Below, in pieces: positions 1 to 50,943 of a stretch of DNA of 50,943 bases (positions within the stretch are counted from its first letter, which is position 1; every line of letters begins with the position of its first letter). The DNA is from a virus. The translations under genes and the position numbers were made by a program. Location of the stretch: positions 1 through 50,943 of IMG/VR virus record IMGVR_UViG_3300029309_000066. One strand, given 5' to 3'. The notes below the pieces were generated by a model, which saw only the letters and a list, made by a program, of their open reading frames with translations, was not told the origin of the DNA and made no database searches.

Positions 1-104
1 TGATACCCAGTTCTTGTCTGAATATCAATGCCACATCTCTCGTAAGCTTCTGTTATTATTTCTTCAACATTAGGTCTGAATGTAACTGTTCCAGATGTTG
101 CCAT
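1..104 (-). CDS. Head-tail adaptor (P22 gp4-like), 5' part of a gene split by the window ends
   Basis: An open frame starts at the ATG on 104-102 and runs off the left end (34 codons plus two bases). Its sequence resembles the N-terminus of podovirus head-tail adaptor/connector proteins, with an EEIITEAYERCG helix. The frame is completed by 50347-50943: if the terminal TG of the window is counted once, the joined protein has 232 residues and reads TGYQAISARRSLNLLFSEW across the junction, a motif I recognise from marine podovirus adaptors. Without that two-base overlap the frame breaks. Role by family: sits under the portal and links capsid to tail. The call rests on remembered motifs, not a search. 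Confidence 0.75.
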   Translation of the reverse strand, partial: MATSGTVTFRPNVEEIITEAYERCGIDIQTRTGY

Positions 105-112
105 TTTTTACT

Positions 113-526
113 TTATCCATATTTCTTCTTCATTGTTAAAACAATCTGATAAGAATCACCTGCACCTGCACCAGTTGTTGTAAATTTTATATCTCCAGTA
201 GGGCTTGTGCCAGTTTGTTTTGTATTAGGCAAACCACCAACCTCAGTATAATCTACTTCTCCAGATTGTCCCTCATCAAGATTAAGCATAATTATATCTG
301 TTGATGCATCTGCCATAACTTGTACCGTCATGCCTTTAACAACCCATGTACATTTAAGTATTTTAACTCCTGTACATGCGTCACCATTTGCGTTTGTTTG
401 TAATGTTGAAACATCAACTTTCGTTACTGCAGATTCATTTCCAGTATCTACATATTGATACTGAAATGCCATTACAATTTCTCTAGTGTTTTCAGAAAGA
501 ATAGTGCTTGATGTAATATCAGCCAT
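113..526 (-). CDS. Virion-associated hypothetical protein (137 aa)
   Basis: This beta-rich, Thr/Gly/Asp-rich protein lies just downstream of the 155-aa protein and upstream of the adaptor. It has no membrane segment or recognisable catalytic motif. The N-terminal half has a hydrophobic strand pattern and the C-terminus ends in a basic MKKKYG tail. Small proteins at this place between capsid and connector genes in marine podoviruses are usually capsid decoration, head completion or minor structural proteins, so a structural role is inferred from position and composition. Function not recognised. Confidence 0.6.
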   Translation of the reverse strand: MADITSSTILSENTREIVMAFQYQYVDTGNESAVTKVDVSTLQTNANGDACTGVKILKCTWVVKGMTVQVMADASTDIIMLNLDEGQSGEVDYTEVGGLPNTKQTGTSPTGDIKFTTTGAGAGDSYQIVLTMKKKYG

Positions 527-538
527 TATATCCTCCTA

Positions 539-1006
539 TTAACTGTCAGCAAATGGTGTTGCTACTGAACCAGAACCAATTAAAAGACCTTGCACCATGT
601 ATTCAGCAGTTGCTAATGCAGTAATTTCTACAAAAGAACCCACTTTACCACCTTTAGTGCCATTATTCATATCAATAACATCATTTGTTGCACCGGGCAC
701 AAATGCTTTTTTTGCGTCATCATCTACTGCAACCATTATTGAACCTACAAACTTGTCAGTACCATCTGTTTTGATTTTACCTGTCATATTTGTACCAATA
801 AAAAAAGTATATTTGGCACCTAATTCTGCAGATTTTATTGATGGTAATGTAATCACACCATCTGCATCATTGACTTCCATGATACGACCTGCATGGTCAT
901 TAAATGTTAATGTTGTTGCTACTGTAATTTCTTTAATATTGCTAGAACCTGCTTGTATAAAACCATTGTTTGATACAATCGGTCCTGAAAAGGTTGATTT
1001 AGCCAT
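539..1006 (-). CDS. Putative capsid decoration/structural protein (155 aa)
   Basis: This protein is rich in Gly, Ala, Thr and alternating hydrophobics, which suggests mostly beta structure. Its N-terminus, MAKSTFSGPIVS, resembles small structural proteins encoded after the major capsid gene in cyanophage-like genomes. It contains a FNDHAGR segment and a C-terminal Gly/Ser-rich tail. The gene follows the capsid gene after an 86-nt spacer that holds two hairpins, so its expression may be partly attenuated relative to the capsid. A decoration role is inferred from position; no domain was identified with certainty. Confidence 0.6.
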   Translation of the reverse strand: MAKSTFSGPIVSNNGFIQAGSSNIKEITVATTLTFNDHAGRIMEVNDADGVITLPSIKSAELGAKYTFFIGTNMTGKIKTDGTDKFVGSIMVAVDDDAKKAFVPGATNDVIDMNNGTKGGKVGSFVEITALATAEYMVQGLLIGSGSVATPFADS

Positions 1007-1029
1007 GTTAATTCTCCTTGTCTTGGCTA

Positions 1030-1049
1030 TTGTCTACTTTCGTAGTCAA
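1030..1049. other. GNRA-type hairpin after the capsid gene
   Basis: On the minus strand, which is the transcribed strand here, the sequence folds as a stem of TTG and CTAC arms interrupted by one A-A mismatch, closed by a GAAA tetraloop. It lies between the capsid terminator and the next gene. A stable GAAA-capped stem could be an RNA processing or stabilising element. Seen in sequence; function inferred. Confidence 0.45.
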
Positions 1050-1059
1050 GGTTAATTAA

Positions 1060-1082
1060 AGGGTGAGCAATAAACTCACCCT
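1060..1082. terminator. Hairpin terminator after the major capsid gene
   Basis: A perfect 8-bp inverted repeat (AGGGTGAG ... CTCACCCT) with a 7-nt loop lies about 10 nt after the stop codon of the capsid gene. On the minus strand it is followed by TTAATTAA, a weak T-rich tract; on the plus strand by ATTTTT. It therefore looks like a partial, perhaps bidirectional, terminator. A leaky terminator directly after the capsid gene is a common phage device for making capsid mRNA in excess. Confidence 0.7.
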
Positions 1083-1092
1083 ATTTTTGCGA

Positions 1093-2004
1093 TTAAGCAG
1101 CGCCTTCTGTTCCAAAAAGACCTCTCCAGTCTGTAAAACCAAAAGAATATCTTTCACGAACTTTGTAACGAACATTACCTGTTTCAAAATCGCCTTCAAC
1201 ACCTCTTTTAAGTGGTGAACGTTGAAACATTTTCATTCCATCTGGCACATCTGTCTTGATAAAGAATGCATCACTATCAGTTAATCTTCTCATAATGTGA
1301 TAGCCTCTTGGCATATATCCACCATTATTTAATGCATTAATATCATTATCTGAAGTACCACTTCTCAATTGTGAATCTAATATTCTTTGAGCAGTAAAGG
1401 TATAGGCAGTTGGAATAATTAACATTGTTCCTTGTGCCGCTATTCTTAAACCTTTATCGTCTTTCATATCTGCGATTTGAATTAAAAGTGATTCAATAGA
1501 TGTTTCTGATAAATCAGCCGCTGTAGCCAAAGTATTACTTTGATTACCACTTGCAGTAGGGTGCGATGTACTTAACAAGGCAACACCATCACCACCTGCA
1601 TGAACTCCTGCTGATGTAGAATTGTTTAAAATATTTGCCGCTTTAATTTCTTTAGTTGCTGACATACTTCTAGCTAATGCTTTTGTATATCTTGAAGCGA
1701 TAGAACCATATAATCCATCTTCTTCTGCTTCCTCAGTAATTGAAAAGGCTAATGCGATAGTTTCATGCTGATATCTGGCAGTAAAACCTTGTGAAGCTGA
1801 ATCATAAGATATTGGTGCACCTTCGTCTTTTGTTGGTGCATTACCAAAACCTGTTAACAATACATCTTCTTCAAATGCTTTACTTGATGTATTTGCATCA
1901 AATACAGCTTGATATTCAGCAGGGTATGAGTCGTACTCAAGACCAAAGAGAGTATTCAATCCCGGCTCGAGCATTTTAGCAAATTGTGCTCTATTCATAG
2001 ACAT
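1093..2004 (-). CDS. Major capsid protein (Mu gpT / HK97-fold type)
   Basis: This 303-aa protein matches the Mu-like major head subunit family in length and layout: an N-terminal FAKMLEPGLN helix, a conserved region around QHETIALAFSITEEAEEDGL, a long P-domain region and a C-terminal ERYSFGFTDWRGLFG block. The shell protein assembles on the upstream scaffold and portal. The context fits fully: scaffold at 3076-4020 and a decoration-like protein at 2017-2568 upstream, terminator hairpin directly downstream. No separate protease gene is recognised nearby, so maturation may not involve cleavage. HK97 fold is inferred from family knowledge. Confidence 0.88.
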   Translation of the reverse strand: MSMNRAQFAKMLEPGLNTLFGLEYDSYPAEYQAVFDANTSSKAFEEDVLLTGFGNAPTKDEGAPISYDSASQGFTARYQHETIALAFSITEEAEEDGLYGSIASRYTKALARSMSATKEIKAANILNNSTSAGVHAGGDGVALLSTSHPTASGNQSNTLATAADLSETSIESLLIQIADMKDDKGLRIAAQGTMLIIPTAYTFTAQRILDSQLRSGTSDNDINALNNGGYMPRGYHIMRRLTDSDAFFIKTDVPDGMKMFQRSPLKRGVEGDFETGNVRYKVRERYSFGFTDWRGLFGTEGAA

Positions 2005-2016
2005 AAATTACTCTCC

Positions 2017-2568
2017 TTATATTCCTGCAGTCTGCTTGAGGATATGCTCATTAATGAGTACTTCAAGCTGTGCATATTGAGCAAAACTATTTGATGGGTC
2101 CTCCCATAATCCAATAATTTTACATGTTGCTGTTCCATTAGACATGGTTCCATTTAAATTGAAACCAGACTGACCTGTTGTTGTTGAACCTGCACCAGCT
2201 ACTACGTCAGCACATGCACCAACATCTGTTTGTGCAGGTGTGCCTTCTGATTGTATTCTAAACACAATATATGGGTCATCATACACATAAGCCACAATAT
2301 CTGTAGCTACTGTGCCAGACGGCCAAAATTTAGAGTATACATACTCTCCATCACTTGCAGTGTATGAAACCCCTGCGAAAACACCTATATTATTTGTTTC
2401 TGTTGCAGTATGTGGTGTAATAACACCATCTGTTGTCAGAATTACAAGGTCACCAGTAAATATATTTTCTGCTAGACCAGATGTAATAGTATATTTGTTT
2501 GCTCTTGGGGCATTACCACTCATATGACGGACTACCTTAAAACCATAAGGTGAATTAGGATTTGCCAT
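2017..2568 (-). CDS. Capsid decoration-type protein (183 aa)
   Basis: The protein begins MANPNSPYGFKVVRHMSGN, a start typical of small head proteins encoded just before the capsid gene in marine podoviruses. It is beta-rich with repeated short strands (GDLVILTTDG, GVFAGVSYTAS, YIVFRIQSEG) that resemble a decoration or barrel fold. It lies 12 nt upstream of the capsid gene in the same direction. Likely role: cementing the capsid surface, inferred from position and fold style. No enzymatic motif is visible. Confidence 0.65.
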   Translation of the reverse strand: MANPNSPYGFKVVRHMSGNAPRANKYTITSGLAENIFTGDLVILTTDGVITPHTATETNNIGVFAGVSYTASDGEYVYSKFWPSGTVATDIVAYVYDDPYIVFRIQSEGTPAQTDVGACADVVAGAGSTTTGQSGFNLNGTMSNGTATCKIIGLWEDPSNSFAQYAQLEVLINEHILKQTAGI

Positions 2569-2590
2569 AATGTTTCCCTTCCGTTAGCGG

Positions 2591-3076
2591 TTAATCCTCC
2601 ATGGCAGATAAATTATCTCTACCACGACTACTGCTGGATTGTCTATCTTGGTAGATAGGTTGTCCAACTTTACGACCTAAAGAGTCTAGTTCACCTGTTA
2701 GGGCTTCATTTTGGTCATTACTCTTTCCTTTGTAATATGCCTTCATAGACTGATGTTTGTCTTTTGGCATCTCACACAAGAGCATTCCCTCAATGCCTAT
2801 ACAACCTGCCCATTGACCATGGTTGATAGTTGGAAATTTTTGGTCTTTAACAGTGCTTGACTTTCTTGGCTCCCAACCTTCTCGCATACGTTTGTATACG
2901 TTATCGGGAGTATCTTTACCCTGTATCGTGGTAGCAACCCATCGTTGAACCATGCCCGGTCGTGCTTCTGGTGCGTCCAACAATGCTGGTGGTGTCCATG
3001 TTGTTTGAGGTCTACTTTCCTCATCTCTAACAGACATCCTTAATGAATCATCTCGTACATTTCTATTTATAGACAT
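2591..3076 (-). CDS. Hypothetical protein between scaffold and decoration genes (161 aa)
   Basis: A soluble polar protein with a conserved-looking central block (GWEPRKSS ... FPTINHGQWAG ... GMLLCEMPKDKHQSM) and a Ser/Arg-rich C-terminus. The start codon overlaps the last base of the scaffold gene, so the two are translationally coupled. I recognise the style of protein from other marine podovirus capsid modules but cannot name a function; an assembly or head-completion role is only inferred from position. Confidence 0.6.
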   Translation of the reverse strand: MSINRNVRDDSLRMSVRDEESRPQTTWTPPALLDAPEARPGMVQRWVATTIQGKDTPDNVYKRMREGWEPRKSSTVKDQKFPTINHGQWAGCIGIEGMLLCEMPKDKHQSMKAYYKGKSNDQNEALTGELDSLGRKVGQPIYQDRQSSSSRGRDNLSAMED

Positions 3077-4020
3077 TAGCTATCCCTCCTATTTTTTAAT
3101 GTTTGAATTTCCTTAGCATATTTTTTCAATGCGTCTGGGTCTGTGATACCTAACTCTCTAGCCATAGCAAGTTCCTGTTGACTCATTCTTATTCTGTTGC
3201 CTCTGTAACCAGAGCCACCTGTCGTTGGTGCAACTGCTTGGCGACTTTTTGCTCTAGGTTTATCTTCAACAACTTCATCAATAGATATTAGCTCAGGATA
3301 TTTTTTTTGTAAACGATTATTTAATTCTGAGTAATATTCTGGTGTATTTTTATCGTAACCCTCAATATCAAGTTGCACATCTATTGACCTTGCATATGCT
3401 GTTTCTTGGTCATATCCCTTAGAATTAAACCATTTATTATCTTGCCACCATCTCATTGCTAGTTGTGGTGGTGGATTTTTGCTTGTCTGTTGTGCAGTAT
3501 CTATTGATGTTGGCATTGCACGTTTACCCTGCTCTTTTGCTAATCTTTGCACAGCAAGTGTTGTTTTTAAATCGCCTAATTCTTCAGTAAATTTGATTTG
3601 TGCCTCTGTATCGCCCTCTTCAATAGCCTTTGCTAAAGCTTTTTTTGTTAAATCATAATGTTCTCGTAACTGATTTTGCCCTTGTTTCTCATTGCTTGTT
3701 TCTATTTTTTCAAGCCTTTTCTTCATTTCAGACACTTGTTCTAGTAATTCAGCAGATTTTGCTTCTGCCTCGTGTTTTTGTGCAAGAACTTTTTTTATTC
3801 TTTTTTGCACATCTTCACTATATTTTTTCTTTTCTTCTTCAGTTACATCTGCAGGGTCTTTTTTTTCTTGTTTCTTTTCTTCTACTACAGGTTCTTCTAC
3901 AGGTTTTTCAACCAATTCTATTTCTAAATCTTCTGTACCCTTTTGTTTAACTTTTTCTATTTCAGAATTTATTTCGTCATTAATAGAATCAAGTGTAGGA
4001 TTACTTTGTGTATTTTCCAT
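3076..4020 (-). CDS. Capsid scaffold protein
   Basis: A 314-aa, highly charged protein with a long acidic/basic N-terminal region rich in Glu and Lys (about residues 20-80), a coiled-coil stretch at about 85-160 and a more ordered C-terminal part ending in a basic helix. Composition, length and position directly before the head genes fit podovirus scaffolding proteins, which drive procapsid assembly and leave before packaging. The basic C-terminal segment would be the capsid-binding end by analogy with P22. No protease motif is seen. Confidence 0.8.
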   Translation of the reverse strand: MENTQSNPTLDSINDEINSEIEKVKQKGTEDLEIELVEKPVEEPVVEEKKQEKKDPADVTEEEKKKYSEDVQKRIKKVLAQKHEAEAKSAELLEQVSEMKKRLEKIETSNEKQGQNQLREHYDLTKKALAKAIEEGDTEAQIKFTEELGDLKTTLAVQRLAKEQGKRAMPTSIDTAQQTSKNPPPQLAMRWWQDNKWFNSKGYDQETAYARSIDVQLDIEGYDKNTPEYYSELNNRLQKKYPELISIDEVVEDKPRAKSRQAVAPTTGGSGYRGNRIRMSQQELAMARELGITDPDALKKYAKEIQTLKNRRDS

Positions 4021-4032
4021 ATCTACCTCTTA

Positions 4033-4431
4033 TTAAATATATGCTGTAACTTCTACTTCTGGTGGTAAAATAGCTGTTATTTCATCATCATTTAGAAGTA
4101 AAAATCTAACATTGTTAACAACAATCTTTTGCCCTGCATATTTGCCATAAGTTACCTTATCGCCAACTTGTGGGACAACTTCTTGTTTCCATTTTTCGCC
4201 TGTGTCTCTTTCTCGGTATGCTAATTCACCAATCGCACAAACAGTTCCATGTGCAGTTAATATCTGCTCATTGTCTTTCACCTTGTCTGGCAGTAAAATG
4301 CCACCCTTAGTTTCTGCTTTAATGTCATTTGGTTGAATTAACACCTTCCAGTTCATTGGTCTTGGTAGTTGGTGTCTTCCGATAGTTGCTTTGGTTACAC
4401 TATCGTTTATAATATCGTGTTGATGAGTCAC
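4033..4431 (-). CDS. groES: GroES-like co-chaperonin
   Basis: This 132-aa protein has the Cpn10 plan: an N-terminal strand (WKVLIQPNDIKAETK), the mobile-loop signature KGGILLP at residues 42-48 that contacts GroEL, a conserved VGDKVTYGKYAGQKI turn and the terminal FLLLNDDEITAIL strand. It starts at GTG 4431 with GGAG seven bases upstream. It lies in the head module just before the scaffold and capsid genes, as expected of a factor that adapts host GroEL to fold the capsid protein, like T4 gp31. It is longer than bacterial GroES (about 97 aa) because of an N-terminal extension and an insert near residues 70-85. Confidence 0.88.
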   Translation of the reverse strand: MTHQHDIINDSVTKATIGRHQLPRPMNWKVLIQPNDIKAETKGGILLPDKVKDNEQILTAHGTVCAIGELAYRERDTGEKWKQEVVPQVGDKVTYGKYAGQKIVVNNVRFLLLNDDEITAILPPEVEVTAYI

Positions 4432-4432
4432 G

Positions 4433-4627
4433 TTACATCTCCTTGTCTATTTGTTTTAATGTCTCGTCTATAATCTCACAAGATTGTTCTAAACCTTCTG
4501 CGATGCCGACGTTTTTTTGATATTGAGTGTGGTCGGTCATGCGACCTTCTACCATATCACTCGCTATCTGTAGTTTCCTCTCCCTCAGTTTCTTCGTTAT
4601 CTGCTTCAATAGGTCTATTTGGCTCAT
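4433..4627 (-). CDS. Small helical hypothetical protein (64 aa)
   Basis: A short, fully helical protein (DLLKQITKKLRERKLQ ... DHTQYQKNVGIAEGLE) of a type often found beside capsid genes in marine podoviruses. It ends two bases before the GTG of the GroES gene. The pattern suggests an antiparallel helical hairpin. Function unknown. Its 5' half overlaps a second reading frame (4557-4700), so at least one of the two could be fortuitous. Confidence 0.6.
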   Translation of the reverse strand: MSQIDLLKQITKKLRERKLQIASDMVEGRMTDHTQYQKNVGIAEGLEQSCEIIDETLKQIDKEM

Positions 4628-4700
4628 CTGTTCTTAACTCCCCCGTTCCAGTGATAGAAACTCCTGTTACATTAATAAAAACATCTTTCCTATTTTCCAT
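4557..4700 (-). CDS. Possible 47-aa acidic protein
   Basis: ATG at 4700 is preceded by AAAGGG about seven bases upstream, and the frame runs 47 residues, with a beta-like N-terminus (DVFINVTGVSITGTGE) and a very acidic C-terminus. It starts just after the stop of the Met/Lys peptide gene and overlaps the 64-aa gene by 71 bases in another frame. Spacing and ribosome site support it; the long overlap is unusual. Function unknown. Confidence 0.45.
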   Translation of the reverse strand: MENRKDVFINVTGVSITGTGELRTDEPNRPIEADNEETEGEETTDSE

Positions 4701-4706
4701 ATGCCT

Positions 4707-4799
4707 TTACCCTTTATTTTTCTTCATTGGTTTTTTCTTCATTGTTTTTTTCTTCATTGGCTTTTTCATGGTCTTTTTTTTGCCTTTAGAATGATACAC
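4707..4799 (-). CDS. 30-aa Met/Lys repeat peptide
   Basis: Starts at GTG 4799 behind an almost perfect ribosome site (AAAAGGAGGG, six-base gap). The peptide is a short head followed by four repeats of the type MKK(K)P/T and ends NKG. Very basic Met/Lys mini-proteins are frequent in marine phages; nucleic acid binding is plausible but unproven. It is the first gene of the late minus-strand head module, just after the divergent promoter region. The repeat also exists in DNA as three near-identical 16-base units. Confidence 0.6.
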   Translation of the reverse strand: MYHSKGKKKTMKKPMKKKTMKKKPMKKNKG

Positions 4800-4976
4800 T
4801 GTTTTCCCTCCTTTTAAAAGTTTTGAAAATTTGGCTCTATTAAGCATATATGCATGTTATCACAAATGTAAAGTAAATAAAGTAATAAAAAAAAACCTTT
4901 TATGTGTTGATTTTTGAGCTAATGGTATTATATTAGTAACTATAGATTTTATATTTATAAAAATGGGAGAAAGAAT
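4800..4976. promoter_or_regulatory. Divergent intergenic region between head module and plus-strand cassette
   Basis: This 177-nt AT-rich spacer separates the minus-strand head genes from the plus-strand cassette. It holds a plus-strand promoter (annotated separately), a candidate minus-strand promoter (TTGTGA on 4865-4860, 17-nt spacer, TAATAG on 4842-4837) leading to the head module, and the 10-bp palindrome GCATATATGC at 4844-4853 inside the latter's spacer, which could be an operator. Promoter calls are by eye. Confidence 0.5.
4907..4934 (+). promoter_or_regulatory. Early-type promoter, copy 1
   Basis: TTGATT, 16-nt spacer, TATATT, followed by a leader ending AAATGGGAGAAAGAAT before the ATG at 4977. 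The same -35/16-nt/-10 layout and the same GGGAGAAAG leader occur at three places in the early region, so this cassette is probably co-expressed with the early genes by host RNA polymerase. Confidence 0.6.
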
Positions 4977-5096
4977 ATGAAAATCAAAAGAGATAAAACA
5001 CACTCAACATCAAGAGGTTGGGAGAAAGCTTACAAAAAAAGAGGTAAGAAAAAGCAAAGACAATTAGATAAGAAACTTACTAAGGGAGGTTATTAA
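4977..5096 (+). CDS. 39-aa basic protein, first gene of plus-strand cassette
   Basis: ATG at 4977 follows GGGAG at optimal spacing. The 39-residue product is highly basic (KAYKKRGKKKQR, then a Leu/Lys helix) and ends KGGY. Its stop overlaps the next start (TAATG), so it is coupled to the 83-aa gene. This is a probable small nucleic-acid-binding or host-interaction peptide; no family recognised. The gene was missed by simple length cut-offs. Confidence 0.65.
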   Translation: MKIKRDKTHSTSRGWEKAYKKRGKKKQRQLDKKLTKGGY

Positions 5097-5347
5097 TGAG
5101 AACAGACCAATTATCAAATCACGACAAAGAATTGATGGATAGTTTTTTTGAGAACGAAGACCAAATACTTGAGATGCAAGAAAAGGCAAAACCATCAATG
5201 ACAGAAATTGAAGCTATTAACCATATTATATCGGTTATAGATGAAAGAGGCTTAGATAAATGTACTGATAAGACACAAGATGCTTATAAAGTTCTTACAG
5301 AATTATCTGAGAAATTATCAACAGATTTTGTTTTATATAGACCATAA
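5096..5347 (+). CDS. Hypothetical acidic helical protein (83 aa)
   Basis: The start overlaps the stop of the 39-aa gene. The product is acidic and helical (SNHDKELMDSFFENEDQILE; IEAINHIISVIDERGL) with no cysteine, membrane segment or known motif. Together with the next two genes it forms a four-gene plus-strand unit opposite to all flanking late genes. The small acidic character would suit a host-protein or DNA-mimic interactor, but that is speculation. Function unknown. Confidence 0.6.
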   Translation: MRTDQLSNHDKELMDSFFENEDQILEMQEKAKPSMTEIEAINHIISVIDERGLDKCTDKTQDAYKVLTELSEKLSTDFVLYRP

Positions 5348-5357
5348 GGAGGAAAAA

Positions 5358-5744
5358 ATGAAACAGTTAATTAGAAATATTAAATTCGGCTTTGAGAACC
5401 AATATTTTCATAGAATTATTGGTTACAATCAACAAAACGAAAAATTTAAATTTATTGATTATGGTTTTACAACAAGAATAGAATGCCTTGGTAAACACAA
5501 AGTTTTAAGAGGTAAATATTCTACATTTGCAATACCTTTTGATGATGATATTGCGAAATGGGAAACATCTTTTGATAATGTTGATGATGCATTACAAAGA
5601 TTACTTGAAATCGTAGATGGTAATTTAAAAGATTTTTCAGTTGTTTATTCTGAAAGAGAATTTGAAACCAAATCAATAACTTTAGAAAAATTATCTACAT
5701 TATCATTAAATCAAATAAGACAATTAGAAATGGAGGTGGCATAA
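5358..5744 (+). CDS. Hypothetical protein (128 aa)
   Basis: The frame is open further upstream, but the true start is the ATG at 5358, which has AAGGAGG seven bases before it. The product is a mixed alpha/beta soluble protein with an N-terminal basic stretch and an aromatic core (FGFENQYFHRIIGY, FIDYGFTTRIE). No domain recognised. It overlaps the next gene by one base (ATAATG), showing coupling within the cassette. Confidence 0.65.
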   Translation: MKQLIRNIKFGFENQYFHRIIGYNQQNEKFKFIDYGFTTRIECLGKHKVLRGKYSTFAIPFDDDIAKWETSFDNVDDALQRLLEIVDGNLKDFSVVYSEREFETKSITLEKLSTLSLNQIRQLEMEVA

Positions 5745-5974
5745 TGAAAGATAAAATTACCAAATCTGAGGCAAAGAAACTCTGTGATACACAGGGTTTC
5801 ACCTTTGAAATGTTAAGCCAAATGTTTGATATTACTAGAGAACCTAGAAAATATACATTTACTGTTGAAAATGAAAGACAGTATGCAATCAAGGTTTTAA
5901 ATGTAATATCTAACCTTAATCAGAAACAGAGAGAAAGGGTATTGCAAAGAGCATTAAAAACTAATAAAATATAA
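5744..5974 (+). CDS. Hypothetical helical protein (76 aa)
   Basis: Last gene of the plus-strand cassette. It has an N-terminal helix-turn-helix-like stretch (ITKSEAKKLCDTQGFTFEMLSQMF) and a basic C-terminal helix (NQKQRERVLQRALKTNK). That layout could be a small DNA-binding or adaptor protein, but the pattern is too short for a firm call. Followed 49 nt later by a strong terminator. Confidence 0.6.
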   Translation: MKDKITKSEAKKLCDTQGFTFEMLSQMFDITREPRKYTFTVENERQYAIKVLNVISNLNQKQRERVLQRALKTNKI

Positions 5975-6023
5975 TTGTAAATTTTACACTTATAAATTTA
6001 CGCAATATCCTCTCCCCTTAACT

Positions 6024-6057
6024 CCCCTACTATTTATTTAGTAGGGGTTTTCTTTTT
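6024..6057 (+). terminator. Strong intrinsic terminator of the plus-strand cassette
   Basis: A perfect 9-bp stem (CCCCTACTA ... TAGTAGGGG) with a 6-nt loop, followed directly by TTTTCTTTTT. On the opposite strand the hairpin is not followed by a T tract, so it acts on plus-strand transcripts. It isolates the 4977-5974 cassette from the convergent minus-strand gene ending at 6067. Confidence 0.9.
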
Positions 6058-6066
6058 GTAAAGGTT

Positions 6067-7278
6067 TTACTCTGGAAAAGGGAACTCAAAAACCATTTCA
6101 GAAATTTGCTGTGGTGTATTGCCTTCTTCAATTAATTTTTCATAGTATTCGTCAACTATATCAGCCATATTATCTGATGCCTTTGCATCTTTATACACCA
6201 TAACTCCTGCATACTCTGGTTCTACTTCTACAATTTCATTTGGTTTTGCACCATCTTGTATTGCTCTTTCTTGTAATGCAAACCTAAATTCAGAACTATA
6301 ATCGCCACCAAAATCTATTGCAGAATCTAATAATATTTTTTCTGATAATTCATTTGGTTTTATATGGAGCCCATCTTTAACACCATAATTTTTTTCTACC
6401 AATTTTGCTTTTTCTTCTAAAGGTAAATCTGCAAACTCAGATAATACACCTTCACCTTTATCAAATAAACCACCATATATATTTGCTGTAATACTATTTT
6501 CTTCAAAAGCATTTTCGTCATCTATTGGCAAATCTTCAAGTTGCATCTTTCCATCAGCATCTGGTATTGTATTATTATCTATAACTTCATCTAAATAATT
6601 ACGATATAGAGGTGTTACAAATTTCTTTAATGCAGAATCATAGTTTAATGGAACTGCCTTTGCCACCTTTGCTGTTTTTGTAACTGCTTTTGCTAATGGT
6701 TTATCTAATAACTTTAAACCACCCATTGTTGCCATTGCACCACCAGTTACCAATGCACTATCTTTCATAAACTTTCTTCTACTGGTGTCTACTGGAGCAG
6801 ATACATCACCTCTTAATTTACTGCCTAGACTTTTGAATAAGCCAACAATTGGTCTTGTTATGACATATGTTAATGGTATTGCTTCTACGGTTGCCGCTCC
6901 CAGTTCTGTTGCAGGTAAACCTAAATCTGGTCTATCCAAAGATGTTTGTAATGGTTGTCGCAGATAACCTAATAGTGCTAATTTTTTTTGTAAGTCTGTA
7001 CCTTTTGCTTTTTCAATGTCTCTATCGGCTTCTTGTGCTGCAAAAACAGTACCCACAGGTGTAAAATCTAACAGACCTGTTGTCTCTACTATATTTTCAA
7101 GTAAACCTTTATCCTCGTCATACGCTGTAGGGTCGCCTGTAAACGACCTTGCTATATCTTCTTGTGTCTTTTTACCTTCTCGTACACCTTTATCCACCAC
7201 ACCGAAGTTACGAAGAAACTCAAGGGTATCTACAATTTTATCTGCTGAAATATCTCGCAATATTGGTGTTTCTGCCAT
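6067..7278 (-). CDS. Large accessory virion-type protein with internal twin-arginine-like motif (403 aa)
   Basis: The N-terminus is helical and polar. Residues 125-150 are hydrophobic with Gly/Ala, followed at 166-172 by SRRKFMK and a hydrophobic Ala/Gly-rich stretch, exactly like a Tat signal but located internally. The C-terminal half is acidic and helical. Similar SRRxFLK-type elements occur in phage polyvalent/virion proteins. It is the last gene of block B, after the 296-aa and 63-aa genes. Likely a virion or injected accessory protein; no enzymatic domain recognised. Confidence 0.55.
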   Translation of the reverse strand: MAETPILRDISADKIVDTLEFLRNFGVVDKGVREGKKTQEDIARSFTGDPTAYDEDKGLLENIVETTGLLDFTPVGTVFAAQEADRDIEKAKGTDLQKKLALLGYLRQPLQTSLDRPDLGLPATELGAATVEAIPLTYVITRPIVGLFKSLGSKLRGDVSAPVDTSRRKFMKDSALVTGGAMATMGGLKLLDKPLAKAVTKTAKVAKAVPLNYDSALKKFVTPLYRNYLDEVIDNNTIPDADGKMQLEDLPIDDENAFEENSITANIYGGLFDKGEGVLSEFADLPLEEKAKLVEKNYGVKDGLHIKPNELSEKILLDSAIDFGGDYSSEFRFALQERAIQDGAKPNEIVEVEPEYAGVMVYKDAKASDNMADIVDEYYEKLIEEGNTPQQISEMVFEFPFPE

Positions 7279-7469
7279 TAAACCTGTCCTGCTGATAATG
7301 TTCTTGCTAATATTTTAAGTGTTTGTTGAAAGCTTTTGTCAAGTTTTTTTGATAATCTATAAAACTTTCTTGGGCTTATTTCATCTGAATCAATATTTCG
7401 TCTTTGCAAAAATTTTTTTGCCTCTCTTATTTCTGCTTGTACTACTTTATCTACCTTTGCTTTTGCCAT
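7278..7469 (-). CDS. Small basic helical protein (63 aa)
   Basis: A Lys/Arg-rich, helical protein (VVQAEIREAKKFLQRRN; RKFYRLSKKLDKSFQQ) that overlaps its neighbours by single bases on both sides, hence translationally coupled with the 296-aa and 403-aa genes. It probably works with them. No family recognised. Confidence 0.55.
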   Translation of the reverse strand: MAKAKVDKVVQAEIREAKKFLQRRNIDSDEISPRKFYRLSKKLDKSFQQTLKILARTLSAGQV

Positions 7470-8359
7470 TATGTGCCCTCATTTATATTATTTAACGCAC
7501 CAAACCCATTAATGTCAAAAAATTCTTTGACTTCATCTATATATTTTTGTGCATTTGGGTCTTGTGTAGGCTTTACTAAATCTCTTAGTGAGCCTCCATC
7601 TTTACTAAAATAAAAATTACTGTATATTTTTTCTAAATCTTCTGGGTTTTTTACTTCTTCTTCTGCAATACTTTTAACCACACTGGCATTCATACTTTTT
7701 AAATTCATAGGTTTATTGTTACTAAATCCCTCAGTTGATAATACTTTTGGTTGTATGCCAGATACATCTGCTATAATTTCATCTTGTGCATTTAACATGC
7801 CTTTTGTAAATTTTGCAGGGTTTGTAACTGTATCAAATCCACTTATTTTTGTTTGACCAATACCTTTTTCTTTAATTTTTTTATTAACATTTCTAGTAAT
7901 TCTGTCCTCATATGATGGTAAATAACCTGCTATTTTATCTCTTGGCACATCATATTTCAGCAAAAAAGAATTGTCTTCCATACTACTTTTACCTTCAGTG
8001 AGATAATTATGTAATGGAAAAACTTTATCTTTATCTAGTAGACCAGATACAAACTGTTCATCACCTATACGCATGGCTTCTGGTTTATTTGTAATAATTC
8101 TATATATTGAAACAAAATCATCATAGCCTTTATCGTCTAATGCTTTATTACTTATATTTTGGAACTCAGTATCATCAATTAATTTTTTGGCAAGTTCTTC
8201 TCTAGCAACAGATTTTTGAGGTGAACCACTAATTAAAGGTTGTATAACATAACCAGATATTAATTCTTCTGTATTAAATTCATCAAAATATGTAGGTACA
8301 TTTTCTAATTTGGCTCTTAATGATTTTAAAAGGATTTTAACTGCTGGTGTTATTTTCAT
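7469..8359 (-). CDS. Hypothetical protein in polyvalent-protein gene cluster (296 aa)
   Basis: A soluble mixed alpha/beta protein. The segment around residues 80-125 (FVSIYRIITNKPEAM..GDEQFVSG) resembles the beginning of ADP-ribosyltransferase-like or polyvalent-associated domains that carry a YR motif, but the rest of such a fold is not evident. It overlaps the 2OG oxygenase by four bases (ATGA) and follows the 985-aa polyvalent-type protein in the operon. A virion-associated effector is a reasonable inference; uncertain. Confidence 0.5.
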   Translation of the reverse strand: MKITPAVKILLKSLRAKLENVPTYFDEFNTEELISGYVIQPLISGSPQKSVAREELAKKLIDDTEFQNISNKALDDKGYDDFVSIYRIITNKPEAMRIGDEQFVSGLLDKDKVFPLHNYLTEGKSSMEDNSFLLKYDVPRDKIAGYLPSYEDRITRNVNKKIKEKGIGQTKISGFDTVTNPAKFTKGMLNAQDEIIADVSGIQPKVLSTEGFSNNKPMNLKSMNASVVKSIAEEEVKNPEDLEKIYSNFYFSKDGGSLRDLVKPTQDPNAQKYIDEVKEFFDINGFGALNNINEGT

Positions 8360-9084
8360 CTAAATGGTGCTCCTAAAACCCAACAAACCAAAGAATGTCT
8401 TTTACCTTTCGTTACAGGTGTAACTTGATGATACCAAAAAGATGGAAAAACAACTATTGAGCCTTGTGGTCTTATTTCTTTACATTCATAAAGTCTGTTA
8501 CTGTGTTGGTGGTCTCCCCAATCAAATTTTAGGTTACCACCTTCATAATCTTCTGGTTTACTTAAATTCATAGTTAAACTTAATTTTCTAATCTTTCCTA
8601 CCAAATCATCATTAGTGGTATAATATTTTTCTTTACCTTTTATTTTTTTTTCATCTGGTACATTTTTTAAATAAGCAGATTTATGACAACCGCCACAATC
8701 TCTATGCCAACCATAGAAGCCACCATTTTGATATGTTGTAAATTGTAAATCTTCTGCACTTTCAAAATCATAGTTCCAACCAGCCTTTTCATTTGCCTCT
8801 ACAACAAAAGGATATATTCTATTGTATATCCAAACATCATTTAGCCAAGATATAGAACTATCACGAACCAATGGGTTTATTTCATCAATATTTTTTCCTA
8901 GTTCTTTTTGTAATTGTTGTGTGGTTTTATCTGCTTGTTGAATTTGTTTATTGGCACCTTTATGTTCTAAATTCATAGTTTCTGCTTCTTCTGGCTCTTT
9001 ACTTAAACCTAAACTAATAATTTTATCACATTCATCACTTGTTAAAGCAGATGGGAATACGTAAAATGGTGTTTCAATATACAT
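8356..9084 (-). CDS. 2-oxoglutarate/Fe(II) oxygenase, prolyl-4-hydroxylase type
   Basis: 242 aa with the double-stranded beta-helix signature: iron ligands H127 and D129 in GFYGWHRDCGG, distal H219 in FPSFWYHQVTP and the 2-oxoglutarate-binding R229 in KRHSL. The N-terminus FYVFPSALTSDECDKI is typical of P4H-like phage proteins. The extra cysteines (DCGGC, 129-133) beside the metal site are unusual. Expected reaction: hydroxylation of a protein, peptide or nucleic-acid substrate with CO2 and succinate release. It lies directly downstream of the 985-aa protein (one-base overlap), which or whose partners may be the substrate; that is inference. Confidence 0.85.
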   Translation of the reverse strand: MYIETPFYVFPSALTSDECDKIISLGLSKEPEEAETMNLEHKGANKQIQQADKTTQQLQKELGKNIDEINPLVRDSSISWLNDVWIYNRIYPFVVEANEKAGWNYDFESAEDLQFTTYQNGGFYGWHRDCGGCHKSAYLKNVPDEKKIKGKEKYYTTNDDLVGKIRKLSLTMNLSKPEDYEGGNLKFDWGDHQHSNRLYECKEIRPQGSIVVFPSFWYHQVTPVTKGKRHSLVCWVLGAPFR

Positions 9085-12041
9085 TACAAAGCCTCATCTT
9101 GTATTATATCTTCTTCACTACCTAGTAATTTTGATGTAATAGCACCTGCCAGACCTGTCGCAACTATTGGTGTATATAAAGAAACACCACTATTAACATA
9201 ATCTTTAACATCTGGTGTAAGATATATGGTAGGTGAATCTTTAATAAATCCACCATTTGTTTTAATTGTCTCATTTTTATCTAATACATCAATAAAATCA
9301 AAATCCTCTGGTAGATTATTGCTATCATCTAATCTGTTATTATTATATCTATCTAAAAATAATTCGTCAGAAAATATTGTTTTATTTTCAACTGTTGCAT
9401 CTGTGCCTTTTAATAAATTTTTGGCTACTTTTGGTATAATAACATCATAGTATTGTGTTAACTCAGGTTGGTTCCATCTTTTGTCATGTATTTTACCAGA
9501 AGAAAATGAAATACCATCATAATCATTATCTACTGCATGTTTCATCAATCTTTTAATACCTAATTCTGTAAATCTTTCTGAACTGCCAATAAAAGGTGCA
9601 GATGGTATTGATGAAACTGGATTAAGTTTTACTTCAAAAGCATCTGCCTTTTCTAATTTAGCCTCAAGATTACTTAAATTTTTTAATACATCATCTATTT
9701 TTGTTATATCATAATCAAAACTTGCAACTTCTTCTTGTATTCTTGGGTTTCTTAATTGAGAATCATATATTAAATCTTCGTAAAATCTTACTTCTGCTTT
9801 TTCTGTTCGCAATTCTATAAATTGTTTTTTTGAAATTACCTCTTGTTCTTCTAATGGAAATTTAGCTGGAATCTTTTTAAGTTCTAACTCTTTGCCTCTT
9901 GTAGAAAGGTAATGACTTTTTAGTTGGTCTATTGCATTTTTAGATAAATATAAATCATCTTCATCTTTTCTTTGTGAAAGAGGTACATCTCGCAAATTCT
10001 CTGGTATACCTAAGTCATCAGCAATTTCTGGGTAACCACTTATGTCTTGATTATAATAAAAATCAGCAACTTCTTTTTTGATATCATTATCAAGTTTATC
10101 TAGTTTTTCTTGTGGTAAAATGTTTCTAATTAACTTTTTATTGAACTCGTTAATCTCTGGTTTAGTTATTTTAGTATTTCTATCTGCAAAACCTTTTAAC
10201 CATTTATTATATTCTTTTGTATAATAATCATTAAATACTTTTTTCTTAATTCTGCCAATTTTTTGTGTAATATAACTTGTATCAACATAATCAGATACAT
10301 CAGTATATAGATTATCTGGTATAACCATATTTCTATCTTCTAATGTTGCATTATCTATTAGTGATGCATTATTTTTATCAATACCTGCATTAGAAAGACG
10401 CTGAACAGACTTTTCTTTTACAGGTAAAAATTTATATTTAGTCATTTTTTGTTTAATAATTTCTTCAATCGGTTTTGCCTTTTGGAATAGTCTTGCTATT
10501 TGTTCTTCTCTTTCAAAGCCAAAATCATTTAATGCAACTTCAAATACATTGTTAAAATCTGATTTAAATTCAACATATGTATCTCCAAGAGGCATCTTAT
10601 TAGATTCAATTCGTGAACCTTTAACAGCAGTTAGAGTATCAATATTAGTTGTATCTTTTAATTTTTGTATGTCATCTAATATATCGCCAAAAATGACTGG
10701 GTTATTTTTATTTATAAATGCTTTCTTTTCTTTTAAACCCATAACAAGGCCTTTTTTTCTACCTTGTTGTGCCATATCTGATTGTAATTCTTCTACATAC
10801 AATATCTTTTTACCATCGCTATCTACTCTATCTTTGGTACGAGCAAATACAATCACATTTTTTTCAGCACCAGTATGCGCAAAATTCTTATAGTCTTTTT
10901 TTAATAATTCTAACTGATTATCTTTATTAATTCTAATTTGTCTTGGACCTACATTTGTATCAATTGTTATAGGGTCGCCTTGTTTTAATGTTAAAAATGC
11001 TTCACTATCTATGGTTACATCAGATGGACTTCCTGTTATAAAAGGCAACCTTATATTATAAACACCAGAAATATCAGATGTAAAAGCATCTTTCCAATCA
11101 GATATAACGGTTTCAACCATATCTGGTGGTTCTGGCATTGTTAATAATATCTCATTATAATTATCACCACCGGGCAAAGTGTATTGTTCATGTTTTGGTA
11201 ATAAATCCTTAGTGGTTTTTTTACCTACAAATTGTTCGTCGTAAATTTCTCTACGTAATTGATTTAATTGTAATATTGCCTCATTTAAATTAGGTTGTAG
11301 ACCAAGACCAGTGTTTGTTTTACCATCTACAAGTATTTCATATCCATATTTATTATTTCCTTGAATACCAAATACTGAGTCTATATTTACATTTGGTTGT
11401 TCGGCATCATCTCTAAATTCTATATTAATATAATTATCTGTTTCAAAAGTGTCTGTATCTGGTTGTGCCTTTTTCTGAATGTCTTGAAAATCTTGACTCA
11501 TATCACCAAATTTAACTACCGAAATATTTGGTTCTTCCATATATCCCAACATATCTGGGTTGTATTGTTTCATGTAATCTTTAACAATACTGGTATTACC
11601 TTGTGTAACTTGTTCTGCTAAATCAGTAAAAGAATAAAGACGTGGCTTTTTAGTAATCCTACTTGTAAGTTCAAAATTCATATTTTTAAAATCTTGAAAA
11701 ATGTCTATTTGACCTGCCTCTAAAGCTTTTGCTTCGTTTTTAATAACCTCATTAACCCTTGTTTTATTATCTATTAAATATTCTTTTAGTTCTTGTGATG
11801 TTACTCTAGGTGATGTTGCAAAGGCATCTTCCATACCTGTAAATAACATTTCTTCTTTAACACCTTTTCCACCAATTTTTTCCATTTGAGTAAACATTTG
11901 TTCTGGTGTACCTTTTTTCTGTTGCATTATATCTAATACTTTTTCAGTAGGCGAGAACATGCCTAAATCGTCTAATACACCAAATTTCTGACCGAACTTA
12001 AATATTTGTTTTAATATTGGTTTTACAGGCAATTTAGCCAT
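9084..12041 (-). CDS. Large polyvalent-type protein (985 aa)
   Basis: The longest gene of the window. The N-terminus carries GTPEQMFTQMEKIGGKGVKEE and LFTGMEDAF, followed by SQELKEYLIDN, a module I know from large phage polyvalent proteins. A central YVEELQSDMAQQGRKKG motif (about residue 415-430) is the hallmark of the large-polyvalent-protein-associated domain, and the C-terminal YDGISFSSGKIHDKRW ... YYDVIIPKVAK region (about 835-875) matches its usual ending. Only the last 30 residues are hydrophobic (VATGLAGAITSKLLG). Such proteins are packaged or injected in many phages. It sits between two 2OG oxygenase genes with single-base overlaps, suggesting a linked function. Confidence 0.7.
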   Translation of the reverse strand: MAKLPVKPILKQIFKFGQKFGVLDDLGMFSPTEKVLDIMQQKKGTPEQMFTQMEKIGGKGVKEEMLFTGMEDAFATSPRVTSQELKEYLIDNKTRVNEVIKNEAKALEAGQIDIFQDFKNMNFELTSRITKKPRLYSFTDLAEQVTQGNTSIVKDYMKQYNPDMLGYMEEPNISVVKFGDMSQDFQDIQKKAQPDTDTFETDNYINIEFRDDAEQPNVNIDSVFGIQGNNKYGYEILVDGKTNTGLGLQPNLNEAILQLNQLRREIYDEQFVGKKTTKDLLPKHEQYTLPGGDNYNEILLTMPEPPDMVETVISDWKDAFTSDISGVYNIRLPFITGSPSDVTIDSEAFLTLKQGDPITIDTNVGPRQIRINKDNQLELLKKDYKNFAHTGAEKNVIVFARTKDRVDSDGKKILYVEELQSDMAQQGRKKGLVMGLKEKKAFINKNNPVIFGDILDDIQKLKDTTNIDTLTAVKGSRIESNKMPLGDTYVEFKSDFNNVFEVALNDFGFEREEQIARLFQKAKPIEEIIKQKMTKYKFLPVKEKSVQRLSNAGIDKNNASLIDNATLEDRNMVIPDNLYTDVSDYVDTSYITQKIGRIKKKVFNDYYTKEYNKWLKGFADRNTKITKPEINEFNKKLIRNILPQEKLDKLDNDIKKEVADFYYNQDISGYPEIADDLGIPENLRDVPLSQRKDEDDLYLSKNAIDQLKSHYLSTRGKELELKKIPAKFPLEEQEVISKKQFIELRTEKAEVRFYEDLIYDSQLRNPRIQEEVASFDYDITKIDDVLKNLSNLEAKLEKADAFEVKLNPVSSIPSAPFIGSSERFTELGIKRLMKHAVDNDYDGISFSSGKIHDKRWNQPELTQYYDVIIPKVAKNLLKGTDATVENKTIFSDELFLDRYNNNRLDDSNNLPEDFDFIDVLDKNETIKTNGGFIKDSPTIYLTPDVKDYVNSGVSLYTPIVATGLAGAITSKLLGSEEDIIQDEAL

Positions 12042-12712
12042 TAGCCATTTTCCAAAAAATTACAAGTAAGATTGCAAGAAAAGCTTCTTCTTTCACCTTT
12101 TCCATAAAAAGGATAAACAGTATGTACCAAATTTGATGGGAATAAATATATTCTACCTACTTTTGGTTTTTGTAACCATTTTGCAGCGGTTAATACATCT
12201 GTTTGCCCATTTATAAAATCAATATAACCTTCAGTTGCATATTCTTCATGTGTATGTTTAAAATTTTTATCACCTATACTATCTGGCACCATTAGATACA
12301 ATACACATGATAATTGACAACTTGTATGTACATGACCGGGATTATAATCACCTTTAAAAGAACGAACAAACCATGCTCTATTTATGTGAACTGACTCTAA
12401 TTCTGCTACGTTTTCTACATTTTGCTCTTTATTAAATTCTTTAAAAAAGGCAGATGTTGCATTACTTATAAAATGACCAAAAGGTGCCAATGTCTCATCA
12501 TTTAAATCACAACTTAATTCTTCTTGCACATGACCTACAAGATAACCAGAAGCATCTTTTTCTTTTCTCTTTTTAGATTTTATTATTTTATCACAATGTA
12601 CATTAAATGCATCAACCCATTTTTGTGGAATATCTGCTGTAAGTATTCTTGGTCCAAACGGTCTATTTACAAACACCTCAACATTAAAATCGTTATTTTC
12701 TTCTTTAGACAT
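12041..12712 (-). CDS. Putative 2-oxoglutarate/Fe(II) oxygenase (TIGR02466-like)
   Basis: 223 aa. The region NPGHVHTSCQLSCVLYLMVP (H127, H129) and the later VGRIYLFPSNLVHTVYPF (H197) with RRSFSCNLTC (R208/R209) match the family of putative 2OG oxygenases common in marine phages and alphaproteobacteria, where the first motif is H-x-H rather than the classical H-x-D. The acidic third ligand is therefore not obvious and activity needs proof. The last base overlaps the start of the 985-aa protein. Substrate unknown. Confidence 0.75.
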   Translation of the reverse strand: MSKEENNDFNVEVFVNRPFGPRILTADIPQKWVDAFNVHCDKIIKSKKRKEKDASGYLVGHVQEELSCDLNDETLAPFGHFISNATSAFFKEFNKEQNVENVAELESVHINRAWFVRSFKGDYNPGHVHTSCQLSCVLYLMVPDSIGDKNFKHTHEEYATEGYIDFINGQTDVLTAAKWLQKPKVGRIYLFPSNLVHTVYPFYGKGERRSFSCNLTCNFLENG

Positions 12713-12725
12713 TTTAATCCTCCTA

Positions 12726-12983
12726 TTACCATGCCTTACAAGACCAATATCTTGCTTTTGTTTTGGGACCCGGATTATCGCAATTATGCCTAGCTCGAAA
12801 ACTCTTTCGTCTTGCTGGTGATGTTTTCTTTATTCGCATATTAGGGTCTCCAAAGGTTACTTTTTTAACTTTAGAACCATCTAATACAAAGACAACAGAT
12901 TTCTTTTTACCAAAAGAAGGTTCGCCTTTTCTAATTCTTCTTGGTTTATTAAGTTTAACCTTTCTGCCTCTGTATTCAGCCAT
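12726..12983 (-). CDS. Conserved basic phage mini-protein with KARYWSCKAW end (85 aa)
   Basis: Begins MAEYRGRKVKLNKPRRIRKG, has a central strand pair (SVVFVLDGSKVKKVTFGDPNM) and ends with SFRARHNCDNPGPKTKARYWSCKAW-type chemistry: two cysteines and several aromatics near the C-terminus. I recognise this as a widespread small protein of marine phages encoded near portal genes; its biochemical role is not known to me. The Cys/His pattern could bind one metal ion. Preceded by a one-base overlap with the 53-aa gene. Confidence 0.7.
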   Translation of the reverse strand: MAEYRGRKVKLNKPRRIRKGEPSFGKKKSVVFVLDGSKVKKVTFGDPNMRIKKTSPARRKSFRARHNCDNPGPKTKARYWSCKAW

Positions 12984-13144
12984 TACTTTTTCTTTTGAGC
13001 AGGTGTATGAACCTTTTGTATTTCAAATGATGCTTTTTTTACTGCACCTTTATGTGGTTTATAATCACCTTTCATCAATTTAAAACCTTTACCGGCTCGC
13101 ATCCAATGAAATCCCTTTGGTGCTTCAACTGTTTTTTTTGCCAT
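12983..13144 (-). CDS. 53-aa basic mini-protein
   Basis: ATG at 13144, stop overlapping the start of the 85-aa gene (TAATG). The product begins MAKKTVEAPKGFHWMRAGKG and ends with HTPAQKKK: strongly basic, with an aromatic turn. Too short for usual ORF cut-offs, but start/stop overlaps on both sides, coding style and the chain of similar basic proteins support it. Function unknown. Confidence 0.7.
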   Translation of the reverse strand: MAKKTVEAPKGFHWMRAGKGFKLMKGDYKPHKGAVKKASFEIQKVHTPAQKKK

Positions 13145-13457
13145 TTTTTCGCTCCTTTTGCTTTTTTAATGTTTCTTTTGCTTTTTTAAATATACTTGCA
13201 ACTTGATTTTTTTTCATAACTTTTGCTCTTTGTTCACCAACTGTAAGTATTTGTATCTTTCTCGCATACGGTTTATTGATTCTTTTAACCTTGGTAACAG
13301 TTTCTCTGGCATCTTGCGGTGTAGCAAATTTAATTCTAACCGTGTCCTTAGGATTTTCGTCCGTATATAAACGTCTGCCAGAACCTTTTGGCTTTTTTCC
13401 TGTTCCCTTTTTTGGCTCACTCTTTTTAGGCACTTTTCTTCTTCTTCTTTTTACCAC
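13125..13457 (-). CDS. Very basic hypothetical protein (110 aa)
   Basis: Arg/Lys clusters at both ends (VKRRRRKVPKKSEPKKG; KKQKERKNGKKN) surround a small ordered core (DTVRIKFATPQDARETVTKVKRI) that looks like a beta-alpha unit. The charge distribution suggests DNA or RNA binding, perhaps packaging into the capsid with the genome. It overlaps both neighbours by 20-30 bases. Family not recognised. Confidence 0.65.
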   Translation of the reverse strand: MVKRRRRKVPKKSEPKKGTGKKPKGSGRRLYTDENPKDTVRIKFATPQDARETVTKVKRINKPYARKIQILTVGEQRAKVMKKNQVASIFKKAKETLKKQKERKNGKKNS

Positions 13458-13695
13458 CTAGTAAATCTTTATCTGCTTTTCTAGCACCACCTTTGCCAGA
13501 AACAAAACTTTTTACGCGTCCCATAGCCCATTGATGCGCTGATGTCTTTGGTCTACTACCAGAGCCATAGTATGCACCTAATCCTCGTTTATAGACCTTA
13601 TCTAATGTAGATTTTGCAAACCTACCTGCACCGGGTATTGATGAATATTTACCAGACTTCTTTTTAGCAGTAGATTTTTTCTTTGTAGGTGCCAT
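13426..13695 (-). CDS. Basic phage protein with YGSGSRPKTSAHQWAMGRV motif (89 aa)
   Basis: A Lys-rich N-terminal tail, a core with GAYYGSGSRPKTSAHQWAMGRV, and a Gly/Lys-rich C-terminal tail ending in six consecutive lysines. The central motif is one I recall in small proteins of many phages (SGSRP followed by an HQWAMxRV helix), of unknown role. The tailed, histone-like composition makes DNA binding plausible. In the basic mini-protein string downstream of the portal. Confidence 0.65.
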   Translation of the reverse strand: MAPTKKKSTAKKKSGKYSSIPGAGRFAKSTLDKVYKRGLGAYYGSGSRPKTSAHQWAMGRVKSFVSGKGGARKADKDLLGGKKKKKKSA

Positions 13696-13892
13696 TACGA
13701 TTTACTCCTTTGTTTACTTATTTTATCCATCATTGCCTTTGTTAATTTACCTTCTTTATAAAGTTTAGCAGTACGTTTTATCTCTTTTTCTCGTGCCTTA
13801 GGGTTTTTTGCACCTGCGACATATTTCTTAGGCACACCTTTTTTGGTCTTTGCAACCTTCTTAAACTTTCTTTTTGTTGGTTTTCTTGGCAT
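13695..13892 (-). CDS. Basic phage protein with VPKKYVAGAKNPKAREKEI motif (65 aa)
   Basis: A Lys-rich N-terminus followed by GVPKKYVAGAKNPKAREKEI and a second helix (TAKLYKEGKLTKAMMDKI). The VPKKYxxGAKNPKAREKEI block is recurrent in small phage proteins, here as a two-helix unit. Its last base overlaps the start of the 89-aa gene. Function unknown; nucleic acid binding inferred from charge only. Confidence 0.65.
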   Translation of the reverse strand: MPRKPTKRKFKKVAKTKKGVPKKYVAGAKNPKAREKEIKRTAKLYKEGKLTKAMMDKISKQRSKS

Positions 13893-14001
13893 TTTTCTTC
13901 TTCTTTTTTAATTTTGCAAAATCTGCACCTGTAATCTTGGTTCTAGGTTTTGCAACTCTAGCAAGTGCTTTTTGTTTTTTAGAATATTTACTAAATGGCA
14001 T
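13861..14001 (-). CDS. 46-aa basic mini-protein
   Basis: ATG at 14001 overlaps the stop of the 92-aa gene (TAATG). The product begins MPFSKYSKKQKALARVAK and continues with KITGADFAKLKKKKK, a pattern I recognise as a recurring tiny phage protein. It overlaps the 65-aa gene by 32 bases in a different frame. Not found by a 60-aa cut-off, but start coupling and recognisable sequence support it. Confidence 0.7.
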   Translation of the reverse strand: MPFSKYSKKQKALARVAKPRTKITGADFAKLKKKKKNAKKTNKKKV

Positions 14002-14279
14002 TACATATTCTCTGGTTTAGATGAACCTAACATGTCATTCATCATTTCGTGAACATTCCCACTATCCATCTTAATTATTTTTACCTTCATCTCGCCATCG
14101 CCATGTTCTTCTTCCATCTGTGTTTCTTCTTCTGGCATAATCATTTCTTGGTGGCATAAAAGTAAAAAATTAACTAATTGACTATCGCTTAGTTCTAGCC
14201 CCTCTGAATCTCTTGGAAATCCCATTTTTTCCTCGAACAGTTTTTCGTTCTGTTCCATGTTGCCTATTTCTATTTCCAT
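14001..14279 (-). CDS. Acidic Met-rich hypothetical protein (92 aa)
   Basis: Glu- and Met-rich, with helical stretches (EGLELSDSQLVNFLLLCHQEM) and an acidic middle (PEEETQMEEEHGDGEM). Its charge is opposite to the basic proteins encoded directly downstream, so a partner role with them is conceivable. Overlaps the 370-aa gene by ten bases. No family recognised. Confidence 0.55.
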   Translation of the reverse strand: MEIEIGNMEQNEKLFEEKMGFPRDSEGLELSDSQLVNFLLLCHQEMIMPEEETQMEEEHGDGEMKVKIIKMDSGNVHEMMNDMLGSSKPENM

Positions 14280-15382
14280 TTTGGTCTCCTTTCATTAATC
14301 CAACCAATGGTATAAGTAATTTTTTCACCCATTCCCTTAATAACTTTAACAATAGGGTTATTTTTACCATATTTTCCACCAGAAACTTCATATGCCATTT
14401 GATTAGCCCATCGTACAAAGAATGCATAAAAGATGTTAAATACGATTTTATTATTTTGTAGTTTTTTTGCAAACCATTTACCCCATAATTCATAACCTTT
14501 ATATGTATAAAAATTAATCTGTTTTCCATAGATTACATCACATAGATAAATATTTCTAGGTAATAATCCCATTCTATACAATACAGAACATATAAATGTT
14601 TCTTGTTGTGGTGGTCCTTCTTCTTTATCTAAATTTTTTTGTGATTGTAAAGTAACTGCTCTGGAAAATGCAGGGTCATATGATGAACTTGGTATAAAAT
14701 CACCTGTTTTACGGTCTACTTGACCTATGTTTGACGATTCTATTGTATCTTCAGCAAATTCTGCAGGCGATTTTAATACGTCATCAAATCTACCTGCTCG
14801 AAATGCATCTGCAAAATCCATTTTACCACCAAACTTTGGGTCATCTGAAAAGTATGGTTCTTGACTTTGTTTTGTGTAATCGCCTCTAAAACCAGATTGT
14901 CTTAATGCACTCCCTGTTCTAAAAGGTTGCACCCCTGCCTTAAATACATCTCTTTGAGCATCTCTGTTTGCTAAGTTTACTTGTTCTGGTGTAAATTCAA
15001 GTGGTGCCAAATCTAAATCTGGAAAAGCACGAATAGCAGCATTTTGTATATCTGCTCTAGTTAATTGCTCATCTTCCTTTTTACCAACTGCATCTTTGAT
15101 TCTTTTCGTTAACTCTTTTGTTGCAGATAAATCGCCAGAGGTAAAAGCATCAAAATTAGATATTGGTTCATTACCTAATGCTAGATTTGCTATTTGATTT
15201 ACTCTCATTTGGTTAATTAGATTACCATATTGAGCCATACCAGCACCCGGTAATGCACCAAATATTGCAGATGGAGTTAATTTAAAATCAACACCTAATT
15301 TAGATAGAGGACTAACACCACCTTGTAGACTTAATAAACCCTCTTTTAATACACCAAATTGATTTTTTGTAATTGGTGCCAT
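14270..15382 (-). CDS. Virion-type protein with C-terminal ICSxLYR module (370 aa)
   Basis: The N-terminal two thirds are polar with a Gly/Ala-rich hydrophobic segment near residues 38-55 (GALPGAGMAQYG). The last 110 residues form a distinct aromatic, Cys-containing module: FICSVLYRMGLLPRN, YLCDVIYGKQ, YTYKGYELWGKWFAKKLQ. The same kind of module ends the 436-aa protein at 39522-40832 (VICNELFRQNL ... GYHAWAI). I know this module from phage tail/internal virion proteins. Inferred role: minor virion or ejection-associated protein. Confidence 0.6.
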   Translation of the reverse strand: MAPITKNQFGVLKEGLLSLQGGVSPLSKLGVDFKLTPSAIFGALPGAGMAQYGNLINQMRVNQIANLALGNEPISNFDAFTSGDLSATKELTKRIKDAVGKKEDEQLTRADIQNAAIRAFPDLDLAPLEFTPEQVNLANRDAQRDVFKAGVQPFRTGSALRQSGFRGDYTKQSQEPYFSDDPKFGGKMDFADAFRAGRFDDVLKSPAEFAEDTIESSNIGQVDRKTGDFIPSSSYDPAFSRAVTLQSQKNLDKEEGPPQQETFICSVLYRMGLLPRNIYLCDVIYGKQINFYTYKGYELWGKWFAKKLQNNKIVFNIFYAFFVRWANQMAYEVSGGKYGKNNPIVKVIKGMGEKITYTIGWINERRPKWK

Positions 15383-15804
15383 TAAATATTAATGCCTTGT
15401 TCCATTGCAGGTTTACGGATTTGTTCTTGTTGCATATTATCTCTTTGCCTCTGACGTTCCATCATTTCCATCAATTTATTAAGGTCAAACATACCATCAT
15501 TTGGCTCGTCTGGCATTGCAGGACTCATTTGTTGCTCACTTTCTCTAACAACTGACATTGGGTCTAGATTACCTAATGCACCCATTTGATTTGCTCTCAT
15601 TTCTGGTGGTGGTGCTTGAAATTTATCGCTACCTCTAACAATATTCAATGCTGTGGCAAAATCAGTTCCACTGCCTATAAGTGCCATCATTGCATTTTTC
15701 ATATCACTTGGTAGACTATTGATAAAATCTAACATCATTGGTGTAGATATATTATTTAAGTCCATATCTGATGGTGCGACATCAGCCCTATTTAGCATTT
15801 CCAT
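15382..15804 (-). CDS. Hypothetical protein downstream of portal (140 aa)
   Basis: A Met-, Asn- and Gln-rich helical protein; the C-terminal third is very polar (MMERQRQRDNMQQEQIRK). It starts one base after the portal stop region and overlaps the 370-aa gene by a base. Possible head-completion or portal-associated protein by position; no motif recognised. Confidence 0.55.
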   Translation of the reverse strand: MEMLNRADVAPSDMDLNNISTPMMLDFINSLPSDMKNAMMALIGSGTDFATALNIVRGSDKFQAPPPEMRANQMGALGNLDPMSVVRESEQQMSPAMPDEPNDGMFDLNKLMEMMERQRQRDNMQQEQIRKPAMEQGINI

Positions 15805-15805
15805 T

Positions 15806-18235
15806 TTAAACTCCTTTATCTAGTTGTTGTGCTAATTTTTTTTCACGAAGTATTGCTAATTCTCCCTCCATCTTTTTTAATTTTAGCATTAGTTCATTCT
15901 GTGTTTTGGCATTTTCTATGGCGATATCTTGTTTTGCTTCTGCATTTTTAATAGCCATATCTTGTTTTGCCTTTGCGCTTTCAATCTGTAATTCTAGTTG
16001 TGTTTTCATTTGTAGCATTTTTGCTTCAAATTGTGCTAGTTGTTCTGCAATCTTGAATTGACCTTGACCTTGTTGACCATAATTCATCAAGCCTTTTATT
16101 TGTTCCATCTGTGGTGATTGTTTAACAACCTCTGAGGCTCTTTGTGATATTTCCATATCAAGTTCTGGTGGTATATCATTAAATTTAAATTTAGGGTCAC
16201 GAACATCTGGTAATGGTGCTAAATCCATACCAATGGCTGATTTCATTCTTTGTCTGTATAACAATGCTATGTGTTCTGCAATATGTGCTATCAATACAGG
16301 TTGTAAACCTCTTGCACCCGGATTACCACCTAGTGATGGGTCTTGTAGAAATTGCATATGAACTAATATATGTGCATCGTGGTCTTGTTCTGGGAATGCT
16401 CTTATAGGTTTGCCATACATAACAGACATATTTTCATCTACTGGGTCAAGTCTTGATGCTTCTTGTGGCTTTTCTAATACCTCATCTATATTTGGTATTC
16501 TTATCGCCTCTAACATTCTTTTATGTGTTTCGTACTGGTCATAAAGCTGAGGTGCTGATTGCGATAACTGAAGTACAGATTGACCTTGTGCAATTCTCTG
16601 TGCTGTTGAAAATATATTTGGGTCTGATACTGGTACAATATCTATTGCATCATCAAAATCTTTTGCAAATATTTGTGCAGATACACCTGCTTGTGAGAAC
16701 GAAAATTCTTCTGGTAAAAACTTGGCATTTAATTTTGCCATCAATTTAAATTCTTGTCCCTGTGAATAATGTAGTCTTTTATGTATCGCAGAGAAAGATT
16801 TACTACCTTGTTCTATTAATGCAACTGTTGAACCTACTGGTGCATTTGGGTTTACATCACCAACATTTAAATCTGCAGTACTAGCAAATCTACGACCTGC
16901 ATCTACGATTGCATTCATCAAATTAAATAAAGTACCAGATGGCTCTTTAAATGGTAATGGCATTATCGCCTTATTAACATCATCAACTGTCGCATCTAAA
17001 TCAGCAAATTCACCGGGATTTACCTGTAATTCACCACCTGTAACACGACCTTTTAATTTAAAACCACCTTGCATATTTGAAAAAGCGGCAGAATCTAATA
17101 ATGCCCTTAATGAACCAGTCGCTGCTTTTCCAAGACCGCCTATTAAATGATACAGACCAAAACCATAAAAGCCTATTCCGGGTAAAAACCTATATGATAT
17201 AAAATAATCTTGCCTTAACTTCTTTTCGTCACTTTCGTCCCAGTTTCTTCTAATCGCTACAATCTTTTGACTATCATAATCTATTGTAACGACATACGGA
17301 AATGCAACCAAATCTTCATTTTCTTCTGTATCTGAATATCCATCTATGCCATCAAATGTTTCGTATACATGCATTTCAATCAATGTTACTGTTTCATTAT
17401 ATTCGTTATCTTCGTAACCCTCTACCCCTTCTATCTGTCCACCAATATCCGTTGATGGGTCTGCATCACCACCTATATATTTAATAGGTAAATAAAAACC
17501 ACCCTCTACATATCTGTTGTAGTCATTTCTAGGCATTGTAATTATATGTGAATATCTAATTGATGTTTGTAAATCTTTACTGTCTGGTGCGACTACAAAA
17601 TCTTCTGCCTTAACAAATTGTGAACATTGTCTACCTAAGTTTGTATCATAATATACTTTTTTAAAGGCATGACCAATTAGTGGTAATTGAAACAACATTG
17701 TATCTAAATCTGGAAAATACTCTGGCATCTCCTGTGTTATCTGATAGTTCATGTAATCACGAACTCGTCTTGCTTGGTCTTCTAATTCTTCGTTTGGTTC
17801 TCCAATAATAGTTGTCTTGACTGGTCCTCCAGAGGGATATAATTCTGCGATTGCCTTTGCATTAAATTGTGTAGCAGACTCTGCAATCATAGGGTGTACG
17901 ACAGTAGATAAACCTCTTGTTGCTCTTTGTTCTTCTTCTTCTGTTAGTCCACCATCTGGTTCAAGTGTCTGTAAACCTTGTTTGTATCTTTCTTCCCATT
18001 CACTTCTTGCCTCTTTATCACTTTCAAATGCTTCTAATAGGTGTTGTGCTTTTCTTGCAGATAAATTTTCGTCAAGTTCTTCTGCTATGTTTTCGTCATG
18101 TTCTGATGTTATTTCTACAACTTCATCTAGTGATGCATCACCAATTAAAACATCTTCGTTATCTATCTGTTCAACCTCTAGGTTATCTGCAGGTTTTCCC
18201 TCTGAAAAAGGTACAACATTTGGTTCTCTAGCCAT
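15806..18235 (-). CDS. Portal protein
   Basis: 809 aa, following terminase and one oxygenase gene. Characteristic segments are the clamp-type N-terminal region (VVHPMIAESATQFNAKAIAEL, YPSGGPVKT), the MFQLPLIGHAFKKVYYD block and a glycine-containing stem region, as in the long portals of P22/N4-like podoviruses. The last 75 residues are a coiled coil built on 11-residue repeats (AKAKQDMAIKN, AEAKQDIAIEN), like the barrel of P22 gp1. Forms the dodecameric DNA entry pore and terminase dock. Very acidic N-terminal 60 residues. Confidence 0.88.
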   Translation of the reverse strand: MAREPNVVPFSEGKPADNLEVEQIDNEDVLIGDASLDEVVEITSEHDENIAEELDENLSARKAQHLLEAFESDKEARSEWEERYKQGLQTLEPDGGLTEEEEQRATRGLSTVVHPMIAESATQFNAKAIAELYPSGGPVKTTIIGEPNEELEDQARRVRDYMNYQITQEMPEYFPDLDTMLFQLPLIGHAFKKVYYDTNLGRQCSQFVKAEDFVVAPDSKDLQTSIRYSHIITMPRNDYNRYVEGGFYLPIKYIGGDADPSTDIGGQIEGVEGYEDNEYNETVTLIEMHVYETFDGIDGYSDTEENEDLVAFPYVVTIDYDSQKIVAIRRNWDESDEKKLRQDYFISYRFLPGIGFYGFGLYHLIGGLGKAATGSLRALLDSAAFSNMQGGFKLKGRVTGGELQVNPGEFADLDATVDDVNKAIMPLPFKEPSGTLFNLMNAIVDAGRRFASTADLNVGDVNPNAPVGSTVALIEQGSKSFSAIHKRLHYSQGQEFKLMAKLNAKFLPEEFSFSQAGVSAQIFAKDFDDAIDIVPVSDPNIFSTAQRIAQGQSVLQLSQSAPQLYDQYETHKRMLEAIRIPNIDEVLEKPQEASRLDPVDENMSVMYGKPIRAFPEQDHDAHILVHMQFLQDPSLGGNPGARGLQPVLIAHIAEHIALLYRQRMKSAIGMDLAPLPDVRDPKFKFNDIPPELDMEISQRASEVVKQSPQMEQIKGLMNYGQQGQGQFKIAEQLAQFEAKMLQMKTQLELQIESAKAKQDMAIKNAEAKQDIAIENAKTQNELMLKLKKMEGELAILREKKLAQQLDKGV

Positions 18236-18881
18236 ATTTCTTCCTTAATGATTGTATTTCATTATTTAAATTATTTATTTCATCTTCAGCAATACGATAT
18301 ACTGTTTTAACATTAGCATGATTAACCCAACCTGTAACAATGTATTTTTCGTATTCAGATACAACGCCTCTATGTGTATGTGTAAAATCTGTTGGCCATA
18401 TTAATGATAAACCTTTTTTGGCTTGTATCTTAACATTTGGATAAAATTTAAATTCTGTACCACCTCCATCTGGTATATCATTTAAATATGTCATAAATAC
18501 CAAAGACCTTTGATGTGTTTGTTGTGTATCTCTTTCGCAATGCCATTTTTTAAAACCACCACCAGATGGATAATGTTGAATATTAAATGGCTCGTTAATT
18601 TCAATTATATGGTAAGCTTCTGGATATTTTTTAAAATATTTTTCTAAGGCACCTGTTATACAACTCAAATACTGATTTATTATTTCATTATTTGTATTTG
18701 GTAATATTGTTAAATCTATACCTTGTTTTACATCTGGAGACCAACCAGAATCAGATGCATCAATTTTATTATATTTAGTATTTTTATAATAATTAATCAA
18801 ATCGTTACAAAGATTATGCGATATTTGAAAAGGCATAATAAAGTTTTCAACATTATTTTTTACAATCTCTAAATCAGCCAT
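18228..18881 (-). CDS. 2-oxoglutarate/Fe(II) oxygenase between terminase and portal genes
   Basis: 217 aa, P4H-like. Metal ligands are H114 and E116 (KKWHCERD, the Glu variant of H-x-D), distal H168 or H170 in DFTHTHRG, and the likely co-substrate-binding K179 (EKYIVTGW). RSLVFMTYLND and GGGTEFKFYPN are the usual beta strands between them. It overlaps both TerL and portal by eight bases, so it is embedded in the packaging operon. Substrate unknown; a virion protein or a soluble target are both possible. Confidence 0.82.
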   Translation of the reverse strand: MADLEIVKNNVENFIMPFQISHNLCNDLINYYKNTKYNKIDASDSGWSPDVKQGIDLTILPNTNNEIINQYLSCITGALEKYFKKYPEAYHIIEINEPFNIQHYPSGGGFKKWHCERDTQQTHQRSLVFMTYLNDIPDGGGTEFKFYPNVKIQAKKGLSLIWPTDFTHTHRGVVSEYEKYIVTGWVNHANVKTVYRIAEDEINNLNNEIQSLRKKYG

Positions 18882-20379
18882 ATAATGTTAATCGCTTTCT
18901 TTCTGTTAACTCATCTTCCTCATAGTCTGTAGTATGAGTGATAAACCAACCTTTTCTCAACCTTAACCATGCTTGAGTACATGTGTCAACTATATCATCA
19001 TTATCACCAGTTGGAAAGGCAGAACATATATCTATAAGGTTTTTAGCCCACTTTTTACCTGCAGGATAGAATATGCGACCATCTTCTAATAATGCAGAAC
19101 AGGCATGTGCTCTAGCTTCTTTATCTCTATCTGGCATATATTCTAAAACTGGTACACCTGCCATTCTTAAATCTTGTAATAGACTTTGTCCACTTGCCTT
19201 TTTCTCTATTAAGACAACATCTGGCTCGTAATCTTCATATGCTTCTTGTGCTATTCGCCTGAGGTCAGGGTATGAAACCCTATCGTACCACATATCAATA
19301 ACGATAGCGTTATAATATCCATTTTGCTTAAATACTCCCCATGTTGTTCTTGCTGAATATGATGACTTCTCCTTTGTTGAAAAAGCTGTATCATATGATT
19401 GTATCAAATATTCAATGTTTGGCAAATCTTCTTCTAACCAAGGTTCCCACCAATCTGCCTTCAAAATACCACCACCTCTAGGCATTGGTCTTTGTTGTAA
19501 TTGACCAGAGGCACCATACGTACCTAAACTTCTTTCTAAATTATCTAATGTTCTACTATCTATTCTTTGTGGCCATAATAATTGACCTTCTTTTGTTCTT
19601 GGGTCTTTAAATCTTAATGTACTTTTTACTGGTGTAGGGTGGTTTGCCTCATATTTGGCAGGTAAACATAGATGGTCCCAATCTTCAAATTCATTTGCCA
19701 GTATATGACCTGTTAAATCATTCTCATGTACTCTTTGCATAATTACAATAAATGCACCATTCTTTGGGTCGTTTAATCTTGTTTGCATTGCTTGGTCCCA
19801 CCATTCAAGTACTGATGTTCTAACTGCACCAGATTCTGCTTCTCTTACATTATGTGGGTCATCTATTATAATTATATCACCACCCTCACCAGTTAAAGCG
19901 CCATCAACTGATGTGGCGATTCGCATACCTGTTTTATCATTTTCAAATCGTTGTTTTTGGTTCTGGTCTGTTGTTAATTGAAACTGATTACCAAATGTAT
20001 CTTTATACCAAGAACTATCTATTAATCGTCTACATTTAACACTGTCTCTAATTGATAACATCAAGGCATATGATGCAAATAAGAATTTTTTTGTTGGGTC
20101 TATTGTCCATGTCCATGCAGGTAATGCAACGGATACAGATATAGACTTCATGTGTCTAGGTGGAATATTAATAATTAGTCTTTTAATATCTCCGTTTACG
20201 ACTGCCTGTAAGTGTTCTGCGATTGCATCAATATGCCAATTATCATTATAAATTCTATTTGGCTCTATTGTCGGCCATGCTTCTTTTATGAACAATTTTA
20301 GGGAGCGTCTCATCTTCTCCGCCCTCACTTGGTTCAACGACAGCGTATTTAAGTGCTCTTTCAATAGTGTTGAGTTCAT
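18874..20379 (-). CDS. terL: Terminase large subunit
   Basis: 501 aa. ATPase: Walker A PPRHMKS at 73-79, Walker B IIIIDD at 169-174. Nuclease: RNase H-like acidic residues in QSYDTAFS, VVLIEKKASG and DDIVDTCTQA near the C-terminus. This matches the phage TerL group with a C-terminal TIGR01630-type domain. It packages DNA into the procapsid through the portal. It overlaps TerS by 125 bases; an alternative ATG at 20313 has a better ribosome site (GAGGGCGGAG), but the residues before it (LSLNQVRAEKMRRSL) look like genuine TerL N-terminus, so the longer start is kept. Confidence 0.93.
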   Translation of the reverse strand: MNSTLLKEHLNTLSLNQVRAEKMRRSLKLFIKEAWPTIEPNRIYNDNWHIDAIAEHLQAVVNGDIKRLIINIPPRHMKSISVSVALPAWTWTIDPTKKFLFASYALMLSIRDSVKCRRLIDSSWYKDTFGNQFQLTTDQNQKQRFENDKTGMRIATSVDGALTGEGGDIIIIDDPHNVREAESGAVRTSVLEWWDQAMQTRLNDPKNGAFIVIMQRVHENDLTGHILANEFEDWDHLCLPAKYEANHPTPVKSTLRFKDPRTKEGQLLWPQRIDSRTLDNLERSLGTYGASGQLQQRPMPRGGGILKADWWEPWLEEDLPNIEYLIQSYDTAFSTKEKSSYSARTTWGVFKQNGYYNAIVIDMWYDRVSYPDLRRIAQEAYEDYEPDVVLIEKKASGQSLLQDLRMAGVPVLEYMPDRDKEARAHACSALLEDGRIFYPAGKKWAKNLIDICSAFPTGDNDDIVDTCTQAWLRLRKGWFITHTTDYEEDELTERKRLTLYG

Positions 20380-20761
20380 TATCTGATAGCTTACTTAAAT
20401 CAAGTACCTTTCTCTCTTCTATGTTAATATCTTGTGTTATCTCTTGTTTATCTGTTTGCCCTAATATTTGTTTGCCAAGCCAAATCGCCATTGTGGCATT
20501 ATTGCTTTCGTCCATAATTTGTATTTGTTTTCTTCTTAATGATAATTTACCACTGGCTCTGCCTTTATCTATTGCTTTTCTTACTTCTGGTTCGTGTGTA
20601 TACTTGTGTTCTAATGTTCTTAAAGGCACATCAAAAAACAAAGCGATTTCTTCCATGGTACAGTTTAGTGTGCTTAGTCTTTCTAATTCTACTAAGTTTA
20701 ATTCTATTTTTGGCCTACCTTTTGGTTTTTTTGGTGCTTTTATCTTTTTAATTTCATTCAT
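20255..20761 (-). CDS. terS: Terminase small subunit (putative)
   Basis: 168 aa, directly upstream of and overlapping TerL. A basic N-terminus (KKIKAPKKPKGRPK) precedes a helix-turn-helix (CTMEEIALFFDVPLRTLEHKY) of the type used by small terminase subunits to recognise the packaging site; then helices with KLSLRRKQIQIMDESNNATM and GKQILGQTD that I associate with TerS-like proteins. The C-terminal half is acidic. The large overlap with TerL suggests coupled translation. Confidence 0.75.
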   Translation of the reverse strand: MNEIKKIKAPKKPKGRPKIELNLVELERLSTLNCTMEEIALFFDVPLRTLEHKYTHEPEVRKAIDKGRASGKLSLRRKQIQIMDESNNATMAIWLGKQILGQTDKQEITQDINIEERKVLDLSKLSDNELNTIERALKYAVVEPSEGGEDETLPKIVHKRSMADNRAK

Positions 20762-20787
20762 CTTTTTTTATATACCACGAAAAATAA

Positions 20788-21669
20788 TTAATCTGCAATC
20801 TTTTTGAGCCTCAAACCATAGTTATTTACACCTTTTTTAGGTTTATAATCATCACGAAATATAAGTTTATTTTCTCTTTTAAATTTATTGTAGTTAACAT
20901 AATGATGATGTCTACCATACCTCCACACAAGCTTTGTTACATCTGGGTGTAATCGCATCTGCATATTAGATTTAGGAATAGTACCTTCTTCAGCATAGAA
21001 CTCATCTGTATTACCACCTTTAAGTGTTTGTGTATTAGCCTTTTCTTGTAAGAACACATTAAATTGTACTGTACACCAACCTTTCTTAAGTATTCTTAAA
21101 GATAAGTCAGTATCTTCGTTGTATCTTGCTCTCCATCTCTCAGCCAAAGGTAAATCGTTTCTAATTAAATTGCATGAATATATCCTTGTATTAACTGTGA
21201 AAGGTCCATATTGATGTGCCCATTTATCTATTACAAAGAATGTGTAATTAGGTCCTGCCATGCCAATATTTTTATATCTCAGTACAAAATCTTCCATCAC
21301 TTTAAATGGTGTGCCATCTATACATTTAATCTCTAGGTTATTTTGCCATCTTCTAAAACATTTGATGTTATCGTCCATAACCCAATGCCATTTATAACCT
21401 CTATCTATAGAATGTTGCCATATAAAGTTTCTAGCAGGTCCCGGTCCCTTAGATTTTCTATCGCCTAAGTCGTCACAAGTATCGTAATCGTCTTGATATG
21501 TCTTATCTAACACGAGTATATTTTTCTTCGCCACCACCTTCGCATACTCTGAGTACTCTTGTTCTTCAACAACAACTGTATATGGAACACCCATTTCTTC
21601 TAATGCTTTAATAGTTAATCTAGTATCTGCTCTGCCTTTAGATGGTATATAGATGGGGAATTGGTGCAT
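20788..21669 (-). CDS. TET-associated-type glycosyltransferase (TAGT)
   Basis: About 293 aa. Begins MHQFPIYIPSKGRADTRLTI, has a DDN metal site at residues 99-101 (HWVMDDNIKCF), and the strongly conserved NEDTDLSLR, ILKKGWCTVQF and LKGGNTDEFY motifs plus a YGRHHHYVNY end. I recognise this as the phage glycosyltransferase family described next to TET/JBP oxygenases and proposed to glycosylate hydroxylated DNA bases. It follows a ParB-like gene and a 2OG oxygenase in one operon. Alternative TTG starts (21681 with GGAG, 21693) exist. No base methyltransferase accompanies it here. Confidence 0.82.
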   Translation of the reverse strand: MHQFPIYIPSKGRADTRLTIKALEEMGVPYTVVVEEQEYSEYAKVVAKKNILVLDKTYQDDYDTCDDLGDRKSKGPGPARNFIWQHSIDRGYKWHWVMDDNIKCFRRWQNNLEIKCIDGTPFKVMEDFVLRYKNIGMAGPNYTFFVIDKWAHQYGPFTVNTRIYSCNLIRNDLPLAERWRARYNEDTDLSLRILKKGWCTVQFNVFLQEKANTQTLKGGNTDEFYAEEGTIPKSNMQMRLHPDVTKLVWRYGRHHHYVNYNKFKRENKLIFRDDYKPKKGVNNYGLRLKKIAD

Positions 21670-21682
21670 ATGGTTTGACAAA

Positions 21683-22222
21683 TCAATCTCCAATATTTGT
21701 TGTGCTTGCTGTATGTAAATCTTTTCTTAAATCGTAAGCAAAATTTTTATATTTTCCATCTGCATTTACATAATGTAAAAAAACATGCGAACTATATTTC
21801 ATGGGGCAAGGGTTTCTATAATGTATTTGTTCTATGCCTTTATACATAACACCTTCACCAATTCTTAATTCATAAGGTTTTTCATCTATAAAAATTTCCC
21901 AAGGTTTCTCTGGTTCAGCGCAATCTAATAAAATTGATACACTGTACTCGCAAGCCTCTCTATCCACATGTTTTACTATGCCAGAACCTTTATAATATTT
22001 TCTAAAATAAGAATATGTTGGAATTAATTTAACACCAGATAAACCTTCTAATTCTGGTTTTAAAAGTAGTAACAAAGTTTCAAATACATCATCTGCATAT
22101 ACTCCCATAGAATATCCCTCAGAATTTTCATTTGCTGTCTTATCTCTTTTTGCAAGTACATTTGTATGTAAACTTAAAAGGCTTAATAATGCATCTGGTA
22201 TATGAAATACAGGGTTATTCAC
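21683..22222 (-). CDS. 2-oxoglutarate/Fe(II) oxygenase next to the glycosyltransferase
   Basis: 179 aa, starting at GTG 22222, which overlaps the upstream stop; GAGG lies nine bases before. Ligands H85 and D87 in GIVKHVDREACEYSVSILL and distal H134 in YKGIEQIHYRNPCP are clear. The DREACEYS block and the ending HVFLHYV are typical of oxygenases in marine phages and bacteria. It is shorter than P4H proteins and not clearly a TET/JBP member. Its place between ParB-like protein and TAGT suggests it prepares the hydroxyl group the glycosyltransferase uses; that link is inference. Confidence 0.8.
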   Translation of the reverse strand: MNNPVFHIPDALLSLLSLHTNVLAKRDKTANENSEGYSMGVYADDVFETLLLLLKPELEGLSGVKLIPTYSYFRKYYKGSGIVKHVDREACEYSVSILLDCAEPEKPWEIFIDEKPYELRIGEGVMYKGIEQIHYRNPCPMKYSSHVFLHYVNADGKYKNFAYDLRKDLHTASTTNIGD

Positions 22223-22466
22223 TTAATATAGCCTCATTTTTCTTAATAAATTTTAATATATATTCTTTTCTTAATTTCTGTTTTCCCTCTCTAAGAATTT
22301 GATAAATTTTCTTTTTACCTTCAGACTTTGCTCGTAATCCCATATAATGTATTGCTGATATTTTCATTTGGTGAGAACTTGAATTGTTTTTTATCTTTTC
22401 AATGTATTCTTTTGCATTTTTTATGCTTTTTCTAGCATTAGCATTTATTTCATATGTATCGTCCAT
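22215..22466 (-). CDS. Small basic protein between ParB-like and oxygenase genes (83 aa)
   Basis: The best start is the ATG at 22466, two bases after the ParB-like stop. A basic helical protein (NARKSIKNAKEYIEKIKN; GKKKIYQILREGKQKLRKEYILKFIKK). Coupled by overlap to the 2OG oxygenase. Could be a DNA-binding accessory of the modification cassette, which is inference from charge and position. No family recognised. Confidence 0.6.
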   Translation of the reverse strand: MDDTYEINANARKSIKNAKEYIEKIKNNSSSHQMKISAIHYMGLRAKSEGKKKIYQILREGKQKLRKEYILKFIKKNEAILSE

Positions 22467-22467
22467 T

Positions 22468-23091
22468 TTATGCACCAAATGCCTTATCTTTTATTACATT
22501 CTTTTCTATCTTTGGATACCAAATATATTTTGTTTTATCTGTATAATCTTGTTTTATTAATTGAAAGAATTTGTCCATAGATTCTTTGTTAACAAAATTT
22601 ATAGTTAGTGATTTATAAGGCGATTGGTCTTCATGGTCAAAGCTTGGCATATCCTGCCAATGTTCTTCAGTATCTAACCAATCCCTTGAATTATGGTCTG
22701 GTTGAAAAACAATTGTTTCCAGTTCTTGTTGGTCGAAGCCTAGATTATCTAAATCAAAACCTAAATCACTCAACATATCCATTTCAAATTTAAGTAACTC
22801 ATAATCCCAAGTACTATCTTCGGACAATCTATTATCTGCTATTCTATATGCCTGTACTTGTTCTTCTTTCATATCATGTGCAACATGAACTGGTACTTTT
22901 TTCATTTTAAGATACTCAGCACCCATTAATCTCGTATGCCCCACAATTACTACATAGTCTTTATCAACGACAATAGGTTGTCTCCAGCCATATTTTTCTA
23001 GTGATTTGGCTATTTTTTCTGCGTTTTGATTTTTTCGAGGATTATTTTCGTAAGGTTTTATCTTTTTAATATCTATCATTTCTACTTTCAT
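22468..23091 (-). CDS. ParB-like nuclease/CTPase-fold protein
   Basis: 207 aa. The N-terminal ParB domain is clear: KIKPYENNPRKN, EKIAKSLEKYGWRQPIVVD, VIVGHTRLMGAEYL (GHTR at 51-54), VPVHVAHDMKEEQVQAYRIADNRL. The C-terminal 90 residues carry a separate domain (YKSLTINFVNKESMDKFF, TKYIWYP). Phage ParB-like proteins of this type are not chromosome segregators; they commonly neighbour DNA methylases, TAGTs and other DNA-modifying genes, as here. Likely a DNA-acting enzyme or targeting factor for the modification cassette. Confidence 0.82.
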   Translation of the reverse strand: MKVEMIDIKKIKPYENNPRKNQNAEKIAKSLEKYGWRQPIVVDKDYVVIVGHTRLMGAEYLKMKKVPVHVAHDMKEEQVQAYRIADNRLSEDSTWDYELLKFEMDMLSDLGFDLDNLGFDQQELETIVFQPDHNSRDWLDTEEHWQDMPSFDHEDQSPYKSLTINFVNKESMDKFFQLIKQDYTDKTKYIWYPKIEKNVIKDKAFGA

Positions 23092-23100
23092 ATTCTGCTC

Positions 23101-23328
23101 CTAAATTAATTTAAGTTGGCTATCATCATCTAACACATAACCTTTATCCTCTAACTCTTTGATTTGCATAAACTTTTCATATGTTACAACTTCTGATTGC
23201 ATTTTTTGATATAATTTATAATCAACCTTTTTTATACCTAACATTAATTCTTCGTATTTTTTATCAACAATTGCTTGTTCTTCTTTGGTCAAACCATTAT
23301 CAAATATGTCCGATATTGTTTTATTCAT
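23101..23328 (-). CDS. Hypothetical helical protein (75 aa)
   Basis: A longer open frame reaches 23412, but the upstream part overlaps the zinc-ribbon gene; the ATG at 23328 overlaps that gene's stop (ATGAATAA), which marks the true start. Product begins MNKTISDIFDNGLTKEEQ and is charged and helical. No known domain. It lies between helicase/zinc ribbon and ParB-like protein. Confidence 0.6.
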   Translation of the reverse strand: MNKTISDIFDNGLTKEEQAIVDKKYEELMLGIKKVDYKLYQKMQSEVVTYEKFMQIKELEDKGYVLDDDSQLKLI

Positions 23329-23473
23329 ATTTAGATAACCTTTTACAATTACATTTTGATTTAAATACATATCTCCAAAATGGGAACCAAACATATTCAT
23401 TACATTTTCCACATTGAAGTGATTTATTATATGGAGGTTTGATATTTACAGTATATTTGATTGCCTTACTCAT
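23321..23473 (-). CDS. 50-aa zinc-ribbon-like mini-protein
   Basis: Starts with an ATG overlapping the stop of the primase-helicase gene (ATGAGTAA) and stops on the start of the 75-aa gene. Cysteines C21, C24 and C41, C43 (CxxC ... CxC) form a probable zinc knuckle around an aromatic segment (YVWFPFWRYVF). Too short for a 60-aa cut-off but fixed by both overlaps. Probably a nucleic-acid or protein-binding accessory of the replication gene beside it; inferred. Confidence 0.72.
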   Translation of the reverse strand: MSKAIKYTVNIKPPYNKSLQCGKCNEYVWFPFWRYVFKSKCNCKRLSKYE

Positions 23474-25193
23474 AACATCTAGTCCTGTAATTAAATGCAA
23501 ATTCTCTTTGCCCTATCTCACCATATACACCTTGTTCTCTAATTTTTCTTGTTATTATCTTTGTAGAATTGTTTTCAAAATCTCTATGGATTACCAATCC
23601 AACATCACACATATTAGCCCAATGTGCAGAACCACTGACTTGATATAGGTCTGGTGGTGGTATTATACCTGCATCGTTTCTATGTAATTTATGTGGGTGT
23701 GCAACCATAAATATAATTACATCATGGTTTCTTGCAAATTGTTGGCATTTAGCAATGATATCACGAATATGCTCATCTTCTCGTTTATTTCCCTCTCTGT
23801 CGGCAGAAATTTGATTAAAAGGGTCTATGACCAAACCTTTAATTCCATACCTTTGTTTAGAGGCTTTTGCCTTTTTAAGTATATAATCTATCGTAGGCAA
23901 ATCTTCATTCACTTCTAAAAACTTAAAATGTACATCTAAATAATCTAAACCTGCATTTAATTCTTCCTGTGTAATTCTTTCATAAACACCAATATCAAAT
24001 GGCTTTCTACATCTTTTTTCAAGCAATCTTCTTAAATGGTTTTTTGTAGAATGTTCTGGTGAATAAATTAAAAACTTCCAATTCTGTGATTCTGCCAAAT
24101 TCATTAATATTTGGTCAAGAAAATTACTTTTTCCATGATTAGGTATGCCTGTTATTAAATTAAATGTAGATGGCATAATTTTATATATTTCATCTAATTT
24201 ATCAAAACCAGTAGAAATAGCTCTTTGTACATTTCCATCATAGATATTTTGTATTTCGTCTTTATATTCTGATGCAGAATGCAAATCTTCTATTGGAAAT
24301 TCTTTTGCACCATAAATACATTCAAGTAATTTTTCTTTACCAAATGTTACAAGACATTCATTCGCATCTTTAATTTGCTTAAGTTCTTCAGATGAACTAT
24401 CGTTATACAAAGGAAAATGAACAACTTTACATATATCCCTGCCAAAACGATGCAACAACTCAAGTTTAAGGGAATTTCCTGCATCATCATTATCGGTCGC
24501 TATGATTACTTCTTCAGCATCAAATATCCATTCGCTTTGTTCAAACGCAGAAAATCTTTTATCTTGCAAATCAAACTTTGGTGTTTTAGGTGCACCATCT
24601 GGTAAACTGACAGCATTGGTAAAACCACATTCAACCATTGTTAAAACGTCCATCTCGCCTTCTACGAAGATTATTTGTTTCTTTATAGGTGTATCTTCAT
24701 TTTCAAGCCAATGTTTATATAAACCATCTATATTGTATAATGTCTTTAATGCATCTTTTGATTGATGAAATCTTTTATCTTTTGTTCTAAATTTTATATT
24801 TACAGTTTTTCCATCATGTAAGTAGGGAAAGCACAATTTCTCGTTTGATGTATATAATCCCATTTCTATTGCGATTTGTGTAGATATACCTCGTTTTTTA
24901 AGCCAATCTCTTGCTTCTTCAGATAATTTTTTATTGTCTGGCACAAAGGGTACAACATTTTCTTTCTTTGGCTCTTTCTTTACTACATAATCTTTTTTTT
25001 CCCTATCGTATACAGAGCCTTTCCAATCACAATGATGGCAATGCCAAACTGCAATATCATGTTCTACATTTATTGATAAACAAGGTTCTGTTGTATTTCT
25101 TCTTGTATGTGAACATTTGGGACAAACTGTTTTCGTCTGTCCATATCTTTCTATTCTAATACCTTCATTAAGTAATTGTTCTTTTATTTGCAT
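23466..25193 (-). CDS. Bifunctional primase-helicase (T7 gp4 / Twinkle type)
   Basis: 575 aa. Zinc-binding domain C24, C27, C52, C55 (CPKC ... CHHC); Toprim primase core with VEGEMD at 177-182 and ATDNDDAGN at 232-240; DnaB-type helicase with Walker A GIPNHGKS at 349-356, Walker B LVIDPFNQ (D457), and the VAHPHKLHR and QVSGSAHWANMCD motifs. Unwinds the fork and primes lagging-strand synthesis. Preceded by an initiator-like gene. Since no phage DNA polymerase is seen, it must cooperate with host replisome parts. Confidence 0.93.
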   Translation of the reverse strand: MQIKEQLLNEGIRIERYGQTKTVCPKCSHTRRNTTEPCLSINVEHDIAVWHCHHCDWKGSVYDREKKDYVVKKEPKKENVVPFVPDNKKLSEEARDWLKKRGISTQIAIEMGLYTSNEKLCFPYLHDGKTVNIKFRTKDKRFHQSKDALKTLYNIDGLYKHWLENEDTPIKKQIIFVEGEMDVLTMVECGFTNAVSLPDGAPKTPKFDLQDKRFSAFEQSEWIFDAEEVIIATDNDDAGNSLKLELLHRFGRDICKVVHFPLYNDSSSEELKQIKDANECLVTFGKEKLLECIYGAKEFPIEDLHSASEYKDEIQNIYDGNVQRAISTGFDKLDEIYKIMPSTFNLITGIPNHGKSNFLDQILMNLAESQNWKFLIYSPEHSTKNHLRRLLEKRCRKPFDIGVYERITQEELNAGLDYLDVHFKFLEVNEDLPTIDYILKKAKASKQRYGIKGLVIDPFNQISADREGNKREDEHIRDIIAKCQQFARNHDVIIFMVAHPHKLHRNDAGIIPPPDLYQVSGSAHWANMCDVGLVIHRDFENNSTKIITRKIREQGVYGEIGQREFAFNYRTRCYE

Positions 25194-25196
25194 CTT

Positions 25197-25817
25197 TTAC
25201 CCCACTAATTGATTTAAATTAACTGTGTTATCTTTCTCCTCTATTATCTCCCACCTTTTCCCATTTAACCATGTGGTTGGGTGAGGTATAAACCTTTGTT
25301 CTGTGCCATGAACACTTTGTTTATATTTAATAGTTTTAGAATATAACTCGTCTTTATCAATTTCTTTATCAATTATTTTTTTATAGATAGTAAATGCTTT
25401 ATTTTTTGAACCTGCTTTTCTTGGATAAACATTCCACCAATCATCAAAATCTTTAGTATATATATTTGGTTCTTTATTATTGGTTATATGGGGTTTCATG
25501 GTGATACTGGGGTGGGTATCACTCTGGACCCCATGGGTATCAACCTGTAAATAATACATATTACTTGTTTGTCTTGTTATTTCTCCAGATAAATTTTCAA
25601 ATCGTTCTTCTTTTAAAATTAATTTGGCATCAATTAAATCTTTTATACATCTCTTTACAGTAGACTCAGATAATTCTGTCATTTTAATTATTGTTTTTAT
25701 ACTTGGGAAACATTTATTTTCATCATCACAAAAATTTGCCAATGTAACTAAAACAAACTTTCTAGGTGAACTGCCAACCTTTTGTTTACTAGCCCATTCA
25801 AGTGCTGACCAACTCAC
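25197..25817 (-). CDS. Replication initiator-like winged-helix protein
   Basis: 206 aa starting at GTG 25817 with GGAGG four bases upstream. The N-terminal half has the SWSALEWASKQKVGS / LVTLANFCDDENKCFPS / TIIKMTELSESTVKRCI pattern of the HTH_36 winged helix found in phage replication initiators (lambda O-like). The C-terminal part (FDDWWNVYPRKAGSKNKA ... FIPHPTTWLNGKRWE) is a typical second domain of such proteins. It likely binds the phage origin and loads the primase-helicase encoded next. Confidence 0.8.
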   Translation of the reverse strand: MSWSALEWASKQKVGSSPRKFVLVTLANFCDDENKCFPSIKTIIKMTELSESTVKRCIKDLIDAKLILKEERFENLSGEITRQTSNMYYLQVDTHGVQSDTHPSITMKPHITNNKEPNIYTKDFDDWWNVYPRKAGSKNKAFTIYKKIIDKEIDKDELYSKTIKYKQSVHGTEQRFIPHPTTWLNGKRWEIIEEKDNTVNLNQLVG

Positions 25818-26152
25818 AATACCTCCGTTATATAAATTGGTGGATTATAGGTTTCTAAAATCTTTTTACGAAGCCTATAATCTCTTGTTATGGTTGCTTT
25901 TGACTTTACATCTTCAATTACAACCTCTCCCTTATTATTATTATATCTAAAATCGGCAGTATATCTACCAATCTTTTTGCCATTTACCATTAATGGAAAT
26001 ACTGGGTGTATCTCTAAATTTGAAATATAATTTTTATTTTGCATCTGTTCCAATATTAAGTATCTCGCCAATTCTTTTTTTGAATCAAATTTTATTCCTT
26101 TGTAAATTTGCTTCTTTGCGTTGTATTTGTTCTTCATATAAATCTTGTCCAT
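25814..26152 (-). CDS. DUF1064-like PD-(D/E)XK nuclease
   Basis: 112 aa. The order KNKYNAKKQIYKGIKFDSKKE (with E of the active site), LARYLILEQM, IGRYTADFRYNN (catalytic D) and VVIEDVKS (E-x-K) matches DUF1064, a resolvase-like PD-(D/E)XK nuclease family in phages. Probable role: processing branched DNA during replication or packaging. Start may be the ATG at 26152 or 26137 (MKNKYN); it overlaps the end of the HTH regulator gene. Confidence 0.82.
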   Translation of the reverse strand: MDKIYMKNKYNAKKQIYKGIKFDSKKELARYLILEQMQNKNYISNLEIHPVFPLMVNGKKIGRYTADFRYNNNKGEVVIEDVKSKATITRDYRLRKKILETYNPPIYITEVL

Positions 26153-26315
26153 TTACTTGATAATTAGTAAATTCAAATAACTTTTTTGCTTCAGCCCATC
26201 TAGGCAGTCTATCGCCTTTCGCCCACGACTCAACATTTCTATAGTGAGTACCAAGTGCATATGCAAAACTCTTATAACTATAACCATTTTGTTTTATATA
26301 AACTTTCAATCGCAT
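26085..26315 (-). CDS. Small HTH (Cro/CI-type) regulator
   Basis: 76 aa: MRLKVYIKQNGYSYKSFAYALG THYRNVESWAKGDRLP is a helix-turn-helix of the XRE/Cro type, followed by an extended helix. The frame is open to 26354, but the ATG at 26315 lies only five bases after a good -10 box (TAATAA), so the mRNA would be leaderless, as for lambda cI from its maintenance promoter. It is divergent from the recombination genes. Probably the switch regulator for the early region. Confidence 0.72.
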   Translation of the reverse strand: MRLKVYIKQNGYSYKSFAYALGTHYRNVESWAKGDRLPRWAEAKKLFEFTNYQVNGQDLYEEQIQRKEANLQRNKI

Positions 26316-26320
26316 AATTA

Positions 26321-26349
26321 TTATTAAATTATTTTTTTTTAATTGTAAA
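26321..26349 (-). promoter_or_regulatory. Leftward promoter for the HTH regulator and replication genes
   Basis: On the minus strand: TTTACA (26349-26344), 17-nt spacer, TAATAA (26326-26321). The start point would fall on or next to the ATG at 26315, giving a leaderless transcript. It lies back to back with the rightward promoter, the two -35 boxes being 11 bp apart. Confidence 0.6.
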
Positions 26350-26360
26350 CACATTTAAGG

Positions 26361-26388
26361 TTGACATACACAAAAAAGGTATTAGTTT
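26361..26388 (+). promoter_or_regulatory. Rightward early promoter (candidate)
   Basis: TTGACA with a 16-nt spacer and TAGTTT as -10. The sequence GGTATTA just before/at the -10 matches promoter copies 1 and 2 (GGTATTATATT, GATATTACCTT). A perfect -35 but a weak -10 suggests regulated use. Drives the recombination genes, with a hairpin in the leader. Confidence 0.5.
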
Positions 26389-26407
26389 GTATATTAACAT
26401 AAAGTCC

Positions 26408-26456
26408 GTGGCAACTTAAAGAATTTCGCCTTATTGATTGTTTTTTGAGTTGCCAC
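26408..26456 (+). promoter_or_regulatory. Leader hairpin before the exonuclease gene
   Basis: Perfect 9-bp arms GTGGCAACT ... AGTTGCCAC, extended inward by about seven A-T and G-U pairs, with a loop of about 17 nt that contains TTTCGCC. It ends five bases before the ATG at 26461, which lacks a Shine-Dalgarno. It could control translation or be a protein-binding site. A second hairpin at 32929-32980 has the same loop core in the opposite orientation. Confidence 0.6.
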
Positions 26457-26460
26457 ATAA

Positions 26461-27240
26461 ATGAAGAAAGAAGAACGAAGAATGAAAAGTAACAATCCAT
26501 TTAATAATCATAATTTATTTTGGTTATCACATAGTTCAATTTCCACTTGGATTCAAAGTCCATCTAAATTTATTGCAGAAAAACTATTTAATATAAAAGG
26601 TGAAAGTTCTGCATCTATGCATAGAGGTACTGCAGTAGAACATGGTCTTGCAAAAAAATACACAGATGGAATTTTAGATATATTTGAAATAGAAAATAAA
26701 TTTACAGAATTGTGTAACTTTGATGGGATTGATTGGGAAAATGAAAAAAGACAAAAAGAACATAAAGAATTAAAAAGTTATGCACAAATATTAGAAAGAA
26801 ATTTTAAATACGAAACATTATTAGGTTATCAAGAAAAGATTGAAGTTCAATTTGATGAACTGCCAATACCTATAATTGGATATATAGATTTTATATTTGA
26901 TGGTATAATTGTTGATTTAAAAACATCTGCAAGATTGCCTTCTAAGGCATCAGAATCAAATAAAAGACAATTAGCAATATATAAAATGGCTTACCCAACA
27001 CATGAGACAGAGGTGTTTTATGCAACACCACAGAAATGTAATGCCTTTAAATTAGAAAATTTAGAAATTTACCAAAAGCAAATAAAAGAAGTTGCCTTAG
27101 GTATGATGAAATTTTTGAGTATCAGTAATGATAAACAAGAATTAGCTTCTATGGTTCTGCCAGATGCAGACGATTGGAAGTGGTCAGAAAATACGATAAA
27201 TGAAGTAAAACAAAAAGTTCAAGCATGGAGGTACTTATGA
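26461..27240 (+). CDS. RecB/Cas4-like PD-(D/E)XK exonuclease
   Basis: 259 aa. Motifs: HRGTAVEHG (H61), IIGYIDF (D143), IIVDLKTSARLP (D152-x-K154) and KRQLAIY (Q170), the full signature of the phage exonuclease branch of the RecB/Cas4 nucleases. It ends on the start of the ERF gene (ATGA). Role: 5'-3' resection to give single strands for the annealing protein, i.e. a two-component recombinase. ATG 26461 or 26482 could be the start; neither has a strong ribosome site. Confidence 0.88.
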   Translation: MKKEERRMKSNNPFNNHNLFWLSHSSISTWIQSPSKFIAEKLFNIKGESSASMHRGTAVEHGLAKKYTDGILDIFEIENKFTELCNFDGIDWENEKRQKEHKELKSYAQILERNFKYETLLGYQEKIEVQFDELPIPIIGYIDFIFDGIIVDLKTSARLPSKASESNKRQLAIYKMAYPTHETEVFYATPQKCNAFKLENLEIYQKQIKEVALGMMKFLSISNDKQELASMVLPDADDWKWSENTINEVKQKVQAWRYL

Positions 27241-27800
27241 AGAACGAAGAAAAAAAACTGGCAAAAGACCAGACGATTATTGAAGAAATTGTAGATGCAT
27301 CTGTATCTATAAAACAAGATAATCAATTCCCTAAAACACTTGTTGAAGCATTAAATAAGTTTCAAAAGTTAAATGTACAAGCATTGAAAGATAAGAATAA
27401 TCCTTATTTTAAATCAACATATGCAGATTTAACTTCTATTATAAATGCTGTAAATCAAGCATCACAATTTGGTTTGGCATTTTCGCAAATAGTAGATTAT
27501 TCAAGACATATAATTGATAAACAAAGAAAAGATATTGCAAAAGATGGCACCAATTCAATAACAAATGTTCAAGCAATAGAAAGAGATATTTATGTTGAAA
27601 CAATTATTTGGCACATTGATGATAAAGACAATACATTAAGTTGTAGAGTACCAGTATTGGTAAAAGATAATGATAATGACCCACAAAAAATGGGTTCAGC
27701 CATAACATATGCAAAAAGATATGGTCTACAAGCCTTATATGGTTTGGGACAAGATGATGATGGAAACCAAGCAAGTGGAAAGGGAGATAAAAATGGATAA
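27237..27800 (+). CDS. erf: ERF-family single-strand annealing protein
   Basis: 187 aa from the ATG at 27237 (GGAGG five bases before; the frame's earlier start is unlikely). Hallmarks: NKNNPYFKSTYADLTSIINAV, ASQFGLAFSQ, VQAIERDIYVETIIWHIDD, MGSAITYAKRYGLQALYGL and DDDGN. This is the classical ERF superfamily. Anneals complementary single strands in phage recombination or genome circularisation, fed by the exonuclease upstream and the SSB-like protein downstream. Confidence 0.92.
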   Translation: MKNEEKKLAKDQTIIEEIVDASVSIKQDNQFPKTLVEALNKFQKLNVQALKDKNNPYFKSTYADLTSIINAVNQASQFGLAFSQIVDYSRHIIDKQRKDIAKDGTNSITNVQAIERDIYVETIIWHIDDKDNTLSCRVPVLVKDNDNDPQKMGSAITYAKRYGLQALYGLGQDDDGNQASGKGDKNG

Positions 27801-28236
27801 CATAAAGAAATATGATAACACCAATAGTGGTGTTCTTTATACAATACCAAAAGACCCAAACAATGAACCAGAATGGAAATTAATCCAACAAGGTAAATTA
27901 AACATTGATGGGAACGATATGCGAATTGTTGGTATAAAAAGACTAAATAAAGATGGAAAAGAAATGGTTGGCATATTTAGAGAAATTGGCACGATTAAAG
28001 AAAATGCCAATAAGGTAAATGATAAAGAGCCAGATGCAAAGGGTGTTGTAAATAATATTATTGATAATGGTGGTTTTACAATTTCTGCATGGAAAGAAAT
28101 ATCGGAAAGAAAAAATGCCTATGTAAGTTTAAAAGTAAGGGCATTTCAAGAAGATAATTCAAGAAAGGTAGAAGATAAACAAGACAACAATAATCAAGAT
28201 AACGACATTAAAATTGATGACGATATACCATTTTAA
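27793..28236 (+). CDS. ssb: Single-stranded DNA-binding protein (putative)
   Basis: 147 aa from the ATG at 27793, which overlaps the ERF end and follows GGGAG. An OB-like beta region (GVLYTIPKDPNNEPEWKLI, SAWKEISERKNAYVSLKVRAF) is followed by a disordered Asn/Asp-rich linker and the acidic tip DDDIPF, the classic SSB tail that recruits partner proteins. Together with exonuclease and ERF it makes a recombination trio. Confidence 0.82.
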   Translation: MDNIKKYDNTNSGVLYTIPKDPNNEPEWKLIQQGKLNIDGNDMRIVGIKRLNKDGKEMVGIFREIGTIKENANKVNDKEPDAKGVVNNIIDNGGFTISAWKEISERKNAYVSLKVRAFQEDNSRKVEDKQDNNNQDNDIKIDDDIPF

Positions 28237-28245
28237 AGGGAGAAA

Positions 28246-28560
28246 ATGATGCAAATAAAAGATTTAATATTATCTGAAGTAAAATCACACCCAATAAGCC
28301 AAAGGTCAGATGCACCAACTGGTTCTGAAAATCTTACACAACATGAAAATGTTAAAAGATATTTAGAAAGCATGAATATGATAACACCATATTATGCTTT
28401 AAATGTTTATGGTGCATTTAGACTAAGTGCAATTATTTATGAATTGCGAAAAGAGGGTTTAGATATTATTACTGAAATGGTAACGAGTAAAGGTAAGTCA
28501 TTTGCCTGTTATATGTTAAAGGCAAGGTATGATGAACTTAAAACACAAACCGATACGTAA
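28246..28560 (+). CDS. HTH_39-type DNA-binding protein (104 aa)
   Basis: The C-terminal half, NMITPYYALNVYGAFRLSAIIYELRKEG, is the helix-turn-helix seen in small phage proteins of Pfam HTH_39, followed by the wing (ITEMVTSKGKSFACYML). The N-terminal 40 residues are polar. Encoded in the recombination operon after the SSB with a GGGAG site. Possible transcription or recombination accessory. Confidence 0.72.
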   Translation: MMQIKDLILSEVKSHPISQRSDAPTGSENLTQHENVKRYLESMNMITPYYALNVYGAFRLSAIIYELRKEGLDIITEMVTSKGKSFACYMLKARYDELKTQTDT

Positions 28561-28987
28561 TAAAAACTTTATGATTTTTGTAGCGAACAGAGAATGTTCG
28601 TTACATAATCATTCAACTTATCGTTGCAGTGGTGGTGTTCAAGCACATCATTTATTAAAACCATGGGACGGATATAGGGGAATGGGTTTAAAAGCAGGCG
28701 ATAATAATTGTATTCCTCTGTGCCAAAGACATCATGCACATTTACATGATAAACATGGTAACGAAGATACATTTTGGCAATTATTTAAGTTGCCAGAGGA
28801 TTATGGTCGTATCGTATCACAATCTTTGTGGTATTCATTTAAACTAGGAGTATCTATGGAAGAAAAAATAAGTAAATTCAAGGACTTAATAACTGAAATT
28901 GACATATCAAAATACAAACAAAAAGAATATGTAGTTATTGTAAATGCTATTTATAAAAGTATTTTTGGAGACAAATATGGAAACTGA
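28529..28987 (+). CDS. HNH-like endonuclease (DUF968/Rap-like)
   Basis: 152 aa. The Cys/His pattern ECSLHNH, YRCSGGVQAHHLL, CIPLCQRHHAHLHDKHG is an HNH/treble-clef nuclease core of the type found in phage recombination-associated endonucleases. The following domain is helical. It overlaps the HTH gene by 32 bases. Likely processes recombination intermediates; family branch uncertain. Confidence 0.75.
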   Translation: MMNLKHKPIRNKNFMIFVANRECSLHNHSTYRCSGGVQAHHLLKPWDGYRGMGLKAGDNNCIPLCQRHHAHLHDKHGNEDTFWQLFKLPEDYGRIVSQSLWYSFKLGVSMEEKISKFKDLITEIDISKYKQKEYVVIVNAIYKSIFGDKYGN

Positions 28988-29312
28988 AAAAATTACTGAA
29001 GAAGAAGTACAAAAAGCAGTAGATTATTTACGAGACAGTTCTACTGAATGTGCAAAGGCAAGAGCAGAATTAATTTATGTTACTGAATATAGAAAATCTT
29101 TAAAAGCAATCTTAATGAAAAAACATGGAGAACTGGCATATTCTGGTCAAGAGAGAGAAGCATATGCTGAACAAGAATATAAAAAACATTTAGATGCAAT
29201 TAAAGAAGCAACCTTTACTTATGAACGATTAAAATTTTTAAGAGAATCAGCAAAAGCCAAAATAGATGCTTGGCAAACAATGTCTGCAAATATTAGAGCT
29301 ATCAAGGTATAA
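28977..29312 (+). CDS. Conserved helical phage protein of the recombination operon (111 aa)
   Basis: Start at ATG 28977 with GGAG seven bases before; the upstream extension of the frame is unlikely. Almost entirely helical (ITEEEVQKAVDYLRDSSTECAKARAEL; YRKSLKAILMKKHGEL; EREAYAEQEYKKHLDAI; AWQTMSANIRAI). Proteins of this type accompany ERF/exonuclease genes in many phages; role unknown to me. Last gene before a 189-nt spacer. Confidence 0.7.
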   Translation: METEKITEEEVQKAVDYLRDSSTECAKARAELIYVTEYRKSLKAILMKKHGELAYSGQEREAYAEQEYKKHLDAIKEATFTYERLKFLRESAKAKIDAWQTMSANIRAIKV

Positions 29313-29501
29313 AGAGGCTACCAGTCTTTCTTCTATACCTATGTATGATTAAACAAAAAATAATTTTTACAGAGGTTCTAACTCTAGTAATCGTTTAAAA
29401 TGTCAAGAAAAAAAAGTTTTTATAATTATAAAATTTATGATTGACATAATAGCTACTGATATTACCTTAAAACTATCATTAATTTTATTGGGAGAAAGAA
29501 A
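29313..29501. other. Intergenic region before the second early unit
   Basis: An AT-rich spacer of 189 nt. The first 30 nt (GAGGCTACCAGTCTTTC) may form a weak terminator stem; the middle holds nothing clear; the last 60 nt contain promoter copy 2 and its GGGAGAAAG leader. Confidence 0.5.
29441..29468 (+). promoter_or_regulatory. Early-type promoter, copy 2
   Basis: Consensus TTGACA, 16-nt spacer, TACCTT; leader ends ATTTTATTGGGAGAAAGAAA before the ATG at 29502. It shares the stretch AGCTAxTGxTATTA and the downstream AACTAT with copy 1 and the ATTTTAT-GGGAGAAAG leader with copies 3 and 4. Confidence 0.55.
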
Positions 29502-29690
29502 ATGATAATAGAACTTTACGAAGATGTAAAAAAACTAGAAGAAATAAAATCTGTATGTTTTGGTTATTCACGAAGTACAATCCAATCACATATCCAAGAT
29601 TTGATAAATGAAAAAAATAAACAAATCGCAAAAATTCAAGATGAACACAACAGACGTTCATTAGAAGATTTATTAGGGAGGAAAATATAA
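29502..29690 (+). CDS. Small helical protein (62 aa)
   Basis: First gene after promoter copy 2. Charged, helical (YEDVKKLEEIKSVCFGYSRS; IQDLINEKNKQIAKIQDEHN). Overlaps the next start by one base. No family recognised. Confidence 0.6.
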   Translation: MIIELYEDVKKLEEIKSVCFGYSRSTIQSHIQDLINEKNKQIAKIQDEHNRRSLEDLLGRKI

Positions 29691-29917
29691 TGGGTGGTCA
29701 AGCATTTAAAAATCATATGGAAAAAAAGATGGATAAAGAAATAGAAAATACAATTAAAAATATTTCACATCACGAAGAAGTAGAGAAAAAGGCAAAATCA
29801 TTATATACAAAATGGTACGAAAGAAATCTTTTACCTTTTGATTATGCAGATTTAGATGATTTTGTAGAATATTTTACAGACCTATATATTAAACATTGGG
29901 AGGGTTCACATGAATAG
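29690..29917 (+). CDS. Hypothetical protein (75 aa)
   Basis: A charged, helical N-terminus (KNHMEKKMDKEIENTIKNI) and an aromatic acidic C-terminus (YADLDDFVEYFTDLYIKHW). Preceded by GGGAGG and overlapping the 424-aa gene by eight bases. Probably acts with its neighbours; function unknown. Confidence 0.6.
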   Translation: MGGQAFKNHMEKKMDKEIENTIKNISHHEEVEKKAKSLYTKWYERNLLPFDYADLDDFVEYFTDLYIKHWEGSHE

Positions 29918-31184
29918 ACCAATTTTATGTTCAGAAATCCTATCTGCATTAACACAACCAAAAAGAGCATTAGCCCTCTATCAAGGAGGGCGAATTGCAG
30001 ATTCAAAGATAAGACAAAAACAATTTGAATTTGTTGATGCAAAGAAATTTGTAATTTCAGACAACATGATAGAAAATGCTTGGGATATTTCACTTTCAAA
30101 GCCATCTGTAATATTAGAATTACTTGATTATGCCAGAGTTCCATTTGAAAATGTTTGGTTTGAATGGAATGAAAATCTAAGACAAGAGATAATGCAGAAT
30201 TATGCAAAAAAACATGGCAAAGAAATAGATGATACAAGACCTAGCAGATATCCACAGAGGGTTGGTTATCATATTAAAAAATTTAAAAATCGTTTAGATG
30301 AAGATTATTATTTATACGAAAACTGGTGGTTTACTGGTGAAAATGTAGTAAATCAAGAAAAATGGTCATCATCTGAATTACCAAATAAATATTTTACACC
30401 TACAATGTGTTTTACATTAGAAGATACAGACCCAAATTGGGAAGATGCCATTGCACGAATTCAGTTATTAGATGAAATGCCAGAACAAGGTAGACCCACA
30501 ACACCAATGGACATGATGATACAATCGTTCTGTGTAGGTACACAATTATTAGGTAGAAATTACTCTTATAAATATATACCTAGAAAATTTTTATTAACTC
30601 TTGAAGAAAAACAAAAATTAGGCAATCAAAAAGGTTATTTAAAATTTTTAGAAAAGGTAATTAAATACGAAGGTAATCACGAATTTAATTGTTTCAAACA
30701 AATTTGTTACAGATTGAGTTTGGCACAAAGTTCATCAATGCATTGGTCTATACCAGAATGGAAGTTCAAAGAGGGATATACTATGAAAGAAATACAAGAC
30801 CATGAATCTACTGCATTGGTTTCTATGGAGGGCGATACAAGATTTATGATTAGTTTATTATCTTTAATAAATCAAAATCTACATGAACAAGAGTTTGTAG
30901 AACCTAATTCTAAAATTGTTCATACTGTTCTTGGTAAAAGAGTTCCTAGAAATTCTTATTATGTATTAAATGTTATTGTGCCAAAATCTGGTATCAGAAA
31001 AATATATAAAACTACATTTACTGGCAAGGGTAATCCTAAAAGAGAGCATGAAAGACGAGGTCATATGAGGCACCTGCGAGATAAAGATGGTAATGTGTAT
31101 AAAAAGATATGGATTAAAGATATGGTCGTTGGTAACGCAGAACTAGGGAAAGTAACCAAAGATTACAATTTTAAATCTGAATAA
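29910..31184 (+). CDS. Large early protein of unknown function (424 aa)
   Basis: The biggest early gene. It is a soluble protein with many aromatics; the central part has LDEMPEQGRPTTPMDMMIQSF. The C-terminal 45 residues, with a RRGHMRHLRDKDGN motif, KIWIKDMVVGN and LGKVTKDY, resemble a short conserved ending (RGHxR ... G ... VxVxxxxVG) that I recall in phage proteins of unknown role. No nuclease, ATPase or methylase motif is visible. Start follows GGGAGG. A host-takeover or DNA-interacting function is open. Confidence 0.65.
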   Translation: MNRPILCSEILSALTQPKRALALYQGGRIADSKIRQKQFEFVDAKKFVISDNMIENAWDISLSKPSVILELLDYARVPFENVWFEWNENLRQEIMQNYAKKHGKEIDDTRPSRYPQRVGYHIKKFKNRLDEDYYLYENWWFTGENVVNQEKWSSSELPNKYFTPTMCFTLEDTDPNWEDAIARIQLLDEMPEQGRPTTPMDMMIQSFCVGTQLLGRNYSYKYIPRKFLLTLEEKQKLGNQKGYLKFLEKVIKYEGNHEFNCFKQICYRLSLAQSSSMHWSIPEWKFKEGYTMKEIQDHESTALVSMEGDTRFMISLLSLINQNLHEQEFVEPNSKIVHTVLGKRVPRNSYYVLNVIVPKSGIRKIYKTTFTGKGNPKREHERRGHMRHLRDKDGNVYKKIWIKDMVVGNAELGKVTKDYNFKSE

Positions 31185-31216
31185 TGTATAAATGTAAAAA
31201 AAATACCTTTTTAGTG

Positions 31217-31244
31217 TTGAATATTTACAAATATAAATTATATA
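31217..31244 (+). promoter_or_regulatory. Early-type promoter, copy 3
   Basis: TTGAAT, 16-nt spacer, TATATA, with a second possible -10 (TATAAT) a little downstream; leader ATCAATTTTATGGGAGAAAGATT before the ATG at 31277. It shows that the true start of the next gene is 31277, since the promoter lies inside the longer open frame. Confidence 0.55.
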
Positions 31245-31276
31245 TATACTATAATCAATTTTATGGGAGAAAGATT

Positions 31277-31633
31277 ATGAACAAAAAAATCTTAAAATAT
31301 ATTGAAGAATATAAAGGTTATTCTTTAACAGATTGGGAAAAAGAATATTATTCTAAACATTACCCAACAATAGAGAAGTTTGAAAAAGATATGATATATC
31401 AATCAATATCAGATATTTCAAAAGAATTACATGGTTCACGATATAGACTTGATATTGATGAATATTCAATAGAAGAATTGCAATCAATCTTAGATGAGTT
31501 CATTCAAGAAATAAAAAATGAAAATCAAAGAAGAGCAGATAAAGAGGCTGAGAATTTTGTTAAAAATAAATTATTGGCAAAAAGTATCGGTGTTTCTATT
31601 GAAGACTTACACAGATGGGAAGTGGCATGGTAG
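31277..31633 (+). CDS. Hypothetical protein (118 aa)
   Basis: The frame is open from 31184, but a promoter and GGGAG site place the start at ATG 31277. The product is acidic and helical with MNKKILKYIEEYKGYSLTDW, a Glu-rich middle and a C-terminal KSIGVSIEDLHRWEVAW. The last part has the feel of a DNA-binding or dimerisation helix pair, not conclusive. Followed by an 8-bp hairpin. Confidence 0.65.
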   Translation: MNKKILKYIEEYKGYSLTDWEKEYYSKHYPTIEKFEKDMIYQSISDISKELHGSRYRLDIDEYSIEELQSILDEFIQEIKNENQRRADKEAENFVKNKLLAKSIGVSIEDLHRWEVAW

Positions 31634-31655
31634 CCACCTCCCCCTATAACCCAAC

Positions 31656-31679
31656 GGAGGAATGTAAGGTTATTCCTCC
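31656..31679 (+). terminator. Hairpin between the 118-aa and DUF932 genes
   Basis: Perfect 8-bp arms GGAGGAAT ... ATTCCTCC with an 8-nt loop, 22 nt after the stop codon, followed by TTGTATC. The T tract is poor, so it may be an attenuator or mRNA stabiliser rather than a full terminator; no promoter was recognised between it and the DUF932 gene. One arm is itself a Shine-Dalgarno-like GGAGG. Confidence 0.55.
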
Positions 31680-31709
31680 TTGTATCATAAAATAAAAAAG
31701 GAGACAATT

Positions 31710-32612
31710 ATGTTAGATACTAAATTTTTTAAAGACGAGATGGCAAAGGTAGATTTTCCAATATCTATTTTGCCAATAAATGATATTCCATTAGAGATGG
31801 GACAGAAATTGGTAAGAACCGATACATCTGAACCTTTGGGTATTGTTAAATCAAAATATAAGCCAATTCTACATAAAGATTGTTTTGGTGGTGCAATCGA
31901 GCAAATGAAGATTGCAGGAGTATCTTTTAAAGATGCTGAAATGAATATTCAATCTTATGAAAATGGTGCAATGGCAAAGATGGAGTTATTATTACCAGAC
32001 CATAATACTACTATTGGTAAACATAATTTATCTTTAAAATATGTTGCCAGAAATTCATATAATGGTAGATGGAAATTTCAAGCTTTCTTTGGTTGGTTAA
32101 ATCATGTTTGTTTTAATACATTGGTTACTGGTCAAAAATTGGCATATACATCAAATAGACATACTAAATCTTTTGATATTGAGTCATCTAATAAAAAGAT
32201 TACAAATGCTATTAAGGCAGTTACAGATGAAACTGAAAGATTTAAAAATTGGTGGGATATACCAGTAGAAGATGAACAGGTAAAAAACCTGTTTCAATCT
32301 ACTATTGCCAAGCAAAAACTATCTAAAGGTTCTAAAATGGCAGGTATTAATGAAACCAATAAAAAGCAATTATCTATTTTAATGGGATTATACGACCAAG
32401 AGGTAGCACAATTACATGGTCAAGGTGATTATGGTAGGGCTGATGCTAAAGGCTCTCTATGGTGTGCATATCAATCTGCAACTGCATGGTCTACACATCT
32501 TGCAGATATACAAAGAGACGATACAAAAAAATATCTTGTAGAAATAGATAGACAAACTTTGGTTTCAGATATGGTCAATTCTGATAATTGGAAAGAATTA
32601 GAAGATGCTTAG
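31710..32612 (+). CDS. DUF932 phage/plasmid-like protein
   Basis: 300 aa from ATG 31710 (AAGGAG before; the earlier start is unlikely). Typical DUF932 features: KLVRTDTSEPLGIVKSKYKP, GAIEQM, MAKMELLLPDH, SLKYVARNSYNGRWKFQAFFGW, VCFNTLVTG and the HTKSFDIE/GSLWCAYQSATAW ends. The family is common on plasmids and phages, often near recombination genes; its biochemical role is unknown to me. Confidence 0.85.
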   Translation: MLDTKFFKDEMAKVDFPISILPINDIPLEMGQKLVRTDTSEPLGIVKSKYKPILHKDCFGGAIEQMKIAGVSFKDAEMNIQSYENGAMAKMELLLPDHNTTIGKHNLSLKYVARNSYNGRWKFQAFFGWLNHVCFNTLVTGQKLAYTSNRHTKSFDIESSNKKITNAIKAVTDETERFKNWWDIPVEDEQVKNLFQSTIAKQKLSKGSKMAGINETNKKQLSILMGLYDQEVAQLHGQGDYGRADAKGSLWCAYQSATAWSTHLADIQRDDTKKYLVEIDRQTLVSDMVNSDNWKELEDA

Positions 32613-32622
32613 GGAGGGAAAA

Positions 32623-32925
32623 ATGAAACTATTATATCTTTTAATTATATTGGGGTTAACTGCTTGTAGCAGTTCCCCAAAAAATAAAGTTGCAGAGGTA
32701 AAACTTGGCACGGTAATACCAAAAAATATGTCCTCAGATGGTGTAGCAAAATTGATGCATGATAGGCAAATATTTCAGATGACAAGACAAGAAGTTATTA
32801 CTGCCATTCAAGATTGCCATTCTGCTGATTTAAGGGCTGTATTATATCATGGTAGGGTACAAGTAACTGGTCGTTATATACCTATTGTGGTTCAAGTACA
32901 ATGTGCAGTTAAGATAACGAGATAA
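32623..32925 (+). CDS. Early small lipoprotein
   Basis: 100 aa from ATG 32623 behind GGGAGGG. Signal peptide and lipobox: MKLLYLLIILGLTAC, lipidated cysteine C15, followed by a Ser-rich linker. The mature part is about 85 residues with two more cysteines that could pair. It is in the early operon, not near the lysis genes, so an Rz1 spanin is unlikely; a superinfection-exclusion or membrane-modifying lipoprotein is a better guess. Confidence 0.75.
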   Translation: MKLLYLLIILGLTACSSSPKNKVAEVKLGTVIPKNMSSDGVAKLMHDRQIFQMTRQEVITAIQDCHSADLRAVLYHGRVQVTGRYIPIVVQVQCAVKITR

Positions 32926-32928
32926 AGG

Positions 32929-32980
32929 GGTTGGGGAGTATTATGAATCTTCGGCGAAATTTTTGGAGTACTCCCCAACC
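32929..32980 (+). promoter_or_regulatory. Long perfect hairpin after the lipoprotein gene
   Basis: Perfect 12-bp arms GGTTGGGGAGTA ... TACTCCCCAACC separated by 28 nt. The loop contains the small palindrome TTCGGCGAA, and the 3' arm overlaps a second palindrome GGAGTACTCC. It starts four bases after the lipoprotein stop and is not followed by a T tract. Terminator, RNA stabiliser or structured RNA are all possible. Confidence 0.65.
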
Positions 32981-33044
32981 AGATGCAACTTTATTATACA
33001 TTAATTGGTTGATATTACTACTAATTTATATAAAATGTTACTAA
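32943..33044 (+). CDS. Possible 33-aa single-span membrane peptide
   Basis: ATG at 32943 with GGGGAG just upstream; a basic N-terminus (MNLRRNFW) and a hydrophobic helix (LLYINWLILLLIYIKCY). It overlaps the hairpin and promoter copy 4, so it may be fortuitous. Listed because the ribosome site and positive-inside arrangement are good. Confidence 0.3.
   Translation: MNLRRNFWSTPQPDATLLYINWLILLLIYIKCY
33009..33036 (+). promoter_or_regulatory. Early-type promoter, copy 4
   Basis: TTGATA, 16-nt spacer, TAAAAT; leader ACTTTTATGGGAGAAAGATT before the ATG at 33064. The last 17 nt of this leader are identical to those of copy 3. Confidence 0.6.
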
Positions 33045-33063
33045 CTTTTATGGGAGAAAGATT

Positions 33064-33234
33064 ATGAAGAACGAAAATTTAATAGATACAAATAAATATA
33101 TTAAACTAAAATATCCAGATGGCGATGTAGAATTTTGGACATGTGACAGTCCGATTTCAGAATTAAAAAGACTTCAGAAATTACACAATAACAAAATTGA
33201 AATAGAATATATTGAGGTAAGGGTAACAAAATGA
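33064..33234 (+). CDS. 56-aa hypothetical protein
   Basis: Starts behind GGGAGAAAG with ideal spacing; the stop overlaps the next start (ATGA). Beta-rich, acidic and lysine-rich (YIKLKYPDGDVEFWTC; IEIEYIEVRVTK). Missed by a 60-aa cut-off. Function unknown. Confidence 0.65.
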   Translation: MKNENLIDTNKYIKLKYPDGDVEFWTCDSPISELKRLQKLHNNKIEIEYIEVRVTK

Positions 33235-33458
33235 ATATTTATGAACACGATAAAGAAACCTTACAATACATTGACCATTACTCAGTAACTGAATTGGTTG
33301 ATAGAGGTCAATATGAAAAGACTAAATTTTTTAATATTAAAGATGCAATCAAATTTAGAGATGCTGTATTAAATAAAAATAAATTGGCACGCATTGCAAT
33401 ATATGCAGTTTGCACACCACCTGCCAGACCAGTTGTAAACTTGATAATGGAGGTTTAA
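33231..33458 (+). CDS. 75-aa hypothetical protein
   Basis: Coupled by ATGA overlap to the 56-aa gene. Looks like a small alpha/beta protein (NIYEHDKETLQYIDHYSV; IKDAIKFRDAVLNKNKLARIAIYAVCTPP). No motif recognised. Confidence 0.6.
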   Translation: MNIYEHDKETLQYIDHYSVTELVDRGQYEKTKFFNIKDAIKFRDAVLNKNKLARIAIYAVCTPPARPVVNLIMEV

Positions 33459-33623
33459 ATGGATAATAGGTATTATGTAAAGATACGTTTATACGAAGAT
33501 TTACCAGATATGCCACATAGTGGTAAATATTTAGAATTTATGATAGAGGCAAAATCTGAGCAAGATGTTCGTATGATGGTTTCAGATAGACATAAAATAA
33601 CATTAATCACATTAGTTGATTAA
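33459..33623 (+). CDS. 54-aa hypothetical protein
   Basis: Starts directly after the previous stop with GGAGG nearby. Product MDNRYYVKIRLYEDLPD ... KYLEFMIEAKSEQDVRMMV ... ITLITLVD has a ferredoxin-like beta-alpha-beta pattern. Last gene of the early plus-strand region. Confidence 0.6.
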   Translation: MDNRYYVKIRLYEDLPDMPHSGKYLEFMIEAKSEQDVRMMVSDRHKITLITLVD

Positions 33624-33821
33624 TAGAAAAGGTTTGGCATAGAATATATTATCTGTTAGAAATATTATAAGATGTAATTTTAACCATACCTATATTAATG
33701 ATTTAAATTATATCTTGTAAAGATGGAATTGGGCTTCGCAAGAAAAGTAGCCTCTTGGCTCTCTTTCTCCCACCCCCACCTTAAATTGGTATGTGAAGGG
33801 CGAGGATAAGCATACCACCGA
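33624..33821. other. Convergent intergenic region
   Basis: 198 nt between the end of the early plus-strand genes and the end of the late minus-strand block. It contains a terminator-like hairpin (listed separately) and the inverted repeat GGTATG ... CATACC around 33790-33818. No gene was seen. Confidence 0.5.
33741..33768. terminator. Probable bidirectional terminator
   Basis: AGCC-TCTT-GGCT core stem flanked by A-rich and T-rich arms. Read on the plus strand it is followed by CTCTTTCTC, on the minus strand by ACTTTTCTT. The short stem means modest strength, but the location between convergent units fits. Confidence 0.5.
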
Positions 33822-34304
33822 TTAATTTTTATTTGTCTTCCATAGAAAAAATATAAGAACAAAAAAACCAATTATTGTAATTGTTAAACCTATTATGGCA
33901 ATAACATTAATTATCTTATCTCTTTGTTCTTGTTTTTTATGAACAAATTCTGCTCGTTCTTTTCGTATCTTACCTTCTAAGGCTAACAATTCGTTCCAAC
34001 CAGATGGACCATACGACATCATAATTATATTTTTTAAATCTTGCCTATGTTTTTGCATTTTTTTCTTGGCAATCAAACTATCAACTGCAACTTTTTCTAT
34101 ATTCTCACTATTAAACATAGATTGCCAAAATGTAGGGTTCTTGGCTCGTTTCTCTAAATGTTCAATATCACTACTATTTTGCATAAAAGTAGAAACTTGA
34201 TTTGTCATTTCAGATATATCTTTGCCTAATGCAATACCTTGTTTAAGATAATCAACACATTTGGTAGCACCTGCCAATAATATGCCAATAGTTGCAGGTT
34301 CCAT
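33822..34304 (-). CDS. Membrane-anchored helical protein (160 aa)
   Basis: The N-terminus has a short hydrophobic helix (TIGILLAGATKCVDYL), the centre is a long charged coil (KRAKNPTFWQSMF; RKERAEFVHKKQEQRD) and the C-terminus is a strong transmembrane helix (VIAIIGLTITIIGFFVLIFF) ending in basic residues. Last gene of the late block. The arrangement could suit an inner-membrane spanin-like or ejection-channel protein; no family assigned. Confidence 0.6.
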   Translation of the reverse strand: MEPATIGILLAGATKCVDYLKQGIALGKDISEMTNQVSTFMQNSSDIEHLEKRAKNPTFWQSMFNSENIEKVAVDSLIAKKKMQKHRQDLKNIIMMSYGPSGWNELLALEGKIRKERAEFVHKKQEQRDKIINVIAIIGLTITIIGFFVLIFFLWKTNKN

Positions 34305-34307
34305 TTT

Positions 34308-34502
34308 CTACCTCACCAATAATCCCACCAATAAAACTATAGTCGTCCCTGCTGTTCCTATCATTATGTGTTCAATACGTTTTATTCGTAATATAGTTTC
34401 TTTCCAACGTTCTGCACATACAGCCTCGTGTGTATCTATTTGTGATTTTACTTTTTCTATTGATGGTCTAGGCATATATTCTAAAATTACTCCCCACATC
34501 AT
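34308..34502 (-). CDS. Small tail-anchored membrane protein (64 aa)
   Basis: A charged helix (VKSQIDTHEAVCAERWKETILRIKRIEH) followed by a C-terminal transmembrane helix (MIGTAGTTIVLLVGLLVR). This plan resembles XhlA-type holin helper proteins of phages. It lies next to another membrane protein far from the lysozyme. Holin-accessory or spanin-like role inferred. Confidence 0.6.
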   Translation of the reverse strand: MMWGVILEYMPRPSIEKVKSQIDTHEAVCAERWKETILRIKRIEHIMIGTAGTTIVLLVGLLVR

Positions 34503-36472
34503 GTCATATCAAGTGAATCTAATATTTTTCTACGTGCAGACATTGGAACATCTTGTAAAAATTCTGATGCTTGTGCTGACCCTGTAATATTAATATCTTC
34601 ATCTGCAAGAGGTGCAGTACCTGTTACTGTACCACCAATTATACTATCTATAACCCTTTCAACTTTATTAGTTAACATATCCCTTGCACTTTTATCTCTT
34701 AAAGAATTTTTTAGTAACTCTACATCTTCTTGTAATATTAATTTTGCCACTTGTGCAAGTTGACTATCTGAAAGTTGTGCTGATTTACCCGGCAATATTT
34801 TTCTAATTAACCTCATACCACCACCAACAGTACCTTGTAAAAGGTCCATTACATCTCCTGCATCAGATAAAGTAAATGATGTACCAATTCTTTTTGCCTT
34901 TTCTAAGGTTGGTGCTGTAATTGTTGTATTTAGTATTTTACCTTTTGCCATAAGGGCGCCTGCTGCAACATCAGCTTTATTTAAAATTTCTTCTAAAGAT
35001 TCTTGTGGGTAAAGTTTACTTAAAATAATTCGTTCTCGTGATGGTGGTTCTGTTTTTACTAATTGATTAATAAAATTGGCTTTTCTATTTCCAGATGCAA
35101 GTTTTCTAATATTTGATAATGCACCAAGTTTTAAGCCTTCTATCGCATTTGTATTACCTGTACTTAAAATATTATCAATAATAATTTCTGCATCATCAGC
35201 ACTCTTATTAAAGATGGTTTCACCTATTTTAAAATTATCATTACCTTTTTTTAAATTAGACCAATTTAATCTTGTTTGTTTAAGGTCTGGCGATATATCA
35301 TCAATAATTTTTCTCAAGGCATTTTCTTGTAATCTTACTTCTTTACCAAGTGTTCCGTCGCCATCTTTAAACAATCTTGCTTGTCTATCAAATAAAATAC
35401 CACGAATTTTCTCTGCCATCTCTAAACTAACATCACCTGTTAACGTTAAAACACCTTTATCATCTATCTTAAATAAATTTCCATCACCACCTGTAGCACG
35501 ATGTAGCTCATTCATTTTTGACCTTAAGCTTCTATTTATATTGGCAATCTGTAAAATAGCTAAATTTAAATTGTTTGATTTAAAATTTTTAAATTTATCG
35601 TAAATTTCATTATATGCTTTACTTTCTGCACTAGCAAAAGCACTTTGATTTGCTTGAAATAATTTTTTTACATTACCTTCTGCACTACCAGATAAATCTT
35701 TTTGTATGCCACTAAATACCTCAGCAGGTTTTTTTATGGCACGTTCTTCTAATTTTTTAGCAATTTCTCCAGCACCTCTGGTACCTTTAGAATATAACGC
35801 TTTAATATTTGCAGCCAATTCTGGACTGATTTCTGGAATTATTTTACCTTGGGCAACACCAGCAATTATGTCATCTATACTTACAGCAGATTCTTCTGCT
35901 ATTCTTTGCAACTCTTTTTCAGCTTTGTTACCTACTTGTCCTTTAATTTTTCTTAATATTGGTTGAGCAATGGCCTTACCTGCTCCTGCTATTGCCTGCA
36001 TTGTTTTTGCAGCCAATGGACCTGCAACAGCACCTGTTAATGTCTCACCAACCAGTTCTGCAGGTTTATCCATAACTCGTTCTGTTATTGTTGAACCCTC
36101 TTTACCACCTAATCCATATACAAAACTACTACCTGCACCAACTGTTGCCATTCTACCTAAAGTTACAGGTGCCATAGTGCCACCAGAAAAAATACTTAAT
36201 GTTAAACCGGGTACGAATGCACCACCAATCTCTAATGCCATAGATGTTTTAGGAAACTGTCTTTGTATTCTTTCAACTTCTGCTCTTTCTTCTGCAATGG
36301 CTTCATCTATGGTTAAATCTGGGTCAAGATAACCACGAAGTGTACCTATTGCTTCGTCACCAAATCTAAAACCTAAACCTTGACCAAAAAACATACGAGC
36401 AACATCTTTATAGTTAATAGATGGCTCTTTTATGCCATATTTTTTTCTTAATCTTGTTGCTGTTTCACTCAT
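34499..36472 (-). CDS. Internal virion/DNA-ejection protein, large (657 aa)
   Basis: The N-terminus (FFGQGLGFRFGDEAIGTLRGYL, QFPKTSMALEIGGAFVPG) is a block seen in long ejection or internal virion proteins of podoviruses. Residues 75-180 are Gly/Ala-rich and hydrophobic, suited to membrane insertion; the rest is helical with charged coil segments. It is the third of three consecutive large proteins after the 320-aa and 453-aa genes, as in P22-type ejectosomes (gp7/gp20/gp16). Likely injected with DNA to form the trans-envelope conduit. Confidence 0.68.
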   Translation of the reverse strand: MSETATRLRKKYGIKEPSINYKDVARMFFGQGLGFRFGDEAIGTLRGYLDPDLTIDEAIAEERAEVERIQRQFPKTSMALEIGGAFVPGLTLSIFSGGTMAPVTLGRMATVGAGSSFVYGLGGKEGSTITERVMDKPAELVGETLTGAVAGPLAAKTMQAIAGAGKAIAQPILRKIKGQVGNKAEKELQRIAEESAVSIDDIIAGVAQGKIIPEISPELAANIKALYSKGTRGAGEIAKKLEERAIKKPAEVFSGIQKDLSGSAEGNVKKLFQANQSAFASAESKAYNEIYDKFKNFKSNNLNLAILQIANINRSLRSKMNELHRATGGDGNLFKIDDKGVLTLTGDVSLEMAEKIRGILFDRQARLFKDGDGTLGKEVRLQENALRKIIDDISPDLKQTRLNWSNLKKGNDNFKIGETIFNKSADDAEIIIDNILSTGNTNAIEGLKLGALSNIRKLASGNRKANFINQLVKTEPPSRERIILSKLYPQESLEEILNKADVAAGALMAKGKILNTTITAPTLEKAKRIGTSFTLSDAGDVMDLLQGTVGGGMRLIRKILPGKSAQLSDSQLAQVAKLILQEDVELLKNSLRDKSARDMLTNKVERVIDSIIGGTVTGTAPLADEDINITGSAQASEFLQDVPMSARRKILDSLDMT

Positions 36473-37833
36473 TAATTATCCCTGCTATCTAATTCTTTTT
36501 CAATAAGTTCTAGTTGTGCATCGTCTATTTTAAATACTTCTGCATTTTGTATTAATTGTAGTAAAAATGTTTTTGTCGTTCTTTTTAATACCTGTGGGTT
36601 AATAATTATTTTTGCATCACCTAAACCTGTACCCTCATTTTTATCTACGTCAGTAATATCAACTTGTTGCGCCATTATATCGTCAAAATTTTCTTTTACA
36701 GTAAATCCGGGTGCAATAAATTCAAAAGCTGATTGTTTCTTTTCATCTGATGCACCTGCACCTGCAAGTTTATCAGCACTACTTTTAAATCCATCTATAA
36801 CTTTATTAAATCTTTTTGTTTTATCAGCATAAATTTTTATCGTTGCATTATATATTTGTTTTCTTATGCCTTTTGATAATTTACCAGTTCCCAGTAAGGC
36901 ATTTATAATTTGTGCTTTTAAAGATGCAGTAATAGAACCTGCACTTGCAACTGATTGCACCTCTGATTCTCTTGCCACAGATGTTGGGTCAAGTATCTTT
37001 GCAAAACCAACTGCTAAACCATAATCACTAATCGCATCTTCGTTATCATAAAATCCCTTAATATTCTCATAGGCTCTTTGCACCTCTTTATGTGCTTTTA
37101 ATGCAGGTGCTAGTTTATTTTGTTGATTTTCTATTGCACCAAAAACCTCTTTATCAAATCCAGCAATTTGTGGTGGATATGCCTTAATTATAAAACCTTT
37201 TTTATTTGCATATTTAGCATCTTCTTCATTTAATAGAACATTACCATTTGCAGAAATTTGTAAATTTGTAAACAATGGGTCTGCCCTCATTAGGTCAGTA
37301 TCTACAACACCATATGGTTGTAATTTTTCACTATCTTTTTTTTCTGAAGCAAGTGATAATTTAGACTTTATATCATCTGGTAAACGTGAAAATTCACCTT
37401 GTGTTATTAATGTAGATTTACCTGCTGGTACATTCTGACCTCTAATTAAAACATCTTCTTTTGCTGTAACAGAAAAAGGTTTGGTTGTATCGCCCTGTGC
37501 TTTTAACAAGCTTAAACCAGTGCTTAATTTTGTTAAATCTTCTACACGTTGTACTTTTTTTCTATCTAAATAATCTTTTGCACCTGCTCCAATACCAGTA
37601 GATATTGCACCAAGACCTGTAGCACCGGGTTTACTTGCCTCTGCTATTGTTCTTAAAGAACCTTGTAAAAGTGCTAGGTTTTTCAATGTATTGTCTGAAA
37701 CTGTACTTGGTTGTAAGGCTCTTCGTACTAAAGGTCCCAAGGCACCTCTGGTTATATCGCCAATATTTGTACCAGATGCACCAAGAGTTGTATTTAAGAA
37801 ATTTTGTGTCGTTGTAAAATCTGTTTCTGCCAT
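36472..37833 (-). CDS. Internal virion/DNA-ejection protein (453 aa)
   Basis: The segment VGFAKILDPTSVARESEV followed by a hydrophobic stretch and LSKGIRKQIYNATIKIYADK is a hallmark of podovirus internal proteins encoded after the connector genes. The N-terminus is Gly/Ala-rich (GATGLGAISTGIGAGA). It overlaps both flanking ejection-type genes by a single base. Probable component of the ejection complex. Confidence 0.7.
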   Translation of the reverse strand: MAETDFTTTQNFLNTTLGASGTNIGDITRGALGPLVRRALQPSTVSDNTLKNLALLQGSLRTIAEASKPGATGLGAISTGIGAGAKDYLDRKKVQRVEDLTKLSTGLSLLKAQGDTTKPFSVTAKEDVLIRGQNVPAGKSTLITQGEFSRLPDDIKSKLSLASEKKDSEKLQPYGVVDTDLMRADPLFTNLQISANGNVLLNEEDAKYANKKGFIIKAYPPQIAGFDKEVFGAIENQQNKLAPALKAHKEVQRAYENIKGFYDNEDAISDYGLAVGFAKILDPTSVARESEVQSVASAGSITASLKAQIINALLGTGKLSKGIRKQIYNATIKIYADKTKRFNKVIDGFKSSADKLAGAGASDEKKQSAFEFIAPGFTVKENFDDIMAQQVDITDVDKNEGTGLGDAKIIINPQVLKRTTKTFLLQLIQNAEVFKIDDAQLELIEKELDSRDN

Positions 37834-38795
37834 TATTTTTTACCTAATCCATATAATGCACCTAATGCTCCTAATGCACCAACTGTCTGGCCATAAATAC
37901 TTGGTTGGTTAACAATTTGAGAGCCTGTAGATAATTGTCTTGTCAATGTCTCATATGGTATGCCTTGCAATGCACCCAGTACAAAATTCAACATTTCAAA
38001 TGGAAATTGTTGTTGTTGCAGAAAATCACCATAGGCTGTATCTAATGCCCTTTGGTCAAGTGTTCTTTCTGCTTCTCCAGCAGTTAATAATCCAGTTGCT
38101 CTTTGTTCTGTTAATGCTTGAGATAAAGGCGCTAATTGTGATAACGTTTCTGTTGCTCTTAATCTTGATGCCTCATCTGTTTCAAAATCGGCTCTTCTTG
38201 CGTCTCTGTCTGCATCATATCTGTCAGATGCAAAAGTTAATGCATCAAGACCTGCTTGTTTAACTAAATCTGTACTTGCTTTTCCAAACTCGGCATCTGT
38301 TAATGCCTCTCTTACACCCAATCTTGAACCACCAAATGCACCTGCCCTTATTGCATCTGCCCTATTTTCAACCTGTCTGTCTTCTCGTTCTCTTTGTAAT
38401 CTATCTAATGCAGGGTCTATGGCTGTTTGAAAAGTACCCATATATTGATTAACTGTATCTGCTGAAAATGGGTCCATTTCATCAAGTCCTTGACCTAATG
38501 TACCTGCCATATCTACTGAATCTTGCAAGATATCTTGAAAATCAGTATTATTTGCCAATATATCTAAACCTTGTCGTTCTAATTCTGTTAAACGTTCTGG
38601 GTTTCCCTCTTCATCTGTTCCATAAGTGGCAAATCTTTCTCCTGTATATTCTGGAAAATCGCTTTGTGCCAGTTCTTCTGCCTGTTCAAATATTCTTTTT
38701 CCACCTTCTGCGACAAAGGCAGGTATATTGGTACCAGTAACTACCTCTGTACTTGTAGGTAATTGTTCAGTTGTTGTGGTACATAAGCCACCCAT
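37833..38795 (-). CDS. Internal virion/DNA-ejection protein (320 aa)
   Basis: Helical, Ala/Gln/Asp-rich, with AIRAGAFGGSRLGVREALTDAEF in the middle and a C-terminal hydrophobic Gly/Ala repeat (TVGALGALGALYGLGKK). This layout is typical of small ejection proteins of marine podoviruses (compare P22 gp7). Begins with MGGLC followed by a Thr-rich stretch. First of three ejection-type genes. Confidence 0.7.
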   Translation of the reverse strand: MGGLCTTTTEQLPTSTEVVTGTNIPAFVAEGGKRIFEQAEELAQSDFPEYTGERFATYGTDEEGNPERLTELERQGLDILANNTDFQDILQDSVDMAGTLGQGLDEMDPFSADTVNQYMGTFQTAIDPALDRLQREREDRQVENRADAIRAGAFGGSRLGVREALTDAEFGKASTDLVKQAGLDALTFASDRYDADRDARRADFETDEASRLRATETLSQLAPLSQALTEQRATGLLTAGEAERTLDQRALDTAYGDFLQQQQFPFEMLNFVLGALQGIPYETLTRQLSTGSQIVNQPSIYGQTVGALGALGALYGLGKK

Positions 38796-39233
38796 TTAAG
38801 CCTCCATATATACAGAACCTGCTCTCACAAATCCTAACCTTTCATAAAATTTATCTTTTCTTTCTATATCACCAGAGAAAATATGCCCAAGACGTAATTT
38901 TAATTTAGCTTTTTTTGCTAATTTAATGAATTCGTCTATTAATTTTTTACCTGCCAAACTCTTTCTATTATTTTTCATTACATAGTACCACGCATCAGCC
39001 AAATGCGTTTCATCTGTCCACCAATCTTGCGATATTTGACCAGCAATAGAACCAACAACTTTATTATCATCAACAGCAACCAATACCAATCCATCATGTA
39101 GTAAGACATTGATTTTATTGATTAATTTTACAGAATTTATTTTTGGTGTTTCTATTTCAGTCTCCTCATGCATTTTGTGTAACAAAAAAATTATTGCTGA
39201 TATATCTAAAAGTGTTGCTTTTCTTATAATCAT
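38796..39233 (-). CDS. GNAT acetyltransferase
   Basis: 145 aa. MIIRKATLLDISAIIFLLHKM start, GLVLVAVDDNKVVGSIAGQI strands, the acetyl-CoA loop region RKSLAGKKLIDEFIKLAK, and the final KFYERLGFVRAGSVYME are all as in GNAT enzymes. The Q/R-x-x-G-x-G/A loop is degenerate (NRKSLAGKK), as usual for phage members. Embedded among ejection protein genes, so the target may be a virion or host protein. Confidence 0.82.
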   Translation of the reverse strand: MIIRKATLLDISAIIFLLHKMHEETEIETPKINSVKLINKINVLLHDGLVLVAVDDNKVVGSIAGQISQDWWTDETHLADAWYYVMKNNRKSLAGKKLIDEFIKLAKKAKLKLRLGHIFSGDIERKDKFYERLGFVRAGSVYMEA

Positions 39234-39532
39234 TTAACATTAGCCAAAGCACCCATATTTTCTTCTGGCATTTTACTTCTTTTTGGCTCCTCCTCTGGCA
39301 TATCTTTCTCAGACATACCACCAATTTTTTGTATCAATTCTGCTAATTCTGGTAATAATTTTATTAATACATTCATAACTCTGGGACTTATTGCCTCGTC
39401 AAGCATTTTTAATTCTTCTTCTGTCATCTCAGCCAATCTTGACATAAGAACAATTTGTATGCTTTCAGAAGGTTTTTTTAGATTTTCTTTGGCTTTTTCT
39501 GGCATATTTATGCCCATATCTTCAAGTGCCAT
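39230..39532 (-). CDS. Helical hypothetical protein (100 aa)
   Basis: Met/Glu/Lys-rich helices (MSRLAEMTEEELKMLDEA; VLIKLLPELAELIQKIGGM) and an acidic-basic tail. Overlaps the GNAT and the 436-aa gene by a few bases. Could be a small internal or chaperone-like protein for the ejection proteins; unknown. Confidence 0.55.
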   Translation of the reverse strand: MALEDMGINMPEKAKENLKKPSESIQIVLMSRLAEMTEEELKMLDEAISPRVMNVLIKLLPELAELIQKIGGMSEKDMPEEEPKRSKMPEENMGALANVK

Positions 39533-40832
39533 TTTTTTCTCCTGTGTATAAAACTGTATAATCAGTTTCTTTTTTAAAATATCCTATAATATAACACATT
39601 GGTTCAAATATTTTTCTATAAATTTTTCCAAGGTAATCTGGTTTATCAGCTTTTCCCAGTAAGTATTTGATTTCGTTACATCTATGTTGCGCAATATGTT
39701 TCCAAAATTTTACAAATCTACCTTTTCTTAAACCTTTAACAACAAGAATAGCCCAAGCATGATAGCCATTTATATGTTGTTTTGTTAGTCTTTTCTGCGT
39801 AAATTCTAAATCTATAAGTACATCTTTGGCTGACATTAAATTTTGTCTAAATAATTCATTACAAATTACTCTACCTGATATTGCTCTACCTATACTACCA
39901 CCAACAACAGCACCAATCGGACCACCTATTGCAGAACCAATATATGTACCTAAACCAGTACCAATTGCTGTTTTTGCAGCCTCTCCTGCATCTTTACCTT
40001 GAATTAATCCCAAAGCAAAATCTGCTACACCTGCACCAACACCTTGCATTTGAAATCTAGAATCTGCAAGTCTTGCTGTTGTACTACCAACTAATCCACC
40101 TGCATCAACATTTATGGCATCTACATCTACATCAGTTCCTTTAAGATTGGCAGAACTTGCATCTGGCTCATAGGCAAATATATTTTCTCGTGTATCACCT
40201 ACCTTTTCAATTCCTACAAGGCTTCTACTTGGTGCAATTTGTTCAAATAAATCTTCTTGTCCTGATAATTTTGCAGCGGTTTTACTTGCCAAAGACGGAG
40301 CATAAATTAATGGTTTATTACCTGTACCTAATCTTGTCTCGTTAATTCTCCCAAGTCTAAATGCTGTTCTATCAAAATTGTTTAAATCATAATTAGATAT
40401 CGCATCTGTTGGTAATGTATCTTGCCCTATTGCTGACATAAAGCCTCGTGATAAAGCATCACCTTCTTTTACTAATGGGTCTCCAAATGCCCTACCAATA
40501 TTACCACCTACTTGAACACCTACTGCAGAAATTGTATCTTCTAATGCTTGTTGTGCCACCTCTTCTGGTGTCATTACACCATCTGGTCTTTGCTGTGCAG
40601 GTATTTGATAATTACCAAATAGCATTTGGTCACTGGGAATATTAGGGTCGTATTCTTTTTCACCAGTTTGTAATAACTTCACAAATTCTAATGATGGCAA
40701 AACCCTTGTACCATAGAATCTTAAGTCTGCATTTTCTGGTATAGGCTGAGATTGTAATTGATAAATACCATAGGTAGACTTATCTTCGTCTTTTATTTCA
40801 TCGCCAAATGCACCGTAAGTTGGTTCAGCCAT
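39522..40832 (-). CDS. Virion protein with glycine zipper and ICNELFR module (436 aa)
   Basis: The first 290 residues are polar; then comes a glycine-zipper membrane segment (GTGLGTYIGSAIGGPIGAVV, GGSIGRAISG), then the aromatic/Cys module VICNELFRQNL ... GYHAWAI ... KPDYLGKIYRK that also ends the 370-aa protein at 14270-15382. Glycine zippers are typical of membrane-inserting ejection proteins. Placed between stopper-type and ejection genes; probable tail-tip or ejection component. Confidence 0.62.
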   Translation of the reverse strand: MAEPTYGAFGDEIKDEDKSTYGIYQLQSQPIPENADLRFYGTRVLPSLEFVKLLQTGEKEYDPNIPSDQMLFGNYQIPAQQRPDGVMTPEEVAQQALEDTISAVGVQVGGNIGRAFGDPLVKEGDALSRGFMSAIGQDTLPTDAISNYDLNNFDRTAFRLGRINETRLGTGNKPLIYAPSLASKTAAKLSGQEDLFEQIAPSRSLVGIEKVGDTRENIFAYEPDASSANLKGTDVDVDAINVDAGGLVGSTTARLADSRFQMQGVGAGVADFALGLIQGKDAGEAAKTAIGTGLGTYIGSAIGGPIGAVVGGSIGRAISGRVICNELFRQNLMSAKDVLIDLEFTQKRLTKQHINGYHAWAILVVKGLRKGRFVKFWKHIAQHRCNEIKYLLGKADKPDYLGKIYRKIFEPMCYIIGYFKKETDYTVLYTGEKNGT

Positions 40833-41153
40833 TTACGTAATCTCCAATAAACTAACAATCACATGTAATCTACCTGCTGTGGTTGCTTGCGCTTTCAATA
40901 TCTCACTTTCTTGTATTATAAGTGGTTGTGTTAATAATTCAACTGTTGAATTACCTGTGATAGATTTACTTTTATAAATAGAAAAAACATCAGCACCATT
41001 TGTTAAGGTAAAATTTATTGTATCACCACTACCACTATCATCATTTACTAATATACTTTTTACAATTGTTTGTGTTGCAGTAGGACATGTATATATTGTA
41101 GTATTATCAGTTGTAGTCAAATCAGCCTTTGCATTTTTAAAATTATTTGCCAT
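40833..41153 (-). CDS. Small beta-rich virion protein (106 aa)
   Basis: MANNFKNAKADLTTTDNTTIYTCP followed by short strands (TIVKSILVNDDSGSGDTINFTL, LIIQESEILKAQATTAGRLHV). Such compact beta proteins are common near the stopper genes of marine podoviruses. Likely structural; no exact function. Confidence 0.6.
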   Translation of the reverse strand: MANNFKNAKADLTTTDNTTIYTCPTATQTIVKSILVNDDSGSGDTINFTLTNGADVFSIYKSKSITGNSTVELLTQPLIIQESEILKAQATTAGRLHVIVSLLEIT

Positions 41154-41156
41154 TAA

Positions 41157-41363
41157 TTAACCTAAAAAAAATCCTTTTGCTGTTGCATCATCATCTGCCT
41201 GTGTATTAGAACTATCTGTTTCAAATTCTGATTTATTTTGTTGTATTTCTAATGTCGTAACTAAATTTTGTAAATAATTATTTATTTCTAAAAATTTAAT
41301 TGCAAACTGTTCTGGTGTTGCAGGTGTTGCTAATGTTATTGGTGGTTGTGGTAATCTTATCAT
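41157..41363 (-). CDS. Small hypothetical protein (68 aa)
   Basis: MIRLPQPPITLATPATPEQFAI start, a helix (FLEINNYLQNLVTTLEIQ) and an acidic tail. Coupled to the gp10-like gene by a four-base overlap. Possibly a trimeric plug or tail-tip peptide; unknown. Confidence 0.55.
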   Translation of the reverse strand: MIRLPQPPITLATPATPEQFAIKFLEINNYLQNLVTTLEIQQNKSEFETDSSNTQADDDATAKGFFLG

Positions 41364-43243
41364 CTTACACTATCTGCCTGTGCATTTATTCTAAAATCGC
41401 CTAATGACCAATCATCATTTGCACCAGAACTACTATATCTAATTGCAATTTGCCTACCTTTTACTCTTGTACTAATTTTTTCTGTATTATGAGCAACGGT
41501 AAAAGGTCCCTTTGTTATTTCAGTGGCATTTGGATATTTTCTTGTTTTAAATTCAAGTGATAGATTAGTACTTACAGACATATTTGCATCTGGTATAATT
41601 CTATCAATTAAAAATTGTCTTGTCCCATCTGCATCAATCTCTATTTCTGCACTTTCAATATGACAATTCATGGCTTCACCATCATCACTTGTACCTGTTT
41701 CGTGATTATATAAACGACCATCTTTATCAAAAGCAAAAGGTACTGTTTTAAAACCTTTCGCATCTGTCCATGTATTTCTATCTAATTCACCTATTGTCCA
41801 AACATCTTCTAAATAATTGTATGTAACATAACTATCTGGCTCTTGATTTGATGTTGCTGTATTTGCTGTACTTACATAAAACCAAGTTATTTCATTAAAT
41901 TTTTTATTATGACCTACATGTGTTTTATCAAGTCTGTCATTATTAATTCTGTTAAAAACAAAATGTTTTACAGGACAAGGTAATTCTTGAACACTACCAT
42001 TATATAAGAAAAAATTACTTTTACCTATCCAATAAGCTCTTGAGTCAACTACAATCGTACCTTCTTGAGCAACTGCACCACAATTTACTGCTAATAATCT
42101 AAATGAAAATGTAAATGGTGGCCCAACAAATGTCATGCCATAAATGGCTTCATCAGTTTGTATTAACGTTTCGTCTTTTGAAGGTGTCATAGAAATAATC
42201 TTACTACCAATTTCTAATCGTTGGTCTCCTGCGGTATTTGTGGCTGTTACTGTAAAATTTGTAAAATCTTCTTGGTCTGAAAATCTTACTAACATTGGGT
42301 CAAAAAGACTTGTTGATATATTTATTGTACCTGCAGTAATAAAGTGTCTGTCTGGAAAAGAAACACTTGTAATTCTATTTTCAACTGGTACACCAGATGC
42401 ACCTGCCAATGATGATGCCAAAACCGCTCGTGTGCCTTCACCACTTGTTCTGCTCCAGTAATAAATTTGACCATTTCTATTATTTGCTAATAAATCATCT
42501 CCCCATATATTCAAAGACCATCTTGTGGCATCAAATACTAGACTATTAGATGCTACAGTTCTTGGTGTATTCCATGTGCCTGCATTCCATGTTCCAACAC
42601 CCCAACCAGTTGCAGGGTCTGCACTTTCAATACCCATGTTTTCAGCCTTGCCAATAAGATATTTTATATTTAATGTACCACCACCACCAGATACTGTACT
42701 AGAAGCATTAGAAGGTGCTTCAAACGAATATGAATTATTATCAATTTTTGTTATTTGATATCCTGCTTGTCTGTTTAAATCATCTGCTGATATACCACCA
42801 ATGGCAGATGCACTATCTATAACTACAAAATCACCTGTTGATGCACCATGACCAGTATCTGCAACAGTTATTGTGGCATCACCATTAGCAGTTGTTAATG
42901 GATTACTTAAAGATGCTGATGTTTTTCTAAGTGGTGTTATATCGTGTAATGTATTGTCTTTAATTAAATATAAATGAGAAGTTGTGCCTACTGCTATTCT
43001 ATCAAGACCATCAAAACCACGCCAATACAAAGATTTTTTTGGTGTTCCCTGTAATAATACAGATGTAGATGGGTCAGAAGAATAAAAATATTTTTCTTCT
43101 TGCCAACCACCTATCTTTTCTGGGAAACCATTTTTAAATCTAACAAGGTTACTATCAACATAGAATGGACCATTTTTACCTGCTGAATAGTCTGTTATAT
43201 CTTTAACAACACCCGGTTGTATTTGTACCAATCTTAATGTCAA
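41360..43243 (-). CDS. P22 gp10-like tail stopper/nozzle protein (627 aa)
   Basis: The N-terminus LRLVQIQPGVVKDITDYSAG, then FYVDSNLVRFKNGFPEKIGG, is the signature of the podovirus stabilisation/stopper proteins related to P22 gp10. Beta-propeller-like repeats follow; a GWGVGTWNAGTW motif lies near residue 215. Closes the connector below the adaptor and holds packaged DNA. It is placed with lysis genes on one side and small virion proteins on the other. Confidence 0.8.
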   Translation of the reverse strand: MTLRLVQIQPGVVKDITDYSAGKNGPFYVDSNLVRFKNGFPEKIGGWQEEKYFYSSDPSTSVLLQGTPKKSLYWRGFDGLDRIAVGTTSHLYLIKDNTLHDITPLRKTSASLSNPLTTANGDATITVADTGHGASTGDFVVIDSASAIGGISADDLNRQAGYQITKIDNNSYSFEAPSNASSTVSGGGGTLNIKYLIGKAENMGIESADPATGWGVGTWNAGTWNTPRTVASNSLVFDATRWSLNIWGDDLLANNRNGQIYYWSRTSGEGTRAVLASSLAGASGVPVENRITSVSFPDRHFITAGTINISTSLFDPMLVRFSDQEDFTNFTVTATNTAGDQRLEIGSKIISMTPSKDETLIQTDEAIYGMTFVGPPFTFSFRLLAVNCGAVAQEGTIVVDSRAYWIGKSNFFLYNGSVQELPCPVKHFVFNRINNDRLDKTHVGHNKKFNEITWFYVSTANTATSNQEPDSYVTYNYLEDVWTIGELDRNTWTDAKGFKTVPFAFDKDGRLYNHETGTSDDGEAMNCHIESAEIEIDADGTRQFLIDRIIPDANMSVSTNLSLEFKTRKYPNATEITKGPFTVAHNTEKISTRVKGRQIAIRYSSSGANDDWSLGDFRINAQADSVR

Positions 43244-43683
43244 TCTATTGCCTTCATTCTTTCAACTAATCTATCTGCTCTGTTAGTTACTTGTCTATAC
43301 CACTTGGAGTCTTTCATCTCCTCGCTTGCAGAAACAAAGTCCCTATTATCAATATGTTTCTTCATCTTCAAAAATCTACTTAAACGAGGACGACCAAGAT
43401 TAAACATCATATTTGCTATAATTAATTGTGCTTCTTCTGGTAATGTATAAAAATCTTCATATAAATAAGTACATTCATCTAATGTAACTTTTATATCTTC
43501 ATCAAATAATTCGTTTACTCTTTCTTCACTAATCTCAGTTCCTACATCTAAGCCATATTCTGGGTCAGTTTCTTTTATAAGATGTCCCACCCCACAAGTC
43601 GGTAGGGATAAGTGGTCAAGGTATATTTCATATTTTACACCCTCGTCTATTTTCAATTCTTCACGTAATTTTTCAATATTCAT
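43240..43683 (-). CDS. GH24 lysozyme (T4-type endolysin)
   Basis: 147 aa. Catalytic triad spacing E14-D23-T29 (+9, +6) equals T4 lysozyme E11-D20-T26; GVGHL follows and the C-terminal SKWYRQVTNRADRLVERM is the usual ending. It cleaves N-acetylmuramic acid-N-acetylglucosamine bonds. No signal or SAR sequence, so release depends on the holin encoded upstream. Overlaps the zinc-ribbon mini-gene by four bases. Confidence 0.9.
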   Translation of the reverse strand: MNIEKLREELKIDEGVKYEIYLDHLSLPTCGVGHLIKETDPEYGLDVGTEISEERVNELFDEDIKVTLDECTYLYEDFYTLPEEAQLIIANMMFNLGRPRLSRFLKMKKHIDNRDFVSASEEMKDSKWYRQVTNRADRLVERMKAID

Positions 43684-43784
43684 TTTTTTAACCTATCATT
43701 ATCTATTACACCACAAATAGGACATTTATACACACCTTTTATTTCTGTTTCATTCATATTAATTTTACATCTTTCACACATCAT
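43680..43784 (-). CDS. 34-aa zinc-ribbon mini-protein in the lysis cassette
   Basis: ATG at 43784 overlaps the holin stop and the TGA overlaps the lysozyme start (ATGA at both ends). Cysteines C3, C6, C21, C24 (CxxC, then CPIC) form a rubredoxin-like zinc knuckle on a very small scaffold. The two overlaps argue for real translation. Role unknown; metal-dependent regulation of lysis is only a guess. Confidence 0.65.
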   Translation of the reverse strand: MMCERCKINMNETEIKGVYKCPICGVIDNDRLKK

Positions 43785-44179
43785 TTTGTAATACCTTTAA
43801 ATTTTTCAAATGTACGGAGTCCTCCCAAACCGAGCATACCCATGAGTACTGTTAATAAAGACTCCATATCAAACGTTGGTAATTTTGGTAATTCTACACC
43901 AAAATAGGCTGAAAAAAACATTATAAATGGTGCTAAAACAAAATGCCAAGCTAATGCAATACCACAAGTCCAACCAACAAAAGGCCTCCAACCTGCAACA
44001 AATATACTTCTATGTTGTGCTTCTGTTTTATTTATTTCTAATTGACCTTTTGCTAATTCTTGAGCATGTTTTTCAGCCATTGTAGCAATATCATGTGCCA
44101 ATTTGTTTTTTGTGTCTTTATCCTCAATAAATTTGCCTAATAATTTGGTGGCAGGACCAATTAATGCTTGTATCACCAT
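43781..44179 (-). CDS. Holin, 3-TM type
   Basis: 132 aa: an amphipathic charged first part (DKDTKNKLAHDIATMAEKHAQ), then FVAGWRPFVGWTCGIALAWHFV, PFIMFFSAYFGVEL and LLTVLMGMLGLGGLRTFEK. This is the pattern of the 3-TM holin family also found in gene transfer agents. Forms membrane lesions that let the lysozyme out. Precedes the zinc-ribbon mini-gene and lysozyme. Confidence 0.85.
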   Translation of the reverse strand: MVIQALIGPATKLLGKFIEDKDTKNKLAHDIATMAEKHAQELAKGQLEINKTEAQHRSIFVAGWRPFVGWTCGIALAWHFVLAPFIMFFSAYFGVELPKLPTFDMESLLTVLMGMLGLGGLRTFEKFKGITK

Positions 44180-44367
44180 AACCTCATTTGTTTATTTACA
44201 TTTACTAATTTACAATAACAATCATATTTTTGTGTTTCTTCACCTATCTTTACTGTTTGATTAGCTAATCTATCTTTAAAATAATTACAATTGTTTACAT
44301 TTGATAAATGCAAAGCTCCTGCAGGATTACCTGCTAAATAGCATAATAAAACAAATGCAGGTTTCAT
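44173..44367 (-). CDS. Small secreted Cys-rich protein (64 aa)
   Basis: An N-terminal signal peptide (MKPAFVLLCYLAGNPAGAL) and a mature part with three cysteines (NNCNYF ... YDCYCKL). Located between EF-hand membrane protein and holin. It may be a periplasmic lysis helper; not an obvious Rz1 because it is not proline-rich and lacks a convincing lipobox. Confidence 0.65.
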   Translation of the reverse strand: MKPAFVLLCYLAGNPAGALHLSNVNNCNYFKDRLANQTVKIGEETQKYDCYCKLVNVNKQMRLW

Positions 44368-44681
44368 TTGCCATTCCTATTCATTATGGCCGATGCACCC
44401 ATATATGCAGCAACAATGCCACCACCAGTGATGTAAAAAAGATTGCTAATATCGGCAAGTGCTTTAACTCTTTCGATATCGACAAAAAACATAGCAAAAG
44501 TAAAAGAAGCCATAGCAACCAAACTGGCAGTTGCCATTCTTCTTTGCGCCCTTTGTTTTCGTAAATCATGTTCTAGTTTTTCAATATCTGCCACATGTGA
44601 CAGTTCATCATCTGATACTATACCATCGCCATCAACATCATATTTTGCGTAATCGGAAGATTTTTGCAAACTTTTTGGCAT
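44364..44681 (-). CDS. EF-hand containing two-TM membrane protein
   Basis: 105 aa. Residues 15-26 (DVDGDGIVSDDE) form a complete EF-hand-type calcium loop, followed by a charged helix (IEKLEHDLRKQRAQRRM) and two transmembrane helices (SLVAMASFTFAMFFV, LFYITGGGIVAAYMGASAI). In the lysis cassette upstream of the holin. Calcium control of a holin-like pore is an attractive inference; the motif itself is clear. Confidence 0.75.
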   Translation of the reverse strand: MPKSLQKSSDYAKYDVDGDGIVSDDELSHVADIEKLEHDLRKQRAQRRMATASLVAMASFTFAMFFVDIERVKALADISNLFYITGGGIVAAYMGASAIMNRNGK

Positions 44682-44820
44682 AAATCTTTATCCTTTCAAT
44701 AATTGTAGGTTTTTCGCTAACATAAGCCTCATTCTTTTTTGTATTTGGATTATCAGCAATAAATCTACCTTTATCAGTTCTTGCTCTTTTTCTTGGTCTG
44801 CCTCTTTTCTTTTCAGTCAT
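44638..44820 (-). CDS. Basic AT-hook-like protein (60 aa)
   Basis: MTEKKRGRPRKRARTDKGRF contains an AT-hook (RGRPRK), followed by a polar stretch and a basic helix (IYAKKFAKIFRLRKI). Overlaps the EF-hand gene by 44 bases and the fibre gene by one. Could bind AT-rich phage DNA; otherwise unknown. Confidence 0.55.
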   Translation of the reverse strand: MTEKKRGRPRKRARTDKGRFIADNPNTKKNEAYVSEKPTIIERIKIYAKKFAKIFRLRKI

Positions 44821-46283
44821 TATGGTGTCCTATTAAATTCTCCAGTATAATTAGATGTATCAATACCTGCAGTTGGTTCGCCATCAGAATTATTGGTAAC
44901 ACCTGTGCCACCAAAGGCATCACCAGTTGCTACTGGTTGATTTGATGCATTTTCTGCAGGTTTTTGACCAGTATAACTCCATGATGTTCCACTTCCTACA
45001 ATTACTGCGGTTGCAGTAGCACCAACATTTCCAGAACCTGTACCTGCAACAAAATTTATTGGATTATCGTTGTTATTGGTAACTGTAAAATTACTACCAC
45101 TTATAGATATAACAACTGTACCTGTTGCACCGTCACCACCATCACCAGTTGCTACTGTAGCATTACCACTACCTGTAGCACTTATACCTAGTACTGATGC
45201 TCTTGAACCTGTAAATGAAAATGCTTCGCTTGTTTGTGATGTTGCAATACTTGCTGTTGCACCACTTGCAATACTTGTATTTCCAGTAGGTGTTGTATAT
45301 GTTATTGCTCCACCACTATTATTTGTTACTGCAAAAGTTCTTCCAGAAACTCTAATTGTTTGATTTATTAATTTAGCAGTTGTAATATTAAACCCAGACC
45401 GTGTTCCAGCATTTCCCCTAGCACAAACCAAGGCTCCTCTATAATCCCATTTAAAGGTATTAAGTAAATTTGTTGCGGGGTCATTACTGCCTGCTGGTTG
45501 AACAAATGCTTGAAAGAAAATACCAGTAGATAGAGGGCCATTCGTTCCACCAGAACCTGCTTGAGCATTTGTATAGGTTCCACCAAAACCACTAGGCGTT
45601 GTTCCTGTATAGCGAAATTTTGATGCATTTGCTCCAAAAAGTTCAGTTATTTGTGCAGTAGTTGCTGTTGTACCTGAACCACTATTGCTTGAACCTCCAG
45701 ATGTAGAAAGTCTTGAACCGGGCCCTAATGTGCCAGTTGATGTTACAACTGTAACACCAGATGGTATTCTCGGAAAAAAACCACCAAATCTAAATGTACC
45801 ATTACCAGAAGCAGGTGAGTTAACATAAGCATGCCATGTCAATACCACATCTTGTCCAGTTGTATCAGATGTGGTACTTGATACTGTTGTTCCCACATTA
45901 CCTGCCATATTCCCAAGATTTGTACCTCCTGTACTTGAAGGTGATACAGTTACAGTGCCAGTTCTTGAACCAGAAGAATAAGCAAGTGTTCCACCACTTG
46001 ATACCAAGCCTCCACCTTTTAATTCAACTGTACCTGTGCCATTATAAACAATAGGAGTTGATGCAGTTCCTGTACCAGATGCACCTAACAAATTTCTATT
46101 ATTAACATCAAGTATAATTTTTTTATGGTTCGCATTATTGTTGATTGTTATTGTTCCAGTAATATCTGCAGTTAATCTGTAAAATTGAACAGGTAAAGCA
46201 TCTTTAGAACCTGCTTTTGTATTTAAAGTTCCTGCAGAATCAACTGCTGTAAATCCCAAATTAGATATAAAAGGAACAGACAT
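44820..46283 (-). CDS. Tail fibre/appendage protein (487 aa)
   Basis: Gly/Ser/Thr/Asn-rich, all-beta. The N-terminus (MSVPFISNLGFTAVDSAG) and a central jelly-roll-like region precede a C-terminal duplication of about 50 residues (GRTFAVTNNSGGAITY and GSNFTVTNNNDNPINF). Composition and neighbours (the 299-aa fibre at 46293-47192 and the adaptors) point to a receptor-binding appendage. No enzymatic motif. Confidence 0.7.
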   Translation of the reverse strand: MSVPFISNLGFTAVDSAGTLNTKAGSKDALPVQFYRLTADITGTITINNNANHKKIILDVNNRNLLGASGTGTASTPIVYNGTGTVELKGGGLVSSGGTLAYSSGSRTGTVTVSPSSTGGTNLGNMAGNVGTTVSSTTSDTTGQDVVLTWHAYVNSPASGNGTFRFGGFFPRIPSGVTVVTSTGTLGPGSRLSTSGGSSNSGSGTTATTAQITELFGANASKFRYTGTTPSGFGGTYTNAQAGSGGTNGPLSTGIFFQAFVQPAGSNDPATNLLNTFKWDYRGALVCARGNAGTRSGFNITTAKLINQTIRVSGRTFAVTNNSGGAITYTTPTGNTSIASGATASIATSQTSEAFSFTGSRASVLGISATGSGNATVATGDGGDGATGTVVISISGSNFTVTNNNDNPINFVAGTGSGNVGATATAVIVGSGTSWSYTGQKPAENASNQPVATGDAFGGTGVTNNSDGEPTAGIDTSNYTGEFNRTP

Positions 46284-46292
46284 TTTAACTCC

Positions 46293-47192
46293 TTATGATT
46301 TAACTGTTTCTACAAAACTAAATTTACTACTACCTTGATAAAAAGCTGATGCAAATTCAACTGCGTTTCCCAGACTTAAACCTTGCGAATTAGTTGGATA
46401 TGCTAATGTCAATGTATTTGAACCTGTGTCTATTTTATCGACAACAATATACTGACCAACAGCCAAACTTCCTTCCGCAAGAGTTAAAGTAATATTACCA
46501 CTTGTGCAATCTACTCTTTGATAAATAGATTTTGCAGAACTTGGTGTTAAAGTACCAGTTGATGTAATGGCAGATGGCGCATCAAAAGCATTGGCATTAT
46601 AATATGTACTCATATCAGTAACTGCCACTTGTTTCATTGTGCCATCATCATTAAATACAACTCTGTCTGCATCTGCCACTGTGGTTGACGTTGCTGAAAC
46701 ACCACCTCTAATATTATTTATTTCAGCACCAGTTGATGATATTGCAGTACCACCTAATCGTAGAGATGTTATATCTAATGTATTAGTTACATCTACAACC
46801 GCGGCTCCACTACCTGCACCATCAGCATATATTATTTTTTTACTGCCATTTGGTACTGTTACATTTGCACCAGAACCTTGTGTAAATATAGCATCTTGTC
46901 CAGAGCCATTTTGCACAATGTAGACTTTATCTGCATTATTTGGGTCAATAGTAATTGTATTTGTGCCAGATGGTGAACCACCTAAAACCAATACAGAAAA
47001 CATACCATCAGATAATGTGCCATCTGTGGTAGTTAAAGTATGTGTTGTACCTGACAAGGTAATAGCACCAACACCATTTATTGCTCTATCAATAATATCA
47101 AAATTGGTGTTGGTAGTATTTCCCCAAGTTCCAGATTGTTCTCCAGAACCTATTTTTTCTATACCATTATTAAGTGTATATGAACTTGACAT
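46293..47192 (-). CDS. Tail fibre protein (299 aa)
   Basis: Begins SYTLNNGIEKIGSGEQSGTW, the typical start of phage fibres in cyanophages and marine podoviruses, followed by many short strands and a C-terminal segment (LAEGSLAVGQYIVVDKIDTG) of the same kind. Likely trimer. Together with 44820-46283 and 48257-50347 it forms the adhesion set. Confidence 0.75.
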   Translation of the reverse strand: MSSSYTLNNGIEKIGSGEQSGTWGNTTNTNFDIIDRAINGVGAITLSGTTHTLTTTDGTLSDGMFSVLVLGGSPSGTNTITIDPNNADKVYIVQNGSGQDAIFTQGSGANVTVPNGSKKIIYADGAGSGAAVVDVTNTLDITSLRLGGTAISSTGAEINNIRGGVSATSTTVADADRVVFNDDGTMKQVAVTDMSTYYNANAFDAPSAITSTGTLTPSSAKSIYQRVDCTSGNITLTLAEGSLAVGQYIVVDKIDTGSNTLTLAYPTNSQGLSLGNAVEFASAFYQGSSKFSFVETVKS

Positions 47193-47193
47193 T

Positions 47194-47610
47194 TTAATCT
47201 ATCCTTATAATTGCGTTAGCTCCTGCCGCTGGAAAAATTATTTTAAAAGTACCAGATGATACTGTAAAATCACCACCAAAATCTAAAACTGCAATAGCTT
47301 TATCAGAGTTTGTGCTATTATAGATTAAGGCACCTCTTGCAGTAAATGATGCACTTGTCCATGTTGGGTCTGCAGCATCAAAATGTGCTGTTGTTCCAGT
47401 TGTTGAAACTGCTTTACTGGTTAATGTCTCACCACCTGCTGAATAACCAGTTCCAGATACTTCGTTACTGGTTGAATAAGCTGTGGTTGATGCACCTAAA
47501 CTAGCAGAACTTGTAAATAATGCTATTTTCAAAGTATCTGCTACTAAATCGTGTTGTTCATCTAAAATTTCAGCCTTAAATGAAGTACACATTGCTTGTG
47601 TTATTGCCAT
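47194..47610 (-). CDS. Conserved fibre-associated protein (138 aa)
   Basis: MAITQAMCTSFKAEILDEQHDL, then IALFTSSASLGASTTAYSTSNEVSG and GYSAGGETL: a signature I recognise from marine phages, where the gene regularly sits beside fibre genes. All-beta. Function not established; structural partner of the fibre is likely. Confidence 0.72.
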   Translation of the reverse strand: MAITQAMCTSFKAEILDEQHDLVADTLKIALFTSSASLGASTTAYSTSNEVSGTGYSAGGETLTSKAVSTTGTTAHFDAADPTWTSASFTARGALIYNSTNSDKAIAVLDFGGDFTVSSGTFKIIFPAAGANAIIRID

Positions 47611-47623
47611 AATTTACTCCTTA

Positions 47624-48256
47624 TTAAATTCCTGCCTCGTATTCACTGGCATAATTACGAGCCATTTCTTGCTGAAACAATGCTATTGCTTCATCAAATT
47701 GCTGTTTATACAAGTTTACAGTATCTGGAGCCTTAAGAAAAGTAGAAGTTTCATAAAGACACGCAGATAATAAAACTTGCTCTGCATTATCACCTATCCA
47801 ACTATTTGCATTCAAGGTGGATAATCCTGTTTCTAGTCCTATAAAATCTATACTATATCCTAATGTATCTGATGGTATAGGACTTACTTGTATTTGTATT
47901 CCAGAAGTGGTGGCTTTTTTTGTAGCATAGAACTCTGGTGTACCTGCATTTAAAACAGTTTGTTGAAAATCATTTATATAACTATCTGTTCTATGTTTTA
48001 AATATACTATATTGGTAGCTAAAAGTCCTGTTCTTACTTCAACTTGTCTAATCATTCTTGCGTTTGCCACATCAACTGTGTTTGTACCTATTACAAAATT
48101 ACCAGATAAAGTTTGCCTATAACATGGTAAATTAGGCAATCTTGCAAAAATCATACTTTCTGCTTGTTTGATTATCTCTGGTATTGATGTATCTAATTCA
48201 GTAGAATCATCTTCTATAAAATTTTGTATATTAGTTTTTAACTGTGTAAAATTCAT
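47624..48256 (-). CDS. Second connector-like protein (gp4 adaptor type, 210 aa)
   Basis: An N-terminal helical block (LKTNIQNFIEDDSTELDTSIPEI, IKQAESMIFARLPNL) and a conserved C-terminus (GLSTLNANSWIGDNAEQVLL, LYKQQFDEAIALFQQEM) are typical of podovirus head-tail connector or neck proteins, distant relatives of the adaptor at the window ends. Forms part of the neck or binds the fibre. Confidence 0.68.
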   Translation of the reverse strand: MNFTQLKTNIQNFIEDDSTELDTSIPEIIKQAESMIFARLPNLPCYRQTLSGNFVIGTNTVDVANARMIRQVEVRTGLLATNIVYLKHRTDSYINDFQQTVLNAGTPEFYATKKATTSGIQIQVSPIPSDTLGYSIDFIGLETGLSTLNANSWIGDNAEQVLLSACLYETSTFLKAPDTVNLYKQQFDEAIALFQQEMARNYASEYEAGI

Positions 48257-50347
48257 TTAATTACCCCATGTTCCAGTATTCCATGCACCCTCATTCCAAC
48301 CAATATTTGTACCTACAGTTGAACTTCCTATTGCACCTGTACCTGCCACACCATCTTCTGTCTTATTAGTTTCAATGTCAAACCTTCTATCTTTTATACT
48401 TTGAATTGCATATTCTCTTAAACCACCACTAAAACCATATTTCCATCTAACATTAGGTTCTGGATTTCTAATAAACGCATATGCAGGGCTATCTTGGTCT
48501 AATTCACTTATAAAACCACCATTATTTGTACCTGCCCAAATTGTGATGCTCCAACTTGGATTAACATCTGCTGAACCAACTAAAACATCATCTATAAATA
48601 TTTTACCACTTCCATTGGTTGGGTTTGCCTCCCATACTAATGTATGTAACAGACCATCATCTGGTAAGCTTGTTTTTGGTATATCTATAATTGTTTTGTT
48701 ATTAGCAGGAGTGTCATTACCTCCATTACCAAATGCTAATCTAAATGTATCTGTATCATGGAAACCTACTGTCATGCCAAAACCTGTACCACCCATTTCA
48801 AATAAAGTACATGCTGTATCTACAACTTTAGGGAATATAATTTCACAAGCAAAAACAACTGGTTGTGCTCTATTTAAATCAGCGGCGGCAATTACAGTAT
48901 TGGCATCATGTGTTTCAGTTAAGTTTAAACCACTTTCTACACTTCCAACAGAACCTTTAGCACCAACACCCATGGTATCATCTGCACCACTCCAAACACC
49001 ACTGTTCCAAGCATTTTGACCCCAAGCTGTTGTAAATGAAATGTCTTGGTTTAATGTTATAGTACCTATAGCACCAGTGCCTGCCACTCCAGTTTCAGTA
49101 ACAATTGATGATGATACTTCATTTCCAGTTGTTCCTGTACCTGCGACACCAGAAGTGCCTGTAACATTGATTTGTATGTTACCATTACCAGATACACCAA
49201 AGGCCTCAACTGCTCCAGTACCTGCTATTCCAGTTTCTGTTATGACACTATCTGCTCTTACACCCTCTGTACCAATAGCACCTGTTCCTGCCACACCTGT
49301 CTCAGTTAGATTTAATTCTAATGTTTCTGCACCTGTTGTTCCAGTTCCAGCAACTCCAGTTTCTACTACATTAAGTTCCATGCCCTCTGTACCAATGGCA
49401 CCAGAACCAGAAACACCTGTTTCTGTGATAGATGCTTGTGGAACATCTGCACCTATTGTACCTGTACCTGCTACACCTGTTTCGGTAATTGTAAAGTCAA
49501 TTCTTATGCTTTCTGTACCAGTATTACCTGTACCTGCAACACCAGTAACATCAATATCAACACCAACAAACATGGTTTCGTTGCCAACTGCACCAGTACC
49601 TGCGACACCTGTTTGATTAAATATTCTATCACTTTCAATACTTTCAGTACCTATTGCTCCAGTACCTGCAACACCAACTTCTGTTATTGATGTTTCTTGT
49701 GAAATTGTACCTATGGCACCAGTTCCTGCTACACCAACCTCTGTAATAGAAAGTTCTAGCGCTTCTGTTCCAATCGCACCAGTTCCTGCAAGACCTGTTT
49801 CAGTAACTATTGATTCACTAACCTCTTCACCAACAGTTCCAACTCCACCTACACCACTAACACCAGTTACTTCTAAGAATAAATTACCATCACCAGATAC
49901 TCCAAATCCCTCTACTGCACCTGTACCTGCAACACCTATTTCATTAACTTCTAATTCGTTTCCATAAAGACCAATAGCAGAAACACCTTCAACACCTGTT
50001 GCAGTAGGTGTGGCATCTTGTTGAATAAATATTGATTGACTACCTAATCTACCAAATGCAGGCACACCAACAGATGTTTGGCTTCTTGCCAATCTTGAAA
50101 GAAATGGATTTTTAGTAAAACCTAATAATATTTCTACATTTTCTGGGTCATTATCTGGTCTTGGGTTAAATAATGCAGTAGCATCTACAACATTTTTGGC
50201 AGGTGTTAACTGTGGGTGTTTAGGGCTATATTCTTCTGGTTCAACTCTTAAATTATCCCAAGTTGTTTTAAGTTGAGTATAACGTACCTCGAAACCAGAA
50301 ATGTCACTGATTGCTTTAGATTTTTTACCTGAAGCAAACCTAGCCAT
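48257..50347 (-). CDS. Repeat-rich tail fibre with lectin-like domain (696 aa)
   Basis: N-terminal 50 residues (GFEVRYTQLKTTWDNLRVEP, YSPKHPQL) resemble the virion-attachment domain of marine phage tail proteins. Residues about 135-435 consist of some 14 imperfect repeats of TGVAGTGAIGTE followed by a hydrophobic strand, period about 20 aa. Then a WGQNAWNSGVW motif, a concanavalin-like domain (VFACEIIFPK, HTLVWEANPTNGSGKIFID) and a final repeat plus GWNEGAWNTGTWGN. The repeats probably make a rigid shaft; the lectin-like domain binds sugar. Confidence 0.72.
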   Translation of the reverse strand: MARFASGKKSKAISDISGFEVRYTQLKTTWDNLRVEPEEYSPKHPQLTPAKNVVDATALFNPRPDNDPENVEILLGFTKNPFLSRLARSQTSVGVPAFGRLGSQSIFIQQDATPTATGVEGVSAIGLYGNELEVNEIGVAGTGAVEGFGVSGDGNLFLEVTGVSGVGGVGTVGEEVSESIVTETGLAGTGAIGTEALELSITEVGVAGTGAIGTISQETSITEVGVAGTGAIGTESIESDRIFNQTGVAGTGAVGNETMFVGVDIDVTGVAGTGNTGTESIRIDFTITETGVAGTGTIGADVPQASITETGVSGSGAIGTEGMELNVVETGVAGTGTTGAETLELNLTETGVAGTGAIGTEGVRADSVITETGIAGTGAVEAFGVSGNGNIQINVTGTSGVAGTGTTGNEVSSSIVTETGVAGTGAIGTITLNQDISFTTAWGQNAWNSGVWSGADDTMGVGAKGSVGSVESGLNLTETHDANTVIAAADLNRAQPVVFACEIIFPKVVDTACTLFEMGGTGFGMTVGFHDTDTFRLAFGNGGNDTPANNKTIIDIPKTSLPDDGLLHTLVWEANPTNGSGKIFIDDVLVGSADVNPSWSITIWAGTNNGGFISELDQDSPAYAFIRNPEPNVRWKYGFSGGLREYAIQSIKDRRFDIETNKTEDGVAGTGAIGSSTVGTNIGWNEGAWNTGTWGN
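49070..49950 (-). repeat. Tandem protein/DNA repeat array inside the fibre gene
   Basis: About 14 direct repeats with a common unit of roughly 60-66 bp encoding (T)GVAGTGAIGTE plus a variable strand. The first three and last three units also form a longer duplicated block (GFGVSGDGN and AFGVSGNGN with the following 45 residues), bracketing nine simple units. Such arrays can expand or contract by recombination. Confidence 0.8.
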
Positions 50348-50943
50348 TATCTTAAATTTAATCCTGTAGGTTGTAATTTAAGACTTACACCATCATTATC
50401 ATTAGACGATGCATATTCAAATGCCTCTTTATATAAATTACTAAGTAGTGGAAATTTATCTGGTGCATATTTAACAGATAATTTACTTGCTAATCCTGCA
50501 CATATACATTCTGTCCATGTATAAGGTATGTCGGTATCTTCGTTAGATGCAGTAATATCTTCTAATTGATTCATTGACCAATAATTTAACCTATATGTAC
50601 TTCTATCTGGTGTTTGCCATAGAAATAATTTGTATATATTATTTGAACCAGATTGTCTGCCTTTATCAAGCATATACTGATTTGGTTTACCTGTATCTGT
50701 TTTATTAGGTATCTGATTATACTCAGAAATTGTAATTCTATTTATGATTGTATCAGTTCTTGTAGCATCAGCATCATCATAAATAACAACATCTAATATA
50801 TCAGTGATACCTGCAGGCAAATCATATGAAGAAGTATTTGCTGTTAAATTTAATGTTCTTTGAGTAACTGTCCAATAGTTAATCCCACGATTCGCCCATT
50901 CTGAAAATAATAAGTTTAAGCTTCTTCTTGCAGATATGGCTTG
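50347..50943 (-). CDS. Head-tail adaptor (P22 gp4-like), 3' part of the split gene
   Basis: The frame is open to the right edge of the window, starting with Q-A-I-S-A-R-R-S-L-N; the true N-terminus lies at window positions 104-1. The 198 residues here contain ISARRSLNLLFSEWANRG, SYDLPAGITDILDVVIYDD and the C-terminal CAGLASKLSVKYAPDKFPLL block of adaptor proteins. The total would be 232 aa. An apparent start at 50820 (TTG) is not the real one. Confidence 0.78.
   Translation of the reverse strand, partial: QAISARRSLNLLFSEWANRGINYWTVTQRTLNLTANTSSYDLPAGITDILDVVIYDDADATRTDTIINRITISEYNQIPNKTDTGKPNQYMLDKGRQSGSNNIYKLFLWQTPDRSTYRLNYWSMNQLEDITASNEDTDIPYTWTECICAGLASKLSVKYAPDKFPLLSNLYKEAFEYASSNDNDGVSLKLQPTGLNLR

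Follow-up and report, generated by a model that had tools for sequence, protein, structure and literature searches.

A solitary TAGT glycosyltransferase with a constant partner domain and a variable neighbouring gene slot: a candidate viral hypermodification module with an optional 2OG-Fe(II) oxygenase

The window analysed here, a marine phage contig from IMG/VR with 50,943 bases and 33% GC, in which a search for direct terminal repeats gave none, contains a TAGT glycosyltransferase gene in a compact four-gene cassette. Comparison of TAGT loci from viruses and bacteria indicates that the conserved unit is the TAGT together with a partner domain of about 60 aa, and that the gap between the ParB-like gene and the TAGT gene, occupied in the window by a 2OG-Fe(II) oxygenase, is a variable slot that takes different enzymes in different phages. 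We give roughly even odds to the view that the cassette encodes a hypermodification module built around a solitary TAGT, with DNA as the probable substrate, in which the oxygenase is an optional tailoring enzyme or cargo. On present evidence, the oxygenase is not the base-hydroxyl source of a TET-type pathway.

The cassette (20788-23091) consists of four minus-strand ORFs, all of them present as the initial annotation had described, tightly packed with short gaps or overlaps. Its position between replication and packaging genes was likewise borne out. The relevant features are as follows.

22468-23091, minus strand: ParB-like protein, 207 aa, with a ParB_N domain and a C-terminal TAGT-partner domain (PF02195, 3e-7; PHROG 620, 5e-48)
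22471-22692, minus strand: TAGT-partner domain, approximately residues 134-207 of the ParB-like protein (W..MP.F ... T.KTK.IW.P)
22215-22466, minus strand: 83-aa basic protein without known family, ATG at 22466
21683-22222, minus strand: 2OG-Fe(II) oxygenase, 179 aa, GTG start (phrog_2954, 6e-36; HxD...H motif; predicted model with pLDDT 93.9)
20788-21693, minus strand: TAGT glycosyltransferase, GT-A type (PF20691, 5e-42; PHROG 842, 1e-45)
23466-25193: primase/helicase, flanking the cassette on one side
20255-20761 and 18874-20379: terminase genes, flanking the cassette on the other side
18228-18881, minus strand: second 2OG-Fe(II) oxygenase, P4H-like (PF13640, 2e-10), among close relatives common only to contig L002

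The 83-aa ORF would be 87 aa long if it started at TTG 22478, and Pfam and PHROG searches with its product gave no convincing match. The oxygenase gene overlaps this preceding gene by 8 nt. The TAGT is 301 aa long when read from a TTG codon and 293 aa from ATG 21669, the likely start. Judged by the terminase at 18874-20379, the closest isolates are Roseobacter phages CRP-901 and CRP-902 (74%); a TAGT search of both gave no match, and neither ParB nor TAGT is annotated in CRP-901.

The TAGT matched PF20691 with 144.6 bits (cut-off 27.5) over profile positions 1-204 of 205, and its DDN (D107 D108 N109) and RYNED (R190-D194) motifs were invariant in an alignment of 17 sequences. By these sequence criteria the gene is a typical PF20691 family member, a genuine TAGT as had been proposed. 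Sequence searches of solved structures with the TAGT and oxygenase profiles produced no match. The ParB-like protein matched ParB_N (PF02195) with 30.8 bits against a cut-off of 26.3, and its proposed linkage to the TAGT held in relatives. A TAGT scan of viral contigs yielded 174 loci, 80 of which were kept; where near loci contained both genes, these were directly adjacent in 67 of 74 cases and separated by something else in seven. A ParB gene also lay upstream of the TAGT gene in 106 loci of a wider viral set (n = 232, with some contigs counted twice). A literature search for a link between ParB and glycosyltransferases found none. In Marivivens donghaensis a second TAGT-like protein is encoded directly upstream of the TAGT (L353:1743-3470), and relatives of this second protein occur at four other loci (L349, L350, L257 and L369).

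The partner domain occurs as the C-terminus of ParB-like proteins, as a separate gene of about 80 aa, or as the N-terminus of the TAGT itself, and viruses as well as bacterial genomes from many phyla show these arrangements. It was recognised in named phages, whose TAGTs are longer than that of the window and have an N-terminal domain resembling the C-terminal part of the window ParB-like protein. A tblastn search of phages with the C-terminal half of ParB found no match; profile searches did, placing the domain in fusion with the TAGT in seven named-phage proteins (hmmsearch 2e-15 to 2e-8; hhalign probability 99.1%). Among the 232 loci of the wider viral set, in which the repeated contigs are included, a ParB with the domain lay directly upstream of the TAGT in 105, one more had a split ParB, nine had the domain fused to the TAGT, and in one further case a single ORF joined ParB, domain and TAGT. 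Most of the remaining viral loci (about 90) had a separate domain ORF of about 80 aa overlapping the TAGT start. The bacterial-genome set comprised 47 TAGT loci, 43 of them not cut at a contig edge; 36 of these 43 showed an arrangement of this kind (22 ParB plus domain, eight domain alone, six fused). Fusion, adjacency and conservation thus point to the domain as a constant partner of the TAGT. Neither the domain nor its stand-alone copy matched a Pfam model at the curated cut-off, and the AlphaFold model of the domain was poor (pLDDT 56). TAGT genes were also seen in genomes of cultured bacteria, namely Erwinia, Pantoea stewartii, Chryseobacterium, Rhodovulum, Acidobacteriaceae KBS 96 and Marivivens (L334, L335, L339, L340, L341, L343, L353). 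Terminase genes downstream of the Erwinia TAGT genes suggest that these are prophages. Because cultured strains carry the module, among them Rhodovulum euryhalinum DSM 4868, Marivivens donghaensis KCTC 42776 and Chryseobacterium gambrini DSM 18014, its chemistry is directly testable.

Presence of the oxygenase in this arrangement is variable. Among near relatives, it was found in the slot only in the window, in one contig with full flanks (L002, the same as L083) and in a fragment (L082). Contig L003, a close relative of the window (ParB 96%, TAGT 95%, TerL 98%), keeps the 83-aa gene alone between ParB and TAGT, where L002 has the oxygenase and the 83-aa gene. L003 has neither the slot oxygenase nor the P4H-like gene at 18228, and the two thus behave as indel genes. 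The oxygenases of the window and L002 share 73% identity at a dN/dS of ~0.27, and in the same comparison the P4H-like gene has a dN/dS of 0.28; the values for TAGT (0.04), ParB (0.02) and TerL (0.04) indicate strong constraint. At other loci, the gap between ParB and TAGT held a 268-aa methyltransferase (L010-L012), FkbM methyltransferases (L058 and L073, and L254-L256 of the wider set) or a radical-SAM gene (L223), and in L364 a GT-like gene lay between the partner domain and the TAGT. Relatives of the 268-aa methyltransferase stand beside the TAGT in several lineages (L285/L286, L294, L301, L075, L192), and the Erwinia and Pantoea genomes have GT9-like and methyltransferase genes just upstream of the pair. 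The repeated presence of modification enzymes in the slot suggests a link of the oxygenase to the TAGT and argues that the slot serves to tailor a sugar product. The oxygenase would be one option of this kind, its own case coming from one sublineage.

The oxygenase had no Pfam match at E≤10. Its H85, D87 and H134 (HxD...H) were invariant in an alignment of 64 relatives, and its predicted model is a double-stranded beta-helix; motif and model together place it in the 2OG-Fe(II) superfamily. The best solved matches in a Foldseek search of the model include PHD2, P4H, PiuC, SnoN and BesD-type enzymes, and the top 50 PDB matches contained no TET or JBP. The candidate assignment to TET/JBP was rejected, with neither a profile match nor fold support. 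The oxygenase is neither the sole one of its kind, since the 51-kb window encodes four different 2OG-Fe(II) oxygenases (8356-9084, 12041-12712, 18228-18881 and 21683-22222), nor a constant cassette member, since relatives mostly lack it.

The protein belongs to a large marine-phage family (phrog_2954) usually annotated as "ferrochelatase"; among its viral matches are a cyanophage "ferrochelatase" and proteins annotated as prolyl hydroxylases, and relatives are encoded in at least 587 stretches of viral contigs. In the fetched flanks of the best 80 of these outside the cassette group, no TAGT or ParB was found (0 of 80), while 55 had a nearby 2OG oxygenase like that at 8356-9084 and 25 had one like that at 18228-18881, neighbours being judged mostly by similarity to window genes. 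In cyanophages and pelagiphages the relatives have other 2OG oxygenases around them, and the surroundings in cyanophages also include putative fibre-like genes. The "ferrochelatases" of phrog_2954/3531 (L094-L097) align with the oxygenase and keep the HxD...H motif. Sequence motif and predicted fold thus make the marine-phage "ferrochelatases" of this set likely 2OG-Fe(II) oxygenases. The "ferrochelatases" of PMC9599517 always adjoin 2OG oxygenases, which would be explained if they belong to the same phrog_2954/3531 family.

The absence of a methyltransferase from the window, as noted initially, was confirmed. A Pfam scan of the four cassette genes and of most of the larger ORFs outside the structural set, together with whole-contig searches with PF00145, PF00303 and PF12851, found no DNA methyltransferase, thymidylate synthase/hydroxymethylase or TET/JBP. 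A hidden methyltransferase or hydroxymethylase was thus searched for and discarded. PF00145 (C5-cytosine methyltransferase) was absent from the contig, and PF12851 gave no match at E≤1, although few controls match this model and its sensitivity to phage TETs is uncertain. All five of the large phage records checked had a thymidylate-synthase-family gene; none was found in the two smaller Vibrio phage records, the window or any of 21 other marine TAGT contigs. Across 50 further long TAGT contigs (30-198 kb), the thymidylate-synthase/hydroxymethylase family was found in none, TET/JBP in none (no control matched in that search) and a PF00145 match in five; most TAGT contigs are fragments, so such absence is no proof. 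The missing methyltransferase is thus usual in this TAGT clade and not an anomaly to be accounted for by the oxygenase. No detectable window gene accounts for an acceptor hydroxyl.

In the explanation that we favour, the TAGT would supply the catalytic GT-A domain and the C-terminal domain of the ParB-like protein would be its constant partner, while the ParB_N half probably brings the TAGT to phage DNA. The module would most likely add sugars to phage DNA between replication and packaging; T-even TAGT biochemistry, the ParB partners of other DNA-base enzymes and the gene position all point to this target. The ParB-TAGT gap would act as a tailoring slot whose enzyme differs from phage to phage, and the oxygenase most likely either acts on a module product, the attached sugar or some other, by oxidising it, or is passenger cargo. 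The cargo reading, in which the oxygenase is unrelated to the TAGT and acts on a protein or virion component, as the three other 2OG oxygenases presumably do, is a tenable one to which we assign appreciably less than an even chance. It accords with the number of 2OG oxygenases in the genome, with the shared presence of the 18228 and 21683 genes in the window and L002, their shared loss from L003 and their similar dN/dS (0.27-0.28), and with the company that cyanophage relatives keep. Insertion into a slot that repeatedly takes modification enzymes (methyltransferases, radical SAM, GT-like) speaks against it. The initial proposal of a TET-like step, in which the TAGT glycosylates a base first hydroxylated by the oxygenase (5mC made by the host, or thymine, which would lead to a base-J-like product), found no support, and we regard it as very improbable. 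The oxygenase does lie directly upstream of the TAGT with frames overlapping or nearly touching, and no other base-hydroxylating enzyme was found in the window. However, nearly all ParB-TAGT pairs lack the oxygenase, its relatives are not near TAGT genes, it evolves much faster than the TAGT, it has no PF12851 match, and its closest folds are PHD2/P4H-type hydroxylases of proteins and small molecules.

The target itself may be other than DNA. Since no recognised gene here makes a hydroxymethylated acceptor, the TAGT module could glycosylate a surface glycan or a protein of the phage or host, which is compatible with either reading of the oxygenase and which we consider somewhat unlikely. The lack of hydroxymethylase-family genes in the 50 long contigs and sugar-type neighbour enzymes such as FkbM and GT9-like proteins fit a non-DNA target; the ParB-type partner, the position between replication and packaging, the thymidylate-synthase-family genes of the large phages and the activity on DNA described for TAGTs in passages of PMC13216743 argue against it. 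A more far-reaching version of the DNA reading, to which we assign a low probability, is that a solitary TAGT with its partner domain glycosylates DNA without a known hydroxylated-base route, by a hidden hydroxylation step or by direct attachment to an unmodified base, with slot enzymes such as the oxygenase tailoring the sugar. If true, this would mean new modular DNA glycan modifications across viruses of many bacterial phyla.

TET-TAGT cassettes, a subject associated with Iyer 2013 and Burke 2021, reportedly place a TAGT near an Fe/2OG oxygenase, as is the case in the window. Unlike in those cassettes, the window oxygenase is optional and not of the TET/JBP type, and no C5-methyltransferase accompanies it. 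The cyanophage and pelagiphage "ferrochelatases" of phrog_2954/3531 share the family of the 179-aa oxygenase, but lie in 2OG-oxygenase clusters rather than beside a TAGT. The T6-type TAGT (beta-glucosyl-HMC-alpha-glucosyltransferase) belongs to the same catalytic family, PF20691, as that of the window; T-even phages also have a dCMP hydroxymethylase and an alpha- or beta-GT, whereas none of these was found in the window. In T-even phages TAGT adds sugars to DNA according to passages of PMC13216743. The partner domain is fused to the TAGT in Aeromonas phage 65, Kuja, PTm1 and POP12, while in the window it is carried by the ParB-like protein. ParBc proteins occur alongside the DNA cytosine carboxymethyltransferase CmoX (PMC12783734), and these loci resemble the window in that a phage ParB_N protein neighbours a DNA-base-modifying enzyme; the enzyme differs, however, and no CmoX-like PF00145 protein was found in the window. 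Some HTVC023P-type pelagiphages have a TAGT-type gene in a region with thymidylate synthase and a thymidine-hypermodification enzyme (PMC9599517). Solitary TAGT phages, like the window, have a TAGT without alpha-GT or beta-GT: passages of PMC13216743 report 288 such phages among 753 with TAGT. Solitary TAGTs are common and already in the literature, and these passages do not describe the ParB/partner-domain association or the variable slot. The partner domain, as yet without a Pfam model, its ParB link and the tailoring slot, all three apparently new, can now be named for solitary TAGTs.
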